From positions 2,480,001-2,544,000 of the forward strand of contig NZ_LT629742.1 in the NCBI RefSeq assembly GCF_900104895.1: a DNA stretch of 64,000 nucleotides, read 5' to 3'. Both the position numbers and the translations under genes were made by a program. The notes under the pieces were generated by a model. That model worked only from the letters and a program-made list of their open reading frames with translations. It was not told the origin of the DNA and searched no databases. The DNA comes from Microterricola viridarii (GTDB lineage: Bacteria > Actinomycetota > Actinomycetes > Actinomycetales > Microbacteriaceae). Below are positions 1-64,000 of the stretch, in pieces (the stretch's first letter is position 1; every line of letters begins with the position of its first letter).

Positions 1-126
1 CACGAAGACGGGGTCCGGTTCGGGCAGCACGGCGATCGGGCCGGGCGCCGGGCGGTCCGAGACGGCGAGGACGGTCGCGGATTCGGCGAGCACGGCGCGG
101 TGCCGCGGCTCCGGGGCGGCGTTCAT
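1..126 (-). CDS. Partial protein of unknown function (N-terminal 42 residues)
   Basis: The reading frame starts at ATG 126 and runs off the left edge of the window, so only the N-terminus is visible. The start overlaps the TGA stop of the TfoX-like gene in an ATGA arrangement, which suggests translational coupling and makes it the most distal visible gene of the peptide-transport operon. The visible residues are rich in Ala and Pro and show no signal peptide, membrane segment or motif I recognise. No function can be proposed from this fragment. Confidence 0.55.
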   Translation of the reverse strand, partial: MNAAPEPRHRAVLAESATVLAVSDRPAPGPIAVLPEPDPVFV

Positions 127-464
127 GCGGCTCCCCTGGGCGTGCGCGGCTTCTTCGGCGGCGGCGTCGGCAGGGCGTCCGCCGTGGCCTGGACGGCCTC
201 CTGCAGCCACTCCCGGTCCTCCAGCGCCTCGCCCGGCACGCGGCGGTAGAGTTTCGCCCCCGGGTAGGGCGGGGCCGGCTCGGTGCGCGCGAACAGCTCG
301 GCCGCGGCGTCCGACGGCTTGATGAACAGCGTGTCGTCGCAGATCAGGCCGACGATCTTCTCGTCGCAGTAGATGCCGTACTCGCCGAACATGGCGGCGG
401 TGCGAATCGCGAGCGTGCCGAGCTGGTCTTCGATGAACTGGACGGTCCCCGGGCTAGTCGACAT
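123..464 (-). CDS. TfoX N-terminal domain protein
   Basis: A 113-residue protein whose first 80 or so residues match the TfoX N-terminal domain: a motif running from TVQFIEDQL through RTAAMFGEYGIYCDEKIVGL to DTLFIK. The C-terminal tail is Pro/Lys/Arg-rich. Full-length TfoX regulates competence in gammaproteobacteria, but stand-alone N-terminal domains are common in actinobacteria and their role is unknown. ATG 464 is chosen because the domain begins there; a longer in-frame extension would overlap the ABC ATPase and is out of character. The gene overlaps the upstream ATPase by 11 bases, so it is probably co-transcribed with the transport genes. Confidence 0.8.
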   Translation of the reverse strand: MSTSPGTVQFIEDQLGTLAIRTAAMFGEYGIYCDEKIVGLICDDTLFIKPSDAAAELFARTEPAPPYPGAKLYRRVPGEALEDREWLQEAVQATADALPTPPPKKPRTPRGAA

Positions 465-1275
465 CGTGGAAGCTCTCTGCCAGCCGGGCCACGTAGGGGT
501 GGCTCGGGTCGTCGAACACCTCGTCGATGGTGCCGAGCCCCACCAGCACGCCCTGCTGCAGCACAGCGATGCGGTCGGCGACGGCGCGCAGGACGGCGAC
601 GTCGTGGCTGATGACGAGCGCGGTGAATGCCCGGTCCCGCTGCAGCTCTGCGAAGAGTTCGCTGATGGCCGCGCGCACCGTGACGTCAACGCCGGCGGTC
701 GGCTCGTCGGCGATGAGCAGGGTCGGCTCGAGGATGAGGGCGCGGGCCAGGGCGACGCGCTGCCGCTGGCCGCTGCTCAGCTCGTAGGGGAACTTGCTCA
801 GGATGCTGAGCGGCAGGCGCACGGCGTCGATCATCGTGACGACCATGCCCTCGAGCTCGCGCCGGTCGAAGTGCTTCTCGCGCCGCAGGACCGGCTCGGC
901 GACGAGCTCGGCCACGGTCGAGCCGGAGTCCAGGGTGCTGCCGGCATCCTGCGCCAGGAACCCGACGTTGAAGCTCAGCTTGGCGGCCTTGCGCCGGCTC
1001 AGGCCGCGCAGCGACACCCCGAAGAGCAGGGCGTCACCGCCGGTGATGACGGGGCGCAGCTCGGGCCCCGGATCGACGAAGGCCGCGGAGAGCACGCGGG
1101 CGACGGTGCTCTTGCCGGAGCCGCTCTCGCCGAGGAGCCCCAGCACCTCGCCGGGGGCCACCCGCAGGCTCAGCCCGCGCACGGCCACGTGCGCGGGGCT
1201 CGCGCCGTGCGGCGGGTACTCGATCGTGAGATCGCTCGTCGCGATCGGGTACCCATGCGCCACAGTGCCTGCCAT
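454..1275 (-). CDS. Oligopeptide-type ABC transporter ATP-binding protein (single domain)
   Basis: A 273-residue ABC ATPase with Walker A GESGSGKS (residues 49-56), a Q-loop in FLAQDAGST, signature LSSGQRQR, Walker B LLIADEPT, and the H-loop in VISHD. The C-terminal HPYVARL resembles the oligopeptide/dipeptide ATPase C-terminal motif. The signature has LSSG in place of the usual LSGG; all other ATPase motifs look intact. It starts 5 bases after the fused two-domain ATPase, which already supplies both nucleotide-binding domains for the permease pair. It is therefore a third domain in the operon, perhaps serving other permeases or an alternative complex. Confidence 0.85.
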   Translation of the reverse strand: MAGTVAHGYPIATSDLTIEYPPHGASPAHVAVRGLSLRVAPGEVLGLLGESGSGKSTVARVLSAAFVDPGPELRPVITGGDALLFGVSLRGLSRRKAAKLSFNVGFLAQDAGSTLDSGSTVAELVAEPVLRREKHFDRRELEGMVVTMIDAVRLPLSILSKFPYELSSGQRQRVALARALILEPTLLIADEPTAGVDVTVRAAISELFAELQRDRAFTALVISHDVAVLRAVADRIAVLQQGVLVGLGTIDEVFDDPSHPYVARLAESFHDVD

Positions 1276-1280
1276 GCCTC

Positions 1281-2972
1281 CTAGTCTGCCCCACGCAGCC
1301 GGGCCAGCGCCTCCCGGCGCTCGGCCTGTTCCCTCGGGTCCGGCACCGGCAGCGAGGCCAGCAGGCGCTGGGTGTACGGATGCCGGGGCGCCCCGAGCAC
1401 CTCCAGGCCCGTGCCCTCCTCGACCAGCTTGCCTTTGTACAGCACGGCGATCCGGTCGGCGACGATGTCGACGACGGCCAGGTCGTGGCTGATGAACAGG
1501 GCGGCGAAGCCGAACTCCTTCTGCAGCTCGGCGAACAGCTCGAGCACCCGCGCCTGCACCGAGACGTCGAGCGCCGAGGTGGGCTCATCGGCGATCAGCA
1601 GCGACGGCTTCAGGGCGAGCGCACGGGCGAGGCTGGCGCGCTGGCGCTGGCCGCCGGAGAGCTCGTGGGGGTAGCGGTCCCCGTAGGCGCTCGGCAGCTG
1701 CACCGCCTCCAGCAGCTCGTTCACTCGCGCCCGGGCATCCGCCGCCGAGGAGGCGTAGTGGTGGATGATGAGCGGCTCCGCCACGCAGTCGGCGATCGTG
1801 AGCAGCGGGTTGAAGCTCGACGCCGGGTCTTGGAAGACGAAGCCGATGTCGCTGCGCACCGGCTTGAAGTTGCGCTCCTTCATGCCGCGCATCTCGTGCC
1901 CGAGCACGGAGAGCGAGCCGCCGGTGACCCGGGTGAGGCCGGCGATGGCCCGCCCGATCGTGGTCTTGCCCGAGCCGCTCTCCCCCACGAGGCCGAGCAC
2001 CTCGCCGGCGCGGATCTCCAGGTCGACGCCGTCGACGGCGACGAAGGCCGGCCGACCGAGCCGGCCGGGGTAGGAGATGTGCAGCCCCTCGGCGAGCACG
2101 ACCGGCTTCTGCTCGGCCCAGTCCAGCGCGCGCCCCTCCGCCCGGCTGGCGGCGTGCACGGTGCCCTGCCCGACGTGCGGCACGGCGGCGAGGAGGCGCT
2201 TGGTGTACTCGTCCTGCGGGTCGCTGAACAGGGTGATCGCGTCGGCCTCCTCGACGACCTTGCCCTCGTACATGACGGCGACCCGGTCGGCGAGGTCGGC
2301 CACGACGCCCATGTTGTGGGTGATCAGCACGATGGCGGTGCCGAATTCGTCGCGGCAGCGGCGCAGCAGGTCGAGGATCTCGGCCTGCACCGTCACGTCG
2401 AGGGCGGTCGTCGGCTCGTCGGCGACGATCAGCCCGGGGTCGAGCACGAGGGCCATGGCGATCACGACGCGCTGCTTCTGGCCGCCGGAGAACTGGTGCG
2501 GGTAGTAGTCGACCCGGCTGGCAGGGTCGGGGATGCCGACCCGGCCGAGGATGTCGATGGCCTTCGCCCTGGCCTGGCGCTTGCTGTAGGTGCCGTGTGC
2601 GCGCAGCCCCTCCGCGATCTGCCAGCCGACCGTGTACACGGGGTTCAGGGCTGTGGACGGCTCCTGGAACACCATGGCGACATCGCGGCCGCGCACCGCG
2701 CGCAGCTGCCGCTTGTCCAGGCTGATGACGTTGCTCTCGCCGCTGCCGTCGCGCGTGCCGAGGTAGACGGCGCCGTCGGCGGTCGCCGTCTCCGGCAGCA
2801 GGCCGAGGATCGTCTTCGCCGTGACGGTCTTGCCGCTGCCGGACTCCCCCACGATGGCCAGCACCTCGCCGCGGGCGACGGAGAGGCTGACGCCGTCGAC
2901 GGCGGTGACGTCGCCGGCATCCGTGGCGAAGGTGACGGCCAGGTTCTCGATGCTCACCACGGTGTCGCTCAT
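1281..2972 (-). CDS. Fused oligopeptide/dipeptide ABC transporter ATPase (DppD-DppF type)
   Basis: A 563-residue protein with two complete ABC ATPase domains in tandem. The first has Walker A GESGSGKT at residues 42-49, signature FSGGQKQR and Walker B LIVADEPT. The second, from about residue 285, has GESGSGKT, LSGGQRQR and LLIADEPT, then the HPYTQRLLASLPVPDP tail typical of peptide-importer ATPases. It would power uptake through the two permeases encoded just upstream. ATG 2972 is chosen because it overlaps the permease stop (ATGA) and the ATPase domain starts right there. Fusion of the two ATPases is a known arrangement in actinobacterial peptide importers. Confidence 0.93.
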   Translation of the reverse strand: MSDTVVSIENLAVTFATDAGDVTAVDGVSLSVARGEVLAIVGESGSGKTVTAKTILGLLPETATADGAVYLGTRDGSGESNVISLDKRQLRAVRGRDVAMVFQEPSTALNPVYTVGWQIAEGLRAHGTYSKRQARAKAIDILGRVGIPDPASRVDYYPHQFSGGQKQRVVIAMALVLDPGLIVADEPTTALDVTVQAEILDLLRRCRDEFGTAIVLITHNMGVVADLADRVAVMYEGKVVEEADAITLFSDPQDEYTKRLLAAVPHVGQGTVHAASRAEGRALDWAEQKPVVLAEGLHISYPGRLGRPAFVAVDGVDLEIRAGEVLGLVGESGSGKTTIGRAIAGLTRVTGGSLSVLGHEMRGMKERNFKPVRSDIGFVFQDPASSFNPLLTIADCVAEPLIIHHYASSAADARARVNELLEAVQLPSAYGDRYPHELSGGQRQRASLARALALKPSLLIADEPTSALDVSVQARVLELFAELQKEFGFAALFISHDLAVVDIVADRIAVLYKGKLVEEGTGLEVLGAPRHPYTQRLLASLPVPDPREQAERREALARLRGAD

Positions 2973-4012
2973 GCCTGGGCCTCCCGCCCCTCGTCGCCGA
3001 GCATGGCAGTCGGCTCCAGGCCGCCCAGCCCTCCGGGGCCGGCCGTGAGCGCGCCGCCGGGCACGACGGAGATCTCCGCGACGGTTCCCGGCGCCTGCTC
3101 GGAGGCGCGCCGGCCGCGCAGGCGCGGGTCGGCGAGGTCGTTGAGGCTCTCGCCGACGAGCGTGATGCCGAGCACAACGAGCACGATGGCCAGGCCGGGG
3201 AACAGGGCCGTCCACCAGATGCCGCTCGTCACGTCGGAGAGCGACTTGTTGAGGTCGTAGCCCCACTCCGCGGCGGAGGTGGGCTCGATGCCGAAGCCGA
3301 GGAAGCCGAGCCCGGCCAGGGTGAGAATCGCCTCGGAGGCGTTCAGGGTGAAGATCAGGGGCAGCGTGCGGGTCGCGTTCCGCAGCACGTGGCGGAACAT
3401 GACGCGGGCGTTGGAGGCGCCGAGCACCTTGGCCGACTCGACGTAGGCCTCCGCCTTGATCCGCACCGTCTCGGCCCGGATGACGCGGAAGTACTGCGGG
3501 ATGAAGACGACCGTGATCGAGATCGCCGCGGCGAGCACGCCGCCGATCAGGTTGGACTCGCCGCCGGAGATGACGATGGACATGACGATCGCCAGCAGCA
3601 GGGACGGGAAGGCGTAGATGGCGTCGCAGACCACCACGAGGATCCGGTCGAGCGTGCCGCCGAAGTAGCCGGAGACGAGACCGAGCAGCACACCGGCGAA
3701 GATCGACAGCAGCACGGCGACGACGATGACGAAGACCGCCGTCTGGGCTCCCCAGATCACCCGGGAGAGCACGTCGTAGCCTCCGACTGTTGTGCCGAGC
3801 GGGTGGGCGGATGACGGCGGCTGCTGCGCCCCGAACGACACGCCGTCCTCACGCAGCTGGCCGAAGCCGTATGGGGCGAGCAGCGGCGCGAGGAGCGCGG
3901 TCAGCAGGAAGACGCCGGTGATGACGAGGCCGGTGACGAGCATGCCGCGCTGCAGCCCGACGCTCTGGCGGAGTTGGTGGATGACCGGCAGCCGGCCCCA
4001 GAATTCGCGCAT
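2969..4012 (-). CDS. Peptide ABC transporter permease, DppC/OppC type
   Basis: A 347-residue inner-membrane permease with the BPD_transp_1 fold. A first membrane helix near residues 25-47 is followed by a DppC-type N-terminal region, HPLGTTVGGYDVLSRVIWGAQ, and then five further hydrophobic segments. The EAA loop is visible around YVESAKVLGASNARVMFRHVLRN, the site that contacts the ATPase. The last 50 residues are an Ala/Gly/Pro-rich cytoplasmic tail. The gene lies 1 base after the DppB-type permease and overlaps the fused ATPase, so the three are a single translational unit. Confidence 0.92.
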   Translation of the reverse strand: MREFWGRLPVIHQLRQSVGLQRGMLVTGLVITGVFLLTALLAPLLAPYGFGQLREDGVSFGAQQPPSSAHPLGTTVGGYDVLSRVIWGAQTAVFVIVVAVLLSIFAGVLLGLVSGYFGGTLDRILVVVCDAIYAFPSLLLAIVMSIVISGGESNLIGGVLAAAISITVVFIPQYFRVIRAETVRIKAEAYVESAKVLGASNARVMFRHVLRNATRTLPLIFTLNASEAILTLAGLGFLGFGIEPTSAAEWGYDLNKSLSDVTSGIWWTALFPGLAIVLVVLGITLVGESLNDLADPRLRGRRASEQAPGTVAEISVVPGGALTAGPGGLGGLEPTAMLGDEGREAQA

Positions 4013-4013
4013 C

Positions 4014-5117
4014 TCAGTACCTCACTCGCGGGTCGATCAGCGCGGCGATGACGTCGACGATGAAGTTGGTGATCGCGACGATCACGGCGAGCAGCACGAC
4101 GATGCCCTGCACCGCGACGAAGTCGCGGGCCTGCAGGAACTGGGTGAGCATGAAGCCGAGGCCCTTCCACTCGAAGGTCTTCTCGGTGAGCACCGCGCCG
4201 CCGAGAAGCAGCGCGATCTGCAGCCCGATGACGGTGATGATGGGGATGAGTGCCGGGCGGTAGGCGTGCTTGCGCACCAGGCGCAGCTCGCTGACCCCGC
4301 GGGAGCGCGCCGCGTCGACGTACTCGGTGGAGAGCGTTCCGATCACGTTGGTGCGCACCAGCCGCAGGAAGATTCCGGCGGTGAGCAGGCCGAGTGCGAG
4401 GCCGGGCAGCACGGCGTGCGCGAGCACGTCGCCGAGCACGGCCGGGTCGCCGGTCATGATGGCGTCGATCGTGTAGAAGCCGGTCTTGTTGGGCAGCAGC
4501 TGCATCTGCAGCTCGGCGCCGGTGGAGGCGCGGCCAGCGACGGGCAGCCAGCCCAGCCAGACGGAGAACACCAGTTTGAGCATCAGCCCGGCGAAGAACA
4601 CCGGGGTGGCGTACCAGAGGATCGCGGTCACGCGGAAGGTGGCATCCGGGGCCTTGTCGCGGAAGTAGGCCGCGATCATGCCGAGCGGGATGCCGACGAC
4701 GAAGGCCACCAGCAGGGCGTAGAAGGCGAGCTCGGCGGTGGCGGCGCCGTAGGTGGTGAGGATGTCGATGACGGGCCGACCGCTGCTGATCGTCGTGCCG
4801 AAGTCGCCGGTGAAGACCTGGCCGAGGTATTCGAGGTACTGCACGATGAGCGGCCGGTCGTAGCCGGCCTCGTGGATGCGCTCGGCGAGCTGCGCCGGGC
4901 CGAGCTTGCCGCCGAGCGATGCCGTGATCGGGTCGCCCGTGCTGCGCATCAGCACGAACACCGTCGTGACGAGGATGAAGATGGTCGGGAAGATGAGCAG
5001 GAACCTGACGACCAGGTAGCTGCCGAGACTGCCGTGGCCGCGGTCTGCCTTGGGCGCGGGGCGCGCCGCGGGCGGGGGCCCTGACTCTGCCGGTGGGTGA
5101 AGTGTTGCCTGACTCAT
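4014..5117 (-). CDS. Peptide ABC transporter permease, DppB/OppB type
   Basis: A 367-residue permease, slightly longer than family average because of a Pro/Ala-rich N-terminal extension of about 30 residues. A first membrane helix is at roughly residues 34-58, followed by the DppB-type STGDPITASLGGK region, and five more membrane segments. The EAA motif lies in YVDAARSRGVSELRLVRKHAYR, and the protein ends with LIDPRVRY, typical of the family. It pairs with the DppC-type permease one base downstream. A strong 16-bp inverted repeat separates it from the upstream binding-protein gene. Confidence 0.92.
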   Translation of the reverse strand: MSQATLHPPAESGPPPAARPAPKADRGHGSLGSYLVVRFLLIFPTIFILVTTVFVLMRSTGDPITASLGGKLGPAQLAERIHEAGYDRPLIVQYLEYLGQVFTGDFGTTISSGRPVIDILTTYGAATAELAFYALLVAFVVGIPLGMIAAYFRDKAPDATFRVTAILWYATPVFFAGLMLKLVFSVWLGWLPVAGRASTGAELQMQLLPNKTGFYTIDAIMTGDPAVLGDVLAHAVLPGLALGLLTAGIFLRLVRTNVIGTLSTEYVDAARSRGVSELRLVRKHAYRPALIPIITVIGLQIALLLGGAVLTEKTFEWKGLGFMLTQFLQARDFVAVQGIVVLLAVIVAITNFIVDVIAALIDPRVRY

Positions 5118-5139
5118 GCCTGCCTATCGTTCGGGATGA

Positions 5140-5175
5140 CCACGGAGGCGACTCGAATGCGAGTCGCCTCCGTGG
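5140..5175 (-). promoter_or_regulatory. Perfect 16-bp intercistronic hairpin between binding protein and permease genes
   Basis: The arms at 5140-5155 and 5160-5175 are exact inverted repeats (CCACGGAGGCGACTCG) around a 4-base loop. It sits in the 87-bp gap after the substrate-binding protein. There is no T-run after the stem. In other importers such hairpins stabilise the upstream message or partly terminate, so that binding protein is made in excess over membrane components; that role is inferred here. Confidence 0.75.
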
Positions 5176-5204
5176 CTGGCCGGAAATGTGCTCCGGGCGG
5201 GCGC

Positions 5205-6848
5205 TTAGCCCTTCGCGAACGCTGCGTAGCGGAACTTGAAGGACGGGTCGAGGGCATCCTCGGCACCGGTGATGTCGGTTCCGACCACGGCCACCTGGGA
5301 GCCCTGCAGGATCGGCAGCGTCGACAGGTCGGCGGCCACCTTCTGCTGGATCTCCTCGATCAGCGCGGTGCGCGCCGCCGGGTCGGTTGTCACGGCCTGC
5401 TCGAGGATCAGGTCGTTGACCTCGGGGTTGTCGTAGTGGTTGGACAGGAAGTTCTCGGTGAGGAAGAACGGCGTCAGGTAGTTGTCGGCGTCGGAGTAGT
5501 CCGGGAACCAGCCCAGCTGGTAGGCCGGGAACAGGTCGGCGACACGGTCCTTGGAGTACTGCACCCACTCGGTCGACTGGATGTTGACGGTGAACAGGCC
5601 GCTCGACTCCAGCTGGTCCTTGATCAGGGCGTACGCGTCACCCCAGGACGGGCCGTAGCGCTCGGAGACGTACTGCAGGTTCAGCTCGACCGGGGTGGTC
5701 ACACCGGCTGCGGTCAGCGTGGCCGCGGCCTTGTCGGCATCCGGTGCGCCGTTGCCGTCGCCGTAGAGCGACTTGAGCGGCTCGATGGCGCCGGTCAGGC
5801 CGGTCGGCACGTAGGAGTACAGCGGCGTGTAGGTGTCCTTGAAGACCTGGGTCGCGATCTCCTGGCGGTCGACGAGGTCGGCCATGGCCTGGCGCACGGC
5901 GAGGGCCTTGGCCGGGTCGGCCTCTGCGGTCGTCGCGCCGTATGGCTGCGTGTTGAAGTTGAACACGACGTAGGAGATCTCGCCGCCTGGGCCGTCGACG
6001 ACCTTGACGGTGTCCTTGCCGCGCAGGTCCTCGATGTCGGTGGCGGAGAGGCTGCGGAACGCCACGTCGATGTCGCCCTCCTGCACCGAGAGCTTGAGGT
6101 TGGAGGCGTCCGTGAAGTACTTGACGTTGACCACGTCGGTCTTCGGTGCCCCCAGCAGGCCCTGGTAGTCGGGGTAGGCCTTGTAGGAGATCAGGTTGTT
6201 GAAGTCGTAGGACGTGATCACGTACTGGCCGGCGAAGGCGTTGCCCGCGACGATCTCGTCGTCGGTGGTGAGCGCGTCCGCCGAGAAGACATCCTCGTCG
6301 ACGATCGGCCCGGCAGGGCTGGAGAGGATCTGCGGGAAGATCTGGTCGTTGGCGAGCTTCAGGTTGAAGACCACCGTGGTGTCGTCGACCGCCTCGGTGC
6401 TGTCCAGGTTGTAGAGCAGGGAGGCCGGCCCGTTGGCGTCGTTGATGGCCAGCTGCCGGTCGAAGGTGAACTTCACATCGGAGGCGGTGAGGTCGTTGCC
6501 GTTGGCGAACTTGAGGCCCGGCTTCAGCTTGACCGTGTACTCGGTCGGGGCGGTGAACTCCGCCGACTCGGCGATGTCCGGCTCCACGTCCGGGCTGCCG
6601 TACGGGGTGTTCAGCAGGAACGGGTACACCTGGTTCATCACGGCGAAGGAGCCGTTGTCGTAGGAGCCGGCCGGGTCGAGCTTGGTGACCTGCTCGGTGG
6701 TGCCGATCGTGATCGTGCCACCGGCGGCGTTGTCGGTGTTGCCACCGCTCCCCCCGCCGCCCGAGCAACCCACCAGAATCAATGCGGTCACCGATCCCAC
6801 TGCTGCGGCGGCGAGAACCCGCTTGCCCTTCGTGGATGCGCTTGTCAT
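5205..6848 (-). CDS. Peptide ABC transporter substrate-binding lipoprotein
   Basis: A 547-residue extracellular solute-binding protein of family 5 (SBP_bac_5, DppA/OppA-like). A basic N-terminus and hydrophobic stretch lead to a lipobox with Cys28 (ILVGC), followed by a Gly/Ser linker. The mature protein shows the family pattern, for example YTVKLKPGLKFANGNDLTASDVKF and the later AVRQAMADLVDRQEIA. It would bind peptides outside the cell and hand them to the downstream permeases. ATG 6848 has a GGGAGAGG ribosome-binding site close upstream. It is the first gene of the transporter operon. Confidence 0.93.
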   Translation of the reverse strand: MTSASTKGKRVLAAAAVGSVTALILVGCSGGGGSGGNTDNAAGGTITIGTTEQVTKLDPAGSYDNGSFAVMNQVYPFLLNTPYGSPDVEPDIAESAEFTAPTEYTVKLKPGLKFANGNDLTASDVKFTFDRQLAINDANGPASLLYNLDSTEAVDDTTVVFNLKLANDQIFPQILSSPAGPIVDEDVFSADALTTDDEIVAGNAFAGQYVITSYDFNNLISYKAYPDYQGLLGAPKTDVVNVKYFTDASNLKLSVQEGDIDVAFRSLSATDIEDLRGKDTVKVVDGPGGEISYVVFNFNTQPYGATTAEADPAKALAVRQAMADLVDRQEIATQVFKDTYTPLYSYVPTGLTGAIEPLKSLYGDGNGAPDADKAAATLTAAGVTTPVELNLQYVSERYGPSWGDAYALIKDQLESSGLFTVNIQSTEWVQYSKDRVADLFPAYQLGWFPDYSDADNYLTPFFLTENFLSNHYDNPEVNDLILEQAVTTDPAARTALIEEIQQKVAADLSTLPILQGSQVAVVGTDITGAEDALDPSFKFRYAAFAKG

Positions 6849-7022
6849 GTGCCTCTCCCTCTTCCTGGTGCGGAACGAACTGCACCGAGGAGTGGACGAA
6901 CCTCACGATGCAGCGTGCTGCACAAGATTTAGCACAGGAACACACCCGGGTGGCAGGGGCGTGGCAATTCTTTACCGAGCCGAAACCATCGGCGCACGGA
7001 GCCGCTGACCCCGCGCAACATT

Positions 7023-7039
7023 CGGGCGGAATCCGCCCG
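7023..7039 (-). terminator. Possible dnaG terminator hairpin
   Basis: An 8-bp inverted repeat (CGGGCGGA / TCCGCCCG) with one central base lies 10 bases past the dnaG stop. There is no T-run, so intrinsic termination is uncertain. The rest of the 6849-7022 gap should hold the promoter of the peptide-transport operon, but I see no convincing -35/-10 pair. Confidence 0.35.
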
Positions 7040-7048
7040 TGGCCGCAA

Positions 7049-8938
7049 CTATTCGGCGCGGAGGGCGTTGCGCTCGGCGTCGATGGCCATGAGCGCGCGC
7101 TGCAGGGTCACCGAGGTCTCCCGGTCGGCCGGGTCGTTGCGCTGCAGCCGGCCGAGGAGCTCGGCCTTGTGCCGCAACAGGTCGCGGTCGATCAGCGCGA
7201 TGACGATGCCGCGCACGTACACGGTGAGCTCGCGCTCGCTGCGCTCCGGGATCGGCGCGACGAGCAGCTGCTGGGCGAGCGGCACGACGCCCTCCGGCAG
7301 CTCGCTGAGCACGGCTCCCGCCCATGCCGCGGTGTCCAGGGGCTGGTCGGCGTCGAAGTTCACCAGGGCGGCGGCCATGGCGTTGCAGACGATCGCGAGC
7401 GACGGGTTGCTCATGCTGCTCTGGGTGGCGCGGCTGAGCAGCGGGCGGCCGGCCAGCTCGGGGTGCTGCAGCATGGCCATCAGGGCGTCCCGCTCCAGGC
7501 GGGTCATCGGGTCGGCCGGCAGGTCGGTGATCGAGTACGGGCGGGCGTCTGCGGCGGCCTCCGGCTCCGCGGCGCCGCTCGGCGTGCGGGCCGGCGCGGC
7601 GGCCTCGCGCTGGGCGCGGCCGCTGGCGGCCGAGACGGCCCGGGTCACCTCGTGCAGCTCCATGCCGAGCAGGCGGGCCAGCTCCCGGGTGTAGCCGGGC
7701 CGGATCGACGGGTCGCGGATGTCGGCGACGACCGGGGCCCCGGCCCGGAGCGCGCTGACGCGTCCCTCCACGGTGTCCAGGTTGAACTGGGAGAGCAGCT
7801 GCTTGATCATGAACTCGAACATCGGCTTCTTGCCGTCGATGATCGCACGGACCGCGGCGTCGCCCTTGTGCAGGCGCAGGTCGCAGGGGTCGAGGCCGTC
7901 GGGCGCGACGGCGACGTAGGTCTGGGCGGAGAAGCGCTGCTCCTCGCTGAAGGCGCGCATCGCGGCCTTCTGGCCTGCGGCATCCGGGTCGAAGGTGAAT
8001 ACGACCTCGCCGACGCCGGCCGCGTCTCCCAGCACGCGGCGCAGCACCTTGATGTGGTCGACGCCGAAGGCGGTGCCACAGGTGGCGACGGCGGTGGTGA
8101 CCCCGGCGAGGTGGCACGCCATCACGTCGGTGTAGCCCTCGACCACGACGACCTGCCTGCTGCGCGAGATGTCACGCTTGGCCAGGTCGAGCCCGTAGAG
8201 CACCTGGCTCTTGTGGTAGATCGGCGTCTCGGGGGTGTTCAGGTACTTGGGGCCCTTGTCGTCCTCGAGCAGCTTGCGCGCGCCGAAGCCGACGGTCTGC
8301 CCGGTGATGTCGCGGATCGGCCAGACCAGGCGGCCACGGAAGCGGTCGTAGACGCCGCTGGAACCCTCGCGGCTGGAGACGAGCCCGGCGGTGGTGAGTT
8401 CCTCGGTGCTGAAGCCGCGGCCGCGCAGGTGGTTGGTCAGCTCGTCCCAGCTCTTCGGGGCGAAGCCGATGCCGAAGCGCTCGGCGGCGAGGGCGTCGAA
8501 GCCGCGCTCGCCGAGGAAGCGGCGGCCGGGGTCGGCGCCCGGCGAGCCGAGCTGCTCGGTGAAGAACTCGGCGGCGGCCTGGTTGGCGGCCAGCAGCCGG
8601 GCACGGTTGCCGTGGTCGGTGGCGGCGCCGCCGTCCTCGTAGTGCAGCTCGAGGCCGACCCGGGCGGCGAGGCGCTCGACCGACTCGGCGAAGGTGACGT
8701 GGTCCATCTTCTGCACGAAGGAGTAGACGTCGCCCGATTCGCCGCAGCCGAAGCAGTGATAGAAACCGACCTGCGGGCGCACGTGGAAGCTGGGGCTGCG
8801 CTCGTCGTGGAAGGGGCAGAGGCCCTTCATGGAGCCGACGCCGGCGGATTTCAGGGTGACGTACTCCCCGACCACGTCGGCGATGTTTATGCGTGCCTTG
8901 ACCTCTTCAACGTCTGCTTGTCGAATTCGTCCGGCCAT
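7049..8938 (-). CDS. dnaG: DNA primase
   Basis: A 629-residue primase that makes RNA primers at the replication fork. The N-terminal CHC2 zinc finger has C41, H44, C62 and C65. The catalytic TOPRIM core has EGYTD at residues 267-271 and FDPDAAG at 316-322. The C-terminal third should bind the replicative helicase. Length fits the family (about 600-650). It is followed on the same strand by the peptide transporter operon and often lies near dgt in actinobacteria, as it does here. Confidence 0.97.
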   Translation of the reverse strand: MAGRIRQADVEEVKARINIADVVGEYVTLKSAGVGSMKGLCPFHDERSPSFHVRPQVGFYHCFGCGESGDVYSFVQKMDHVTFAESVERLAARVGLELHYEDGGAATDHGNRARLLAANQAAAEFFTEQLGSPGADPGRRFLGERGFDALAAERFGIGFAPKSWDELTNHLRGRGFSTEELTTAGLVSSREGSSGVYDRFRGRLVWPIRDITGQTVGFGARKLLEDDKGPKYLNTPETPIYHKSQVLYGLDLAKRDISRSRQVVVVEGYTDVMACHLAGVTTAVATCGTAFGVDHIKVLRRVLGDAAGVGEVVFTFDPDAAGQKAAMRAFSEEQRFSAQTYVAVAPDGLDPCDLRLHKGDAAVRAIIDGKKPMFEFMIKQLLSQFNLDTVEGRVSALRAGAPVVADIRDPSIRPGYTRELARLLGMELHEVTRAVSAASGRAQREAAAPARTPSGAAEPEAAADARPYSITDLPADPMTRLERDALMAMLQHPELAGRPLLSRATQSSMSNPSLAIVCNAMAAALVNFDADQPLDTAAWAGAVLSELPEGVVPLAQQLLVAPIPERSERELTVYVRGIVIALIDRDLLRHKAELLGRLQRNDPADRETSVTLQRALMAIDAERNALRAE

Positions 8939-9017
8939 TGTTCAATCTTAGGCGAGCGGGGGCGGTACCCGGGCCGGGCGGCACGTGTCGCGGGCAACTG
9001 GCCTCCGTCCGGGCCCG

Positions 9018-9077
9018 GGGCACCGGGCTGGGCGCCGGGCTAGGCGCCGGACTGCGCGTCGGGTTGGGCGCCGGGTT
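9018..9077. repeat. 12-bp tandem repeat, five degenerate units
   Basis: Five consecutive 12-mers of the form GGGCGCCGGGCT, at 9018, 9030, 9042, 9054 and 9066, differ from each other at one to four positions. The array directly abuts a 76-bp palindromic element starting at 9075. No gene covers it; translated on the plus strand it would read GAGL repeats, but there is no start or gene context to support coding. Confidence 0.75.
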
Positions 9078-9150
9078 GGGCGGCAATCGAAAGATCGGGC
9101 GGCGGATTCCGGCCCCACGCTGCCTCCCGATCCCCTGTCGGCCTCCCGAT
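9075..9150. repeat. 76-bp quadripartite palindromic element, copy 1
   Basis: Four 10-mers with spacing 10-9-10-18-10-9-10: GTTGGGCGGC (9075), ATCGGGCGGC (9094), GCCTCCCGAT (9122), GCCTCCCGAT (9141). The left pair and right pair are inverted with respect to each other and each pair repeats with a 19-bp period. It lies between the DUF559-type gene and dnaG. Copies 2, 3 and 4 are at 10139, 16949 and 56333 with the same spacing. Confidence 0.85.
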
Positions 9151-9201
9151 CGGATGCGGCGGCCGCGGGAGCCGCGGGGCCGCGGGGCCGCACGGCCCGC
9201 A

Positions 9202-10038
9202 TCAGCGCGCCTCGTGCAGCCGCTGTGCCAGGGCGCGCAGGATGTCGGCTTCGACGCGCGGCCAGTCGAAGAGCACCTGGCGGTAGTCGACGCGCAGCAC
9301 GGTGTACCCGAGCAGGGTCAGCGCCCGGTCGTGCGCGATGTCGGCGCCGCGTTGTGCGGCCGAGGAATGGTGTGTGTAGCCGTCGATCTGCAGCACCAGC
9401 CGCTGCCCGATGAGCCCGTCGACACGGTGACCGGCGAGAACCACCTGTTGCTTCACCGTGATGCCGAGCGCGGCCAGTCGAGCGACCGGAATCGTCTCGA
9501 TGCCCGAATCGGAGAGGCTGGACATCGCTTCGCGAACCGCCCGGGCCGCCCGCGTGCGCAGCGGCAGCCGCGCCAGATGGTGCGGTGTGACCAGCTTTGT
9601 GTTGAGGGCGGAATCCCACACGGCGAGTGCGTTCACGAACGGCTGGCAGTCGGCGATGTGCACGAGCGCATTCTCGACGGGCTCGACGAGCGCGTGGTGG
9701 GTGACGGCGACGGGGCCGATGCTCCAGTGCACGCGTTGGCCGGGCCCCACGGCGGTGTGGCCGGAGCCGTGGCTGGCGCTGAAGTGCTGCTGGCCGTCAG
9801 CGAGGTGCCAGAGGCCCAGCCGCTTCGCCGCGCTGAGGCAGGCAACGCGGCCCCCGAGCTCGGCCGCGGCACGCAGCTCCGCCGGGGCGTCCGGCAACGC
9901 AATCCAATCGCGACGCACCCGCCCGATGACCTCCGTGTCGACCGCGGCGCGGATGGCGTAGCGGGTGAACCCGGCGCGGAGCGCCTGCTGCGAGTGGGCG
10001 ATGCCGTCGTGTTCGGTCAGCCAGCGTGCGAGGGACAT
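9202..10038 (-). CDS. DUF559-type protein with Vsr/restriction-endonuclease-like C-terminal domain
   Basis: A 278-residue protein. The N-terminal 170 residues look like a winged-helix/AbiEi-type region (residues MSLARWLTEHDGIAHSQQAL onward, with a helix-rich RYAIRAAVDTEVIGRVRR stretch). The C-terminal 100 residues match DUF559: GIETIPVARL, then RVDGLIGQRLVLQIDGYTHH, then RALTLLGYTVLRVDYRQVLFDW. This is the Vsr-like nuclease fold with E..D..QID catalytic-type residues. Such proteins occur in many copies in actinobacterial genomes and their target is unknown. ATG 10038 starts the conserved region. The gene is flanked on both sides by copies of the 76-bp palindromic element. Confidence 0.75.
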   Translation of the reverse strand: MSLARWLTEHDGIAHSQQALRAGFTRYAIRAAVDTEVIGRVRRDWIALPDAPAELRAAAELGGRVACLSAAKRLGLWHLADGQQHFSASHGSGHTAVGPGQRVHWSIGPVAVTHHALVEPVENALVHIADCQPFVNALAVWDSALNTKLVTPHHLARLPLRTRAARAVREAMSSLSDSGIETIPVARLAALGITVKQQVVLAGHRVDGLIGQRLVLQIDGYTHHSSAAQRGADIAHDRALTLLGYTVLRVDYRQVLFDWPRVEADILRALAQRLHEAR

Positions 10039-10138
10039 GCCGCCAGTCTGCGCGCAGGCGTCCGGCTGGCCCTGCGCAGCGCTCGCGCTGTGGACAAGCG
10101 ACCGGCGAGGGACGCCTGTGCACACGTGCGCGAACCGG

Positions 10139-10214
10139 ATCGGGCGGCTTTCGGCGGATCGGGCGGCGGTTTCCGGCCAGAAGCCGCCTCCGCATCCTCC
10201 GTCGGCCTCCCGAC
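10139..10214. repeat. 76-bp quadripartite palindromic element, copy 2
   Basis: The 10-mers are ATCGGGCGGC (10139), ATCGGGCGGC (10158), GCCTCCGCAT (10186) and GCCTCCCGAC (10205), with the same 10-9-10-18-10-9-10 layout as copy 1. Its centre shares the TTCCGGCC core with copy 1, and the spacer before the last arm ends in GTCG in both. It lies between the divergent DUF559-type and amidohydrolase genes. Confidence 0.85.
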
Positions 10215-10297
10215 CGGGCGCTCAACCCGCCGTGGCGCCGCATCGGCGCATCGGCTGGGCTGGGCCAACTACCAGCGCACACCGCGGCAACCATCTC

Positions 10298-10303
10298 TAG
10301 ACT
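10298..10303 (+). promoter_or_regulatory. Likely -10 box of the amidohydrolase gene, leaderless
   Basis: TAGACT lies 7 bases before ATG 10311 and no ribosome-binding site is present between them. This geometry predicts transcription starting at or next to the start codon. No good -35 box is seen. Confidence 0.45.
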
Positions 10304-10310
10304 GACCGCT

Positions 10311-11960
10311 ATGACTGTCGCCGACGACTTTTCAGCCCCCTTTGCCGACCGCGTGTTCTTCGGAACCGTGCTGACCATGGACGAGGAGTTGCCGGATGCC
10401 GAGGCGGTCGCCGTCCACGCCGGCCGCATCGTCGCGGTGGGCAGCCGCGCCGACGTCGAGGCGCTCGTCGGCCCGGACACGGCGGTCACCGAACTGGGCG
10501 AGGCGGTGCTGCTGCCCGGCTTCGTCGAGGCGCACGGGCATCCGCTCACCGAGGCGATCTTCCTCGGGCCGAAGGTCGTCGACATCCGCCCCGTCGTCGC
10601 CGCCACCGCGGCCGAGGTGCTGCAGCGGCTCACCGACGCCATCGCCCAGGGCGACCCGGCCGGCGTCTACGCGAACGGCTGGGATGCGCTGCTGCAGACC
10701 GGACTGCCGGAGCCCACGCTGGCCTGGCTGAACGAGCTCTCCCCCGATCGCCCGCTGGCGATCCTGCACAACTCCGGCCACTCCGCGTACTTCAACACGG
10801 CCGCCGCCCGCGCCACCGGGGTGAGCCGCGACACCCCAGACCCGGTCGGCGCCTCCTTCGGCCGCGACGCCGACGGCAACCTCGACGGGACGCTCCGGGA
10901 GACGGCGGCCGCAGCGATGATCTTCGGCCCGGCACTCCAACCGGAGCCGGCCGAGTACATCGACGCACTCAGGGCCGAGTCCGGGCGGCTGAACCGGGCC
11001 GGGATCACGTCCATCGGCGAGCTCGGCTACGACCCGAACATCGCGCCGGCCCTGGCCGCCGCGCGGGAGGCCGGCGCGCTCACGGTGCGACTGCGCCTGT
11101 ACGAGATGTCCTCCCCGGCCCGATCGAGCGCGTCGAGCCCCGGGGACGGGGACGCCGCCGTGCGGCACACCGGCATCAAGCTCTGGGCCGACGGCTCCCC
11201 CTGGGTCGGCAACATCGCGACCAGCTTCCCCTACCTCGACACCCCGGCAACCCGCTCCCTCGGGCTGGAGCCCGGCCACCGCGGGCACGCCAACTACACG
11301 CCGGAGCAGATCGCCGAGATCTCCGAGGCGTACTTCACCGCCGGCTGGCAGCTGGCCTGCCACGTGCACGGCGACGCCGCCGTCGACATGGTGCTCGACC
11401 AGTGGGAGGCGCTGCTGACGCGCCACCCGCGGGAGGACCACCGGCTGCGCCTGGAGCACGTCGGCTCGATGACGGCTGCCCAGTTCGAGCGCGCGGCCAG
11501 GCTCGGCATCACGGCCGGCATCTTCATCGACCACCTGTACTACTGGGGCGACGTGCTCGTCGACGACCTGTTCGGGCCCGAGCACGGAGCGGTCTGGGCC
11601 GCGGCCGGCTCCGCCGCGGCATCCGGCATCCGCTTCTCGTTCCACAACGACGGCCAGGTCACGCCGGCCGAGCCGCTGCGCAACATCGAGATCGCTGCGA
11701 CCAGGCGGAGCCGCTCCGGCACCGTGCTCGCGCCGGAGCAGCGCATCAGCGTCGCGCGGGCACTCAAGGCGGAGACCATCGACAGCGCGTACCAGCTGTT
11801 CTCCGACAACGAGTTCGGCTCGATCACGCCGGGCAAGCTGGCCGACCTCGTCGTGTTGGCCCGCTCGCCGCTCAGCGCCGACCTGAGCGCCGGCTCGATC
11901 GCCGACATCCCGGTGCTGGAGACGGTGCTCGGCGGGGTCACGGTGCACAAGGCAGACTGA
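10311..11960 (+). CDS. YtcJ-like amidohydrolase
   Basis: A 549-residue metal-dependent hydrolase of the amidohydrolase 3 (YtcJ/ExoX-like) group. The metal-binding HxH is in LLPGFVEAHGHP at about residues 72-83, a further His pair lies in LACHVHGDAAVD, and the C-terminus has the usual GKLADLVVLARSPL that completes the composite domain. Members deaminate or deamidate small substrates, but the substrate cannot be told here. ATG 10311 is chosen over a longer upstream frame because homology begins there and a TAGACT box sits 7 bases upstream. Confidence 0.88.
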   Translation: MTVADDFSAPFADRVFFGTVLTMDEELPDAEAVAVHAGRIVAVGSRADVEALVGPDTAVTELGEAVLLPGFVEAHGHPLTEAIFLGPKVVDIRPVVAATAAEVLQRLTDAIAQGDPAGVYANGWDALLQTGLPEPTLAWLNELSPDRPLAILHNSGHSAYFNTAAARATGVSRDTPDPVGASFGRDADGNLDGTLRETAAAAMIFGPALQPEPAEYIDALRAESGRLNRAGITSIGELGYDPNIAPALAAAREAGALTVRLRLYEMSSPARSSASSPGDGDAAVRHTGIKLWADGSPWVGNIATSFPYLDTPATRSLGLEPGHRGHANYTPEQIAEISEAYFTAGWQLACHVHGDAAVDMVLDQWEALLTRHPREDHRLRLEHVGSMTAAQFERAARLGITAGIFIDHLYYWGDVLVDDLFGPEHGAVWAAAGSAAASGIRFSFHNDGQVTPAEPLRNIEIAATRRSRSGTVLAPEQRISVARALKAETIDSAYQLFSDNEFGSITPGKLADLVVLARSPLSADLSAGSIADIPVLETVLGGVTVHKAD

Positions 11961-12009
11961 TCTGCACGACCAACTCATACGTTAGAACGTTTTAGCGTAG
12001 CGTGGGGGC

Positions 12010-12537
12010 ATGCCCGACACATCCGAACCCACTGCTGAGTCCACCGACATCCGCGCCGCGCTCGCCGCCCTCTCGCGGCGGGTCGACAACCTCGAGGGCG
12101 CCCGGGCCACGCCGCCCGCGTCGTCGCTGTGGGCGCTCGACGAGCTGCGCAGGCAGCGCGCACAGCACCCCTCGACGGCCGAGGGCGCGGTACTCCTCAG
12201 CGGGAGCGTCACCCTGCCGGGTGGCACCCCGGTGGAATGGCAGCAGAGCGCGTCGAGCTCCGAGCTGCTCGCCTCCGAGTGGGGAGAGCGCTCCGCCGCC
12301 TTCGCCGCGCTGGGCCACCCGGTCAGGGTGGAGCTGCTGCGGCACGTCCTGAACGGGGTGCACGGCACGGCCGAGCTCGCCGGGATCGAGTCGCTCGGCA
12401 CGACGGGGCAGCTGCACCACCACCTGCGGCAGCTGCTGGGCGCCGGCTGGCTCCGGCAGAGCGCCAGGGGCAGCTACGAGGTGCCGGCCAGCCGCGTCGT
12501 GCCGCTGCTCGTCTGCCTCGCCGCGGTCGGCAAATGA
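12010..12537 (+). CDS. ArsR-like winged-helix transcriptional regulator
   Basis: A 175-residue protein. The N-terminus has a short coiled-coil-like segment (RAALAALSRRVDNLEG). The C-terminal 80 residues form a winged helix of the ArsR type: AAFAALGHPVRVELLRHVL, then GTTGQLHHHLRQLLGAGWLRQ. No obvious metal-binding Cys pair is present, so the signal is unknown. The ATG of the M23 peptidase overlaps its stop codon, so both are one operon. The short AT-richer upstream region (11976-12000) contains ACGTTAGAACGTTTTAG, which could hold promoter and operator. Confidence 0.85.
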   Translation: MPDTSEPTAESTDIRAALAALSRRVDNLEGARATPPASSLWALDELRRQRAQHPSTAEGAVLLSGSVTLPGGTPVEWQQSASSSELLASEWGERSAAFAALGHPVRVELLRHVLNGVHGTAELAGIESLGTTGQLHHHLRQLLGAGWLRQSARGSYEVPASRVVPLLVCLAAVGK

Positions 12538-13400
12538 GCGGCTTCCTCGGGCGACTCTACCGCTGGCGGGTCGTGCTCATCGGCGCCTCGATCCTGCTGA
12601 TCACCCTCGGCACGCTGGCCGGAGCACTGCTCCCTCCCGGCGCCACCGTCACTGCCGTCGCGGGGCTCCTCCCCCTGCTCGGCCTCGCCGGGATGGCGAT
12701 CGGCGGGGTCACGGCCTGGGTGGGCGGGCGCGGTCAGCGGGGCGACGGACCGCGCATCGCACTCGGCTCCCCCGTCGCCGGCCGCTGGCTGGCCATGAAC
12801 AGCCCGGCCACGAAGACCCCGAGCCACGGCGTGCGCGCCTACGGCCAGGCGTTCGCGATCGATCTGGTGCATGAGCCGGATGCCACTGCCCGGCCGAGGT
12901 TCGGGGGCGGCGCGGCGATGCGCCGGCCGGAGGACTTCCCCGCCTTCGGCCAGCCGGTGTTCGCGATGTGCGATGGCGTGGTCGTGTCGGTGGGCCAGTG
13001 GCATCGCGATCACCGCAGCCGCTCCAGCGTGCTCGCGGTGATCTACATGATGGCGGAGGCAGCCGTGCGCGAGCTCGGCGGCCCGGGGTTCATCATCGGC
13101 AACCACGTGACGATCCGCTCGGAGGGCGGTCATTACGCGCTCGTCGCGCACCTGCGCCGCGGATCGGTGCTCGTGCGGGTGGGCGACGCGGTGCGGGCCG
13201 GCGAGCAGATCGCTTCCTGCGGCAACTCGGGCAACAGCAGCGAGCCGCACGTGCACGCGCAGTTGATGGACTCCGCCAGCCCGTGGACTGCGGCCGGCAT
13301 CCCGATCGAGTTCACCGGCATCCGCCTGAGCGGCACCTCCGATAGCGGGCCGACCGCCGGGCTCCCGGCAGACGGCGAGCACATGCTCGCCGCGGGCTAG
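12534..13400 (+). CDS. M23 family (LytM-type) peptidase, membrane-anchored
   Basis: A 288-residue protein with two membrane segments near residues 12-35 and 42-63, then an external M23 domain. The second metal motif HVHAQ lies in GNSGNSSEPHVHAQLMD, and AFAIDLVHE supplies the family's Asp. The usual first His of HxxxD is not at the standard spacing; the nearest is in PSHGVRAYGQAFAID. M23 enzymes cut peptidoglycan cross-links; activity here is likely but not certain. It is translationally coupled (ATGA) to the ArsR-like gene, suggesting control of wall remodelling or a related response. Confidence 0.85.
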   Translation: MSGFLGRLYRWRVVLIGASILLITLGTLAGALLPPGATVTAVAGLLPLLGLAGMAIGGVTAWVGGRGQRGDGPRIALGSPVAGRWLAMNSPATKTPSHGVRAYGQAFAIDLVHEPDATARPRFGGGAAMRRPEDFPAFGQPVFAMCDGVVVSVGQWHRDHRSRSSVLAVIYMMAEAAVRELGGPGFIIGNHVTIRSEGGHYALVAHLRRGSVLVRVGDAVRAGEQIASCGNSGNSSEPHVHAQLMDSASPWTAAGIPIEFTGIRLSGTSDSGPTAGLPADGEHMLAAG

Positions 13401-13412
13401 GCGCTCCGAGGC

Positions 13413-14690
13413 CTAGTCGCGCCGCACCAGCCGCTCGTGCCAGGCCAGCGCCGATTGGTCGGTGAGGCTGGCCACCTGGTCGACGATGACGCGCTTGCGG
13501 GCGGTGTCGTCGGATGCCGCGCGCCAATCCTCGGCGAAGCCGGGGTCGAGGTGCGCCTCGCCGCCCTCGTGCAGCACCGTGGCCAGCTCGGTGAGCACCT
13601 CGCGCTGCTCGGCGTAGATCGGCTGGCGGGCGTTGTGCGACATCACGAAGGCGGCGACGATGCCCTTGAGCACGGCGATCTCGGCCTGGATCTCGCGCGG
13701 CACGATGACGTCGGCGTCGAAGCGGATCAGGCTGGCCAGCGGGAAGGCGGCGCGGGTGGCGTGCGTCGCGGCCTGCGCGAAGCGCCCGATCAGCTGGCTG
13801 GTCAGGTTCTTCAGGCGGCCCTGGTCGCGGCGGCTGCCGTCCCAGCTGCTCGGCCAGCCCTCGAGGGAGTCGAGCCGGTCGAAGGCGGCGATCAGCTCGT
13901 CGTGGGAGTGCGCGCCGCCGATCCACTCGTACATGGAGGTGACGAGCGCGTCGTGGTCGACCCGGTCGCCGAGGGCGGCGACGTCGATGTAGCCGTTGAC
14001 GATGGCGTCCTCGAAGTCGTGCACCGAGTAGCCGATGTCGTCGGAGAGGTCCATCACCTGGGCCTCGATGGAGAGCCGGCGCTCCGGCGCCCCGGCGCGC
14101 ATCCAGGTGAAGACGCCGATGTCGTCCTTGTAGAAGCCGAACTTGGCGCGGCCGCTCGGGTCGGCGACGGAGCTGGTGTCCGGCCAGGGGTACTTGCAGC
14201 TGGCGTCGAGGCTGGCCCGGGTGAGGTTCAGCCCGTAGCTCTGCCCGTCCGGCCCGAACACCTTCGGCTCCAGCCGGGTGAGCAGGCGCAGCGTCTGGGC
14301 GTTGCCCTCGAAGCCGCCGATGTCGTCGGACCAGGCGTTGAGGGCCTTCTCGCCGTTGTGGCCGAACGGCGGGTGGCCGAGGTCGTGGGCGAGGCAGGCG
14401 GTGTCCACGACATCCGGGTCCAGGCCGAGGCTGGACGCCAGCTCGCGGCCGACCTGCGCCACCTCGAGCGAGTGGGTCAGCCGGTTGCGGGCGAAGTCGA
14501 GGCCGGCGGTCGGGCTGAGCACCTGCGTCTTGGCTGCCAGGCGGCGCAGCGCGCTGGAGTGCAGCAGGCGGGCGCGGTCCCTGGCGAAGTCGCTGCGGCG
14601 GGAGGAGTGCTTCTCTGGCAGCCAGCGCTCGGCGTCGTAGTCGCTGTAGCCGCCGAACAGGCTGGCTCCGAACGCGTGCTCAACCGCCAC
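13413..14690 (-). CDS. dgt: dGTP triphosphohydrolase-like protein
   Basis: A 425-residue HD-domain protein of the deoxyguanosinetriphosphate triphosphohydrolase family, which hydrolyses dNTPs to nucleoside and triphosphate. The metal ligands are visible as H73 (RLTHSLEV) and the HD pair at 102-103 in AHDLGHPPFGHNGE. The frame fits the family length. It overlaps the upstream dusB by 11 bases, so they are co-transcribed, an arrangement common in actinobacteria close to dnaG. Confidence 0.94.
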   Translation of the reverse strand: MAVEHAFGASLFGGYSDYDAERWLPEKHSSRRSDFARDRARLLHSSALRRLAAKTQVLSPTAGLDFARNRLTHSLEVAQVGRELASSLGLDPDVVDTACLAHDLGHPPFGHNGEKALNAWSDDIGGFEGNAQTLRLLTRLEPKVFGPDGQSYGLNLTRASLDASCKYPWPDTSSVADPSGRAKFGFYKDDIGVFTWMRAGAPERRLSIEAQVMDLSDDIGYSVHDFEDAIVNGYIDVAALGDRVDHDALVTSMYEWIGGAHSHDELIAAFDRLDSLEGWPSSWDGSRRDQGRLKNLTSQLIGRFAQAATHATRAAFPLASLIRFDADVIVPREIQAEIAVLKGIVAAFVMSHNARQPIYAEQREVLTELATVLHEGGEAHLDPGFAEDWRAASDDTARKRVIVDQVASLTDQSALAWHERLVRRD

Positions 14691-15840
14691 TGGTGTCGCC
14701 CTCCCCCTCGGTGAGGTTGTTCCGCTCGATGCCGTCGAGATCGCGGGAGTTCAGCCAGCCGTCCGGCAGCGCGGGCTTCTTCGGGGTGCCTGCACGGCCG
14801 CGCGGGCCCTCGACGCCCTCCCCGGGGTACGGCTGGTCCCAGTCGAGCGTGCCGAGCAGGTCGTCCAGCGACTGCAGCGACTGCACGGTGGCCATCTTGG
14901 CGCGCAGCTCGCCGCCGACCGGGTAGCCCTTGAAGTACCAGGCGACGTGCTTGCGGATGTCGCGGCATCCGCGGTCCTCGTCCTCGAAGAACTCGACGAG
15001 CAGCTCGGCGTGGCGGCGGAACGCCTCCGCGACCTGGCCGAGGGTCGGCTCATGCCTGGTGTCCTCGCCGCGGAAGGCGGCGGCCAGGTCGCCGAACAGC
15101 CAGGGCCGGCCGAGGCAGCCGCGGCCGACGACGACGCCGTCGCAGCCGGTCTCGTCCATCATGCGCAGGGCGTCGGCGGCCGACCAGATGTCGCCGTTGC
15201 CGAGGACCGGGGTGTCGGTGATCGTGCTCTTGAGCTTCTCGATCGCGGTCCAGTCCGCCTGGCCGGAGTAGAACTCGCTGGCGGTGCGGCCGTGCAGCGC
15301 GATGGAGGCGACGCCGGCTCCCGCTGCGGCCTTCGCGGCCTCGAGGTAGGTGAGGTGATCGGGGTCGATGCCCTTGCGCATCTTCACCGTCAGGGGGATG
15401 TCGCCTGCTGCCTTCACCGCGCCCTCCACAATCTGGCGGAACAGTTCGAGCTTCCACGGAAGCGCGGCGCCGCCGCCCTTGCGGGTGACCTTGGGCACCG
15501 GGCATCCGAAGTTCAAGTCGATGTGATCGGCCCTGTCCTCTGCCACCAGCATGGTGACGGCCTCTGACACGGTCTTCGGGTCGACGCCGTAGAGCTGGAT
15601 CGAGCGGGTGGTCTCGCTCTCGTGGTGCGTGATCAGCCGCATCGACTCCGGGGTGCGCTCGACGAGGGCGCGCGAGGTGATCATCTCGCTCACGTAGAGG
15701 CCGGCGCCGTACTCGCGGCAGAGCCGGCGGAAGGCGGTGTTCGTGATGCCGGCCATCGGCGCGAGGACGACGGGAACGTCGAGCTCGAGCGGTCCGATCG
15801 ACAGGCGCGGCGCTGGGGTGAGTGTGGAGGTGGCAGACAT
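14680..15840 (-). CDS. dusB: tRNA-dihydrouridine synthase
   Basis: A 386-residue flavoenzyme that reduces uridine to dihydrouridine in the tRNA D-loop. The FMN-binding start VVLAPMAGITNTAFRRLC is near residue 26, and the catalytic Cys lies in DLNFGCPVPKVTRKGGG. NGDIWSAADAL and the C-terminal KHVAWYFKGYPVG are also family features. ATG 15840 is used because homology starts about 20 residues after it. A longer frame extends across the promoter region of the divergent reductase gene and is unlikely. Confidence 0.95.
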   Translation of the reverse strand: MSATSTLTPAPRLSIGPLELDVPVVLAPMAGITNTAFRRLCREYGAGLYVSEMITSRALVERTPESMRLITHHESETTRSIQLYGVDPKTVSEAVTMLVAEDRADHIDLNFGCPVPKVTRKGGGAALPWKLELFRQIVEGAVKAAGDIPLTVKMRKGIDPDHLTYLEAAKAAAGAGVASIALHGRTASEFYSGQADWTAIEKLKSTITDTPVLGNGDIWSAADALRMMDETGCDGVVVGRGCLGRPWLFGDLAAAFRGEDTRHEPTLGQVAEAFRRHAELLVEFFEDEDRGCRDIRKHVAWYFKGYPVGGELRAKMATVQSLQSLDDLLGTLDWDQPYPGEGVEGPRGRAGTPKKPALPDGWLNSRDLDGIERNNLTEGEGDTSGG

Positions 15841-15871
15841 GTCCTGCAATTCTCCCAGATAATCGGCGACA

Positions 15872-16441
15872 ATGACTCTCATGGCGCAGGACGGGGCGGC
15901 ACGGGTCATCGCCCAGCAATGGATCTCGCTCGACGGCTACGCCGCCGGGCACGACGAAGACGCCATCTTCAGCGCCGTCCCCGCCGAGGCGGACTTGCGC
16001 AGCCAGCGCTACAACGAGGCGCTCCTGAACGACGTCGACCAGGTCATGCTCGGCCGGCGCACCTACGAGATGTTCCGCGAGTACTGGCCAACGGCCAGCG
16101 AGCCCATCACCGCCGGCATCAATGGCATCCCCAAGGTCGTCGCGTCGCGCACCCAGGCCGCGGCGCCCTGGGGAGCCTTCGCCCCGGCGACCGTCTGCCG
16201 GGACGCGGTCGAGTTCGTGCGGCAGTGCGGGGGCGGCACGCTGCTCGTCTGGGGCTCGATCGATCTCGTGCACACGTTGCTCACGGCCGGTCTGCTCGAC
16301 GAGCTGGACCTCTTCGTCTCCCCCATCTGGCTGGGCGCCGGGCGCCCGCTGCTGCCGGCCGGCAGCACCGTCGGTCTCCGGCAGAGCGCCAGCGAGGACT
16401 GGGGCGGCGTCACGCACCTCCGCTATACAGTGGAACGATGA
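15872..16441 (+). CDS. Dihydrofolate reductase / RibD C-terminal domain family protein
   Basis: A 189-residue NADPH-dependent reductase fold of the RibD C-terminal type. Recognisable parts are QQWISLDGYAAG at the N-terminus, QVMLGRRTYEMFREYW, and the nucleotide-binding GGGTLLVWGSIDLVHTLL followed by LDLFVSPIWLGAGRPLL. The substrate is unknown. An alternative start is ATG 15881, three codons on. The YbaK gene begins in its stop codon (ATGA), so the two form an operon that diverges from dusB across a 31-bp gap. Confidence 0.88.
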   Translation: MTLMAQDGAARVIAQQWISLDGYAAGHDEDAIFSAVPAEADLRSQRYNEALLNDVDQVMLGRRTYEMFREYWPTASEPITAGINGIPKVVASRTQAAAPWGAFAPATVCRDAVEFVRQCGGGTLLVWGSIDLVHTLLTAGLLDELDLFVSPIWLGAGRPLLPAGSTVGLRQSASEDWGGVTHLRYTVER

Positions 16442-16944
16442 CGACATCATCCTCCGCGGAGCCCGCCGGAACCGAATCCGCTGGAACCGACCGCGTGCTG
16501 GCGGATGCCGCGGCACGCGGCCTGGACGTGGACATCATCACGCGCCCGGCCGCCGGCAGCCTGGCCGAGGCGGCACAGCTGCTCGGCATCGAGCAGTCCG
16601 GCATCGTCAAGACGCTCGTCGTGAAGCGTGCAGACGGCAGCTTCCTGTTCGCACTCGTGCCGGGCGGCCGCAAGATCTCCTGGCCGAAGCTGCGCGCCCT
16701 CGTCGGCGTGAACAAGCTGCAGCTGCCGGATGCCGGGCAGGCGCTGGAGGCGACCGGCTACGAGCGCGGCACCATCACCCCGCTCGGCTCCAGCACCGAG
16801 TGGCCGGTCTACGCGGATGCCGGCATCACCGGCCAGCGGGTGGCGATGGGCGCCGGCGCCCACGGCTTCAGCGCCTTCGTCGACGCGGACGCCCTCGTCG
16901 CCGCGTTCGACGCCGTCGTCGCCGACATCAGCGAGCCCGAGTAG
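16438..16944 (+). CDS. YbaK/ProX-type aminoacyl-tRNA deacylase
   Basis: A 168-residue protein of the YbaK/EbsC family, which clears mis-charged aminoacyl-tRNA (often Cys-tRNA-Pro). Characteristic stretches are EAAQLLGIEQSGIVKTLVVK, FALVPGGRKISWPKLRALVG, ATGYERGTITPLG and the C-terminal VAMGAGAHGFSAFVDADAL. Length and start agree with the family. It is coupled to the reductase gene upstream. Copy 3 of the 76-bp element follows its stop codon by 4 bases. Confidence 0.92.
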   Translation: MTTSSSAEPAGTESAGTDRVLADAAARGLDVDIITRPAAGSLAEAAQLLGIEQSGIVKTLVVKRADGSFLFALVPGGRKISWPKLRALVGVNKLQLPDAGQALEATGYERGTITPLGSSTEWPVYADAGITGQRVAMGAGAHGFSAFVDADALVAAFDAVVADISEPE

Positions 16945-16948
16945 GCCG

Positions 16949-17024
16949 CTCGGGAGGCAAGAGTCACATTGGGAGGCCGGTTCGGCCCACATTTGGCCTC
17001 CGAATCCCCCGGATGCCTCCCGAT
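16949..17024. repeat. 76-bp quadripartite palindromic element, copy 3
   Basis: The 10-mers are CTCGGGAGGC (16949), ATTGGGAGGC (16968), GCCTCCGAAT (16996) and GCCTCCCGAT (17015), with spacers of 9, 18 and 9 bases. It fills the gap between the convergent ybaK-like and VOC genes, so it could also act as a bidirectional terminator. Confidence 0.85.
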
Positions 17025-17044
17025 CGTGTGCCCGCGCGCTCCGG

Positions 17045-17440
17045 CTAGTCCGCGAGCTCGGCGAACAGCTCGACGCTATTGCCGTCCGGGTCCAACAGGA
17101 TCGCGTAGCGCTGGCCCCAGAAGGCGTCCCAGGGCTCCTTATGCGCACCGGCCCCGTTGGAGACGCACTCGGCGAACAGCTCGTCCAGCTCGGCGACGGA
17201 ATCGCAGCGGAAGGCCGGCACCATGCGGTGACCGCCGACCGGCGCCACCCAGTCCGGGTCGAAGCTCCGCACGACGTCAATGGTGTCCCAACCGAGGCGC
17301 AGCCCGCCCGGCAGCGTCAGCTCGACGTGATCCTCGCTCTCGGCCCCGGCCGGTATCTCCAGCCCGACCCTGCGATAGAAGTCCAGCGAGGCAGCCATGT
17401 CGGCGACAACAAAACCAATGAGATCAAGTCGAACGGTCAT
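17045..17440 (-). CDS. VOC (glyoxalase/bleomycin-resistance) family protein
   Basis: A 131-residue single-module vicinal-oxygen-chelate protein. It opens with LIGFVVADMAASLDFYRRVGLE and ends with GQRYAILLDPDGNSVELFAEL, the two beta-alpha halves typical of the fold, with a Glu ligand in the last strand. Such proteins bind a metal and act as dioxygenases, isomerases or drug-binding proteins; no substrate can be assigned. It is divergent from the alpha/beta hydrolase gene. Confidence 0.85.
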   Translation of the reverse strand: MTVRLDLIGFVVADMAASLDFYRRVGLEIPAGAESEDHVELTLPGGLRLGWDTIDVVRSFDPDWVAPVGGHRMVPAFRCDSVAELDELFAECVSNGAGAHKEPWDAFWGQRYAILLDPDGNSVELFAELAD

Positions 17441-17470
17441 GGCCGTAGCTTAACTCAGCTCGGCACTGTG

Positions 17471-17499
17471 TTGACGGGCGACGAGGAGAAACCTAGTCT
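17471..17499 (+). promoter_or_regulatory. Promoter of the alpha/beta hydrolase gene
   Basis: TTGACG (17471-17476) and TAGTCT (17494-17499) are separated by exactly 17 bases, a good sigma-A-type promoter. It is followed by a GAGAGG ribosome-binding site before ATG 17525. Confidence 0.75.
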
Positions 17500-17524
17500 C
17501 ACTCTCGTCGAGAGGTGCATCACC

Positions 17525-18388
17525 ATGACCGAATTCACCGTCACCGCCCGCGGCGACCGGGTGGCCTACGACCGGCGCGGCTCCGGCCCCGCCCTGATCT
17601 TCATCGCCGGCGCCGGGCCGTTCCGGGCCATGGACCCGGTGACGACGGAGACCGCCACGCTCGCCGCCGAGCGGGGAATCACGACGCTCGTCTACGACCG
17701 GCTGGGCCGGGGCGAGAGCCCGGTCGAGGGGCGCATCGACCTGGACCGCGAGCTCGAGGCGGTGGCCGCGCTGCTCGGGGTGGCCGGCGGCCGCGCCGTG
17801 CTCTGCGGCCACTCCTCCGGCTGCTCGATCGCGCTGGCGGCCGCCGCCCGCGGCCTGCCGGTCGCCGGGCTCGCCCTCTGGGAGGCGCCGCTCGGACCGC
17901 CGGACGGCGGCGCCCGCGAGTGGGCGGCCGAGGTCGACCGGCTGATCGAGGCGGGCGAGCTGGACGCCGCGCTCGTGCACTACATGAAGGACATCCCGCC
18001 GGAGTATCTCGAGTACTGGCGGGACTCCCCCGAGTTCCCGGCGCTCGTGGCCAACGCCGGCAGCCTGCGCCCGGACGGCGAGTCGCTCGCCTGGGCCGAG
18101 TCGGCCCCGCTCAGCGAGCTCTGCGCCGGCATCCGCGTGCCCGTCGAGGCGCTGGTCGGCGAGGAAACCCTGCCGATCATGCTCAGCGCCGCCGACGCGA
18201 TCGTCGCGGCGATCCCCGGTGCCGTCCAGAAGCGGATGCCGGGCGCGCAGCACGAGTGGCAGGCCGCGCCGATGGCGGCCGAGCTCGCGGCGTTCGTCAC
18301 CGCCGCGTTCGGCACGGCCGCGCGCGACACGGCAACAGACGCAGAACGGGGCACCGCCGAATCGGCGGTGCCCCGTCAGGAGTCGTGA
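17525..18388 (+). CDS. Alpha/beta hydrolase
   Basis: A 287-residue alpha/beta-fold hydrolase. The oxyanion region is ALIFIAGAGPF, the nucleophile elbow is GHSSGCS (catalytic Ser in LCGHSSG, about residue 100), and the catalytic His is in KRMPGAQHEWQ near residue 240. The acid is probably the Glu in VEALVGEETLP. The substrate is unknown. ATG 17525 has a GAGAGG site 8 bases upstream. The last codons contain a perfect terminator-like hairpin (18346-18376), so the 3' end of the coding region doubles as a transcription stop. Confidence 0.88.
   Translation: MTEFTVTARGDRVAYDRRGSGPALIFIAGAGPFRAMDPVTTETATLAAERGITTLVYDRLGRGESPVEGRIDLDRELEAVAALLGVAGGRAVLCGHSSGCSIALAAAARGLPVAGLALWEAPLGPPDGGAREWAAEVDRLIEAGELDAALVHYMKDIPPEYLEYWRDSPEFPALVANAGSLRPDGESLAWAESAPLSELCAGIRVPVEALVGEETLPIMLSAADAIVAAIPGAVQKRMPGAQHEWQAAPMAAELAAFVTAAFGTAARDTATDAERGTAESAVPRQES
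18346..18376. terminator. Bidirectional terminator embedded in the hydrolase coding end
   Basis: Two 15-base arms (ACGGGGCACCGCCGA at 18346 and its exact complement at 18362-18376) flank a single base. The hairpin ends 10 bases before the hydrolase stop codon's last two codons and also follows the oppositely oriented Cys-rich peptide gene. It can serve both convergent units. Confidence 0.75.
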
Positions 18389-18392
18389 GCGC

Positions 18393-18533
18393 TTAGGAGC
18401 AGCAGCCTCCGCCGCAGCAGCTTGCGCCCTCGGCCGAGGCGTCGGCCGAGACGTTGGTCAGCTGGATGAGGGGCTTGACCGCGACGGCCTCGACGGCCGG
18501 GTCGACCGGAGTGGTGATGGTGGTTTCGCTCAT
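18393..18533 (-). CDS. 46-residue cysteine-rich peptide coupled to a FrnE-type oxidoreductase
   Basis: A small frame starting at ATG 18533 and ending at TAA 18393. The N-terminal 36 residues are acidic and low in Cys; the peptide then ends in SCCGGGCCS, with Cys at 39, 40, 44 and 45. Its ATG overlaps the TGA of the DsbA-family gene (ATGA), so it is translated by coupling. No signal peptide or membrane segment is seen. The Cys-Cys-x3-Cys-Cys tail suggests metal binding or disulfide chemistry, or a modified peptide core; none of these is shown. I do not recognise the family. Coding is supported by the coupling, the in-frame stop and the lack of any other gene there. Confidence 0.7.
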   Translation of the reverse strand: MSETTITTPVDPAVEAVAVKPLIQLTNVSADASAEGASCCGGGCCS

Positions 18534-19204
18534 GCGGGGATCTCCTCGGCTCGCTCGCTCCGCACCTGCTGCAGAACTTGTGCAAACGTATCAGGGTCCT
18601 GCGCGCCGGAGACGCCGTACTTGCCGTCGATCACGAAGAACGGCACGCCGTTGATGCCGAACTGCTGCGCCTGCGCCTGGTCGGCGCGCACGGCGGGGAG
18701 GTACTCGTCCTCGTTGAGCGAGCGGAGCACGTCGGCCCGGTCGAGGCCGAGCTCTGCGCCGAGGTCGGCGAGGTCCTCCGCGCGCCCGAGGTGGCGGCCC
18801 TCGGTGAAGTAGGCGCTGAACAGCCGCTCGGCGGCCTGCAGCTGGATGCCCTGCGCCTTCGCGTAGTGCAACAGCTGGTGCGCCTTGACCGTGTTGGTGT
18901 GCTTGAGGATGTCGAAGTTGTACTCCAGGCCGACCGCGGCGGCGACGCCGGTGACCTGCTCGAGCATCCCGCGGAGCTGCTCGGCCGGCATGCCCTTGTG
19001 CTCGGCGAGGAAGTCGATCTCGCTGCCCTCGAAGTCGACGGGGGTGTCGGGTGAGAGTTCGTAGCTGTGGTACTCCACGATCACCTCTGGGGCGTCGGCA
19101 TCCGCCTGGAAAGCGGCGACACCGCCCTCGAACTTGCGCTTGCCGATGAAGCACCAGGGGCAGGCGATATCCGACCAGACGTCGATCTTGATGGGTTCAG
19201 TCAT
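18530..19204 (-). CDS. DsbA family oxidoreductase, FrnE type (first copy)
   Basis: A 224-residue cytosolic thioredoxin-fold protein of the FrnE/2-hydroxychromene-2-carboxylate-isomerase-like DsbA group. The active-site CPWC is at residues 15-18 in DIACPWCFIGKRKFE. The helical insert contains HTNTVKAHQLLHYAKAQG, and the cis-Pro loop is in FGINGVPFFVIDGKYGVSGAQ. FrnE proteins have disulfide oxidoreductase/isomerase activity in the cytoplasm. There is no signal peptide. A close paralogue lies at 19928-20572 across the HEAT-repeat gene. This copy is coupled to the Cys-rich peptide. Confidence 0.92.
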   Translation of the reverse strand: MTEPIKIDVWSDIACPWCFIGKRKFEGGVAAFQADADAPEVIVEYHSYELSPDTPVDFEGSEIDFLAEHKGMPAEQLRGMLEQVTGVAAAVGLEYNFDILKHTNTVKAHQLLHYAKAQGIQLQAAERLFSAYFTEGRHLGRAEDLADLGAELGLDRADVLRSLNEDEYLPAVRADQAQAQQFGINGVPFFVIDGKYGVSGAQDPDTFAQVLQQVRSERAEEIPA

Positions 19205-19261
19205 AGAGGGGCCCAACGTATGCCCGCTCTCGCATATTCCCGAACGCCCAGCATCGCCAGC

Positions 19262-19267
19262 TACAGT
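19262..19267 (+). promoter_or_regulatory. Likely -10 box of the HEAT-repeat gene
   Basis: TACAGT lies 9 bases before ATG 19277 with no ribosome-binding site between, again a leaderless or near-leaderless arrangement. No clear -35 box. Confidence 0.4.
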
Positions 19268-19276
19268 TGAAGCGCC

Positions 19277-19864
19277 ATGGCAAACAAACTGAATCCGCAC
19301 CCCGACATCCCCCTCGATCTGCCGACCGGCGAGCGTCTCAACGCCGCCATCGAGCACTACGGCGCCGACGTCGTCGCGCAGAACGCCATCGCCCTCCTGC
19401 GCGGTAAGAACGCCGGCAAGGACTTCCTGCTCTACGCCGGCGGACGCCACGCGCTCGGCATCCTCGACGGCGCCCCCGCCCTCTACTGGCCCGAGCTCTG
19501 GGGCGCCCGCGCCCTGCTGCACGTCTGGGACGAGCAGGCCGCCCCCTACGTCGTCGTCGGCCTCGGCAACCAGGCCTGGCGCATCCGCGAGATGTGCGCC
19601 AGGGTCGTGGCGCTGCGCGAGCTGCAGGTCGCCGACAAGCTGGTGCGCCTCACCACCGACGAGAACCCGCGCGTGCGCGCCGCCGCCCTGCACGCCCTCG
19701 GCGCCCAGGGCACCGAGACCCACCTGCCCACCATCGAGCAGCGCCTGCGCGACCCGGAGAAGGCCGTGCGCGTCGCCGCCCAGCAGTCCCGCGACGCACT
19801 GAAGGCCCGCCTGGCCGCCGCGGAGCCCGACGCCGCCGCCGAAACCGACGCGCCCGCCGAGTAA
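19277..19864 (+). CDS. HEAT-repeat protein
   Basis: A 195-residue protein with HEAT/PBS-lyase-like repeats in its second half: RIREMCARVVALRELQVADK, NPRVRAAALHALGAQGTETH and KAVRVAAQQSRDALKARL follow the alternating helix pattern. The first half (about 85 residues) has no recognised domain. HEAT repeats serve as protein-binding scaffolds; no enzymatic residues are evident. The tail is Ala/Asp/Glu-rich. It stands alone on the plus strand between the two FrnE-type genes and is closed by a strong terminator. Confidence 0.8.
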   Translation: MANKLNPHPDIPLDLPTGERLNAAIEHYGADVVAQNAIALLRGKNAGKDFLLYAGGRHALGILDGAPALYWPELWGARALLHVWDEQAAPYVVVGLGNQAWRIREMCARVVALRELQVADKLVRLTTDENPRVRAAALHALGAQGTETHLPTIEQRLRDPEKAVRVAAQQSRDALKARLAAAEPDAAAETDAPAE

Positions 19865-19878
19865 CTCCCCAGCACCGC

Positions 19879-19912
19879 GGAAGGCCGGCACCCGAGGGGG
19901 TGCCGGCCTTCC
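19879..19912. terminator. Bidirectional terminator
   Basis: Perfect 15-bp stem (GGAAGGCCGGCACCC and its complement) with a 4-base loop between the convergent HEAT-repeat and second FrnE-type genes. Confidence 0.85.
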
Positions 19913-19927
19913 GTCGTCTGGTCGGTG

Positions 19928-20572
19928 CTATGCCTTCTCGCTGCGCACCTGTTCGAGCGCCTGCGCGAACGTGGCCGGGTCCTGCGCGCCCGAGATGCCG
20001 TACTTGCCGTCGATGACGAAGAACGGGACGCCCTGGATGCCGAAGGCCTGGGCCTGGGCGACATCCGCCTTGACGTCGGCGAGGAACTCGTTCTCGGTCA
20101 GCGCGCGCACGACGTCCCCGCGGTCGAAACCGAGCTCGGCGGCCAGGTCGGCGAGGTCCTCGATGCGGCCGACGTGGCCGCCCTCGACGAAGTAGGCCTT
20201 GAGCAGGCGCTCCTTCATCTCGAGCTGGCGCCCCTTCGACTTGGCGTAGTGCAGCAGTTCGTGCGCCTTGACCGTGTTGGTCTGCTTGACGGCGTCGTAG
20301 TCGTACTCGAGGCCGACGCCGGCGGCGATGTCGGTGACGTTCTGCAGCATCTGCTGCACCTGCTCGAGCGGCATGCCCTTGCGCTGGCTGAGGTACTCGC
20401 CGGGGCTGCCCTCGAAGTCGACGGGGGTGTCGGGGGCCAGCTCGTAGCTGTGGTACTCGATCTCCACGTCGCCGCCGAACTGGGTGACGCCCGCCTCGAA
20501 CTTGCGCTTGCCGATGTAGCACCAGGGGCACTGCACGTCGGACCAGATGTCTACTTTGATGGTTTCACTCAC
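19928..20572 (-). CDS. DsbA family oxidoreductase, FrnE type (second copy)
   Basis: A 214-residue paralogue of the protein at 18530-19204, with the same CPWC at 15-18 (DVQCPWCYIGKRKFEAG), QTNTVKAHELLHYAKSKG and FGIQGVPFFVIDGKYGISGAQ. By eye roughly 60% of positions match the first copy. GTG 20572 is chosen because VSETIKVDIW lines up with MTEPIKIDVW of the paralogue; GTG 20581 is the alternative. No cysteine-rich peptide follows this copy. It is followed by a shared terminator and preceded by uppS on the same strand. Confidence 0.9.
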   Translation of the reverse strand: MSETIKVDIWSDVQCPWCYIGKRKFEAGVTQFGGDVEIEYHSYELAPDTPVDFEGSPGEYLSQRKGMPLEQVQQMLQNVTDIAAGVGLEYDYDAVKQTNTVKAHELLHYAKSKGRQLEMKERLLKAYFVEGGHVGRIEDLADLAAELGFDRGDVVRALTENEFLADVKADVAQAQAFGIQGVPFFVIDGKYGISGAQDPATFAQALEQVRSEKA

Positions 20573-20610
20573 CGTTGTCACACTAGCGCCCCGGCGCGCA
20601 CGGGCGGTTC

Positions 20611-21414
20611 CTAGGCGCTGGGCGCGTCGACGGCTCCGCCGAAGCGCCGGTTGCGCGAGGCGTACAGCTCGACGGCGCGCCACAGCTCCTGGCGGGTGAA
20701 GTCCGGCCAGAGGGTGTCGAGGAACACCATCTCGGCGTAGGCGGACTGCCAGAGCAGGAAGTTGGAGGTGCGCTGCTCCCCGGAGCTCCGCACGAACAGG
20801 TCGACGTCGGGCATCTCCGGGTTGTACAGCCGCTTCGCGATCGCCTTCTCGTTGACCGCGGACGGCTTCAGCCTGCCCGCCGCCACATCCTCGGCGATGG
20901 CGCGCACGGCATCCGTGATCTCGTTGCGGCCGCCGTAGTTCACGCACATGGTGAGGGTCATGGTGGAGTTGCCGGCGGTGAGCTTCTCGGCGAACTGCAG
21001 CTCGTTGATGACGGACGCCCAGAGCTTGGGCTTCCGGCCGGCCCAGCGGATCCGCACGCCCCACTCGTTCAGCTGGTCGCGGCGGCGGTGCAGCACGTCG
21101 CGGTTGAAGCCCATCAGGAAGCGCACCTCGTCGGGTGAGCGCTTCCAGTTCTCGGTGGAGAAGGCGTACACGCTCAGGTGCTTGACGCCGATCTGGATGG
21201 CGCCGGCGACGACGTCCAGCAGCGCGGCCTCCCCCGCCTTGTGCCCCTCGACCCGGGTGAGCCCGCGGGCGTTCGCCCAGCGGCCGTTGCCGTCCATCAC
21301 GATGGCGACGTGCTCCGGCACCGCCTTGGCGGGGATGGCCGGCGGGTAGATGCCGGTCCAGTCCAGCGGGCGGTACGCGACGGCGTCCTTGTGCGTGAGG
21401 GGTTTGGGGTTCAT
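20611..21414 (-). CDS. uppS: Isoprenyl transferase (undecaprenyl diphosphate synthase type)
   Basis: A 267-residue cis-prenyltransferase that makes the long-chain isoprenyl carrier for cell-wall synthesis. The catalytic Asp is in [11 protein letters not shown], followed by [11 protein letters not shown], the conserved [11 protein letters not shown], and the C-terminal [19 protein letters not shown] with the substrate-binding Arg residues. ATG 21414 overlaps the recO stop (ATGA), so a longer frame with a basic N-terminal extension is rejected. recO-uppS is a common actinobacterial pair. Confidence 0.96.
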
Positions 21415-22151
21415 ACGCTGCTTTCTCGCGAGACGTGGGAGAGCGAGCGCAGCCCGCGCTCGAGGTGCCATTGGGTGTAGGCGGCGACGACGCCGGAGGC
21501 CCCGGATGCCGTGTTCTCCGGCGCGGCATCCGCCACCGCCCAGTTGCCTTCCAGCAGGGCGCCGAGCAGTCCGAGGGTCTCGGTGTCCAGCCGGGGCGAG
21601 CCGGGCGGGGCGCAGTCGGCGCAGACGACGCCGCCGATCTGCACCACCATGTGGTTGTGCGGGCCGGCGAGGCCGCAGCGGGCGCAGTCGTGGAAGCTCG
21701 GCGCCCAGCCGGCCATGGAGAGGGCGCGCAGCAGGTAGGAGTCCAGCGTCAGGCTCGCGGTGTGCTCGCGGCGGGAGAGCGAGCGCAGGGCGCCGACCAG
21801 CAGCAGGTACTGCTGCAGCGACCCCTCCGACTCGGTGAGCTTGTCGGCGGTCTCGACCATCGCGGTCGCCGCCGTGTAGCTGGGGTAGTCCTCGGCGATG
21901 AGGGCGCCGTAGGCGCCGAGCGTCTCCGCCTGGGTGATCACGTCGAGGGTGCGGCCCTCGTAGAGCTGCAGGTCGGCGACCATGAACGGCTCCAGCCGGG
22001 AGCCGAACTTCGAGGCGGTGCGCCGCACGCCCTTCGCGACGGCCCGCACCTTGCCGTGGCGCCGTGTCAACAGCGTGACGATGCGGTCTGCCTCACCCAG
22101 CTTGTGGGTGCGCAGCACGACGGCTTCATCACGATAAACGGGCACAGTCAA
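21411..22151 (-). CDS. recO: DNA repair protein RecO
   Basis: A 246-residue recombination mediator that loads RecA in the RecF pathway. The N-terminal OB fold opens with [30 protein letters not shown], and the C-terminal part carries the four-Cys zinc motif [11 protein letters not shown]...VCADC. Length and start fit the family. It overlaps uppS and faces the divergent SDR gene across 32 bases. Confidence 0.95.
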
Positions 22152-22171
22152 TTATCGCCTGCTTTCGGCGC

Positions 22172-22177
22172 TAGAGT
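22172..22177 (+). promoter_or_regulatory. Likely -10 box of the SDR operon, leaderless
   Basis: TAGAGT is 6 bases upstream of GTG 22184 with no ribosome-binding site, which fits a leaderless transcript starting at the GTG and supports that start. Confidence 0.4.
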
Positions 22178-22183
22178 CGCTGC

Positions 22184-22963
22184 GTGAGCGAGTCGAGCGC
22201 GATGCGTCCCCCCGGCACGGTGTTGGTCACCGGTGGCACGGGCACCTTGGGCCGTGCGCTCGTGTCCGAGCTCCGGGCCCGCGGCGAAGCGCCCCGGGTG
22301 CTGAGCAGGACGCGCGGCGCCGGGCTGACCACGGCCGACCTCGCCACCGGTGCCGGCCTCGACGCGGCCCTGGATGGCATCGACACCGTGTTCCACCTGG
22401 CGACGGGCAACCGCAACGACCTCGACATCAGCCGGGCGCTGCTGGATGCCGCCCGCGCGCAGGCCAGGCCGCCGCACCTCGTCTACATCTCCATCGTCGG
22501 CGTCGAGCAGATCCCGCTCCCCTACTACCGCGGCAAGCTCGCCGTCGAGCGGGCGATCGAGGGATCGGGGCTGCCGTTCGCGATCCTCCGCGCCACCCAG
22601 TTCCACCCCTTCATCGAGCGGCTCTTCTCCGCCCAGCGCGCGTTGCCCGTGCTGCTCGCCCCGAACTTCTCGGCCCAGCCCATCGCCGTCGACGAGGTGG
22701 CCGGCCGCCTGATCGAACTGGCGGATGCCGGAACGCTCGGCCGCGCGGCCGACATCGGCGGCCCAGAGGTGCTCAGCCTGCAGGAGCTCGCCCTGGCGTA
22801 CCGGGCCGCGCGGGGCGGCCGCCGACCGGTCGCGCGGGTGGCGCTGCCCGGTGCGACGGTGCGCGCGTATCGGGCGGGCCACAACCTCGTGCCCGGCCCG
22901 CCGTTCGGGCGGCAGCGCTTCGGCGAATACCTGGCCTCACGCTTTGGTATACATGGAGCATGA
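22184..22963 (+). CDS. NAD(P)-binding SDR/NmrA-like protein
   Basis: A 259-residue atypical short-chain dehydrogenase. The Rossmann motif VLVTGGTGTLGRALV is near residues 12-25. The substrate-side pattern is like NmrA/nucleoside-diphosphate-sugar epimerases (VFHLATGNRNDLDISRALLDAA, then PYYRGKLAVERAIEGSGLPFAILRATQFH). It lacks the classical Tyr-x3-Lys in usual form but has YYRGK at an equivalent place. The substrate is unknown. GTG 22184 is taken as start; ATG 22202 is possible. It overlaps the channel gene downstream (ATGA). Confidence 0.85.
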   Translation: MSESSAMRPPGTVLVTGGTGTLGRALVSELRARGEAPRVLSRTRGAGLTTADLATGAGLDAALDGIDTVFHLATGNRNDLDISRALLDAARAQARPPHLVYISIVGVEQIPLPYYRGKLAVERAIEGSGLPFAILRATQFHPFIERLFSAQRALPVLLAPNFSAQPIAVDEVAGRLIELADAGTLGRAADIGGPEVLSLQELALAYRAARGGRRPVARVALPGATVRAYRAGHNLVPGPPFGRQRFGEYLASRFGIHGA

Positions 22964-23619
22964 GCGTCACCCCCTTCGTCATCCCCCTCTGGCTCGACCT
23001 GACCGCGGTCGCCGTCGGGGCGATTCAGGGCGCCATGTTCGCCGCCCGCATGAAGGACCGCCGGATCGACCTGCTCGGCATTGCCATCATCGGCGTCGTC
23101 GTCGGGCTCGGCGGCGGTCTGCTGCGTGACCTGCTGATCAACCAGCTGCCGGCCGCCATGGCCAGCAACTGGTACCTGCCGGTGGCCACCGCGTTCGCCT
23201 TGATCGGCATGGCGCTGGTGCGCCTGTTCGACAAGCTGAACCCCCTGATCATCGCGCTGGACGCCATCACGATCGGCCTCTTCGCCGCGATCGGGGTGAC
23301 CAAGGCCCTCGCCTACGGCGTGCCGGAGGTGCCCGCGGCGTTCGTCGGCGTGGTGAGCGCCGTCGGCGGGTCGATCCTGCGCGACATGATGCTGAACCTG
23401 CCGATCGCGCTCATGCACGTCGGCTCGCTCTACGCGGTCGCGGCCGGCGTCGGCTGCACGCTGCTCGTGATCATGGTGGCCTCCGGCGTGCAGATCACGC
23501 TCGCCGGCATCATCTGCGTCGTCATCGTCACGATCATCCGCCTGCTCGCCGTGCGCTTCGGCTGGAGCCTGCCCGAGCAGCGCGCCATCGCCAGCTGGCC
23601 GCGCTGGCGCCGCGCCTAG
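22960..23619 (+). CDS. Trimeric intracellular cation channel (TRIC) family membrane protein
   Basis: A 219-residue protein with about seven membrane segments. It has two related halves, each with a Gly-rich motif followed by RD: GLGGGLLRDLL near residue 52 and VGGSILRDMML near residue 137. This is the hallmark of the bacterial TRIC channel family (formerly UPF0126, YadS/YicG). These form potassium-permeable channels. It is coupled to the SDR gene and followed by a small lipoprotein gene 13 bases later. Confidence 0.92.
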   Translation: MSVTPFVIPLWLDLTAVAVGAIQGAMFAARMKDRRIDLLGIAIIGVVVGLGGGLLRDLLINQLPAAMASNWYLPVATAFALIGMALVRLFDKLNPLIIALDAITIGLFAAIGVTKALAYGVPEVPAAFVGVVSAVGGSILRDMMLNLPIALMHVGSLYAVAAGVGCTLLVIMVASGVQITLAGIICVVIVTIIRLLAVRFGWSLPEQRAIASWPRWRRA

Positions 23620-23632
23620 ACAACGGAGACCC

Positions 23633-23965
23633 ATGAACCAGCGCCTGCTCGCCCTCCCCGTCGCCCTCCTGCTGGGCCTCGGCCTCGCCGGCTGCTCGAG
23701 CGCGCCGGAGACGGCGTCCGTCTCGGTCGAGGTGCGGGCGGATGCCACGACGGGCGCGCCGCAGACGCTCGACGTCGAGGTGCGCGATGCCCGCGGCACC
23801 GTGCTGGTGGCCGAGACGATGAGCTCCGGCACGACGCTCCAGTTCGACGGCATCCCGTTCGGCGAGGTGAGCATCGAGGCCATCGGCCTCTGCGAGCTGG
23901 GCACGACCCTGGACGCCGCCGGGGCGACGGCCATCTTCGAGCCGAAGCACTGCACGATCGAGTAG
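23633..23965 (+). CDS. Small lipoprotein of unknown function
   Basis: A 110-residue protein with a type II signal peptide: basic MNQR start, hydrophobic core and lipobox LAGC at residues 18-21. The mature part is predicted beta-rich (VSVEVRADATTG, QTLDVEVRDARGTVLVAE) and may be a small Ig-like or transthyretin-like domain. It contains two Cys near the C-terminus (CELG and KHCTIE) that could form a disulfide. It ends the SDR-TRIC operon. No family recognised. Confidence 0.8.
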   Translation: MNQRLLALPVALLLGLGLAGCSSAPETASVSVEVRADATTGAPQTLDVEVRDARGTVLVAETMSSGTTLQFDGIPFGEVSIEAIGLCELGTTLDAAGATAIFEPKHCTIE

Positions 23966-24074
23966 TGCCGCGAGGGCGCCTCGTACCACTGGTCGCGTTG
24001 CTGGGGGCTCGGCCACGGCGTCGGTACTGCTGCCGTCGGGCGGCGTTCGTGCTGTGGCCGCGCTCGCGGCACGC

Positions 24075-24120
24075 GAAAAGTCTCGCGGCCCCCGACATAC
24101 CGGGGGCCGCGAGACTTTTC
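24075..24120. repeat. 20-bp perfect hairpin, element family B, copy 1
   Basis: Arms at 24075-24094 (GAAAAGTCTCGCGGCCCCCG) and 24101-24120 are exact complements around the loop ACATAC. It lies between the convergent lipoprotein and leuA genes and is followed by AGGGCCGCGAG. A near-identical core, in inverted orientation, is at 47318-47391. A terminator role is plausible. An outer pair GTGCCGCGAG (23965) / CTCGCGGCAC (24063) also brackets the region before it. Confidence 0.8.
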
Positions 24121-24151
24121 CAGGGCCGCGAGGGCGCTGTGCTGGTGCGCG

Positions 24152-25939
<1,788 letters not shown>

Positions 25940-25944
25940 TCAAT

Positions 25945-26016
25945 CTCCTCGCGAGTGGTGGTCAGCCAACGACAAACTCCGCGACGAGGGAGGCCTGAGA
26001 TTAGGACTCGTCGCGG
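25945..26016 (-). promoter_or_regulatory. Candidate translational attenuator of leuA
   Basis: Three segments can pair in two ways. Arm 1 (26007-26016, inside the leader peptide, CCGCGACGAG on the minus strand) is the exact 10-bp complement of arm 2 (25979-25988). Arm 2 can instead pair at 8 of 9 positions with arm 3 (25945-25953, CGCGAGGAG), which contains the leuA ribosome-binding site. A ribosome stalled at the Leu codons would allow arm 1-arm 2 pairing and leave leuA open; a ribosome reaching the leader stop would block arm 1 and let arm 2 mask the site. The pairings are seen; the mechanism is inferred. Confidence 0.7.
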
Positions 26017-26045
26017 CAGCTAAGGAGGAGCAGACCGTGGAACAC
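26001..26045 (-). CDS. leuA leader peptide with four consecutive leucine codons
   Basis: A 14-codon frame, GTG 26045 to TAA 26001, reading MFHGLLLLSCRDES with Leu codons CTG CTC CTC CTT. A -10-like TAGCCT (26052-26057) ends 6 bases before the GTG, so the transcript may be leaderless. It lies 67 bases upstream of leuA, and its last codons form one arm of the attenuator. Leucine leader peptides before actinobacterial leuA are a known type of regulator; the short length and missing ribosome-binding site keep confidence moderate. Confidence 0.7.
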   Translation of the reverse strand: MFHGLLLLSCRDES

Positions 26046-26164
26046 ACTTTCAGGCTAGCACTTCCCGCCCGGGGCGGGAGCCACGTGACACGCAAACCGG
26101 CGCTCACGTCGTCGGGGTGCGCGCCAGGGCGGCCCACGATCTGAGAGCCGGGGCGTCGGATGCC

Positions 26165-26193
26165 GCGCCCCAGCCGAGCCGCGGCTGGGGCGC
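26165..26193 (-). terminator. Terminator-like hairpin after the ABC permease gene
   Basis: Perfect 12-bp stem (GCGCCCCAGCCG and complement) with a 5-base loop, 8 bases beyond the stop codon of the permease gene. The remaining bases 26046-26164 contain the leuA leader promoter region and nothing else that I recognise. Confidence 0.7.
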
Positions 26194-26201
26194 TTGTTGA
26201 G

Positions 26202-27614
26202 TCAGTCCACCGAGAGCGCGAGCACGGGCGAGACCGTGGTCGCCCGGCGCGCCGGGGCGATGGAGGCGACCACGGCGAGCACGGCGCCGCCGGCGAGGGT
26301 GGCGGCGATCAGCGGCCAGGGCAGGGCGGGCGCCATCAGCTCGTGGTTGATGGATCCGAGCAGCGACTGCGCGCCGGCCCAGCCGTAGAACACGCCGAGC
26401 ACCAGGCCGAGGCCGACGGCGGCGATGCTCATCTGGGCGCTCTCGGCCAGGATCATCCCGCGCACCTGGCGCCCGGTGAAGCCGAGCGCGCGCAGCAGGC
26501 CGAGCTCCCGGGTGCGCTGCAGCACACTGAGCGAGAGGTTGTTCACCATGCCGACCGCGGCGATCACAGCGCTGAAGCCGACCAGGCCGAGGAAGATGGA
26601 CGTGGTCAGGGTCACCGACTGGTCGATGGCGGCGGCCAGCTCCGGCCGGTCGGCGAAGGACTCCAGCATCATGGCGCGGTAGCTTTCCATGGTGACCGCG
26701 AACATCACGACCAGGGTCACGCCGATGACGAGGCCGATCGTGGCCCGGGAGCTCCGCTCCGGGAAGCGCACCGCGTTCTCCGCGGCGAGCCGGGCCGTCG
26801 GGGCGGAGCCGAACAGCCGGCCGACCAGGCGCAGCACGGGCGGCATCACGAGGTGCGCGCCGAGGATGATCCCGGTGAACGAGGCCAGCCCGCCGCAGAA
26901 GGCGATGAGCAGGCCGCCCACGAAGGAGAGGCCGACGATCACGCCGAGCGCGAGCAGGGCCAGGCCGCCGAGCACGAGCAGCAGGGAGAAGACGGTGCGG
27001 GCGGTGCGGCGTCCGCCCACGTTTCGCGTCTCGGCGGCGGCCCCGACGGCCTCCATCGGCGACACGGTGACGACGCGGCGGGAGCCCACCCAGGCGGCCG
27101 CCCAGGTGACGAGCGCCACCACCACGACGGGCACGGCGACGATGGGGTCGAGCAGCGTGTACTCGAGGGCGGGCAGCCAGCCCGACCGGATGCCGAGCGC
27201 GACGGTGCCCAGGGTGATGCCCATGCCGACGGCGAGCCCGAGCACGGCGCCGAGGGCCCCGACGAGAAGCCCCTCGGTGGCCACGGCCCGACGCACCGTG
27301 CGCGCCTGGGCGCCGATCAGCCGGAGCAGCGCGATCTGGCGCACCCGGCCGGCGATGATCGTCGAGAAGGTGTTGGCGGTGACGATGGCGCCGACGTAGA
27401 AGGCGATCACGGTGAACACCGTCGTGACGATCGAGAGGGCGAGTCGGACCGAGTCGGACTCCCCCACCACGTCGGACTCGACGCTCGTCGCGATGATGCC
27501 GGTGGCCTGCAGCAGCACGACGCCGAACGCCGAGCCGAGGGCGGCGACGGTGAGCGTCGAGGCGTGGTCCCGCGCCTGGGCGGAGAAGTTGTGGCTGGAG
27601 AGCGGGCCGGCCAT
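26202..27614 (-). CDS. ABC transporter permease, FtsX/MacB type
   Basis: A 470-residue membrane protein with two FtsX-type permease halves. Hydrophobic segments occur near residues 22-45, 65-90, 115-145 and 160-180, then a second block from about 215 to 470. Each half contains the family-like segment before its helices (QIALLRLIGAQARTVRRAV and ELGLLRALGFTGRQVRGMI). It pairs with the ATPase whose TGA shares a base with its ATG. Such pairs export or sense peptides and lipids; together with the adjacent two-component system this resembles antibiotic-stress modules. The substrate is unknown. Confidence 0.9.
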   Translation of the reverse strand: MAGPLSSHNFSAQARDHASTLTVAALGSAFGVVLLQATGIIATSVESDVVGESDSVRLALSIVTTVFTVIAFYVGAIVTANTFSTIIAGRVRQIALLRLIGAQARTVRRAVATEGLLVGALGAVLGLAVGMGITLGTVALGIRSGWLPALEYTLLDPIVAVPVVVVALVTWAAAWVGSRRVVTVSPMEAVGAAAETRNVGGRRTARTVFSLLLVLGGLALLALGVIVGLSFVGGLLIAFCGGLASFTGIILGAHLVMPPVLRLVGRLFGSAPTARLAAENAVRFPERSSRATIGLVIGVTLVVMFAVTMESYRAMMLESFADRPELAAAIDQSVTLTTSIFLGLVGFSAVIAAVGMVNNLSLSVLQRTRELGLLRALGFTGRQVRGMILAESAQMSIAAVGLGLVLGVFYGWAGAQSLLGSINHELMAPALPWPLIAATLAGGAVLAVVASIAPARRATTVSPVLALSVD

Positions 27615-28375
27615 CAGAGGGCCGATTCCATGCTCAGCATGATGCGCGAGATCTCCTCGGCGGAGGAGCGCGGCCGGTCGTCGACGACCCGGCCGTCGGC
27701 GAGGAACAGGATCCGGTCGGCGTGGCTGGCGGCGATGGGGTCGTGGGTGACCATGGCGATGGACTGGGCGTACTCGCGGGAGGCCGTCGCCAGCAGGGCG
27801 AGCACCTCCCGGCCCGTGCGCGAGTCGAGGGCGCCGGTCGGCTCGTCGGCGAAGACGAGGTCGGGCCGGGTGCCGAGGGCGCGGGCGATGGCGACGCGCT
27901 GCTGCTGGCCGCCGGAGAGCTCGTGCGGGCGGTGGGTGAGCCGGTTCAGGAGCCCCAGCGAGGCGATCAGGTGGTCGACCCACTCCTGCTCCTTGGCGCT
28001 CGGCCGCCGGCCGTCCAGCTCGAACGGCAGCATGATGTTGCCGCGCACGTCGAGCGTCGGCACCAGGTTGAACGACTGGAACACGAAGCCGACCCGGCGC
28101 CGGCGCAGCACGGTGAGGGCGCTGTCGCCCAGCTCGGTGATCTCGGTGTCGCCGAGCCACACCTGCCCGCTTGTGGCGTTGTCGAGGCCGGCCATGACGT
28201 GCATGAGGGTGGACTTGCCGGAGCCGCTCGGGCCCATGATGGCGGTGAACTCGCCGCGGCGAATCCCGATCGAGACGTCGTCGAGCGCGGTGACCGTTCC
28301 CGGCCCGGCGCCGTAGTGCTTGCTGAGGTGTGCGACCCGGGCGATCAGGCCGAGTTCTGTGGTGTTCATTCCCAT
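27614..28375 (-). CDS. ABC transporter ATP-binding protein, MacB/LolD type
   Basis: A 253-residue ABC ATPase. Walker A GPSGSGKS lies near residue 48, the Q-loop in VGFVFQSFNLVPTLDV, signature LSGGQQQRVAIARAL, Walker B LVFADEPTGALD, and H-loop in AMVTHDP. The LSGGQQQR/FADEPTGALD combination is typical of the MacB-LolD-FtsE group that partners FtsX-type permeases. Start at ATG 28375; ATG 28369 is the alternative. It forms an operon with the permease. Confidence 0.93.
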   Translation of the reverse strand: MGMNTTELGLIARVAHLSKHYGAGPGTVTALDDVSIGIRRGEFTAIMGPSGSGKSTLMHVMAGLDNATSGQVWLGDTEITELGDSALTVLRRRRVGFVFQSFNLVPTLDVRGNIMLPFELDGRRPSAKEQEWVDHLIASLGLLNRLTHRPHELSGGQQQRVAIARALGTRPDLVFADEPTGALDSRTGREVLALLATASREYAQSIAMVTHDPIAASHADRILFLADGRVVDDRPRSSAEEISRIMLSMESAL

Positions 28376-28454
28376 GCCTCAACGCTACGAAGCGCGGGGC
28401 GCCGGCGCGTCAGGCTGTGGGGCCATCCCCATCAGCCGTGCGGATGACCCATGG

Positions 28455-29108
28455 TCAGTCGACGAGATTATGCTCGAACGCGAACACCACCAGCTGCACC
28501 CGGTCGCGGAGGCCCAGTTTGCCGAGGATCCGCGAGATGTGCGTCTTCACGGTCGCCTCGCTGAGGAACTCGCGCGCCGCGATCTCGGTGTTGCTCAGGC
28601 CCTTGGCGGCGAGCAGAAAGATCTCGCCCTCGCGCGGGGTGAGCGTCGCGAAGCTCTCCGGGGCGTCCGGCCGGGCGCGGCTGGCCGCGAAGTGCTCGAG
28701 CAGCTCGCGGGTCGCCGAGGCGGCGATGACCGCGTTGCCGGCGTGCACGGTGCGGATCGCCGCGAGCAGGAACTCCGGGTCGGCGTCCTTCAGCACGAAG
28801 CCGCTGGCGCCGGCCCTGATCGCGCGGGCCGCGCTCTCGTCCAGATCAAAGGTGGTCAGCACGAGCACGCGCGGGCTGGGCGCGTCGGCGGCGATGATCG
28901 CCTCTGTGGCGGCGATGCCGTCCAGCAGCGGCATCCGGATGTCCATCAGCATGACGTCGGGGGTGGCGGAGGCCGCGAGCTCGACGCCCGCCTCGCCGTC
29001 GCCGGCCTCTCCCACGAACTCGAGGTCGGGCTGCGACTCGATGAGCATGCGGATGCCGGCGCGGAACAGTGCCTGGTCGTCGACGAGGGCCACGCGAATG
29101 CGCGTCAT
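28455..29108 (-). CDS. LuxR/NarL-type response regulator
   Basis: A 217-residue response regulator. The receiver domain has the acidic pair in ALVDDQ, the phospho-acceptor Asp in PDVMLMDIRMP (about residue 53), the conserved Thr in VLTTFD and Lys in FVLKDA. The C-terminal LuxR helix-turn-helix is TPREGEIFLLAAKGLSNTEI through SEATVKTHISRILGKLGLRDR. ATG 29108 overlaps the kinase stop (ATGA). It is likely to control the adjacent ABC transporter genes, 79 bases further down on the same strand. Confidence 0.95.
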   Translation of the reverse strand: MTRIRVALVDDQALFRAGIRMLIESQPDLEFVGEAGDGEAGVELAASATPDVMLMDIRMPLLDGIAATEAIIAADAPSPRVLVLTTFDLDESAARAIRAGASGFVLKDADPEFLLAAIRTVHAGNAVIAASATRELLEHFAASRARPDAPESFATLTPREGEIFLLAAKGLSNTEIAAREFLSEATVKTHISRILGKLGLRDRVQLVVFAFEHNLVD

Positions 29109-30334
29109 GGGGTGCCTTCCGGTTGCTGCTGGAGTTGGTGCTGCGCGGCCCCGGACGGGATCCACGCGGAGACCTCGAAACGGCCGGCGCCCGTGCCGCC
29201 GGCCGTGAAACTGCCGCCGGTGAGCAGGGCGCGCTCGCGCATGCCCGGGATGCCGTGGCCGAGCGAGCCGGGGGCGGGCTCCGCCGCGCCGGTGCGCACC
29301 GGGTTGGAGAGGGTGACGCGCACGCCGTTGTCGGCCCAGCGCAGGCTGAGGCCGACCGGCCGCGAGGTGTCGCCGTGCCGGAGGGCGTTGGTCAGGGCCT
29401 CCTGCACGATCCGGAACACGGCGATCTGGTGGCCGGCGCTCATCGGCACGACGGTACCGGTCGAGGACACCTCGACCCGCAGGCCGGTCGCCCGCAGCTG
29501 TTCGATCAGCCGCTCCAGGTCGTGGATGGTCGGCTGCGGCCCCTCCGCCTCCGAGTGCCGGAGCTGGGCGAGCAGCAGTCGCACGTCGGCGAGGGCCTCC
29601 CTGGCGGTGGCGGCGATGGTGCCGAGGCTCGTCGCCGCCAGCTCCGGATTGCCCTGCGCCGCGTAGCGGGCGCCATCGGCCTGCGCGATCACGACGGCCA
29701 GCGAGTGCGCGACGACGTCGTGCATGTCGCGGGCGATGCGGTTGCGCTCCTGCTCCACCACGACCGCGTACTCCGCACGCTCCGCCTCGCGCTGCGCCTC
29801 GACCTGCTGCTGTTTGCTCTCCCGCGAGAGCCGGCGGGCGCTGGCCAGCATGCCCAGCATCCAGGGCAGCGCGAGCACCGCGAAGGAGGCGAACAGCGTG
29901 AACAGGAAGGCGCCGGTGGCCAGGTCGGCCGGGCCGGTGCCCTGCGCGCCCGGCAGCCACACCATCAGGTAGAGCGCGGCCAGCAGGGCGCCGAGGCCGG
30001 CGGAGGCCAGACCCAGCCAGCGCACGACGCGGTTGCCGTAGCATCCGACCGCGTAGAGCACCGCGAGGATGGCGAGGTTGCCGAACTGCACGTCCCGCAG
30101 CGCGCCCATCTGGAGGATGGCGCCCGCCCAGGCCACGCCGAGCGCGAGCGGCGGCGAGAGCCGCCGGAACGCGAGCGCCACGGAGTAGACCGCGAGCACC
30201 AGCACGTCGCAGGCGGCCGCCCAGCCGGACTGGGCGGCGCCGATGCCCAGAACGATCAGCGCGAAGAAGAGGAAGAACAGGCCGGCGCCGACGATGTCGC
30301 CGACGCGCTGCCTGGTCGTGAGTGTGCGGAACAC
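29105..30334 (-). CDS. Sensor histidine kinase, NarL/DesK type
   Basis: A 409-residue membrane kinase. Hydrophobic segments cover about residues 15-175 (five or six helices) with no large external domain, so it probably senses the membrane or a partner. The phospho-acceptor His is in ERNRIARDMHDVVAHSLAVV, and the ATPase domain has the N-box QEALTNALRH and LGHGIPGMRERA. The D-box is shortened (VTLSNP), as in other kinases of this type. GTG 30334 is chosen because it follows the era stop by 4 bases; upstream in-frame sequence lies inside era and is not plausible. Confidence 0.9.
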   Translation of the reverse strand: MFRTLTTRQRVGDIVGAGLFFLFFALIVLGIGAAQSGWAAACDVLVLAVYSVALAFRRLSPPLALGVAWAGAILQMGALRDVQFGNLAILAVLYAVGCYGNRVVRWLGLASAGLGALLAALYLMVWLPGAQGTGPADLATGAFLFTLFASFAVLALPWMLGMLASARRLSRESKQQQVEAQREAERAEYAVVVEQERNRIARDMHDVVAHSLAVVIAQADGARYAAQGNPELAATSLGTIAATAREALADVRLLLAQLRHSEAEGPQPTIHDLERLIEQLRATGLRVEVSSTGTVVPMSAGHQIAVFRIVQEALTNALRHGDTSRPVGLSLRWADNGVRVTLSNPVRTGAAEPAPGSLGHGIPGMRERALLTGGSFTAGGTGAGRFEVSAWIPSGAAQHQLQQQPEGTP

Positions 30335-30338
30335 CCGG

Positions 30339-31262
30339 CTAGAAACCGAGGCGGCCGAGCAGCTTGGGGTCGCGCTGCCAGTCCTTGGCGACCTTGACCC
30401 GCAGCGAGAGGAAGACCTTGCGCCCGAGCAGCTTCTCGATCTGTGCGCGCGAGGTGGCACCGACGTCCTTCAGCCGGCTGCCGCCCTTGCCGATGATGAT
30501 GCCCTTCTGGCTGTCGCGCTCGACGAAGAGGTTGGCGTAGATCTCGAGCAGGTCCTGGTCCTCGCGCTCGATCATGTCATCGATGGTGACGGCGATGGAG
30601 TGCGGCAGCTCGTCGCTGACGCCCTCGAGCGCGGCCTCGCGGATGTACTCGGCGATGCGCTCCTCCGTGCCCTCGTCGGTGACGGCCTCCGCCGGGTAGA
30701 GCGGCTGGCTGGAGAGCGGCAGGAGCTTGAGCAGCTCCTCGCTCAGGATGTCGAGCTGGATGCCGTCGACCGCGGAGATCGGGATGATCGCCGCCCAGTC
30801 GCGCAGCTTCGAGACGGCCAGCAGCTGCTCGCCAACCTTGTCCTTGGAGACGGTGTCGAGCTTGGTGACGATGGCCACCTTCTTGGCGCGCGGGAACTCG
30901 TCCAGCTGCGTGTTGATGAAGTTGTCGCCGGGGCCGATCGGCTCGTCGGCCGGGATGCACAGGCCGATCACGTCGACGTCGCCGAGGGTGGACTGCACGA
31001 GGCTGTTCAGCCGCTCGCCGAGCAGGGTGCGCGGGCGGTGGATGCCGGGGGTGTCGACCAGGATCAGCTGGCCGTTCTCGCGGTGCACGATGCCGCGGAT
31101 GGCGCGGCGGGTGGTCTGCGGCTTGGAGCTGGTGATGGCGACCTTCTCGCCGACGAGGGCGTTGGTCAGCGTCGACTTGCCGACGTTGGGGCGGCCGACG
31201 AACGAGACGAAGCCCGCCCGGTAGCCGCTGGGAGTGCCCGGTGCGGGCGTGGCGTCGGTCAT
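30339..31262 (-). CDS. era: GTPase Era
   Basis: A 307-residue GTPase needed for 16S rRNA maturation and 30S assembly. G1 is GRPNVGKST at residues 23-31, G3 is DTPG in ILVDTPGIHRPR, and G4 is TKLD in IVTKLDTVSKDK. The C-terminal KH domain shows GIIIGKGGSRLKDVG. Its ATG overlaps the stop of the CNNM-type protein (ATGA), continuing the minus-strand ybeY-CNNM-era operon. Confidence 0.97.
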   Translation of the reverse strand: MTDATPAPGTPSGYRAGFVSFVGRPNVGKSTLTNALVGEKVAITSSKPQTTRRAIRGIVHRENGQLILVDTPGIHRPRTLLGERLNSLVQSTLGDVDVIGLCIPADEPIGPGDNFINTQLDEFPRAKKVAIVTKLDTVSKDKVGEQLLAVSKLRDWAAIIPISAVDGIQLDILSEELLKLLPLSSQPLYPAEAVTDEGTEERIAEYIREAALEGVSDELPHSIAVTIDDMIEREDQDLLEIYANLFVERDSQKGIIIGKGGSRLKDVGATSRAQIEKLLGRKVFLSLRVKVAKDWQRDPKLLGRLGF

Positions 31263-32578
31263 GGTTGTACTCCTTCATCGTGGCCAGCGGTGTGCGTGGC
31301 CGGAAAAGCGTTCTGGGCGTTCAGGAGGGCCTCGTCGCGTTCGACCAGCACCGTGCTGATGCGCTTGCGGCGCCCCTCCGTGCGTTCTGCGGTCAGCGCG
31401 AGCCCGCTGACGGTGGCGCTGGACCCGGTCACGGGCAGCCGGCCGAGCGCCTTGGCGAGCAGGCCGCCGACGGAGTCGACGTCGTCGTCGTCCAGTTCCA
31501 GGCCGAACAGCTCGCCGAGCTCGTCGACGGGCAGGCGGGCCGCGACCCGGTAGCGGCCGTCGCCGAGCTCCTCGACCTCGACGACCTCGCGGTCGTACTC
31601 GTCGGAGATGTCGCCGACGAGCTCCTCGATCAGGTCCTCCAGGGTGACGAGCCCCGCGATGCCGCCGTACTCGTCGACCACCATGGCGAGGTGGTTGGAT
31701 TCCAGCTGCATCTGGCGCAGCAGCTCGTCGGCCTTCTTCGACTCCGGCACGAACAGGGCCGGACGGGCCAGGTCGGCCATCTCCAGGCTCTCGGCCTCCG
31801 GGCCGCGCTCGAAGGCGTGCTTGGCGACGTCGCGCAGGTAGAGCACGCCGAGAACGTCGTCGACCTCGCCGGCCATCACCGGCATCCGCGAGACGCCAGA
31901 GCTGAGGAAGAGCCCCATCGCGGCGCTGAGGTCGGCGCTGCCGGAGACGGTGACCATGTCGGTGCGCGGGATCATCACCTCGCGCACCACCGTGTCGCTG
32001 AACTCGAAGATGGAGTGGATCAGCTCGCGGTCGTCCTCCTCGAGCACGTCGAGCTCTGTGGCCTGATCGACCATGCTGAGCAGCTGCTCCTCATTGGCGA
32101 AGGTGCCGAGCTTCGGCCGCCCGGGGGTGACCTTGTTGCCGACGGCGACGAGGGCGTTCGCGATGGGCCCGAGCGCGACCCGCAGGCCGTGCACGAGCAG
32201 CGCGGTCAGGCGCAGCAGGCCGTCCGGGTGGGCGCGGCCGACGCTGCGCGGGCTGGTGCCGACGAGCACGAAGGAGACGGCGGTCATGATCAGTGCCGAG
32301 AGCACGAGGGCGATCCACACCTCGTCGAAGGCGGATGCCAGGGCGAGCGTGACGAGCACGGCCGCCGTGGTCTCTGCGATGATGCGCACGAAGTTGATGG
32401 CGTTGAGGTGCGCGCCGGAATCGGCCGCGATCGCGCGCAGCGAGACCTTGGCGCGGGCCCCCTCCGCCAGTTCCTCGATGTCGGCGCGCGAGCGGGCCGT
32501 GATGGCGGCGTCGACGGCCGCCATCAGGCCGCCGAAGGCGACGAGCACGAAGGCGAGGACGATGAAGAGGATTTCCAT
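31259..32578 (-). CDS. CNNM/CorC-type (hemolysin C family) membrane protein
   Basis: A 439-residue protein with an N-terminal DUF21/CNNM membrane domain (residues 1-150, about three to four helices), two CBS domains (MIPRTDMVTVSGSADLSAAM and ARPALFVPESKKADELLRQM with DEYGGIAGLVTLEDLIEELVG), and a CorC/HlyC C-terminal domain. The family is linked to magnesium and other divalent-cation efflux. It lies between ybeY and era, a widely conserved order. Start ATG 32578 is 3 bases past the ybeY stop. Confidence 0.93.
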   Translation of the reverse strand: MEILFIVLAFVLVAFGGLMAAVDAAITARSRADIEELAEGARAKVSLRAIAADSGAHLNAINFVRIIAETTAAVLVTLALASAFDEVWIALVLSALIMTAVSFVLVGTSPRSVGRAHPDGLLRLTALLVHGLRVALGPIANALVAVGNKVTPGRPKLGTFANEEQLLSMVDQATELDVLEEDDRELIHSIFEFSDTVVREVMIPRTDMVTVSGSADLSAAMGLFLSSGVSRMPVMAGEVDDVLGVLYLRDVAKHAFERGPEAESLEMADLARPALFVPESKKADELLRQMQLESNHLAMVVDEYGGIAGLVTLEDLIEELVGDISDEYDREVVEVEELGDGRYRVAARLPVDELGELFGLELDDDDVDSVGGLLAKALGRLPVTGSSATVSGLALTAERTEGRRKRISTVLVERDEALLNAQNAFPATHTAGHDEGVQP

Positions 32579-32581
32579 GCG

Positions 32582-33043
32582 CTAGCGCGTGCGCTCCTGC
32601 TGGGCGAAGCCGGCCAGGATCTCGCGCTGCAGCCCGAACATCTCCTTCTCCTCGTCGGGTTCGGCGTGGTCGAAGCCGAGCAGGTGCAGGATGCCGTGGG
32701 TGGTGAGCAGCTGCAGCTCGGCGAGCGTCGGGTGGCCGGCCGTCTCCGCCTGCGCCTGGGCGACCTGCGGGCAGAGCACGATGTCGCCGAGGAGTCCGGC
32801 GGGCGTCGGGGAGTCCTCGGTGCCGGGGCGCAGCTCGTCCATCGGGAAGCTCAGCACGTCGGTGGGGCCCGGCTCGTCCATCCACTGCACGTGCAGCTGC
32901 TCCATGGCGCCCTCGTCGACCAGCACGATGGCGAGTTCGGCATCCGGGTGCACGTGCAGGGCGTCCAGCGCATAGACGGCGAGGCGCAGGATGGCGGCCT
33001 CGTCGACGGGGATGGCCGACTCGTTGTTGATCTCAATGCTCAT
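32582..33043 (-). CDS. ybeY: Endoribonuclease YbeY
   Basis: A 153-residue zinc-dependent endoribonuclease involved in 16S rRNA 3'-end processing and ribosome quality control. The zinc motif [11 protein letters not shown] matches the H-x3-H-x5-H pattern. [11 protein letters not shown] is the second conserved block. Length fits the family. It sits between phoH and the CNNM-type gene in the usual order. Confidence 0.96.
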
Positions 33044-33057
33044 AGTTGTGTTGCCTC

Positions 33058-34155
33058 TCAGGAGCGGGGGCCGTGGCCCTGCTGGCGATCGCGCGGGGCG
33101 CCGCGGCGCTCCGCCCGGTTCGCGAATTCTCTGGCCTCTTCGCGCTCGAAGCGGAGGGCCTGTTTCTTGGCGTCGTAGTCGGTGTATGCGTCGACGATGC
33201 GGGCGACCAGGGAGTGCCGCACGACGTCGTCGCTGGTCAGCCGGGCGAAGAAGATGTCGTCGATGCCGTCGAGCACGCGGGTGACGAGGCGGAGGCCGGA
33301 GGCGCCGGCCGGCAGGTCAACCTGGGTGATGTCGCCGGTGACCACCATCTTCGAGCCGAAGCCCAGACGGGTCAGGAACATCTTCATCTGCTCCGGCGTG
33401 GTGTTCTGCGCCTCGTCGAGCACGACGAAGGCGGAGTTCAGGGTGCGGCCGCGCATGTAGGCGAGCGGGGCGACCTCGATGGTGCCGGTGGCGAGCAGCT
33501 TCGGCAGCAGCTCCGGGTCCATCATCTCGGCCAGGGCGTCGTAGAGCGGCCGGAGGTACGGGTCGATCTTGTCGGTCAGCGTTCCGGGCAGGAAGCCCAG
33601 CCGCTCCCCCGCCTCGACGGCGGGCCGGGTGAGGATGATCCGGTCGACCTCCTTGCGCTGCAGCGCCTGCACGGCCTTGGCCATCGCCAGGTAAGTCTTG
33701 CCGGTTCCGGCCGGGCCGATGCCGAAGACGATGCTGTTCTCGTCGATGGCGTCGACGTAGGCCTTCTGGCCGCGGGTCTTGGGCCGGATGCTCTTGCCCT
33801 TGGAGGTGAGAATGGCCTGGCCGAGCACGTCGTTCAGGGTGGCGGCCTGGTCGGCCTCGAGGATGCGGGCCGAGTGCGACACCTCCCGCGGGCTCAGGTC
33901 CTGGCCGTCGCGCATGACGTCCTGCAGCTCCTCGATCAGCCGGGAGACGGCCTGCACCTGGCTGCTCGGGCCGGCGAGGGTGATCTCGTTGCCGCGCGCG
34001 TGCACGGCGACATCCGGATACTCCTTCTCAACGGTGGAGAGCAGGCGGTCCTGCGCCCCGAACAGGCGCACCATGGCGATTCCGTCGATGAGCAGCTTGA
34101 CCTCGCTGCGCGGCTCGGCGTCGTGCTTTCGTGATTCGTTGTTAGCCGCCGACAA
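33058..34155 (-). CDS. PhoH-like ATPase
   Basis: A 365-residue PhoH-family ATPase. Walker A is GPAGTGKT ([18 protein letters not shown]), Walker B is [18 protein letters not shown], and [18 protein letters not shown] and [13 protein letters not shown] are conserved. It is thought to work with YbeY in RNA metabolism. The start is probably TTG 34155: AAGGAGG lies 6 bases upstream and the frame reads [12 protein letters not shown]. This start is 14 bases inside the end of the HIT gene, so the two are coupled. No ATG or GTG closer to the conserved region has a comparable site. Confidence 0.93.
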
Positions 34156-34513
34156 GCGAGCCCTCCTTGAATGTTCCGGCGAGCACGTGGGCGTGCACGT
34201 GGAACACGGTCTGCCCGGATTCCGGGCCGGTGTTGAAGATGAGGCGGAACTGGCCGGGCGTCTTGCCCTCCGGCGCCAGTTCCTCGGCCACCTGCGAGGC
34301 GACCGCGACGAGCTCGGCGAGCAGGGCCGGGTCACCGGCGGCCAGCTCGACGACGTTGGCGTACTCCTGCGTCTTCGTCGTCACGACGACGTGCAGCGGC
34401 GCCTGCGGCGCGATGTCCCTGAACGCGATGACGTTGTCGGTCTCGGCCACGATCGTGGCCGGGATCTCGCGCGCGACGATGCGGCTGAAGATGCTGGGCT
34501 CGAGTGAAGTCAT
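34142..34513 (-). CDS. HIT family (histidine triad) hydrolase
   Basis: A 123-residue HINT-like protein. The histidine triad HVHAHVLAG lies near the C-terminus after QTVF, and FRDIAPQAPLHVVVTTK is the conserved middle strand. Such enzymes hydrolyse AMP-linked phosphoramidates; the physiological substrate is unknown. It lies between rsmE and phoH, and the phoH ribosome-binding site is inside its last codons. Confidence 0.93.
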   Translation of the reverse strand: MTSLEPSIFSRIVAREIPATIVAETDNVIAFRDIAPQAPLHVVVTTKTQEYANVVELAAGDPALLAELVAVASQVAEELAPEGKTPGQFRLIFNTGPESGQTVFHVHAHVLAGTFKEGSLVGG

Positions 34514-34532
34514 GACTCCATCTTAAGGCGCG

Positions 34533-35306
34533 CTACCAGCGGCCGAGGTGAGCGCTCAGCACCGAGAGTGCGGCGGCGCCGGCCGTGGAGGTGCGCAGCA
34601 CCGTGGAGCCGAGGCGCACGAGGCTCGCCCCCGCCGCCTGCAGCCGCTCCAGCTCGTTCGGGGCGATGCCGCCCTCCGGGCCGACCACGAGCACGATGTC
34701 GAGCTCGGACTTGTGCCCGGCGCCGTGCCCGGCGCGGCCGAGCTCTGCGGCGGTCCACTCCGTCAGCGCGAGCTCCGCCGTCGGCTCCAGCACCAGCATC
34801 CTGCTCGTCGCGGCGAGCCGCTCCAGGTCCTTGGTGGAGAACAGCGCCGTCACGTCGGGCAGCCAGGCGCGGATCGACTGCTTGCTCGCCTCGCGCACGA
34901 TGCTCGCCCAGCGTTCCTGCCCCTTGGCGACCTTGGCGCCCTCCCAGCGGGAGACGGAGCGGGCGGCGCTCCACGGGATGACGGCGTCCACGCCCAGCTC
35001 GGTGGAGGCCTGCACCGCCATCTCGTCGCGCCCGCCCTTGGCGAGGGCCTGCACGAGCACGAGCCGCGGGGTGGCCGGCTGCACGTTCTCGACCAGCTCG
35101 GCCTGGATGGCGAGCTCGCCGGCATCCGCCGTGACGACGGGGCCGGTGACGATGAGCCCCCGGCCGTTGCCGATGGAGACCCGCTCGCCGAGGCGCGTGC
35201 GGTTGACCGTCACGGCGTGCTTGGCCTCTGCGCCGGTGACGCTGGCGATGCCGGAAGCGGCCACCGCGGCCGGGTCGAGGTCCTCCCGCAGGAACAGAGA
35301 GCTCAT
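34533..35306 (-). CDS. rsmE: 16S rRNA (uracil-1498-N3)-methyltransferase
   Basis: A 257-residue SPOUT-fold methyltransferase. The N-terminal PUA-like part contains GAEAKHAVTVNRTRLGERV. The C-terminal knot is visible in LVVGPEGGIAPNELERLQAAG and LRTSTAGAAALSVLSAHLG. It methylates U1498 of 16S rRNA. Its place after dnaJ and before HIT/phoH is the standard actinobacterial order. An internal gap of 5 bases separates it from dnaJ. Confidence 0.96.
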   Translation of the reverse strand: MSSLFLREDLDPAAVAASGIASVTGAEAKHAVTVNRTRLGERVSIGNGRGLIVTGPVVTADAGELAIQAELVENVQPATPRLVLVQALAKGGRDEMAVQASTELGVDAVIPWSAARSVSRWEGAKVAKGQERWASIVREASKQSIRAWLPDVTALFSTKDLERLAATSRMLVLEPTAELALTEWTAAELGRAGHGAGHKSELDIVLVVGPEGGIAPNELERLQAAGASLVRLGSTVLRTSTAGAAALSVLSAHLGRW

Positions 35307-35311
35307 CGGGC

Positions 35312-36424
35312 CTAGCCCACGAACTTGTCGCGCAGCTTGGAGAAGAAGCCCTGGTGGAACTGGCTGAGCGCGGGCGCCGGGTGCTTGTGCATCTTGGCGA
35401 ACTGCTCGATCAGGTCCCGCTCCTTGCCGCTGAGCTTGTTCGGGGTGACCACCTGGATGCCGATGCGGAGGTCGCCGCGGCCGGTGCCGCGCAGCTTGCC
35501 GATGCCGCGGTCCTTGATCGTGATGACCTCCGCGCTCTGCGTGCCGGGCTTCAGCTCGATCTCCACGTCGCCGTCGAGGGCGTGCAGCACGGTGCTGGTG
35601 CCGAGGATGGCGTCGGTCATGGCCACCTCGAGGGTGGCCAGGAGGTCGTCGCCGTCGCGGCTGAACACGTCGTGGTGGCGCACCTTCATCTCGAGGTACA
35701 GATCGCCGTTCGGGCCGCCGGCCGGGCCGACCTCTCCGCTGCCGGGCATCTGCAGGCGCACGCCGGTGTCGACGCCGGCGGGGATGTCGACGGGCACGGT
35801 GCGACGGGCCCGCACGCGGCCCTGGCCAGAGCAGGTGAGGCAGGGCGTGGCGATGATGGTGCCGTAGCCGCGGCAGCTGCCGCAGGGGCTGGAGGTCATC
35901 ACGTTGCCGAGCAGCGAGCGGACCGCGCGCTGGATGCTGCCGGTTCCGTGGCAGATGTCGCAGGTGACCGGGCTGGTGCCCGGGGCGCAGCAGGAGCCCT
36001 CACAGGTCTCGCAGAGCACGGCCGTGTCGACCTCGATCTCGCGGTGCGTGCCGAAGATGATCTCGTCGAGGTCGAGCTCGACCCGGAGCAGGGCGTCCTG
36101 GCCGCGCTCACGGCGGGAGCGCGGGCCGCGGCGTCCGCCGCCACCGCCTCCCCCGCCGAAGAAGGTCTCGAAGATGTCGCCGAAGCCGCCGAAGTCGCCA
36201 CCGCCGCCGCCGAAGCCGCCCTGGCCGCCCATGTCGTAGTTCTGGCGCTGCTTGGCGTCGCTCAGCACGTCGTAGGCGTGGGTCACCTCCTTGAACCGCT
36301 CCGAGGCCTCGGAGCTCGGGTTCACATCCGGGTGCAGCTCGCGCGCAAGCCGGCGGTACGCCTTCTTGATCTCGTCGGTGGTCGCCTCACGCGAGACGCC
36401 CAATACTTCGTAGTGGTCAGCCAC
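35312..36424 (-). CDS. dnaJ: Chaperone protein DnaJ (second-type, hrcA-linked)
   Basis: A 370-residue full-length DnaJ co-chaperone. The J domain begins [23 protein letters not shown] with HPD in [12 protein letters not shown] Gly/Phe-rich linker runs over residues 68-100. Four zinc motifs follow: [24 protein letters not shown] and CLTCSGQG; the first is atypical (CEGSC in place of CxGxG). The C-terminal substrate domain is complete. It is co-transcribed with hrcA under the CIRCE operator, so expected to be heat-induced. Confidence 0.96.
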
Positions 36425-36494
36425 TCCGGCCGTTCCTTTCCGGCCTCGAGCGCACGGTGCTCACACGTGCACAATGTCGAGGCGATTCGTCTGA

Positions 36495-37517
36495 CTAGTT
36501 TTCGCCCAAGAGCCTGGACAAGTACCGAGCGACCGCGCGAACGGCGGCCATGTTGTTGGAGTAATCCATCCGCAGCGGGCCGAGCACGCCGACCCTGGCC
36601 AGTTCGGAACCGGCCGAGTGGTAGCTGCTGCTGAGAACCGAGGTCTCGCCGAGCCCGAAGGAGGCATTCTCCCGGCCGATGCTCGCCGAGACGCCGTGTT
36701 GGTCCACGGCCATCTCGCCGAGCAGGCGCAACAGCACCACCTGCTCCTCGATGGCCTCGAGCACGGGGAAGATGCTCCCCGTGAAGTCCTCCTCCGTGCG
36801 CACCAGGTTGGCCGCACCCGCCATCACCAGCTTGTCGGCGCGGTTGGCGAGCACCTGCTCCACGAGCGTGTCGGCGACCACGGCGGCCAGTCCGGCCAGC
36901 TGCGGCGGGGCGACGGCGGCCAGGCCGGCCGCTGCGGTCGCGGCATCCGTCATGCCGAGGCCGGCCAGCGTCTCGTTGACGCTGACCCGGAGGCCCGCGA
37001 CGTGCTCGTCGCTGACGCCGCCGACGGTGTCGACGACGCGTTGCTCGACGCGGCCGGTGTCCGTGATCAGCACCGAGAGCAGGCGGTTGTCGCTCAGGCG
37101 CACCAGCTCGACGTGCTTGACGGTGGCCCGGCTGAGGGAGGGGTACTGCACCAGGGCGACCTGGTGGGTGAGTTGGGAGAGCAGGCGCACGGTGCGGGCG
37201 AGCACCTCGTCGAGGTCGGCGGATTGGCCGAGGAAGGTCTCGATGGCGTGCCGCTGGGCGCCGCTGAGCGGGCGCAGGTCGCTGAGCTGGTCGACGAAGA
37301 GCCGGTAGCCCTTGTCGGTGGGGATGCGCCCGGAGGAGGTGTGCGGGGCTGTGATCAGCTCCTCTTCCTCCAGCTGCGCCATGTCGTTGCGGATGGTGGC
37401 GGCGGACACGCCGAAGGAGTGCCGCTCGACAATCGACTTGGAGCCGACGGGTTCGCGCGACGACACGTAGTCCTGCACGATGACGCGCAGGACTTCGAGG
37501 CTCCGTTCCGAAACCAT
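36495..37517 (-). CDS. hrcA: Heat-inducible transcription repressor HrcA
   Basis: A 340-residue repressor that binds CIRCE. The N-terminal winged helix is SLEVLRVIVQDYVSSREPVGSKSIVERH and ISAATIRNDMAQLEEEELI-like; the next block has PHTSSGRIPTDKGYRLFVD, a hallmark of the family. The C-terminal part senses GroEL. ATG 37517 is chosen because conserved residues begin just after it; a longer frame extends into the promoter. The CIRCE site lies 53 bases upstream, so hrcA-dnaJ is autoregulated. Confidence 0.96.
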   Translation of the reverse strand: MVSERSLEVLRVIVQDYVSSREPVGSKSIVERHSFGVSAATIRNDMAQLEEEELITAPHTSSGRIPTDKGYRLFVDQLSDLRPLSGAQRHAIETFLGQSADLDEVLARTVRLLSQLTHQVALVQYPSLSRATVKHVELVRLSDNRLLSVLITDTGRVEQRVVDTVGGVSDEHVAGLRVSVNETLAGLGMTDAATAAAGLAAVAPPQLAGLAAVVADTLVEQVLANRADKLVMAGAANLVRTEEDFTGSIFPVLEAIEEQVVLLRLLGEMAVDQHGVSASIGRENASFGLGETSVLSSSYHSAGSELARVGVLGPLRMDYSNNMAAVRAVARYLSRLLGEN

Positions 37518-37569
37518 GTGCACCGCCTCCACTGTGCCAGAGGGCGCCGGCGTTCGCCCGTGCGGGCTG

Positions 37570-37601
37570 CTGGCACTCACTACTCCTGAGTGCTAATCAT
37601 A
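37570..37601 (-). promoter_or_regulatory. CIRCE operator and -10 box of hrcA-dnaJ
   Basis: CTGGCACTC (37570-37578), nine bases, then GAGTGCTAA (37588-37596) matches the CIRCE consensus TTAGCACTC-N9-GAGTGCTAA apart from two mismatched bases in one arm. On the minus strand a TATGAT box (37596-37601) abuts it, so HrcA bound here would cover the transcription start. Confidence 0.92.
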
Positions 37602-37625
37602 TCGCGCACTGGCTGGCAATGAGCG

Positions 37626-37654
37626 TTGCCGCACGGCAGGGGCGGCGCTAGCTT
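37626..37654 (+). promoter_or_regulatory. Promoter of the first DUF4870 gene
   Basis: TTGCCG (37626-37631) and TAGCTT (37649-37654) are 17 bases apart and lead to a GGAAAGGG ribosome-binding site before ATG 37708. Confidence 0.65.
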
Positions 37655-37707
37655 ATGGGTGGGCGCAGTGCGCGCCCGCCGGCACCCGTGAATGGAAAGG
37701 GCCGATC

Positions 37708-38307
37708 ATGACTGACCCCGCCGCACCAACGCCCCCCTCCGACCCGACTCAGCAGCCGCCGACGCCGCCGACTCCCCCGACGCCGCCGCCGGCTCCGGAG
37801 AACCCCTACTCCAGCGCCGCACCCCCTCCCGCGCCGCCCGCCGCGGCCGCGCCGCAGCAGAACCCGTATGCCAGCGCCCCGCCGCCTGCGCCGCCGGGTC
37901 CGCCCGGCCCGCCCAGCCCGCCGGCGAACCCGTACGCGAACACGGCGCCGCCGCCCCCGCTCAGCCCGACCGCCGACATCCAGTGGGCCTCATTCGCCCA
38001 CCTGGGCGGCATCCTCAGCTTCCTGCCCTCGCTGATCATCTGGCTGGTCTTCAGGGATCGCGGGCGCTTCACCAACACCGAGGCGAAGGAGGCGCTGAAC
38101 TTTCAGCTCACCCTGCTGATGGCCCAGGTCGCCCTGTTCATCATCGTCTCGGTGTTGTCGATCGCGTCGTTCGGCCTGCTCAGCTTCCTGTACAGCCTGT
38201 CCTGGCTGATCTGGCTCGTCGGCGTCATCTTCTCGATCATCGCCTTTGCACAGGTCAAGGACGGCCGCGGCTACCGATACCCGTTCGCCATCCGCCTGAT
38301 CAAGTAG
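37708..38307 (+). CDS. DUF4870 domain membrane protein with Pro-rich N-terminus
   Basis: A 199-residue protein. Residues 1-88 are a low-complexity cytoplasmic segment of Pro, Ala, Gln and NPYA-like repeats. The remainder is the DUF4870 domain: ASFAHLGGILSFLPSLIIWLVFRDRGRFTNTEAKEALNFQLT, followed by two or three membrane helices and a conserved end (VKDGRGYRYPFAIRLIK). The function of DUF4870 is unknown. The Pro-rich part may bind partners. A second DUF4870 gene lacking this extension follows 137 bases later. Confidence 0.85.
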   Translation: MTDPAAPTPPSDPTQQPPTPPTPPTPPPAPENPYSSAAPPPAPPAAAAPQQNPYASAPPPAPPGPPGPPSPPANPYANTAPPPPLSPTADIQWASFAHLGGILSFLPSLIIWLVFRDRGRFTNTEAKEALNFQLTLLMAQVALFIIVSVLSIASFGLLSFLYSLSWLIWLVGVIFSIIAFAQVKDGRGYRYPFAIRLIK

Positions 38308-38444
38308 CCCTTTTCGGCCCGCCCTGCTGCGCTCGGCGCGCCGCCTGTGCCAAAGTGGGACCGCGTTACAGCGCAATCCCGCACTGACCCGCGCGCGAGC
38401 ACGGCCCGAACGCCACGCCGCGCGCTCGACACTCTGGAGACAAA

Positions 38445-38831
38445 ATGTCCGCCGCACCGCCTCCCCCCGCCACTCCCTACCAGGGCCCGACGCAGCTGAG
38501 CCCGGCCGATGAGAAGCTCTGGGCGACACTGGTCCACCTCGGCGGCCTGCTGTGGATGGTCAGCCTGCCCGTGATTCCCGCTCTCGTCGGGTTCCTCGTC
38601 TTGCGCGACCGCGGCCCGTTCGTTCGCGCGAACACAGCGGCGGCCCTGAACTTCCAGATCTCGATGATCATCTACGCGATCGTGAGCTCGCTGCTGATCA
38701 TCGTGGTCATCGGCTGGTTCCTGCTGCCCATCGTCGGCATCGTGAACATCGTGTTCAGCATCATCGCCGGCGTCAAGGCGAACCAGGGCGAGGTGTACAG
38801 CTACCCGCTGACGATCAAGTTCGTCAACTAG
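38445..38831 (+). CDS. DUF4870 domain membrane protein
   Basis: A 128-residue DUF4870 protein with the same core as its neighbour: LVHLGGLLWMVSLPVIPALVGFLVLRDRGPFVRANTAAALNFQIS, then helices and YSYPLTIKFVN. The N-terminal 25 residues are Pro-rich but short. The pair probably arose by duplication. CTGGAGAC precedes ATG 38445 closely. A strong terminator follows. The 38308-38444 gap contains imperfect inverted sequence near 38350-38385 but no gene. Confidence 0.85.
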   Translation: MSAAPPPPATPYQGPTQLSPADEKLWATLVHLGGLLWMVSLPVIPALVGFLVLRDRGPFVRANTAAALNFQISMIIYAIVSSLLIIVVIGWFLLPIVGIVNIVFSIIAGVKANQGEVYSYPLTIKFVN

Positions 38832-38857
38832 GCGGCACTACCCCGCCGCAACAAACG

Positions 38858-38896
38858 AGAATGCGCCTTCGCCCGGTCGGCGAAGGCGCATTCTCT
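38858..38896. terminator. Bidirectional terminator
   Basis: Perfect 17-bp stem (GAGAATGCGCCTTCGCC and complement) with a 5-base loop between the convergent DUF4870 and phosphatase-like genes. Confidence 0.88.
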
Positions 38897-38928
38897 GTCT
38901 GGGGAACGCTGCGCGTGAGGAACGCGGA

Positions 38929-39741
38929 TCAGTTGGCGCCGGACTCGACGTAGCTCGAGTCGTTCATCGTCACCACGGTCCAGACGCCGTTCTTGTAGCG
39001 GAGCTCGCTCACCGCGGCGTTGTCGATGCCCTCGGTGAGCGAGCTGGTGTCTGCACCCATCGCGTCGAGCACCGCGACGATGGTGATGCCGCTGGAGACG
39101 ACGAGCACGTTGCCGCCGCCCTGCTTCGCCTGCGCGGCGGCGATCGCGTTCAGCGAGGCCATCGCCCGAGCGGTGAGCTGGTCGACCGTCTCCGCGGTCA
39201 GACCGCTGCCCTCGTTGGCCGTGACGATCGCGTTGAGGAAGGCGTTCATGTCGCCGCCCGTGAGGTACGGCGTGACCGCCTTGAACGTCGCAGCCTGCGT
39301 CTCGCCCTCGAACTTGCCGAAGGCCACCTCGCGCAGGCCCTTGTCACGCACGGGCGCTCCCTTGTACTTGAGCTCATCGAGCGCGAGCGAGATCGTCTCG
39401 TAGTGGCGCACCATGTCGGCGGAGTACGCCGACTTGAACTTGACGCCCGCCTCGGCCAGGCCGGCACCGAGGTGCTGGGCGTCGAGCTCCCCGCTCTCGG
39501 TCAGCGGTGAGTCGGACCAGCCCTGCATCCGATGGGTGGTGTTGAGCCAGGTCTCGCCGTGGCGGGTGAGGTAGATCGTGACCTCGGCGTTCTTGCCGGG
39601 GGCGGCCTTGACCGACTGGGCGGAAGAGCTGGCACCGTTGGAGTTTGCGGCGAGGGCGGGGGTGGAGAGGGCGGCGAGCGAGAAGAGCGCGGCGGCGGCG
39701 ATGCCGGCGACCGCGATGCGGAGGGTACGACGAGACGACAT
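38929..39741 (-). CDS. Secreted histidine-phosphatase-superfamily protein with altered second motif
   Basis: A 270-residue protein with a Sec signal peptide (basic RRTLR, hydrophobic core, ALA cleavage region near residue 31). The mature part belongs to the histidine phosphatase (phosphoglycerate mutase-like) superfamily: the nucleophile motif RHGE is in TIYLTRHGETWLNTTHRMQG. The second catalytic motif, usually VVSHGxxI, reads VVSSGITIVAVLDAM, with Ser where the His is expected. Activity may therefore be reduced, different or lost. It is preceded by a 17-bp palindrome (39795-39811). Confidence 0.85.
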   Translation of the reverse strand: MSSRRTLRIAVAGIAAAALFSLAALSTPALAANSNGASSSAQSVKAAPGKNAEVTIYLTRHGETWLNTTHRMQGWSDSPLTESGELDAQHLGAGLAEAGVKFKSAYSADMVRHYETISLALDELKYKGAPVRDKGLREVAFGKFEGETQAATFKAVTPYLTGGDMNAFLNAIVTANEGSGLTAETVDQLTARAMASLNAIAAAQAKQGGGNVLVVSSGITIVAVLDAMGADTSSLTEGIDNAAVSELRYKNGVWTVVTMNDSSYVESGAN

Positions 39742-39794
39742 TGTCTGGGAACCTTTCGAAGAGACGGAGACTTCTGAGCAGGGTGAACTCGAAA

Positions 39795-39811
39795 ACCGAA
39801 TGCCATTCGGT
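39795..39811. promoter_or_regulatory. 17-bp palindrome upstream of the phosphatase-like gene
   Basis: ACCGAATG-C-CATTCGGT is perfectly symmetric around one base and lies 54 bases upstream of the start codon, in the position of an operator. No regulator can be assigned. Confidence 0.45.
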
Positions 39812-39869
39812 AACTTCTTGGCTGGATACTAGCGGCGCGCCGCCTCGCCGTCTAGAGAGGGTTTCGCCG

Positions 39870-41099
39870 CTAGTCGTCTTCGAGCAGGCGGCGCACGACG
39901 GCATCCGCCAGCAAGCGGCCGCGCAGGGTCAGCTCGACCCTCCCGGCGAAGGCGGCGCGCGCGTCGATGAGCTCGTCGGCGATCAAGCCGGCCACGGCGA
40001 GGCGGCCGGCCGGCGCGAGCGAGGACACGGGGATTCCCTCGCGGATGCGGGCCAGCAGCAGCACCCGCTCGAACTCGCGCACCTCGGGCGAGAGGCTCTC
40101 GCGCCCGGCGGCCGGCGAGTGCCCGGCCAGCACCCGATCGGCGTAGGCGGAGGGGTGCTTGACGTTCCACCAGCGCACGCCGCCGACGTGGCTGTGCGCA
40201 CCGGGGCCGATGCCCCACCAGTCGTTGCTGCGCCAGTAGGCGAGGTTGTGCTCTGAGCGGTGCTCGGTGCCGCGCGCCCAGTTGCTGACCTCGTACCAGT
40301 CGTAGCCGGCGGCCGCGAGCAGCTCATCGGCCAGCTCGTACATGTCGGCCTGGAGGTCTTCGTCGGGCTGGGCGACCTCGCCGCGCTTGATCTGCCTGGC
40401 CAGCTTGGTGCCGTCCTCGACGATCAGGGAGTAGGCGCTGATGTGGTCCGGCTGCTGTGCGATGGCGTGCTCGAGGCTCGCCCGCCAGTCGTCGATCGAC
40501 TCTCCCGGCGTGCCGTAGATCAGGTCGACGCTGACGTCGAGCCCGACCTCGCGCGCCCACTGCACGACGAGCGGCACGCGGGCCGGATCGTGGGTGCGCT
40601 CGAGTGTTGCGAGCACGTGCGGGACGGCGGACTGCATGCCGAACGAGACGCGGGTGAAGCCGGCATCCCGCAACGTCTGCAGGTAGTCGCGGTCGACGGA
40701 GTCGGGGTTCGCCTCCGTGGTGATCTCGGCGCCCGGCGCGAGGGCGTGCGCCGTGCGCACGGCGTCGAGCATCGCGACCAGGTCGGCGGCCGGCAGCAGC
40801 GTGGGCGTGCCGCCGCCGAAGAAGACGGTGGCCGCGGGCCGGGCGGGAACGCCGGAGCTCTCCAGGATGCGGGCGCTGTGCTCGATCTCGAGCACGGCCT
40901 GGCTGGCGTAGTCGCTCTGCTTGGCGCCGCGCAGCTCGGTGGCGGTGTACGTGTTGAAGTCGCAGTAGCCGCAGCGCACCCGGCAGAAGGGCACGTGCAG
41001 GTAGACGCTGAAGGCGCGATCGTGCGCGCCATCGGCGGCAGTCGCGGGCAGGAGTCCATCACTCGGGGCAGGGTCACCGAGGGGCAGGGCGCTGGCCAT
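39870..41099 (-). CDS. hemW: Radical SAM protein HemW (heme chaperone / coproporphyrinogen III oxidase-like)
   Basis: A 409-residue radical SAM enzyme. The [4Fe-4S] ligands are in VPFCRVRCGYCDFNTYTA, preceded by YLHV. The GGGTPTLL motif binds SAM. HemW inserts or hands over heme and does not make protoporphyrin, although annotation as HemN-like is frequent. The C-terminal HemN_C domain is intact. It lies between the phosphatase-like gene and lepA, near hrcA, as in many bacteria. Confidence 0.94.
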   Translation of the reverse strand: MASALPLGDPAPSDGLLPATAADGAHDRAFSVYLHVPFCRVRCGYCDFNTYTATELRGAKQSDYASQAVLEIEHSARILESSGVPARPAATVFFGGGTPTLLPAADLVAMLDAVRTAHALAPGAEITTEANPDSVDRDYLQTLRDAGFTRVSFGMQSAVPHVLATLERTHDPARVPLVVQWAREVGLDVSVDLIYGTPGESIDDWRASLEHAIAQQPDHISAYSLIVEDGTKLARQIKRGEVAQPDEDLQADMYELADELLAAAGYDWYEVSNWARGTEHRSEHNLAYWRSNDWWGIGPGAHSHVGGVRWWNVKHPSAYADRVLAGHSPAAGRESLSPEVREFERVLLLARIREGIPVSSLAPAGRLAVAGLIADELIDARAAFAGRVELTLRGRLLADAVVRRLLEDD

Positions 41100-41105
41100 C
41101 GTGGG

Positions 41106-41753
41106 CTACGCGGATGCCGCGGGGTGCAGGGCCCGCAGGTAGCGACGGGTGTACGAGCGCTCCTGCAGGCGCATCAGCGGCCGCACGAGCTTCCACCGCG
41201 CTGAGCTGGGCTGCGAGAAGCTGCGGATCACCAGCCAGACGGAGTCGTCGTCGCGGTGCTCGACCACGAACAGGATCTCGCCGCTCTCCGGGTGCCCGGG
41301 CATGGTGCCGTAGGCGAAGCCGACCTGAGCGGGCTCGTCGATGACCAGCACGACGCGCACCGGTGCGGTGACCGTCATCCGCCACGCGGTGATGTGCAGC
41401 ATCGCGGTCATCCCGGCGGTGATGTACGGGGTGCCGTCGGGGCCGAAGCGCTCCTCGCTCTGGCGCTGCGGCTGCTCAGCGAGCGGCGCACCCTCTGCGT
41501 CGAACATCAGGCCCTGGTAGCGCTCGCCCGTGCCCTGCTGGGTGTCGGTCACCTCGATGCCGCTGCCGCGCTGCACGCCCCACGTCATCAGGCTGGCGGA
41601 TGCCGTCGCGAAGCGCTCGGCGCCGCTGCCGAGCTGCGTGCTGTGCTCGGCCGGGCGGTAGCCGGCTGGCGGGTAGCTCATCAGATCGGGCGCCATGGTT
41701 CCACCGATCGCGCCATAGCTGACCGGCTGGTCGGTGAATGTGGAACGACGCAC
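41106..41753 (-). CDS. DUF1990 family protein
   Basis: A 215-residue protein of the DUF1990 family. It has VSYGAIGGTMAPDLMSYPPAGYRP at the N-terminus, TASASLMTWGVQRGSGIEV, RVVLVIDEPAQVGFAYGTMPGHPESGE and the C-terminal RLQERSYTRRYLRALH. The family is found in actinobacteria and plants and has no proven function. GTG 41753 is chosen: the conserved part begins about 8 residues after it and AGAAAGAAG lies upstream. It follows hemW's strand with a 6-base gap to hemW's start, suggesting co-transcription. Confidence 0.85.
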   Translation of the reverse strand: MRRSTFTDQPVSYGAIGGTMAPDLMSYPPAGYRPAEHSTQLGSGAERFATASASLMTWGVQRGSGIEVTDTQQGTGERYQGLMFDAEGAPLAEQPQRQSEERFGPDGTPYITAGMTAMLHITAWRMTVTAPVRVVLVIDEPAQVGFAYGTMPGHPESGEILFVVEHRDDDSVWLVIRSFSQPSSARWKLVRPLMRLQERSYTRRYLRALHPAASA

Positions 41754-41834
41754 GCGTGAACACTTCTTTCTCGAAAACCCCTCATACAGAGTAGGCGACG
41801 ATTCTGGCAGCGGGCTCCCCCGCGCGGCGCCAAA

Positions 41835-41927
41835 GGGGCAGCGCAGCCCCCGAAGCCAACCGGACACGGCCGCCCCGCCATCCGCTGCCCCGACCAGTGG
41901 GGACCGCGCGCAGCGTGTTGGCTTCGG
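41835..41927. ncRNA. Pseudoknot-like nested inverted repeats, candidate structured RNA
   Basis: Two interleaved exact inverted repeats: GGGGCAGCG (41835) with CGCTGCCCC (41883), and CCGAAGCCAAC (41850) with GTTGGCTTCGG (41917). The order A-B-A'-B' is that of an H-type pseudoknot. It lies in the 264-bp gap between the DUF1990 gene and the 29-residue peptide gene. No known RNA family is recognised and transcription is not shown. Confidence 0.4.
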
Positions 41928-42017
41928 TCGCTGGCGCTCCCTCGAGCCAACGGGCGGCGACCCGATACGGTGGAAGGACGCGCCCGGCACGCCGGGCAAC
42001 TGAACCAAGGAGCACCC

Positions 42018-42107
42018 ATGGAAATCGTCACCGTCGTCGTCGCAGTCGCTGCCCTCATCGTCTCGATCGTTGCCCTCGTCACGACGTTGAGGACGACGCG
42101 CCGCTAG
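42018..42107 (+). CDS. 29-residue single-helix membrane peptide
   Basis: ATG 42018 to TAG 42107 encodes a short peptide with a hydrophobic helix (residues 2-20, IVTVVVAVAALIVSIVAL) and a basic tail TTLRTTRR. It has a strong ribosome-binding site (AAGGAG, 7 bases upstream) and a perfect terminator 10 bases after the stop, so it is a bona fide small gene. The orientation is probably N-out, C-in. Function unknown; small single-helix peptides often bind other membrane proteins or act as toxins, neither of which can be decided here. Confidence 0.72.
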   Translation: MEIVTVVVAVAALIVSIVALVTTLRTTRR

Positions 42108-42117
42108 CGTGCACACG

Positions 42118-42153
42118 CGAAAACGCCCCCGGCCACGGCCGGGGGCGTTTTCG
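42118..42153. terminator. Bidirectional terminator
   Basis: Perfect 17-bp inverted repeat (CGAAAACGCCCCCGGCC and complement) with A-rich/T-rich outer arms, between the small peptide gene and lepA, which converge on it. Confidence 0.9.
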
Positions 42154-42176
42154 TGTTCTCCGCGATCAGCGGGGAG

Positions 42177-44027
42177 CTACTTCTTGTCCTTCTTCTCGAC
42201 GTCGCCCGTGAGCGCTGCGACGAACGCCTCCTGGGGAACCTCGACGCGGCCGACCATCTTCATGCGCTTCTTGCCCTCCTTCTGCTTCTCGAGGAGCTTG
42301 CGCTTGCGGCTGATGTCACCGCCGTAGCACTTGGCGAGAACGTCCTTGCGGATCGCGCGGATCGACTCGCGGGCGATGATGCGGGCGCCGATGGCGGCCT
42401 GGATCGGAACCTCGAACTGCTGGCGCGGGATCAGCTCGCGCAGGCGCGTGGTCATCAGCACGCCGTAGGCGTAGGCCTTGTCGCGGTGCACGATCGCGCT
42501 GAACGCGTCCACCTGCTCGCCCTGCAGCAGGATGTCGACCTTGACCAGGTCGGCGGTCTGCTCGCCGGCTGGCTCGTAGTCGAGCGAGGCGTAGCCGGCG
42601 GTCTTCGACTTGAGGTTGTCGAAGAAGTCGAAGACGATCTCGCCGAGCGGCATCGTGTAGCGGATCTCGACGCGGTCCTCACCGAGGTAGTCCATGCCGA
42701 GCAGCACGCCACGGCGGCTCTGGCAGAGCTCCATGATGACGCCGACATAGTCCTTGGGGGCGAGGATCGCCGCCTTGACGACGGGCTCGCTCACGGCCGA
42801 GATCTTGCCGGCCGGGAACTCGCTCGGGTTCGTGACGGTGACGGTCTTCTTGTCCTCGGTGGTGACCTCGTAGATCACGGACGGGGCCGTGGCGATGAGG
42901 TCGAGGCCGAACTCGCGCTCGAGGCGCTCGGTGATGATCTCGAGGTGCAGCAGGCCGAGGAAGCCACAGCGGAAGCCGAAGCCGAGGGCGACGGAGGCCT
43001 CGGGCTCGTAGACGAGCGCGGCATCCGAGAGCTTCAGCTTGTCGAGGGCCTCGCGGAGGATCGGGTAGTCGGAGCCGTCGATCGGGTACAGGCCGGAGAA
43101 GACCATCGGCAGCGGCTCGGTGTAACCGGGCAGCGCCTCGGTGGCGGGCTTCGCCGCCGTCGTGACGGTGTCGCCGACCTTGGACTGGCGCACGTCTTTC
43201 ACGCCGGTGATCAGGTAGCCGACCTCACCGACGGCGAGGCCCTTGCTCGGGGTCGGCTCCGGCGAGCTGACGCCGATCTCGAGGATCTCGTGGGTGGCGC
43301 GGGTCGACATCATCTGGATGCGCTCGCGCGGCTTCAGCTGGCCGTCGATCATGCGCACGTAGGTGACGACGCCGCGGTAGCTGTCGTAGACGGAGTCGAA
43401 GATCATGGCGCGGGCTGGGGCGTTCGGGTCGCCCTGCGGCGCGGGGATGCGCTCGGTGACCCGGTCGAGGAGGTCCTCGACGCCGAGGCCGGTCTTCCCG
43501 GAGACCCGCAGCACGTCGTCGGGGTCGCCGCCGATGAGGCTGGCGAGCTCCTTCGCGTACTTGTCCGGGTCGGCCGCGGGGAGGTCGATCTTGTTGAGCA
43601 CCGGGATGATCGTCAGGTCGTTCTCGAGGGCGAGGTAGAGGTTCGCGAGCGTCTGGGCCTCGATGCCCTGCGCGGCGTCGACGAGCAGCACGGCGCCCTC
43701 ACAGGCGGCGAGCGACCGGGAGACCTCGTAGCTGAAGTCGACGTGGCCGGGAGTGTCGATCATGTTCAGCGCGTAGCTCTGCGTGCCGAGTGCCCACGGC
43801 ATCCGCACGGCCTGGCTCTTGATGGTGATGCCGCGCTCGCGCTCGATGTCCATGCGGTCGAGGTACTGGGCGCGCATGTCTCGGTCGCTGACCACCCCCG
43901 TCATCTGCAGCATGCGGTCGGCAAGGGTCGACTTGCCGTGGTCGATGTGCGCAATGATGCAAAAATTGCGGATGAACGCGGGGTCTGTGGACGCGGGCTC
44001 GAGGGCCATCAAAGCTCGTGGTGACAT
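42177..44027 (-). CDS. lepA: Elongation factor 4 (LepA)
   Basis: A 616-residue translational GTPase that assists ribosome assembly and back-translocation. G1 is at residues 27-34 (HIDHGKST). G3 is in [10 protein letters not shown] and G4 NKID in [12 protein letters not shown]. The characteristic C-terminal domain ends with [15 protein letters not shown]. The length is typical. It ends 23 bases before the small-peptide terminator and is divergent from the sensor kinase gene. Confidence 0.97.
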
Positions 44028-44121
44028 TGTGTGGCCATTCTCCCATGTCCGGCGCCGTTCGGTGGACTCCTTGTAAATTGTGTGGATCTTTCGACGGATG
44101 CCGCGACTCCGGCACCCTGAC

Positions 44122-44127
44122 TAGGCT
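44122..44127 (+). promoter_or_regulatory. Likely -10 box of the sensor kinase operon, leaderless
   Basis: TAGGCT is 7 bases before ATG 44135 with no ribosome-binding site between them, the same geometry as at 10298 and 22172. Confidence 0.4.
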
Positions 44128-44134
44128 GGCGCCG

Positions 44135-45421
44135 ATGACAAGCACCACGCAGCAGAACCCGTCGACCGACGAGAGCGCGCCGAGCGCCGCCCACTCGGCG
44201 CTGACCCCCGTGTTCGTGGCCATGCAGTTCAGCCTGCATGCCTTGATGATCGGCCTCACCGCCTTCGTCGCCGTGCGCGCCATGCTCGGCACCTGGCCGA
44301 TGCCCCGGCTGGTCATCGGCCTGTGCGTGCTGCTGCTCGTCGTCTACGCGCTCGGCCTCTTCTTCGCCCGGCACGCGATGCCGCGCTGGGTGCAGGCGGT
44401 CTGGTTCGCCGCGCTCGTGCTCGTCTGGCTGGTTCTGACACTGCTCGCCTCGGAGGCGGCCTACATCGTCTTCGCGTTGTTCTTCATCGCGCTGCACCTG
44501 TTCCCGCCGCGCTGGAGCGTGCCCATCGTGGCGGTGACGATGCTGATGTCGATCTTCGTGCTCGGCATGGACCTCGGCTGGAGCCCGACCATCTTCATCG
44601 GCCCGTTCATCGGCGCGGCCGCCGCCGTCGTGCTCGGCCTCGCCTACCGGGCGCTCTACCGGGAGTCGGCGGAGCGCAAGATGCTCATCGACGACCTGCT
44701 CGCAACCAGGGAGCGCCTGGCGGCGACCGCGCGGGAGGCGGGCACCCTCGCCGAGCGGCAGCGCCTGGCCGGGGAGATCCACGACACCGTCGCCCAGGGC
44801 CTGTCCAGCATCCAGCTGCTGCTGCACGCCGCGGAGCGCGGCATCACCGACCCGGACGCGCTCGAGCACGTTCAGCAGGCGCGCCACACCGCGGCGGACG
44901 GCTTGGCCGAGACCCGCCGGTTCATCCGCGAGCTGCGCGCCCCCGCACTGGACGAGCAGTCCCTGCCGGCCGCCCTGGAGCGGCTCGCCGCCTCGATCAG
45001 CGCCCAATCGGCATCCACCCGCCCGGATTCGCCGACGCTCGTCAGCTTCCAGCTCAGCGGCGAGCCGCGGGAGCTGCCCATGGTGCACGAGACGACGCTG
45101 TTGCGCATCGCGCAGGGCTCGCTGGCCAATGTGCTGCAGCACTCCGAGGCCCAGCGCGCCGCGGTGACGCTGAGCTTCATGGACGACGAGCTCACCCTCG
45201 ACATCGTCGACGACGGCGTCGGCTTTGAGCCGGATGCCGCCCGCACGGCGGCACACCTCGGCGAGTCGTTCGGGCTCGCCACCATCCAGCAGCGCGTCGA
45301 ACGGCTCGGCGGGCGGCTGAGCGTCGAGACGGCCCCCGGATCCGGAACGGCGATCGCCGTCTCGCTGCCCCTCGAAGCCGCCCAGCCCGCCCCCGCCGCG
45401 AACAAGGAGGTCACCCCATGA
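44135..45421 (+). CDS. Sensor histidine kinase, NarL-type
   Basis: A 428-residue membrane kinase. Five to six helices cover about residues 25-165, without a large outside domain. The phospho-acceptor His is in AERQRLAGEIHDTVAQGLSS, the N-box is in QGSLANVLQHSEAQ, the D-box is DDGVGFEP, and FGLATIQQRVERLGG closes the ATP lid. ATG 44135 is preferred because of the TAGGCT box and the lack of homology upstream. It overlaps the response regulator (ATGA). Confidence 0.93.
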   Translation: MTSTTQQNPSTDESAPSAAHSALTPVFVAMQFSLHALMIGLTAFVAVRAMLGTWPMPRLVIGLCVLLLVVYALGLFFARHAMPRWVQAVWFAALVLVWLVLTLLASEAAYIVFALFFIALHLFPPRWSVPIVAVTMLMSIFVLGMDLGWSPTIFIGPFIGAAAAVVLGLAYRALYRESAERKMLIDDLLATRERLAATAREAGTLAERQRLAGEIHDTVAQGLSSIQLLLHAAERGITDPDALEHVQQARHTAADGLAETRRFIRELRAPALDEQSLPAALERLAASISAQSASTRPDSPTLVSFQLSGEPRELPMVHETTLLRIAQGSLANVLQHSEAQRAAVTLSFMDDELTLDIVDDGVGFEPDAARTAAHLGESFGLATIQQRVERLGGRLSVETAPGSGTAIAVSLPLEAAQPAPAANKEVTP

Positions 45422-46062
45422 TCAGGATGCTGCTCGCCGACGATCACCCGGTCGTGCGTGCCGGACTCCGGGCGTTGTTCTCCTCCGAGGACGACATTCT
45501 GGTGCTCGCCGAGGCGGCGACCGCCGAGCGCGCCGTCGAGCTTTGCGCCGAGCACGAGTTCGACATCGTGCTGATGGACCTCCAGTTCGGCTCCTCCGGC
45601 GCCGAAGGCAGCATGCAGGGCGCCGATGCCACCCGGCAGATCCGGGCCGTGGCCGGGGCCCCGCGCGTGCTCGTGCTCACCAACTACGACACCGACGCCG
45701 ACATCCTCGGCGCCGTCGAGGCCGGGGCCAGCGGCTACCTGCTGAAGGACGCCCCGCCGACCGAGCTGATAGCCGCCGTGCGCCTCGCCGCGGCCGGCGA
45801 GAGCGCCATCTCCCCCGCCATCGAGATGCTGATGCAGAGCCGGGCGGATGCCGTAGGTTCCCCGCTCACCCTGCGCGAGGCGGAGGTGCTCGGGCTCGTC
45901 GCCGAGGGGCAGAGCAACCGCGACATCGGCAAGGCGCTCTTCCTCAGCGAGGCGACGGTCAAGTCGCACCTCGTGCACATCTTCACGAAGCTCGGGGTCT
46001 CCTCGCGCACCGCCGCCGTCGCGGCCGCCCAGGCCTCCGGCTTGATCCGCAGCCGGTCATGA
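45418..46062 (+). CDS. LuxR/NarL-type response regulator
   Basis: A 214-residue response regulator. The receiver has LADDHPVVRAGL, the phospho-acceptor Asp in FDIVLMDLQF, VLTNYD and YLLKDA. Between the Asp and the next helix it carries an extra Gly/Ser-rich loop (GSSGAEGSMQGADATRQ), seen in related actinobacterial regulators. The LuxR domain is TLREAEVLGLVAEGQSNRDI and SEATVKSHLVHIFTKLGV. It overlaps both the kinase and the hydrolase genes, so all three form one operon. Confidence 0.95.
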   Translation: MIRMLLADDHPVVRAGLRALFSSEDDILVLAEAATAERAVELCAEHEFDIVLMDLQFGSSGAEGSMQGADATRQIRAVAGAPRVLVLTNYDTDADILGAVEAGASGYLLKDAPPTELIAAVRLAAAGESAISPAIEMLMQSRADAVGSPLTLREAEVLGLVAEGQSNRDIGKALFLSEATVKSHLVHIFTKLGVSSRTAAVAAAQASGLIRSRS

Positions 46063-46814
46063 GCGCGCCACTGCCCGTGCTGCTGGTGCACGGCATCCGC
46101 ACCTCCGCCAGCATGTGGCGGGTGCAGTTGGAGGACCTCGCCGCCGACGGCCGGCCGGCGCTCGCCATCGACCTTCCCGGCCACGGCGCGCGCATCGGCG
46201 AGCCGTTCACGGTGGAGGCCGCGCTGGAGGCGATCGACGCCGGGGTGCAGCGGCTCGGAGGGCGGGTGCTGCTGGTCGGGCTCTCGCTCGGCGGCTACTT
46301 CTCGATCGAGTACGCGGCGCGGCATCCGCAGGGCGTCGCCGGGCTGATCGCCGCCAGCTGCTCCACCCTGCCGCGCGGGCCCGGCCTCGCCGGCTACCGC
46401 GCCCTGGCCGGCGCGATCAGGCGCCTGCCCGACAAGGGGCTGGCCCTGAACAACGGCATGGCCCGGATGGCGGTCGGCCGGCAGGCGGCCGCCGACCTCG
46501 GCGCCGGCGGCATCGCCCTGGACGTGATGGATGCCGGGCTGCGCGCCGCCGGGTCGCTCGACCCGCTGGCCGGGCTCGCCGCCTACCCCGGCCCGGTCTG
46601 GATCGTGAACGGCAGCCTCGACCACTTCCGGCTCGACGAGGCCCGCTTCGTGCGGGCGAACCCACGCACCGAGCACGTGCTGATCCCCCGGGCCACACAC
46701 CTCGCCAGCCTCGTGCGACCCCGCGAGTTCACGGCGATCCTGCGCCGCGTCGCCGCCGCCGTGGACACCGAACCGGGCGGCGAGATCCGGACGATTGTCG
46801 ACCCGGCCGAATAA
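46059..46814 (+). CDS. Alpha/beta hydrolase
   Basis: A 251-residue alpha/beta hydrolase. The oxyanion loop is LLVHGIRTSASMW, the nucleophile elbow is VGLSLGGYFSIEYA (catalytic Ser near residue 75), and the His is in PRATHLASLVRP. The acid is likely the Asp in NGSLDHFRLDE. The substrate is unknown. Its ATG overlaps the response-regulator stop, so it is the third gene of this operon. The rpsT promoter begins within its last codons. Confidence 0.88.
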   Translation: MSAPLPVLLVHGIRTSASMWRVQLEDLAADGRPALAIDLPGHGARIGEPFTVEAALEAIDAGVQRLGGRVLLVGLSLGGYFSIEYAARHPQGVAGLIAASCSTLPRGPGLAGYRALAGAIRRLPDKGLALNNGMARMAVGRQAAADLGAGGIALDVMDAGLRAAGSLDPLAGLAAYPGPVWIVNGSLDHFRLDEARFVRANPRTEHVLIPRATHLASLVRPREFTAILRRVAAAVDTEPGGEIRTIVDPAE

Positions 46815-46824
46815 CTGGTAAAGT
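46795..46824 (+). promoter_or_regulatory. Promoter of rpsT
   Basis: TTGTCG (46795-46800) and TAAAGT (46819-46824) are 18 bases apart. The -35 overlaps the end of the hydrolase gene. It would give a 5' untranslated region of about 100 bases before GTG 46936. Confidence 0.6.
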
Positions 46825-46935
46825 TTCCTGTTGGCTTCCGTGTGTATCCCACCACTTCACACGATTGCCGCGAGACGCCCCTCTACCGTCAAGCGGCACA
46901 ATCCGAATACACATCTAAGCAAGGACGTACTGAAC

Positions 46936-47196
46936 GTGGCAAACATCAAGTCGCAGATCAAGCGCATCGGCACCAACAAGAAGGCCCAGGAGCGCAACAA
47001 GGCCGTCAAGAGCCAGGTCAAGACCGCAATCCGCGCGACCCGCACCGCGATCGCCGGCGGCGACAAGGCTGTTGCCGAGTCGGCCCTGCGCACCGCAGGC
47101 AAGACACTCGACAAGGCTGTAAGCAAGGGTGTTCTGCACAAGAACCAGGCTGCGAACCGCAAGTCGGCCATCGCCAAGCAGGTTGCAGCTCTCTAA
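46936..47196 (+). CDS. rpsT: 30S ribosomal protein S20
   Basis: An 86-residue basic protein, [30 protein letters not shown] onward to [16 protein letters not shown], the full S20 length. It binds the 16S rRNA 5' domain early in assembly. GTG 46936 is the start because the conserved N-terminus begins directly after it; AAGGA lies about 11 bases upstream. It is the only housekeeping gene here on the plus strand. It has its own promoter and a strong terminator. Confidence 0.97.
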
Positions 47197-47212
47197 GCTT
47201 CACATTCTGTTT

Positions 47213-47248
47213 CAGAACGGGCCCCGTCTTCGGACGGGGCCCGTTCTG
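47213..47248 (+). terminator. rpsT terminator
   Basis: Perfect 16-bp stem (CAGAACGGGCCCCGTC and complement) with a TTCG tetraloop, 16 bases after the rpsT stop. Confidence 0.9.
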
Positions 47249-47285
47249 TGTGTGCGGGGCGAGTTCGCCGCAGCCCGCGGCCCGC

Positions 47286-47313
47286 GGCATCCGGCATCCG
47301 GCATCCGGCATCC
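47286..47313. repeat. Four tandem copies of the heptamer GGCATCC
   Basis: GGCATCC is repeated head-to-tail exactly four times. The same heptamer and its complement GGATGCC occur dispersed all over the window, mostly inside genes, so this is a local expansion of a word already abundant in this genome. Confidence 0.85.
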
Positions 47314-47317
47314 AACC

Positions 47318-47391
47318 GGCTCGCGGCCCTCGAAATGTCTCGCGGCCCTCGTTATGTCGGGGGCCGCGAGACATTTCGAGGGCCGCGAGCC
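47318..47391. repeat. 34-bp hairpin, element family B, copy 2
   Basis: Arms at 47318-47351 and 47358-47391 pair over 34 positions with a single G-T wobble around the loop TTATGT. The inner 36 bases match 24075-24120 in inverted orientation. The outer arms add a second CGCGGCCCTCG unit. It lies between the convergent rpsT and holA genes. Confidence 0.8.
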
Positions 47392-47438
47392 GAATGTGCG
47401 TTCGCGAGGGCCGCGAGCCGGGTGCCCGTTCGCGCGGG

Positions 47439-48452
47439 CTAGAGCCGGCCGCGGGCGGCGATGACGCCGATCAGCCGCTCGATCGCGTAGACGGGGTCGC
47501 GCGAGGCGCCCTTGACGCCGGCGTCGGCCTCGGCGAGGGCCTCGATGGCGCGGGCCAGGCCGTCCTCGTTCCAGCCGGCCAGGTCTTTGCGGGCGCGGTT
47601 GAGCATCCAGGGCGCCATGCCGAGCTCGGCGGCGCTGGCGCGATTGCCGGCGACCTTGGCCATGGTGCGCACCTTCATCGCGAAGGCGGCGACGATCGGT
47701 ACCGGGTCGGCGCCGGAGTCGAGCGCGTGGCGCAGCGAGACGAGGGCGTCGCCGCGGCGGCCGGCGAGGGCGGCATCCGCGACCTTGAAGGCGTTGCTCT
47801 CGACGCGCCCGCCGTAGTAGCGCTCGACGGTCGATTCGTTGATCTCGTTCGAGGTGTCGTCCATGAGCTGCTGGCAGGCGGATGCCAGCTCGGCGAGGTC
47901 GTCGCTGAATGCGCCGACCAGGGCGCGCAGCGCACCCGGGGTGATCCGGCGCGCGCCGGCCTTGAACTCGTTGACCGCGAAGTCGTACTTCTCTGCGTCC
48001 TTCTTGAGCTCGGCGCAGACGACCTCGATGCCGCCGCCGAGGCCGCCGCGCAGCGCGTCGAGCAGCTTCTTGCCGCGCACGCCGCCGTTGTGGCGCAGCA
48101 CCAGGTAGGTGTTCTCGGCCGGGTCCTCGAGGTAGGACAGGGTCTCGGTGATGAAGGCGTCGGTGCACTTCTCGACGGAGTTGACGCGGATGAAGCGCGG
48201 TTCCATGAACAGCGAGGGGCTCGCCACGGTGAGCAGCTCCCCCGCCGCGTAGCTGTCGGCGTCGAGGTCGACGACCTCCATGCTCGGGTCTTCGCCCTTG
48301 AGGAAGTCTCGCAGCCGGCGGATCGCTCGGTCGGCGAGGAAGCCCTCGGTGCCGGAGACCAACACGACCGGGGCGGGTCGAACCTGGTTCCATGCGAGCT
48401 GCGGAATGGCCACGGTGCTCTTGCCTCGTGCCTGTGTCGTGCGAGTAGCCAC
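47439..48452 (-). CDS. holA: DNA polymerase III subunit delta
   Basis: A 337-residue clamp-loader subunit. The family features are VVLVSGTEGFLADRAIRRLRDF near the N-terminus, FMEPRFIRVNSVEK and YLEDPAENTYLVLRHNGGVRGKKLLDAL, with the C-terminal collar region WMLNRARKDLAGWNEDGL. The start is taken as GTG 48452, preceded by GGAGG; a longer frame reaches into comEC. It follows comEC on the same strand, a frequent actinobacterial order (comEA-comEC-holA). Confidence 0.93.
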   Translation of the reverse strand: MATRTTQARGKSTVAIPQLAWNQVRPAPVVLVSGTEGFLADRAIRRLRDFLKGEDPSMEVVDLDADSYAAGELLTVASPSLFMEPRFIRVNSVEKCTDAFITETLSYLEDPAENTYLVLRHNGGVRGKKLLDALRGGLGGGIEVVCAELKKDAEKYDFAVNEFKAGARRITPGALRALVGAFSDDLAELASACQQLMDDTSNEINESTVERYYGGRVESNAFKVADAALAGRRGDALVSLRHALDSGADPVPIVAAFAMKVRTMAKVAGNRASAAELGMAPWMLNRARKDLAGWNEDGLARAIEALAEADAGVKGASRDPVYAIERLIGVIAARGRL

Positions 48453-48478
48453 GCGCCTCCCTCTCTTCAGCTTCAAGG

Positions 48479-50845
48479 TTAGTCGCCACGGCGCGCGCTC
48501 CACACCCGCAGCGCGTCCACGCCGCCGGCCGGGCGAGGCGCCACCAACACCAGGCCGTGCAGATCGCTGCGGAACGCCCGCGTGCCGCTCCCCTCCAACA
48601 TCTCGAGCAGGGCGGATGTCGGGTGCCCGTAGCCGTTGTCGGCGCCGACCCCGATCAGTCCGACGCGGGCAGTGAGCGTCCGATACAGCGCCGGGTCCTG
48701 GTCGGAGGAGCCGTGGTGCGCAACCTTGACGACATCCACCCGGCCGAGAGGCTCCAGGCGCTGCAGTGCCGCCTCCGACTCGGCGCCGAGGTCGCCGAGG
48801 AAGAGCGAGCGGATGCCGGCGCCCTCGACGGCCAAAACGACACTGCCCGGGTTGCCGGTGCTGAGCGGGCCGTCATCCGTGGCCGGCCAGAGCACCCGCC
48901 ACTCCAGTTTCCCGAGAGTGCCGTGTTGGCCGCGGATCGCCACTCGCATGGGCACCCCGTCTTGCTGCAGCGGGGCGAGCAGGCGCTCGTCGCGGGGGCC
49001 GCTCGACGGCCCCACGAGCGCGGTGTCGACCATGCCGGTGAGCGCGTCGAGGCCGCCGACGTGGTCGAGGTCGTAGTGGGTGAGCACGAGCAGGTCGATG
49101 CGGTCTATCCCGAGGCTGTCGAGGCAGGCGCCGAGCGGGGCCGGCTCCGGGCCGGTGTCGATGAGCGCGGTCTGTCCGCCGTCACGGAGGAGCACCGCAT
49201 CGCCCTGGCCGACGTCGCAGAGCGCGATCTGCCAGTCGGCCGGGCGGCTCCAGTCGCGCACCACGCCGGTACCGAGCAGCGCCCCGCCGTACGCGCCGAC
49301 CCCGGCGACAAGTGCGGCCGCGGCGAGCGTCGCAGGAACGGTGCGCATTCGTCGCCGGCGGCCGGAGCCGCGCAGCAGCAGCCAGAGCGCGAGGGCACTG
49401 GCACCGGCCAGCAGCAGAGCGCCGAGCAGGCCGTCCAGCCAGGGGGTGCGGGCTCCGGGGAGCCCCGCGACCGTGTGCGCGACGCCCGCGATCCAGGCCG
49501 CGGGCAGCCAGGCGATCTGGATGACGGCGAAGCCGAGCGAGGGCAGCCAGGGCAACAGCAGGCAGCCGATGAGCCCGAGCAGGGTGGCCGCGGGCGCCGC
49601 CGGCCCGGCCAGGAGGTTGGCCGGCACCCCGAGCAGCGACACCGTCGGTGTCAGCAGGATGAGCACAGGTTGGCAGGCCAGTTGGGCGGCGAGCGGGAGG
49701 GCCAGTGCGAGGGCAAGCGTGCGCGGCATCCACCGTCCGAGTGCAGTTGCCAGCGGTGCGGTCAGCAGCAGCAGCCCGGCGGTCGCCGACGCGGAGAGCG
49801 CGAAGCCGAAGCTGGACGCCAACCACGGGTCGAGTGCGAGCAGCACGAGCGTGGCCAGGCCGAGGGCCGGCACCCCGCCGCCCGGTCGGCCGGACGCCAG
49901 CCCGATCAGCACGATCAATGCCATCAGGCCGGCCCGCAGCACGCTGGGCTCCGGCGTGACGAGCACCGTGAACGCCAGCAGTACCAGCAGGGCGAGGGCG
50001 ACGCGCGCGGCGCGGCGGAGTCGCAGCGCTGCGCCCAGCAGCATGATCGCGGCGACCACGACAACACAGTTCGCGCCAGAAACAGCTGTGAGGTGACTGA
50101 GCGAGCTGGTCTTCATCGCCTGGTCGAGGTCCTCGTCGACCGCGCTGGTGTCGCCGATGGCGAGGCCGGGCAGCAGGCGACTGCCCTCCCCCGGTAGACG
50201 AGCCGCCGCCTCTCGGAATTCGGCACGCAGCTCGGCCGCCCACGCCAGGTACCAGGGCGGCGTCGCGTCGAGTGTGAGCGGCCCGGTGCCGTAGGCGCGG
50301 AAGGCGTCCGGCTCGCCGGTACCGTTCAGCACGAGGCGGGCGGTGAGCGACACCCGGGTGCCGATCTCGAGGGCGGCGGTTCCGGCGGGCGGCTCGGCGA
50401 ACGCCCGCACCGGGACGGCAAGCCGGCTGATCGGCCCCGCGCGACTCTCCTGCGCCGACTCGACCCGCAGCGCGAAGCGCACGCGTGTGGCGTCCCCGAA
50501 GCCGAAGGCCGAGCTCTGTGCCTGCGGCATCGACAGCACCATGCCGCTGAGCGTGACGGGCCGGCCGCCTTCCGCGGCGGCGAGCAGCGTGACCGGTTGG
50601 CGCTGCGGGGCCTGCACGGCCGCCGCGGTGCTCACCAGCGCCGCCGCGCTCAGGCAGAGGGCGACGAGCGGCAGCCATCCGCCGTGCGGATTCCCGCTGC
50701 CGCGACGACCCAGCACGATCGCCGCCACCAGCGCCAGCACGGCGGCTGTCCACAGCGCGGGCGCGAACGGCCAGCCGGGCAGCCAGATCGCCAGCAGGGC
50801 GGCAGCCCAGGCGGCGAGAGCCGGCAACAGCGCCCGGGTCTTCAC
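48479..50845 (-). CDS. comEC: ComEC/Rec2-type DNA-uptake membrane protein
   Basis: A 788-residue polytopic protein with three parts: an N-terminal DUF4131 region with helices and an OB-like loop, a central ComEC/Rec2 channel (SHLTAVSGANCVVVVAAIML, then many helices over residues 240-500), and a C-terminal metallo-beta-lactamase-like domain (LTHYDLDHVGGLDAL and KVAHHGSSDQDP). In competent bacteria it imports single-stranded DNA. Whether this organism is competent is unknown. It is coupled to comEA (ATGA). Confidence 0.94.
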   Translation of the reverse strand: MKTRALLPALAAWAAALLAIWLPGWPFAPALWTAAVLALVAAIVLGRRGSGNPHGGWLPLVALCLSAAALVSTAAAVQAPQRQPVTLLAAAEGGRPVTLSGMVLSMPQAQSSAFGFGDATRVRFALRVESAQESRAGPISRLAVPVRAFAEPPAGTAALEIGTRVSLTARLVLNGTGEPDAFRAYGTGPLTLDATPPWYLAWAAELRAEFREAAARLPGEGSRLLPGLAIGDTSAVDEDLDQAMKTSSLSHLTAVSGANCVVVVAAIMLLGAALRLRRAARVALALLVLLAFTVLVTPEPSVLRAGLMALIVLIGLASGRPGGGVPALGLATLVLLALDPWLASSFGFALSASATAGLLLLTAPLATALGRWMPRTLALALALPLAAQLACQPVLILLTPTVSLLGVPANLLAGPAAPAATLLGLIGCLLLPWLPSLGFAVIQIAWLPAAWIAGVAHTVAGLPGARTPWLDGLLGALLLAGASALALWLLLRGSGRRRRMRTVPATLAAAALVAGVGAYGGALLGTGVVRDWSRPADWQIALCDVGQGDAVLLRDGGQTALIDTGPEPAPLGACLDSLGIDRIDLLVLTHYDLDHVGGLDALTGMVDTALVGPSSGPRDERLLAPLQQDGVPMRVAIRGQHGTLGKLEWRVLWPATDDGPLSTGNPGSVVLAVEGAGIRSLFLGDLGAESEAALQRLEPLGRVDVVKVAHHGSSDQDPALYRTLTARVGLIGVGADNGYGHPTSALLEMLEGSGTRAFRSDLHGLVLVAPRPAGGVDALRVWSARRGD

Positions 50846-51552
50846 ACCGTGACCTTGTCCTTCAGGCCGTCGAAGGTCTTCGCGCCGATCCCGGTGACGC
50901 TGCGAAGGTCCTCCACCGTGCCGAAGCCGCCGTTGGCCGCCCGCCAGTCAAGGATCCGCTGGGCGAGTGCCGGGCCGATCTGGGGCAGCGTCTCCAGCTC
51001 GGCCTGCGTGGCCGTGTTGAGGTTGATGAGCGGCAGCGCACCGGCGCCCGCAGCACCACCGGCTGTGCCCCCGGCACCACCGGGCGAGACCGCGGCCTGC
51101 GGCGGCGCCTCGCCGAGCCGAGGCACCCACAACTGTTCGCCGTCGCTGAGCGCGCGCGCCAGGTTGACGCCAGCAGGGTCGGCGTCGTCGGCGAAGCCGC
51201 CGGCCGCCGCGATGACGTCGACGACACGGGAACCGGCCGCCACCTGGTACAGGCCGGCATCCGCCACCGCGCCCCAGACGTGCACGTAGAGCGGCGCCTC
51301 CGCCACGTCGGGACCCCCACTGGCGTCGGGCGCATCGGGCGCACCGGCGCTCGGCGCGATGCTGCCCTCGCCCAGCGGAATCGTCTCATCGGCCCCGGCG
51401 GAGCCGAACGCCGACACGAGCACGGCGGCGACGAGCGCCACGAGGAACAAGACGATGGCTGCCCCGACGCCCAAGCGGGTGCGCGCCGACGACACCCGGG
51501 CGGACGGCGCCAGCTCGGCCGGCGGCCCCGGTTCGCCGGAAGAAGACTCCAT
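50842..51552 (-). CDS. comEA: ComEA-type DNA-binding protein (SLBB and helix-hairpin-helix)
   Basis: A 236-residue membrane-anchored protein: a cytosolic N-terminal segment of about 25 residues, one helix (residues 26-50), an SLBB domain (APLYVHVWGAVADAGLYQVA, residues 90-150), a Gly/Ala-rich linker, and a double helix-hairpin-helix (INLNTATQAELETLPQIGPALAQRILDWR). ComEA binds incoming double-stranded DNA outside the membrane. It precedes comEC in the usual order. Start ATG 51552. Confidence 0.93.
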   Translation of the reverse strand: MESSSGEPGPPAELAPSARVSSARTRLGVGAAIVLFLVALVAAVLVSAFGSAGADETIPLGEGSIAPSAGAPDAPDASGGPDVAEAPLYVHVWGAVADAGLYQVAAGSRVVDVIAAAGGFADDADPAGVNLARALSDGEQLWVPRLGEAPPQAAVSPGGAGGTAGGAAGAGALPLINLNTATQAELETLPQIGPALAQRILDWRAANGGFGTVEDLRSVTGIGAKTFDGLKDKVTV

Positions 51553-51614
51553 TCCCGCAGCCTAGGAAGGCGGCGGCCGGCTCAAGCGGCCACGCCATCC
51601 GCTGTGCACAACAG

Positions 51615-51647
51615 CGGCGCCTCCCCCGCATGTGCAGGAGAGGCGCC
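51615..51647 (-). terminator. leuS terminator
   Basis: Arms CGGCGCCTC (51615) and GAGGCGCCG (51639) pair perfectly, with extra partial pairing inside. It lies 25 bases past the leuS stop. Confidence 0.6.
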
Positions 51648-51671
51648 GTCGACGGTGCGGAGAGGTGCGAC

Positions 51672-54218
<2,547 letters not shown>

Positions 54219-54341
54219 TTGCGGATGCGGGTGAGGGAGCGCCTCGGCTCAGCGCCCGCGGCCCGGAACGGCCGCATATCCCAAAGCTCTAGCGTACTCA
54301 ATTGCCGGGCCCGCCTCGAATGGGCTGGCCTGCCGAGCCGA

Positions 54342-54533
54342 TCACTCAGGCGTGAAGATGGATTCGATCGTTGTGTCGAAGTGCTCTGCGATCTTGAAGG
54401 CGAGGGCGAGACTGGGTGCGTAGCGCCCCTTCTCGATGGAGATGATCGTCTGACGGGAGACACCGAGCAGCTTGCCGAGGTCGTCCTGCGAGATCCCACG
54501 AGCCTGTCGCAGAGCCAGCAGAGAGTTCTTCAT
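54342..54533 (-). CDS. Small XRE-family (Cro/CI) regulator
   Basis: A 63-residue helix-turn-helix protein: LALRQARGISQDDLGKLLGVSRQTIISIEKGRYAPSLALAFKIAEHFDTTIESIF is the whole domain, with no extra sensing part. Such mini-regulators commonly sit with a small membrane protein, as here: the ATG overlaps the stop of the 132-residue membrane protein (ATGA). It probably binds the TGTAAAGGT-type repeats around its own promoter (54940-55002), giving autoregulation. Confidence 0.9.
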   Translation of the reverse strand: MKNSLLALRQARGISQDDLGKLLGVSRQTIISIEKGRYAPSLALAFKIAEHFDTTIESIFTPE

Positions 54534-54928
54534 GCGGCCCGATTGATGCCTCGGCGAAGGATCGCATACCGTGCCCAGAAGAGGCCGATGCTCACACAGA
54601 GCAAGCCGTACACGAGCAGGGCGGTTTCGAACTGCGCGGTGAGCACGAGGTAGAGCCCGAACGCCGCGGCGATGACCAGCCCGTCGACGAAGGACCCCGC
54701 TCTGGCCTGGATGGCAATCTGGTGCTCCACGCTGTCGACGTCGGCGGTGCGGTTCCTCTTCTCGTTGTGCTTGCGAACCCCGAGGCCCCCGACAGCACCG
54801 CCGAACACGATGATGGCGTAGAGGATCCTGGGGATCACCTCGTAGCCCGCGGGGAGAACATTGGCCAATGCCCAGACGGCGAGGAGCGCGGCCAGGGCCG
54901 CACCCACCAATGTGAACCACGCGCGCAT
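54530..54928 (-). CDS. Small membrane protein (DUF2178-like), partner of the XRE regulator
   Basis: A 132-residue protein with four membrane segments near residues 5-26, 33-52, 82-100 and 102-120. A charged loop (GVRKHNEKRNRTADVDSVEHQ) separates the halves. This layout and the pairing with a mini XRE regulator resemble the DUF2178/YdjM-like pairs of Firmicutes and archaea; the exact family is not certain. It may sense a membrane condition and control the regulator. ATG 54928 has an AAGGAG site 4 bases upstream. Confidence 0.7.
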   Translation of the reverse strand: MRAWFTLVGAALAALLAVWALANVLPAGYEVIPRILYAIIVFGGAVGGLGVRKHNEKRNRTADVDSVEHQIAIQARAGSFVDGLVIAAAFGLYLVLTAQFETALLVYGLLCVSIGLFWARYAILRRGINRAA

Positions 54929-54939
54929 ACCACTCCTTG

Positions 54940-55002
54940 TGTAAATGAACCTTTACATTGAAGGTAGCGGCGCCCGCCGCGACTGTCAAGGCACCTTTAC
55001 AT
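54940..55002 (-). promoter_or_regulatory. Promoter and operators of the XRE/membrane-protein operon
   Basis: On the minus strand TTGACA (54984-54989) and TACCTT (54961-54966) are exactly 17 bases apart. Two operator-like repeats flank them: ATGTAAAGGT at 54993-55002 upstream of the -35, and at 54949-54958 ATGTAAAGGT again, which extends into the palindrome TGTAAATGAACCTTTACA (54940-54957) at the transcription start. The layout fits repression by a small dimeric regulator. Confidence 0.8.
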
Positions 55003-56271
55003 CGCGGAAGTGGCATCGCCCGCAGCGCGCCCGATCGCGATACGCAGCGCGGCATCCCGATGACGGTGGCCGACGCTTTCATAGCCGACGACCGTGATCA
55101 GCGGGGCGCCCATCACGACGATCAGGCACCACGTCATCGGGACGCCGGCATCCGCCAGCCACACCGCGAGCAGGAGCGCACCCAGCCCGCCAAGAAGGAG
55201 CAGCGCGTGCAGCCAGTCGGCGACCCGCACCAGATAGGAGTACAGCGCGTAGATGAAGATGATGAACAGGCCGACCGGCAAGGCCAGGGCGAGCACAGTG
55301 CCGGTGGCGCCGAGCACGCTCTGCCCCTCGATGAAGCTGGCAGCCAAGTGCAGCCCGGTGCCGACGGCGACCAGTGCCGCGAAGATGAGCAGGTGGCCGT
55401 AGCCCCAGACAAAGGAGCGATCGCGCCTCACACTCAGAATCTCGGCGGACGGCAGGATGTAATACGTCCACCACAGCCCGAAGGTCAGGCCGATTCCGGC
55501 GACGGCGACGAGCACGGCATCCGGGCTCCAGCCCTGCCGATCCACAACGGCCGAGATCGACGCCACCGTGCCGATCACTCCCTCACCCAGGGTGATGATC
55601 ACGAGCAGCGCGTAGCGCTCGACGATGTGCGCAACATGCCAGGGCGTTCCGCCCCTCATCCGCTCGGCGATCACCGGCCCGCTCATCTCGACCACGATGA
55701 GCACACTCCCCCAGATGAAGGTCTGCGCACCGGTCACCGGGGCGACCAGCAGCACCACCCAACCCGCTTGCGCGACAAGCAGCGTGACGACGTAGCTGAG
55801 GGCGGCCGGGCGGTGCACCGGGTCGGATGCCGCGGCGCGCAGCCATTGCGCGACCATGGCGATGCGCATCACGACGTAGCCCAACACCACGACTTCGTTG
55901 TCGATCGCGCCCTTCTGGTCGATGGAGGCGAACAGCTGCGGCAGGCCGAGGGCCAGGATGATGACGCCGACCATCTGCACCATCGTCGTCACCCGGTACG
56001 GCCAGTCGTCGGTGTCGAACGCGGAGGCGAACCACGAGAAGTTGATCCAGGCCCAGACGACAGCGAACATGGCGAAGCCGAAGCCGGCCAGGCCGCTGGC
56101 GAGATGCCCCTCGGCGATCAGGTGGGCGAACTGGTTGCCGGCCACGCCGAACGCGACAGCGAAGGTGAGGTCGAAGAGGAGTTCCAGCGGAGTGGAGGCG
56201 CGGTGCTCCTCGAACGGGTCGCGGCCGCGCATCGGGCGGATGCGGGGCTCGGGGGCCGGGGACTGACTCAT
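54997..56271 (-). CDS. Low temperature requirement protein A (LtrA) family membrane protein
   Basis: A 424-residue polytopic protein with about 12 helices. The family signature is at the N-terminus: RASTPLELLFDLTFAVAFGVAGNQFAHLI, and later ERYALLVIITLGEGVIG. LtrA was named from Listeria monocytogenes growth in cold; its molecular role is unknown. ATG 56271 is preceded by GGGGGAGG. The stop codon lies within the upstream operator of the XRE operon. Confidence 0.9.
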   Translation of the reverse strand: MSQSPAPEPRIRPMRGRDPFEEHRASTPLELLFDLTFAVAFGVAGNQFAHLIAEGHLASGLAGFGFAMFAVVWAWINFSWFASAFDTDDWPYRVTTMVQMVGVIILALGLPQLFASIDQKGAIDNEVVVLGYVVMRIAMVAQWLRAAASDPVHRPAALSYVVTLLVAQAGWVVLLVAPVTGAQTFIWGSVLIVVEMSGPVIAERMRGGTPWHVAHIVERYALLVIITLGEGVIGTVASISAVVDRQGWSPDAVLVAVAGIGLTFGLWWTYYILPSAEILSVRRDRSFVWGYGHLLIFAALVAVGTGLHLAASFIEGQSVLGATGTVLALALPVGLFIIFIYALYSYLVRVADWLHALLLLGGLGALLLAVWLADAGVPMTWCLIVVMGAPLITVVGYESVGHRHRDAALRIAIGRAAGDATSAM

Positions 56272-56332
56272 GTGGGCCTCCCCCACGTTCACGGTGGGAG
56301 CAGTGTACGACTCACGCGGTGGCGCGCGCAGT

Positions 56333-56408
56333 ATTGGGAGGCCGACGAGAGATGGGGAGGCCATTGTGGCCCGCTTGCGGCCTCCCAATGCCACGAATGC
56401 CTCCCAAT
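56333..56408. repeat. 76-bp quadripartite palindromic element, copy 4
   Basis: The 10-mers are ATTGGGAGGC (56333), ATGGGGAGGC (56352), GCCTCCCAAT (56380) and GCCTCCCAAT (56399), with spacers 9, 18 and 9. The outer arms are exact complements. It lies between ltrA (upstream end) and the 3' end of the HNH endonuclease gene. Confidence 0.88.
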
Positions 56409-56459
56409 CCGATTCTGCATGGGGGTCGAGGTTCCGCCTCCGGGATATTGGGGCGGCCC

Positions 56460-57878
56460 CTACTCGACCAGCACGGGCTGGCGCTCGCGCTGCTGTTCGA
56501 GGAGGTCGGCCAGCTGGGTGCGGGACCTCGTCGATCTTCGCCAGGGCGTCTCGGCCTCGCTGTGGCCGTTCCGCAGCCAGGGCGGGGGTTTCACGTCCGG
56601 GACGCCGTCGATCATCAGGATCCGCCAGCCGCTCGTCTCGATGGTGCGGTGGTGGTACCAGCAGAGGAGGACTCCGTTGCAGGTCTCGGTTTCGCCGCCG
56701 TCCCGGTACGCGATGACGTGGTGGATCTCCGACCAGGCGGCCGGGATGCTGCAGCCGGGGATGATGCAGCCGCCGTCCCGGAGGCTGATCGCCCGCCGCT
56801 GGGCGGCGTTGAACACCCGGTCGGTCGTGCTCAGGCTGACCAGGCGCCCGTCGTCGTCGATCAGCACATGCTGGAGGCCGCCCGCGCACACGAACTGCTC
56901 GACCGCCCGCAGGGAGATGGGCGCCTCGCAGCCCTCGACGAACCCGGAGCCGCTGCCGGCGGTCAGGTCGGCCTGCCGCACGGAGACCAGAACGGTCGGG
57001 GCGGCCCCGCCCATCGTCGGGGCGGCGGCGCTGCGGGCGGCGCCGTCGATCAGGCTCGCGAAGACGTCGTGCCGGGCCTGCGCGGTCGCGCGGGGGTCCT
57101 TCGGCTGGTCCGGGTCGGCGTCGGTGAAGGTGGGCTTCGAGCGCGGGCTCAGGTAGGCGTTCAGCAGCGTCTCGAACTTCGCGTCGACCTCGGGCAGCAA
57201 CGCCATCCTGCGGTGCACGAGGCCGTCCCGGGTGAGGCCGCCGCTGATGCCGCGGGCGGCCATCGCGCGCTCCTCAATCGGTTCGGTGCCGTCCTCATCC
57301 AGCACGCTCTCCCAGACGCGGGCCTGCCCGCGGACCTCGTCGGCCGCGAACGGCAGCGCGGACTCGAGGGTGGGCCCGGTGGCGGCGGCGACGAGCGCGG
57401 TCTCGGCGAGCTCGACGTTGAGGTCGCCGACCCGGGCGCGGATCGGGTCGAGGGTGTCGACGATGGCCAGAGCGCTGTCGTAGCCGAGCGCGCCGGACCG
57501 GAGTGCGGCGGCGACCTGCTCGAAGCGGGCCGGCATCGTGACGCCGGTCAGGGCGACCCGGGCGCGGGTCGCCGCCCCGAGTCGCATTCGTTGGATGAGG
57601 GTGCGCTCGGACGTCAGGGTGACGCGGGCGAGGAGCTCGACGCCGTTGCGGCAGCCCTTCTTGGCCGAGAGGCGTTCCTCGCCGAGCTCCCGGCGGGAGC
57701 GGAACGCGACCTCCCCGGCGGCCCGGATGCGGAGCGCGTCGGCGAGCCGGCCGACGGCCTCGGCCGTCGCGGTGAGCTCGAGCAGGGCGTCGTCGCGCAG
57801 CATCCGCTCGTCGGATCCGGCGAGGGCGGCGGCGAGGAGGGAGCGTGCCTCTGCCAGCTGCCCCGCCGCGTTTTCCAT
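56460..57878 (-). CDS. DUF222 / HNH endonuclease domain protein
   Basis: A 472-residue protein of the actinobacterial DUF222-HNH (13E12 repeat-type) family. Residues 1-300 form the helical DUF222 domain (for example GYDSALAIVDTLDPIRARVGDL). The C-terminal HNH nuclease is CIIPGCSIPAAWSEIHHVIAYRDGG...LLCWYHHRTIE, with Cys-x4-Cys-like pair, central HH and final HH. The genes are multicopy in actinobacteria and behave like selfish or defence-related elements; the role is unproven. A TAGAAT -10 box is seen just upstream. The 76-bp element lies 51 bases after its stop. Confidence 0.9.
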   Translation of the reverse strand: MENAAGQLAEARSLLAAALAGSDERMLRDDALLELTATAEAVGRLADALRIRAAGEVAFRSRRELGEERLSAKKGCRNGVELLARVTLTSERTLIQRMRLGAATRARVALTGVTMPARFEQVAAALRSGALGYDSALAIVDTLDPIRARVGDLNVELAETALVAAATGPTLESALPFAADEVRGQARVWESVLDEDGTEPIEERAMAARGISGGLTRDGLVHRRMALLPEVDAKFETLLNAYLSPRSKPTFTDADPDQPKDPRATAQARHDVFASLIDGAARSAAAPTMGGAAPTVLVSVRQADLTAGSGSGFVEGCEAPISLRAVEQFVCAGGLQHVLIDDDGRLVSLSTTDRVFNAAQRRAISLRDGGCIIPGCSIPAAWSEIHHVIAYRDGGETETCNGVLLCWYHHRTIETSGWRILMIDGVPDVKPPPWLRNGHSEAETPWRRSTRSRTQLADLLEQQRERQPVLVE

Positions 57879-58081
57879 GCTCCTATTCTACGCGGAATGC
57901 AAGCAATTCCCGAGAAAAATGCCTGATGTGGATAACTTTCCGAGGAGTGTCGGTGGGGTGCGGTAGCGTCGGAAGTGGCGCCGCATTCGGGCGGGAAACC
58001 GGGCTTCGGTCGCTCGTTCCTCACTCCCTCAGCCGACGTGGGGAGGGACAACGTGGAACGGGCCGGAGTGGGGACGAGCGC

Positions 58082-59542
58082 CTAGGCGCCGAGGACGGCG
58101 AGGAGGGCGGCGGCCTTGATCTGGGTCTCTTCGATCTCCTCGGCGGCGACGGAGAGCGCAGTGATACCGCCGCCGGTGCCGATGCTGGCGCCCGCGGCAT
58201 CCAGCACGATGGAGCGGATCACCATCGCGAGGTCGACCGCGCCGTCGAGCCCGAAGTACCCGAAGGCGCCCGAGTAGATGCCGCGCGGGCCCTGCTCGAG
58301 GCCGTCGAGGATGCGCATGGCGCTGATCTTGGGCGCCCCGGTCATCGAGCCGGCCGGGAAGCTGGCCTCGACGGCATCCACGCCGCTGAGGCCGTCGGCG
58401 AGCTGCGACTCGATCGTGCTGACCAGCTGGTGCACGTGCGCGTAGCTCTCGACGGCGAGCAGCTTGGAGACGCCGACGGAGCCGAGCCGGCTGATCTTGC
58501 CGAGATCGTTGCGCATGAGGTCGACGATCATCAGGTTCTCGGCGCGCTCCTTGTCGCTCGACTCGAGCTCTGCACGCAGCTCGAGGTCACGGGCGAGCCC
58601 GCTGGCCCGGCGCCGCGTGCCCTTGATCGGCTTCGTGGTGACGTGCCCACCTGCGGTGACGGCGAGGAACTGCTCGGGGCTGGCCGAGAGCAGCGACACC
58701 TCGCCGAGCCGCAGCAGCCCGCCGTGGTGGGTCGGGCTGGACGCCCGCAGGCGCAGGTAGGCCTCGAGCGGCTCGGGGCGCACGTCGACCCTGATCTCGT
58801 TGGTGAGGCAGAGCTGGTAGGCGTCGCCGCGGTAGATCGCGGCCTGGCACTCGGCGATGAGCTCCGCATAACGGTCGGGCTTGTGCCGCCAGCGCGGTTC
58901 CGGTGCAGGGGTTGACGCCGCTGCGGCCTGCAGCGGGGCGGATGCCGCGGCAATCAGCGACTCGGTGATCTCCGCGCTCCACGCCTCCAGCGCGGCCGCA
59001 TCCGCGGCCGCGTCGGCGGCGGTGTTGCCGCTGGCCCGCAGCTGCAGGGTGACGGTCTCGGTGGCATGGTCGAAGGCGAGGCAGCGGTCGATCTCGAGCA
59101 GCGCGGCATCCGGGGTCCTGGCCGGGTGCGCGGGAGTGCCGAGAACGGCGGCGCCCAGCTCGTAGCCGAGCCAGCCGACCCAGCCGAGGCGAAAGCCGGG
59201 CAGCTCGTGGGCGCTCTCGTGCGCGGCATTCGACATCGGCGCGCGCTGCCCGAGCTCGGCCCGGAGGAAGTCGAAGATGCCGCCCGGCCCGGTCGCCGAG
59301 TCGAGGGCGCCGTCGGCGTGGAGTGTGGAGACCGTCAGCGTGCCGGCCTGCACCGATGCGGTGACGACCCGCGCCCCAATGCCGGGGGCGCCCATGTAGC
59401 TGGTGCCGCTCTCGGCGCCGGCCCCGCCGTCCAACCAGAAGGCGTGCGGGGAGGAGCCGTACAGGGCCGCGAAGACACGGGCGGGTTCCAGCCAACCCGG
59501 CAGCTCTAGTTCGAGCACGGACGGGGAGGGCGAGCGAGTCAC
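58082..59542 (-). CDS. Aminodeoxychorismate synthase component I (PabB-like)
   Basis: A 486-residue chorismate-binding enzyme. The active-site block PIKGTRRR, then DLMRNDLGKISRLGSV, HVHQLVSTIESQL, FPAGSMTGAPKISAMRILDGLE and the C-terminal IGTGGGITALS are all present. PIKGT is typical of the PabB branch, which aminates chorismate for folate synthesis, against TrpE. No glutamine amidotransferase partner is in the window. The 57879-58081 gap upstream of the HNH gene holds the HNH promoter and nothing else recognised. Confidence 0.92.
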   Translation of the reverse strand: MTRSPSPSVLELELPGWLEPARVFAALYGSSPHAFWLDGGAGAESGTSYMGAPGIGARVVTASVQAGTLTVSTLHADGALDSATGPGGIFDFLRAELGQRAPMSNAAHESAHELPGFRLGWVGWLGYELGAAVLGTPAHPARTPDAALLEIDRCLAFDHATETVTLQLRASGNTAADAAADAAALEAWSAEITESLIAAASAPLQAAAASTPAPEPRWRHKPDRYAELIAECQAAIYRGDAYQLCLTNEIRVDVRPEPLEAYLRLRASSPTHHGGLLRLGEVSLLSASPEQFLAVTAGGHVTTKPIKGTRRRASGLARDLELRAELESSDKERAENLMIVDLMRNDLGKISRLGSVGVSKLLAVESYAHVHQLVSTIESQLADGLSGVDAVEASFPAGSMTGAPKISAMRILDGLEQGPRGIYSGAFGYFGLDGAVDLAMVIRSIVLDAAGASIGTGGGITALSVAAEEIEETQIKAAALLAVLGA

Positions 59543-59612
59543 CCTCCTAGACTAGGGCGCGACGATCCGCGTCACGCGCCGCCCCTGCCCGGGGCGAGCG
59601 GGAGGGAGCAGC

Positions 59613-59936
59613 GTGTTGCTCAGCCTGATCGGCCTGCTGGCGGCCGCCTTCTCGATGCTCATCGCCGCACTCTGCGCCGCGGGTGTGATCCCACCGAACT
59701 CGATCCTCGGATTGCGCAGCACGGTCACACTGCGATCGGAGCGCGCGTGGCAGACCGCCCACCGGCACGCCCTCTGGCCGCTGGCCGTCACGACGGCCGT
59801 GGTGGCCGCGATTTGGCTGCTCTACCCGCTCGGCGTGCTCGGCGACAGGGCGGCCGGGGTCGTCGGCCTCGTCGTCCTCATCGCCGGGCTGCTCTGGGGA
59901 TGGTCGCGCGGCGTCCGCGCGGCGCAGGCCCAGTAG
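59613..59936 (+). CDS. SdpI-family membrane protein
   Basis: A 107-residue protein with three hydrophobic segments (residues 2-25, 52-68, 75-95). The SdpI-like motif is in NSILGLRSTVTLRSERAWQTAHRHA, a loop with conserved Gly-Arg and Trp-His. SdpI is the immunity protein against the Bacillus SdpC toxin; standalone homologues in actinobacteria have unknown roles. GTG 59613 has a GGAGGGAG site 5 bases upstream. Confidence 0.82.
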   Translation: MLLSLIGLLAAAFSMLIAALCAAGVIPPNSILGLRSTVTLRSERAWQTAHRHALWPLAVTTAVVAAIWLLYPLGVLGDRAAGVVGLVVLIAGLLWGWSRGVRAAQAQ

Positions 59937-59963
59937 CGGCCCGAGGTCACAAACCGTCCGAGC

Positions 59964-61751
59964 TCACAAGCCGCCAGTGCCCACAAGCCGCCCGGCGCTC
60001 AGCACGAGCTCCCGGTCGACCAGTTCGGCCGGCACCGTGTCGTGCGAGATGAGGATGACGCTGCGGGCCGAACCGGCATCCGCACTGCTCGTGGCCGACA
60101 GGATGTCGCGCATCAGCGCGTCCGCCTGCGCGGCGTCGACGTTGGCGGTCGGCTCGTCCACGACGAGCACCGGGAAGTCAGCGAGCAGCGCCCGGGCCAG
60201 GGCGATGCGCTGCGCCTGCCCACCGGAGACGAGCGCGCCGCGCTCCCCGAGCTCGGCGTCGAGGCCGCCGCGGCCGCCCGCCCACTCGGCCAGGCCCACG
60301 CGCTCCAACATGGCGGTCAGCTCCGCATCGGTCGCGTGCTCGCTCGCGAAGAGCAGGTTCTGCCGCAGCGAGGAGTCGAAGATCCACGGATTCTGCTCGC
60401 ACAGGCCGATCGTGCGGCGGAGCTCCCCCGGCGGCATCGCCTTGGCCTCGCGTCCACCCAACGTGAAACCGCCCTCGTAGTCGAGGAAGCGCACCAGCAC
60501 ATTGGCCAGCGTGGTCTTGCCCGCGCCGCTCTCGCCGCGCACGAGCACTCGCTCGCCGGGTGCGACGGTGAGGCTGATGCCCTCGAGGGCGACACCGGGG
60601 GCGAGCGACGGATCGCCGCCGCCGAGGTCCGGCCAGCGGGCCGACAAGCCGTTGAGCACGATGGCCGGGGCCGCCGGGCGCGGCGCGTCGGACTCGGCTG
60701 CGGGCGCGACGGCGCTCTGGTCTCCGGATGCCGGCTCCACCGGGATCCCGCTCGGCACGGTCGCCGGGGCGATCCGGGCGACGCGCTCCGCGCTGGTGCG
60801 CACCTGGCGCCAGGCGCCGACGGCGAGCGGGACCATGCCGCACACCTCGAACACGGCCAGCGGCACGAGTGCGACGATGGCCAGCTGCGGCCCCTCGAGC
60901 ACGGGGGCGCCGACGAGGATGGCGAGCAGCGTCGCGATGCCGGCGGCGAACGTCATGGCAGAGGCGGCGAGGCCGGCGCCGAGGGAGGCCCGCACGCCGT
61001 CGCGGCGGAGCGCGGCATCCGTGCGGTTCAGCTCCTCGAGCCGCTCGTCGACGGCGCCGAAGGCGAGCAGCACATCGAGGGAGCCGATGAAGTCGAGCAG
61101 CTGCTGCATGAGCGCGCCGCGGCCGGGCGCGAGGCGGCGCTCCGCCCGGGCGGCGATGGCAGCGTGCAGCAGGGTGCCGGCGGCGAAGGCGACGACGAGG
61201 CAGACGAGCAGGGTGAGTGCCGCCTGCGGCAGCACGATCCAGACGCCGGCGACGCTGAGCACGGCGATGACCCCGGAGACCAGCAGCGGTTGCACGACCC
61301 GCAGCGGCAGGTCTTGCAGGGCGTCGACGTCGCTGACCAGCCGGCTGAGCAGGTCGCCGCGCTTGGTGCGGGCGAGGCCGGCCGGGGCCAGCGGGATCAG
61401 CCGCTGGAACACGGCGACGCGCAGCTCGGCGAGCTGGCGGAAGGCGGCGTCGTGGCTGGCGAGCCGGTCGACGTAGCGGAAGGCGGCCCGGCCGAGGGCG
61501 AAGGCGCGCACGCCGACGACGGCGGCAGACAGGTAGGCGAGCTGCGGTTGTTCGGCGGCGCGGGCGATCAGCCAGGCCGAGCACGCCAGCAGGGCGACGG
61601 CCGAGATCGCGCTGAGCAGCGCGAAGAACAGGCCGGGCGCGAAGCGGCGCGGGCCGGGTTGGGCGTGCCGCAGCACGTCGCGGGCATCCGCCGTGGTGGC
61701 CTGGGCGGCGATCGGCGCGGCCGGCCCCAGCGAGGCGTTCTCAATCAACAT
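59964..61751 (-). CDS. cydC: Thiol reductant ABC exporter subunit CydC
   Basis: A 595-residue half-transporter. Six membrane helices in residues 35-300 are followed by an ABC ATPase with Walker A GESGAGKT, signature LVSGGQAQRIAL and Walker B VLVVDEPTAN. CydDC exports cysteine and glutathione-like thiols to the outside, needed for cytochrome bd assembly. An Ala/Pro-rich linker of about 40 residues joins the two domains. It follows cydD by 13 bases in the cydABDC order. Confidence 0.94.
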   Translation of the reverse strand: MLIENASLGPAAPIAAQATTADARDVLRHAQPGPRRFAPGLFFALLSAISAVALLACSAWLIARAAEQPQLAYLSAAVVGVRAFALGRAAFRYVDRLASHDAAFRQLAELRVAVFQRLIPLAPAGLARTKRGDLLSRLVSDVDALQDLPLRVVQPLLVSGVIAVLSVAGVWIVLPQAALTLLVCLVVAFAAGTLLHAAIAARAERRLAPGRGALMQQLLDFIGSLDVLLAFGAVDERLEELNRTDAALRRDGVRASLGAGLAASAMTFAAGIATLLAILVGAPVLEGPQLAIVALVPLAVFEVCGMVPLAVGAWRQVRTSAERVARIAPATVPSGIPVEPASGDQSAVAPAAESDAPRPAAPAIVLNGLSARWPDLGGGDPSLAPGVALEGISLTVAPGERVLVRGESGAGKTTLANVLVRFLDYEGGFTLGGREAKAMPPGELRRTIGLCEQNPWIFDSSLRQNLLFASEHATDAELTAMLERVGLAEWAGGRGGLDAELGERGALVSGGQAQRIALARALLADFPVLVVDEPTANVDAAQADALMRDILSATSSADAGSARSVILISHDTVPAELVDRELVLSAGRLVGTGGL

Positions 61752-61764
61752 GCACGGTCTCCAG

Positions 61765-63429
61765 TCAGAGAACCCGATCGGCGGCGGCCAGAACGGCCTC
61801 CCGATGGCTCACAACGATGACGATGGCTCCGGCGTCTGCTGCCGCGCGGAGCGAGCCGAGCAGGCGCGCCTCGGTCTCGGCGTCGAGGGCGGAGCTGGGC
61901 TCGTCCAGCAGCAGTACGGGCGTGCCGAGCTCCTGCCAACGGTAGAAGGCGCGGGCCAGGGCGACGCGCTGCGCCTGCCCGCCGGAGAGCCCGGCGCCGT
62001 TGACCCCGAGCTCGTGCTCGGGGTCGATGCCGGATGCCACGGCGAGGCGCATGCTGGCCTCGATCAGCCGCGCGCGCTCCGGGTTGCCCTCGGCCAACGC
62101 GCTGCCGAGGGCGATGTTGCCCGCGACGCTCCCGCTGCCGAGCCCCGGGTTCTGCCCGGCCCAGGCGATCTCGGTGCGGGTCAGCGGGCCGTCGCCGAGC
62201 GTGATCTCGCCCTCGGACGGCACGAAGCCCAGCAGGGCGGCGAGCAGGGTGGACTTGCCGGAGCCGCTCTGGCCGGCCAGCACGCTCAGCGTGCCGGGCT
62301 CGAACTCGGCGCTCAGGCCGTCGACGATGAGCCGGTCGCCGCGGTGCACGCTGACCGCATCGAGGCGCAGCGGCCCGCGGGCCCGGGCGCGAGCGTGGGC
62401 CGGTGCGGCCGCGGCGGCATCCGCCGGGATCGCGTCGGCGAGCTCGAGCACCTCGAAGACCTCGGCGGAGGCGGCCATGCCGTCGGCGGCGGCGTGGAAC
62501 TGGGCGCCGACGTTGCGCACGGGGAGGAACACCTCGGGGGCGAGGATCAGCACGAACAGGCCGACGGCGAGCGTCAGCTGCCCGTCGAGCAGGCGCAGTC
62601 CGATGGTCACGGCGATGAGTGCGACCGAGAGGCTGCCGGCCAGCTCGAGCACGAACCCGCTCAGGAAGGAAAGGCGAAGCACCTTCATTGTTTCGGTGCG
62701 GTAACTATCCGTGACGGTGCGGATGCGGGCGAGCTGGCGGCGCTCTCGCCCGAAGATCTTGAGGGTGGCGAGCCCGCCGACGACGTCGAGGAAGCTGCCG
62801 CTCAGGCGCTGCAGGCTGTCCCACTGCTTGCGCTGCACGGCCTGCGTCGCCATGCCGATCAGCACCATGAACAGGGGAATAATCGGCAGGGCCAGCGCGA
62901 CGATGAGCGCGCTCAGCCAGTCGTTGAGGAAGATGGCGAGCACCAGCAGCGGTGTGGCGATCGCCGTGAGGATCAACTGCGGAAGGTACTTCCCGAAGTA
63001 GCCGTCGAGGGCGTCGAGCCCGGGGCCGACGAGGGTCGCGGTCGCGGCGCTCCCCCGGCGCTGGGTCCAGGAGGGTCCGAGCCTGCGGATGCCGGCGAGC
63101 ACGGCGACTCGCAGCTGGCTCTTCACCCGGGCGGCGCCGGCGGCGGACGCGGCATCCATCGCCCAGACGGTGAAGGCGCGCAGCAGCACCATCGCGGCCA
63201 GGGCGGCGAAGGAGCCGGAGAGCTCGGCGAGGCTCTGCCCGGCGATGGCGCCGGTGACCAGCACCGACACGAACCAGGCGAAGCCGATGATGGATGCCGT
63301 CTGGAGCAGGCCGAGCAGCCCGCCGAGGGCGAGGAAACCGCGCATCGCCCGCGCCCGCCGAAGCAGGCGCGGGTCGATGGGGGCGCGCGACGAGCGCGCG
63401 CCCCGTGTCTCGGTGTCGGTCTGACTCAC
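61765..63429 (-). CDS. cydD: Thiol reductant ABC exporter subunit CydD
   Basis: A 554-residue half-transporter and partner of CydC. The membrane domain covers residues 28-300, with the coupling-like segment GSFLDVVGGLATLKIFGRER. The ATPase has Walker A GQSGSGKS, signature GLSGGQAQR and Walker B VLLLDEPSSALD. The ATG overlaps the cydB stop (ATGA), confirming the cyd operon. The start has basic residues before the first helix and no signal peptide. Confidence 0.94.
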   Translation of the reverse strand: MSQTDTETRGARSSRAPIDPRLLRRARAMRGFLALGGLLGLLQTASIIGFAWFVSVLVTGAIAGQSLAELSGSFAALAAMVLLRAFTVWAMDAASAAGAARVKSQLRVAVLAGIRRLGPSWTQRRGSAATATLVGPGLDALDGYFGKYLPQLILTAIATPLLVLAIFLNDWLSALIVALALPIIPLFMVLIGMATQAVQRKQWDSLQRLSGSFLDVVGGLATLKIFGRERRQLARIRTVTDSYRTETMKVLRLSFLSGFVLELAGSLSVALIAVTIGLRLLDGQLTLAVGLFVLILAPEVFLPVRNVGAQFHAAADGMAASAEVFEVLELADAIPADAAAAAPAHARARARGPLRLDAVSVHRGDRLIVDGLSAEFEPGTLSVLAGQSGSGKSTLLAALLGFVPSEGEITLGDGPLTRTEIAWAGQNPGLGSGSVAGNIALGSALAEGNPERARLIEASMRLAVASGIDPEHELGVNGAGLSGGQAQRVALARAFYRWQELGTPVLLLDEPSSALDAETEARLLGSLRAAADAGAIVIVVSHREAVLAAADRVL

Positions 63430-64000
63430 GCCGCGGGTGCGGCGACGCCCGTGGCCGCCTCGATGGTGCGGCGGCTGACGCGCTTGCGGAACACCCAGTA
63501 CGTCCAGCCCTGGTAGAGCAGGATCAGCGGCAGGAAGATCAAGGCCGTCCAGCTCATCACGGTGAGCGTGTACTCGGAGCTCGAGGCGTTGTCGATCGTC
63601 AGGCTGTTCGCCACGTCGGTGGTGGAGGGCATGACATTCGGGAACAGCGCCGTGAACAGCGAGAGCACCGCCAGGGCGATCGTCACGGCCATCAGGGTGA
63701 ACGAGACACCCTCCGAGCCGCGCAGGTTGAATAGCCAGGCGCCGATCAGCGCGACGGCCGCGAGTGCGGCGAGCACCAGGTAGGCAACCTTGAACTCGGC
63801 GATGAACGCCGTCCAGACCAGGAAGGAGGCCGCGATCACGATCGTCACGACGCCGGCCTTCGTGGCGAGCTTGCGGGCCCGCTCCCGGATGTCGCCGTCC
63901 GTCTTGAGCGAGACGAAGATCGCACCGTGCGTGAAGAACAGCATCAGCGTGGTGAGGCCGCCGAGCAGCGCGTACGGGTTGAGCAGGTCGAACAGCGTGC
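63426..64000 (-). CDS. cydB: Cytochrome bd ubiquinol oxidase subunit II (partial, 5' end outside the window)
   Basis: The C-terminal 190 residues of CydB. LFDLLNPYALLGGLTTLMLFFTHGAIFVSLKTDGDIRERARKLA enters from the right edge; further helices follow at WTAFIAEFKVAYLVLAALAAV and VMSWTALIFLPLILLYQGWTYWVFRKRV. CydB forms the membrane oxidase with CydA, giving high-affinity oxygen reduction. The start codon and first part lie beyond position 64000. An internal Met near 63944 is not the true start. Confidence 0.95.
   Translation of the reverse strand, partial: TLFDLLNPYALLGGLTTLMLFFTHGAIFVSLKTDGDIRERARKLATKAGVVTIVIAASFLVWTAFIAEFKVAYLVLAALAAVALIGAWLFNLRGSEGVSFTLMAVTIALAVLSLFTALFPNVMPSTTDVANSLTIDNASSSEYTLTVMSWTALIFLPLILLYQGWTYWVFRKRVSRRTIEAATGVAAPAA

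Follow-up and report, generated by a model that had tools for sequence, protein, structure and literature searches.

Four-arm palindromes with a 19-bp arm period and their pairing with DUF559 nuclease genes in Microterricola and its relatives: a candidate repeat-and-nuclease system

Which described systems come closest to a dispersed palindrome that brackets a nuclease gene? The available text of PMC2817692 and PMC3733652 describes REPs and REPINs as dispersed extragenic palindromes near the 3' ends of genes, the RAYT gene being bracketed by two copies. Within the portions of the REP literature searched, the Y1 RAYT class is the only enzyme tied to these repeats. On the nuclease side, MTES_1575 is defined as a Vsr-type REase in the available section of PMC3710099, and a DUF559 protein of Caulobacter is treated as Vsr-like in that of PMC12907096. 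An EDxHD enzyme is described in the accessible part of a review (PMC3943268) as dimerising on a target almost 60 bp long.

How does the present locus compare? The window, that is, the whole stretch of 64,000 nucleotides that was analysed, belongs to the 3.84-Mb genome of Microterricola viridarii (coded G000). Its palindromes and genes, compared with those of related genomes, suggest an undescribed repeat-and-nuclease system in these bacteria. At the level of sequence we demonstrate the plan of the elements, their pairing with the gene and their dialects, the last with exceptions. An earlier note on this DNA had described the elements and their plan correctly but had missed the nuclease gene between copies 1 and 2 and also a second family. 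It knew no named family with this plan; neither did the literature searched, which was mostly titles and the starts of abstracts, with most subscription papers and preprints outside the search.

The four-arm element and its spacing

The features of the window are as follows, the strand of a four-arm copy being the orientation that best fits the other copies.

9075..9150, minus strand: four-arm palindrome copy 1, 51 bp from the stop codon of the DUF559 gene, on its 3' side
9202..10038, minus strand: gene of a 278-aa DUF559 / MTES_1575 (Vsr-like) nuclease, lying between copies 1 and 2; PF04480 above cut-off
10139..10214, minus strand: four-arm palindrome copy 2, 5' of the DUF559 gene, with its core 103 to 173 bp upstream of the ATG
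16949..17024, plus strand: four-arm copy 3, solo, between convergent gene ends
24063..24132, no strand assigned: second family, copy 1, CTCGCGGC-N11-CTCGCGGC-N16-GCCGCGAG-N11-GCCGCGAG
47320..47389, no strand assigned: second family, copy 2, four arms all exact
56333..56408, plus strand: four-arm copy 4, solo, 51 bp past the stop codon of a DUF222-HNH gene

The four 76-bp copies claimed at 9075-9150, 10139-10214, 16949-17024 and 56333-56408 all stand at those positions, and the 10-9-10-18-10-9-10 plan is seen in each. The GGCC centre is common among copies but not universal. We searched with the pattern GGGMGGC-N12-GGGMGGC-N18-GCCKCCC-N12-GCCKCCC, in which the spacing is fixed, allowing at most 3 mismatches. 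It matches four times in the window, against a mean of 0.00 in 100 dinucleotide shuffles, and finds 23 elements in the 3.84-Mb genome, against 0 for a reversed control pattern at the same stringency. Oriented by best fit, these 23 copies have unlike halves: an A is invariant in both left arms, and in the right arms G replaces T in 5/23 and 3/23, the orientation itself having been chosen by fit.

If the spacing is left free, what does it become? When the arms had to be exact GGGAGGC and each gap could range from 0 to 30, the M. viridarii genome yielded 30 matches, which belong to 18 elements. In them the first gap was always 12; the second was 17 in three matches and 18 in the rest, and 17 of the 30 rows were measured a second time. 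A scan with looser criteria, covering the window and 17 stretches, added copies with a centre of 17 at 30465, 1209697 and 1210720. The known copies number 26, a lower bound since regions outside the looser scan may hold further centre-17 copies, and the 76-bp plan is found in 23 of them. The arm period is 19 bp in every search that allowed it to vary, and the centre measures 18 bp in all copies but three, which have 17. A scan that assumes no arm sequence, run over 404 kb of the same genome, placed period 19 at 8 places at a score of at least 40 and at 6 places at 42 or above, while every other period from 12 to 30 reached at most 3 places at 40 and none at 42. In a 360-kb sample of a control genome period 19 gave 0 places, and the other periods at most 3 at 40 and two in total at 42. 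The genome-wide search for which the earlier note had called thus yields many copies whose spacing is not free, and the idea of a fixed plan stands.

Applied to the window, the arm-free scan (period 19, score at least 38) returned six places: the four copies and two with CTCGCGGC arms, the second family listed above, which is built on the same plan. The 404-kb sample, in which only period 19 stands out, added a third copy of that family (L258:6185, genome 766185). No partner gene of the CTCGCGGC family was seen among the 292 loci examined.

The 26 copies occupy 22 intergenic regions, of which our own simple gene caller makes 11 convergent, 10 co-directional and 1 divergent; convergent or co-directional regions contain 25/26 copies. 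Among window intergenic regions of at least 60 bp, 6 are convergent, 17 co-directional and 6 divergent. Some copies of the genome stand in tandem groups, about 200-280 bp apart. Looser tandem groups lie at 1496817 (233 and 268 bp) and 1537037 (283 bp), and one locus of a relative (L108, G230) has three copies, at 3618383, 3618617 and 3618851, spaced exactly 234 bp. The intergenic regions of L051, L055 and L048 carry other abundant palindromic repeats, for example of the GTTGGCTCGAGGGAGCGCCAGCGACCGAAGCCAAC and GGTCTCGATACG...CTACTCGACCAGCGGG types. Copy 4 adjoins the DUF222-HNH gene (56460-57878, minus strand), whose 3' end matches many places in relatives, which makes it one of a multicopy family.

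Are the elements read as DNA or as RNA? The earlier note took them for a recognised structure of either kind; this reading is supported. In 45 GGGMGGC copies only 2/12 spacer pairs pass a permutation test at the 0.05 level, and four show less pairing than expected, in a set from which 17/19 G182 and 2/3 tandem G230 copies were dropped, which includes no G025 copy, and in which orientations are mixed and some copies are related. Such weak covariation speaks for arms read in DNA rather than for a conserved RNA stem. The two halves of AAGGA and CAGGA elements are visibly more complementary, and from these there may be RNA or extruded hairpins. Folding of the 8 strands of the four window copies gave z <= -1.8 in 7/8 and z <= -2.7 in 6/8. 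Rfam at gathering score has 0 matches within the window. None of the four window elements contains a GTAG, although one is found immediately beyond the edge of copy 3.

The DUF559 gene and its brackets

What gene lies between copies 1 and 2? Its product scores 32.1 and 32.5 bits against PF04480 (gathering cut-off 20.6), and the only other gene of this genome seen between two copies (1209697/1210720, unit B) is also of the DUF559 family. E181, D207, H224 and D237 are invariant in 23/23 aligned proteins and may correspond to the residues of the EDxHD motif. Against its orthologues in G182 and G230 the gene has a dN/dS of 0.15-0.28; 11 pairs of DUF559 genes give 0.08-0.33, with dS saturated in two pairs. 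The comparison thus shows purifying selection on the gene, whose putative catalytic residues are retained. The window protein has Q where most other DUF559 proteins examined have E. Among solved chains, a profile of the 23 proteins finds 3hrl at E 1.2e-5; 3r3p, 'Mobile intron protein', which we take to be I-Bth0305I, is a weak match at E 0.035. The AlphaFold model (mean pLDDT 33) is unusable. At the N-terminus the likeness to AbiEi is weak: PADLOC gives an AbiEi match at E 0.004 and the AbiEi N-terminal domain reaches 17.8 bits in two relatives, under the cut-off of 25, while the window protein itself, searched up to E 10, does not match the AbiEi Pfam domain. A RAYT partner was considered and rejected; Y1_Tnp (PF01797) occurs in 0/11 genomes, against 5/14 control genomes.

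The protein has matches at 1e-30 in 110/398 genomes sampled from the family, spread over 38/85 genera, and at 1e-25 in 6/396 genomes sampled from the phylum, one of them outside the family. A viral link was considered and rejected: viral_contigs gave 0 exact matches, and the protein matches are 1 phage and 2 plasmid proteins at 29-35% identity. The match to the unit B gene of M. viridarii (1209781-1210530) begins only at residue 27, and its counterpart in G063 (C1:633315-634135) is split over two frames.

How general is the bracketing? Seven genomes hold 39 DUF559 matches, and at 7 of the 30 loci read a GGGMGGC four-arm element stands on both sides, one of these loci being in another genus (G025). 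A pair score that assumes no arm sequence and allows a period of 15-23 was applied first to the 30 best loci. The survey comprises 66 distinct DUF559 loci from 35 genomes and 13 genera, 8 duplicates having been removed before counting; these are the best-scoring loci returned, not a random sample. A matched four-arm pair scoring above 88, a cut-off chosen afterwards so as to lie just over the highest score among 74 control genes (87.2), is found at 22/66 loci in 9/13 genera. The period is 19 at 20 of the 22 and 18 at the other 2 (both g85). An earlier threshold of 82 (29 loci) proved too lax, for 7/55 other window genes and 4/19 genes beside solo copies reach it. Pairs made of flanks from two different genera reach 82 in 30/132 cases, with a 95th percentile of 89.2 and a maximum of 95.0; they score as the shared plan alone would, so the pair score by itself is no proof that the two arms match. 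A second measure, similar sequence on both flanks, exceeds 26 at 43/66 DUF559 loci, all 22 paired loci included, and at 0/116 control genes; 26 is the control maximum, and the controls come from M. viridarii, its nearest relatives, G025 and G089 only, against 35 genomes in the 66 loci. Neither measure shows a pair at 23/66 loci. Two related Tsukamurella plasmid genes have no pair, and their flank similarities, 20 and 17, do not reach the 26 of the best control.

At the 22 paired loci the 5' copy ends 84-223 bp upstream of the start codon and the second copy lies a median of 14.5 bp past the stop codon. The bracketing copies are direct in 16 and inverted in 6, although they are near-palindromes, so that some orientations rest on a small score difference. 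Their arms are unlike from locus to locus (TCGGGAGG, AGCAGGAG, TTAGCAGG, CGGGAGGA, TTCGAAGG, ATACCGGA, GGATCCGG, TGCACGAC and others). In a tree of the 66 proteins the loci with pairs, taken at the laxer cut-off of 82, form one clade, L251 excepted. Other DUF559 subfamilies have flank palindromes of a different build: the gene at 1516466 (L272, genome 1514900-1518200) lies between two near-identical GACTCGCCAGAAAACGTGCCA palindromes. At L273 (genome 3128600-3131900) a palindrome with GAGACTGCACGACTTGTAGTTC comes after a DUF559 gene, and a similar palindrome stands in G182 beside site 30465.

Arm dialects and the history of the sites

That arms vary while the geometry stays fixed, as first seen in the window, holds in other genera with other arms (GGGAGGC, AAGGA, CAGGA). 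There are 23 GGGMGGC copies in G000, 19 in G182 and 19 in G230, and none in the g3 or g51 genomes scanned. MAGGA elements of identical plan occur in 17/24 genomes, the reversed control giving 0 in all 24; they number 17 in G063, 11 in G129, 2-9 in two g78, 6-31 in six g3 and 5-17 in seven g51 genomes, and 0 in G000, G182, G230 and four control genomes.

Does the dialect of the dispersed copies follow that of the brackets? It usually does, with exceptions. Bracketing arms have the solo dialect in ten genomes (G000, G182, G230, G063, G086, G149, G200, G283, G224 and G302). On the other hand, the two genes of G129 have GGGAGGT and GGAGGA arms as brackets and its 11 dispersed copies are AAGGA, while G050 and G175 have CAGGA-type copies and a gene bracketed by another palindrome. 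In G120, G266 and G332 four-arm copies are present, with no DUF559 gene match at 1e-30. Site 30465 carries GGGAGGC arms in M. viridarii and G230 and AAGGA arms in G063 and G129, all at period 19; in G182 it holds an altered element, the inner arms changed together on both sides.

Across the genomes compared, four-arm copies are demonstrably uneven in their presence within the genus. Of 15 M. viridarii sites read in four relatives (G182 missing at one), 9 are occupied in M. viridarii and G182 only and 4 also in G230; for the 9, gains are an easier reading than repeated losses. At the three window sites close to dnaG, M. viridarii, G182 and G230 have a copy and G063 and G129 do not. One loss is clear: at G182 site 2069238 (L225) a deletion left only arm 4, while M. 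viridarii and G230 keep the element. The comparison of insertion sites, also proposed in the earlier note, gave 10 aligned sites without a clean empty site or target duplication, their flanks diverged or rearranged. Unit B has the same neighbours in M. viridarii, G230, G063 and G129, four species, and hence the gene unit hardly moves.

Interpretation and comparison with known systems

It seems probable that the four-arm palindromes are cognate DNA sites of the DUF559 nuclease that they bracket, and that the solo copies are non-autonomous copies of such a site. The helix-turn-helix-like N-terminal part would read the arms, two protomers sitting on the two halves with two arms each, and the Vsr/EDxHD-like domain would nick or cut near the centre. 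Solo copies might then have spread by cutting and repair from another copy, or perhaps by capture of extruded hairpins; they would persist chiefly immediately downstream of genes, and may serve there as 3'-end hairpins. More tentatively, and just short of an even chance, we regard the whole as a second, independently evolved REP-type system, in which the Vsr/EDxHD-like DUF559 nuclease, in place of a HUH or DDE transposase, recognises four-arm palindromes of 19-bp period, has them on both sides of its own gene and spreads copies across the chromosome, each lineage and paralogue having a dialect of its own that co-evolves with the nuclease.

Might the protein be mainly a DNA-binding regulator, the upstream copy its autoregulatory operator and the solo copies the further operators of a regulon? 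An AbiEi antitoxin autoregulates via inverted repeats (available text of PMC7319586), weak AbiEi matches fall at the N-terminus of the protein, and the 5' copies end at a fitting 84-223 bp ahead of the start codon. We nevertheless think a regulon unlikely, for a second matched copy stands near the stop codon and a split of 11 convergent, 10 co-directional and 1 divergent among 22 regions is a poor promoter layout. A little less likely still are structural 3'-end hairpins, either bidirectional terminators or mRNA stabilisers, with an incidental link to DUF559. The convergent or co-directional setting of 25/26 copies, the folding of 7/8 window strands and the largely complementary halves of MAGGA elements all suit them; yet no control gene (0/116) reaches the flank similarity of 43/66 DUF559 loci, a terminator needs no 19-bp direct repeat, and covariation in the GGGMGGC spacers is weak. 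Some transposon ends carry repeated transposase sites, and the elements could be ordinary transposon remnants with two such sites per end, the DUF559 genes being cargo or targets. This we hold improbable: among the loci read only DUF559-family genes are bracketed by two copies, the bracketing arms differ by lineage yet keep to DUF559 genes, and Y1_Tnp is absent in 11/11 genomes.

If the REP-type reading of the nuclease and its palindromes is true, a repair-type nuclease does a RAYT-like job in actinobacteria and the REP way of life arose twice. The natural dialects would help to work out how the protein reads the arms. Many DUF559 proteins would gain a suggested role, and a class of palindromes so far unexplained would find an explanation.

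With AbiEi antitoxins the protein shares a weak N-terminal similarity; it differs in its C-terminal DUF559 domain, and no other gene is called between the window brackets. The EDxHD homing endonucleases (I-Bth0305I) resemble it in a possible common nuclease core, from a weak profile match, and in a long target (PMC3943268, in part), whereas here no intron is seen and the sites flank the gene and are dispersed. TIRtrons, RAYT-like genes in long terminal inverted repeats, also have several unlike flank types per enzyme family, some of them dispersed; their enzyme is Y1, and a 19-bp arm period is not among the features described in the available text of PMC3733652. From REP/RAYT systems (REPtrons) the present one differs in its enzyme family, DUF559 rather than a Y1 tyrosine transposase; in elements of about 70-76 bp with four arms and a 19-bp period, against REPs given as 20-40 bp in the source text available; in pairs that are 16 direct and 6 inverted of 22, where the same partial sources have RAYT pairs inverted; and in the GTAG that the four window elements do not contain. 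It resembles them in that the repeats are extragenic, near 3' ends and rare between divergent genes (1/22 regions), and in an enzyme gene that has a copy of the repeat on each side, with DUF559 in the place of RAYT.
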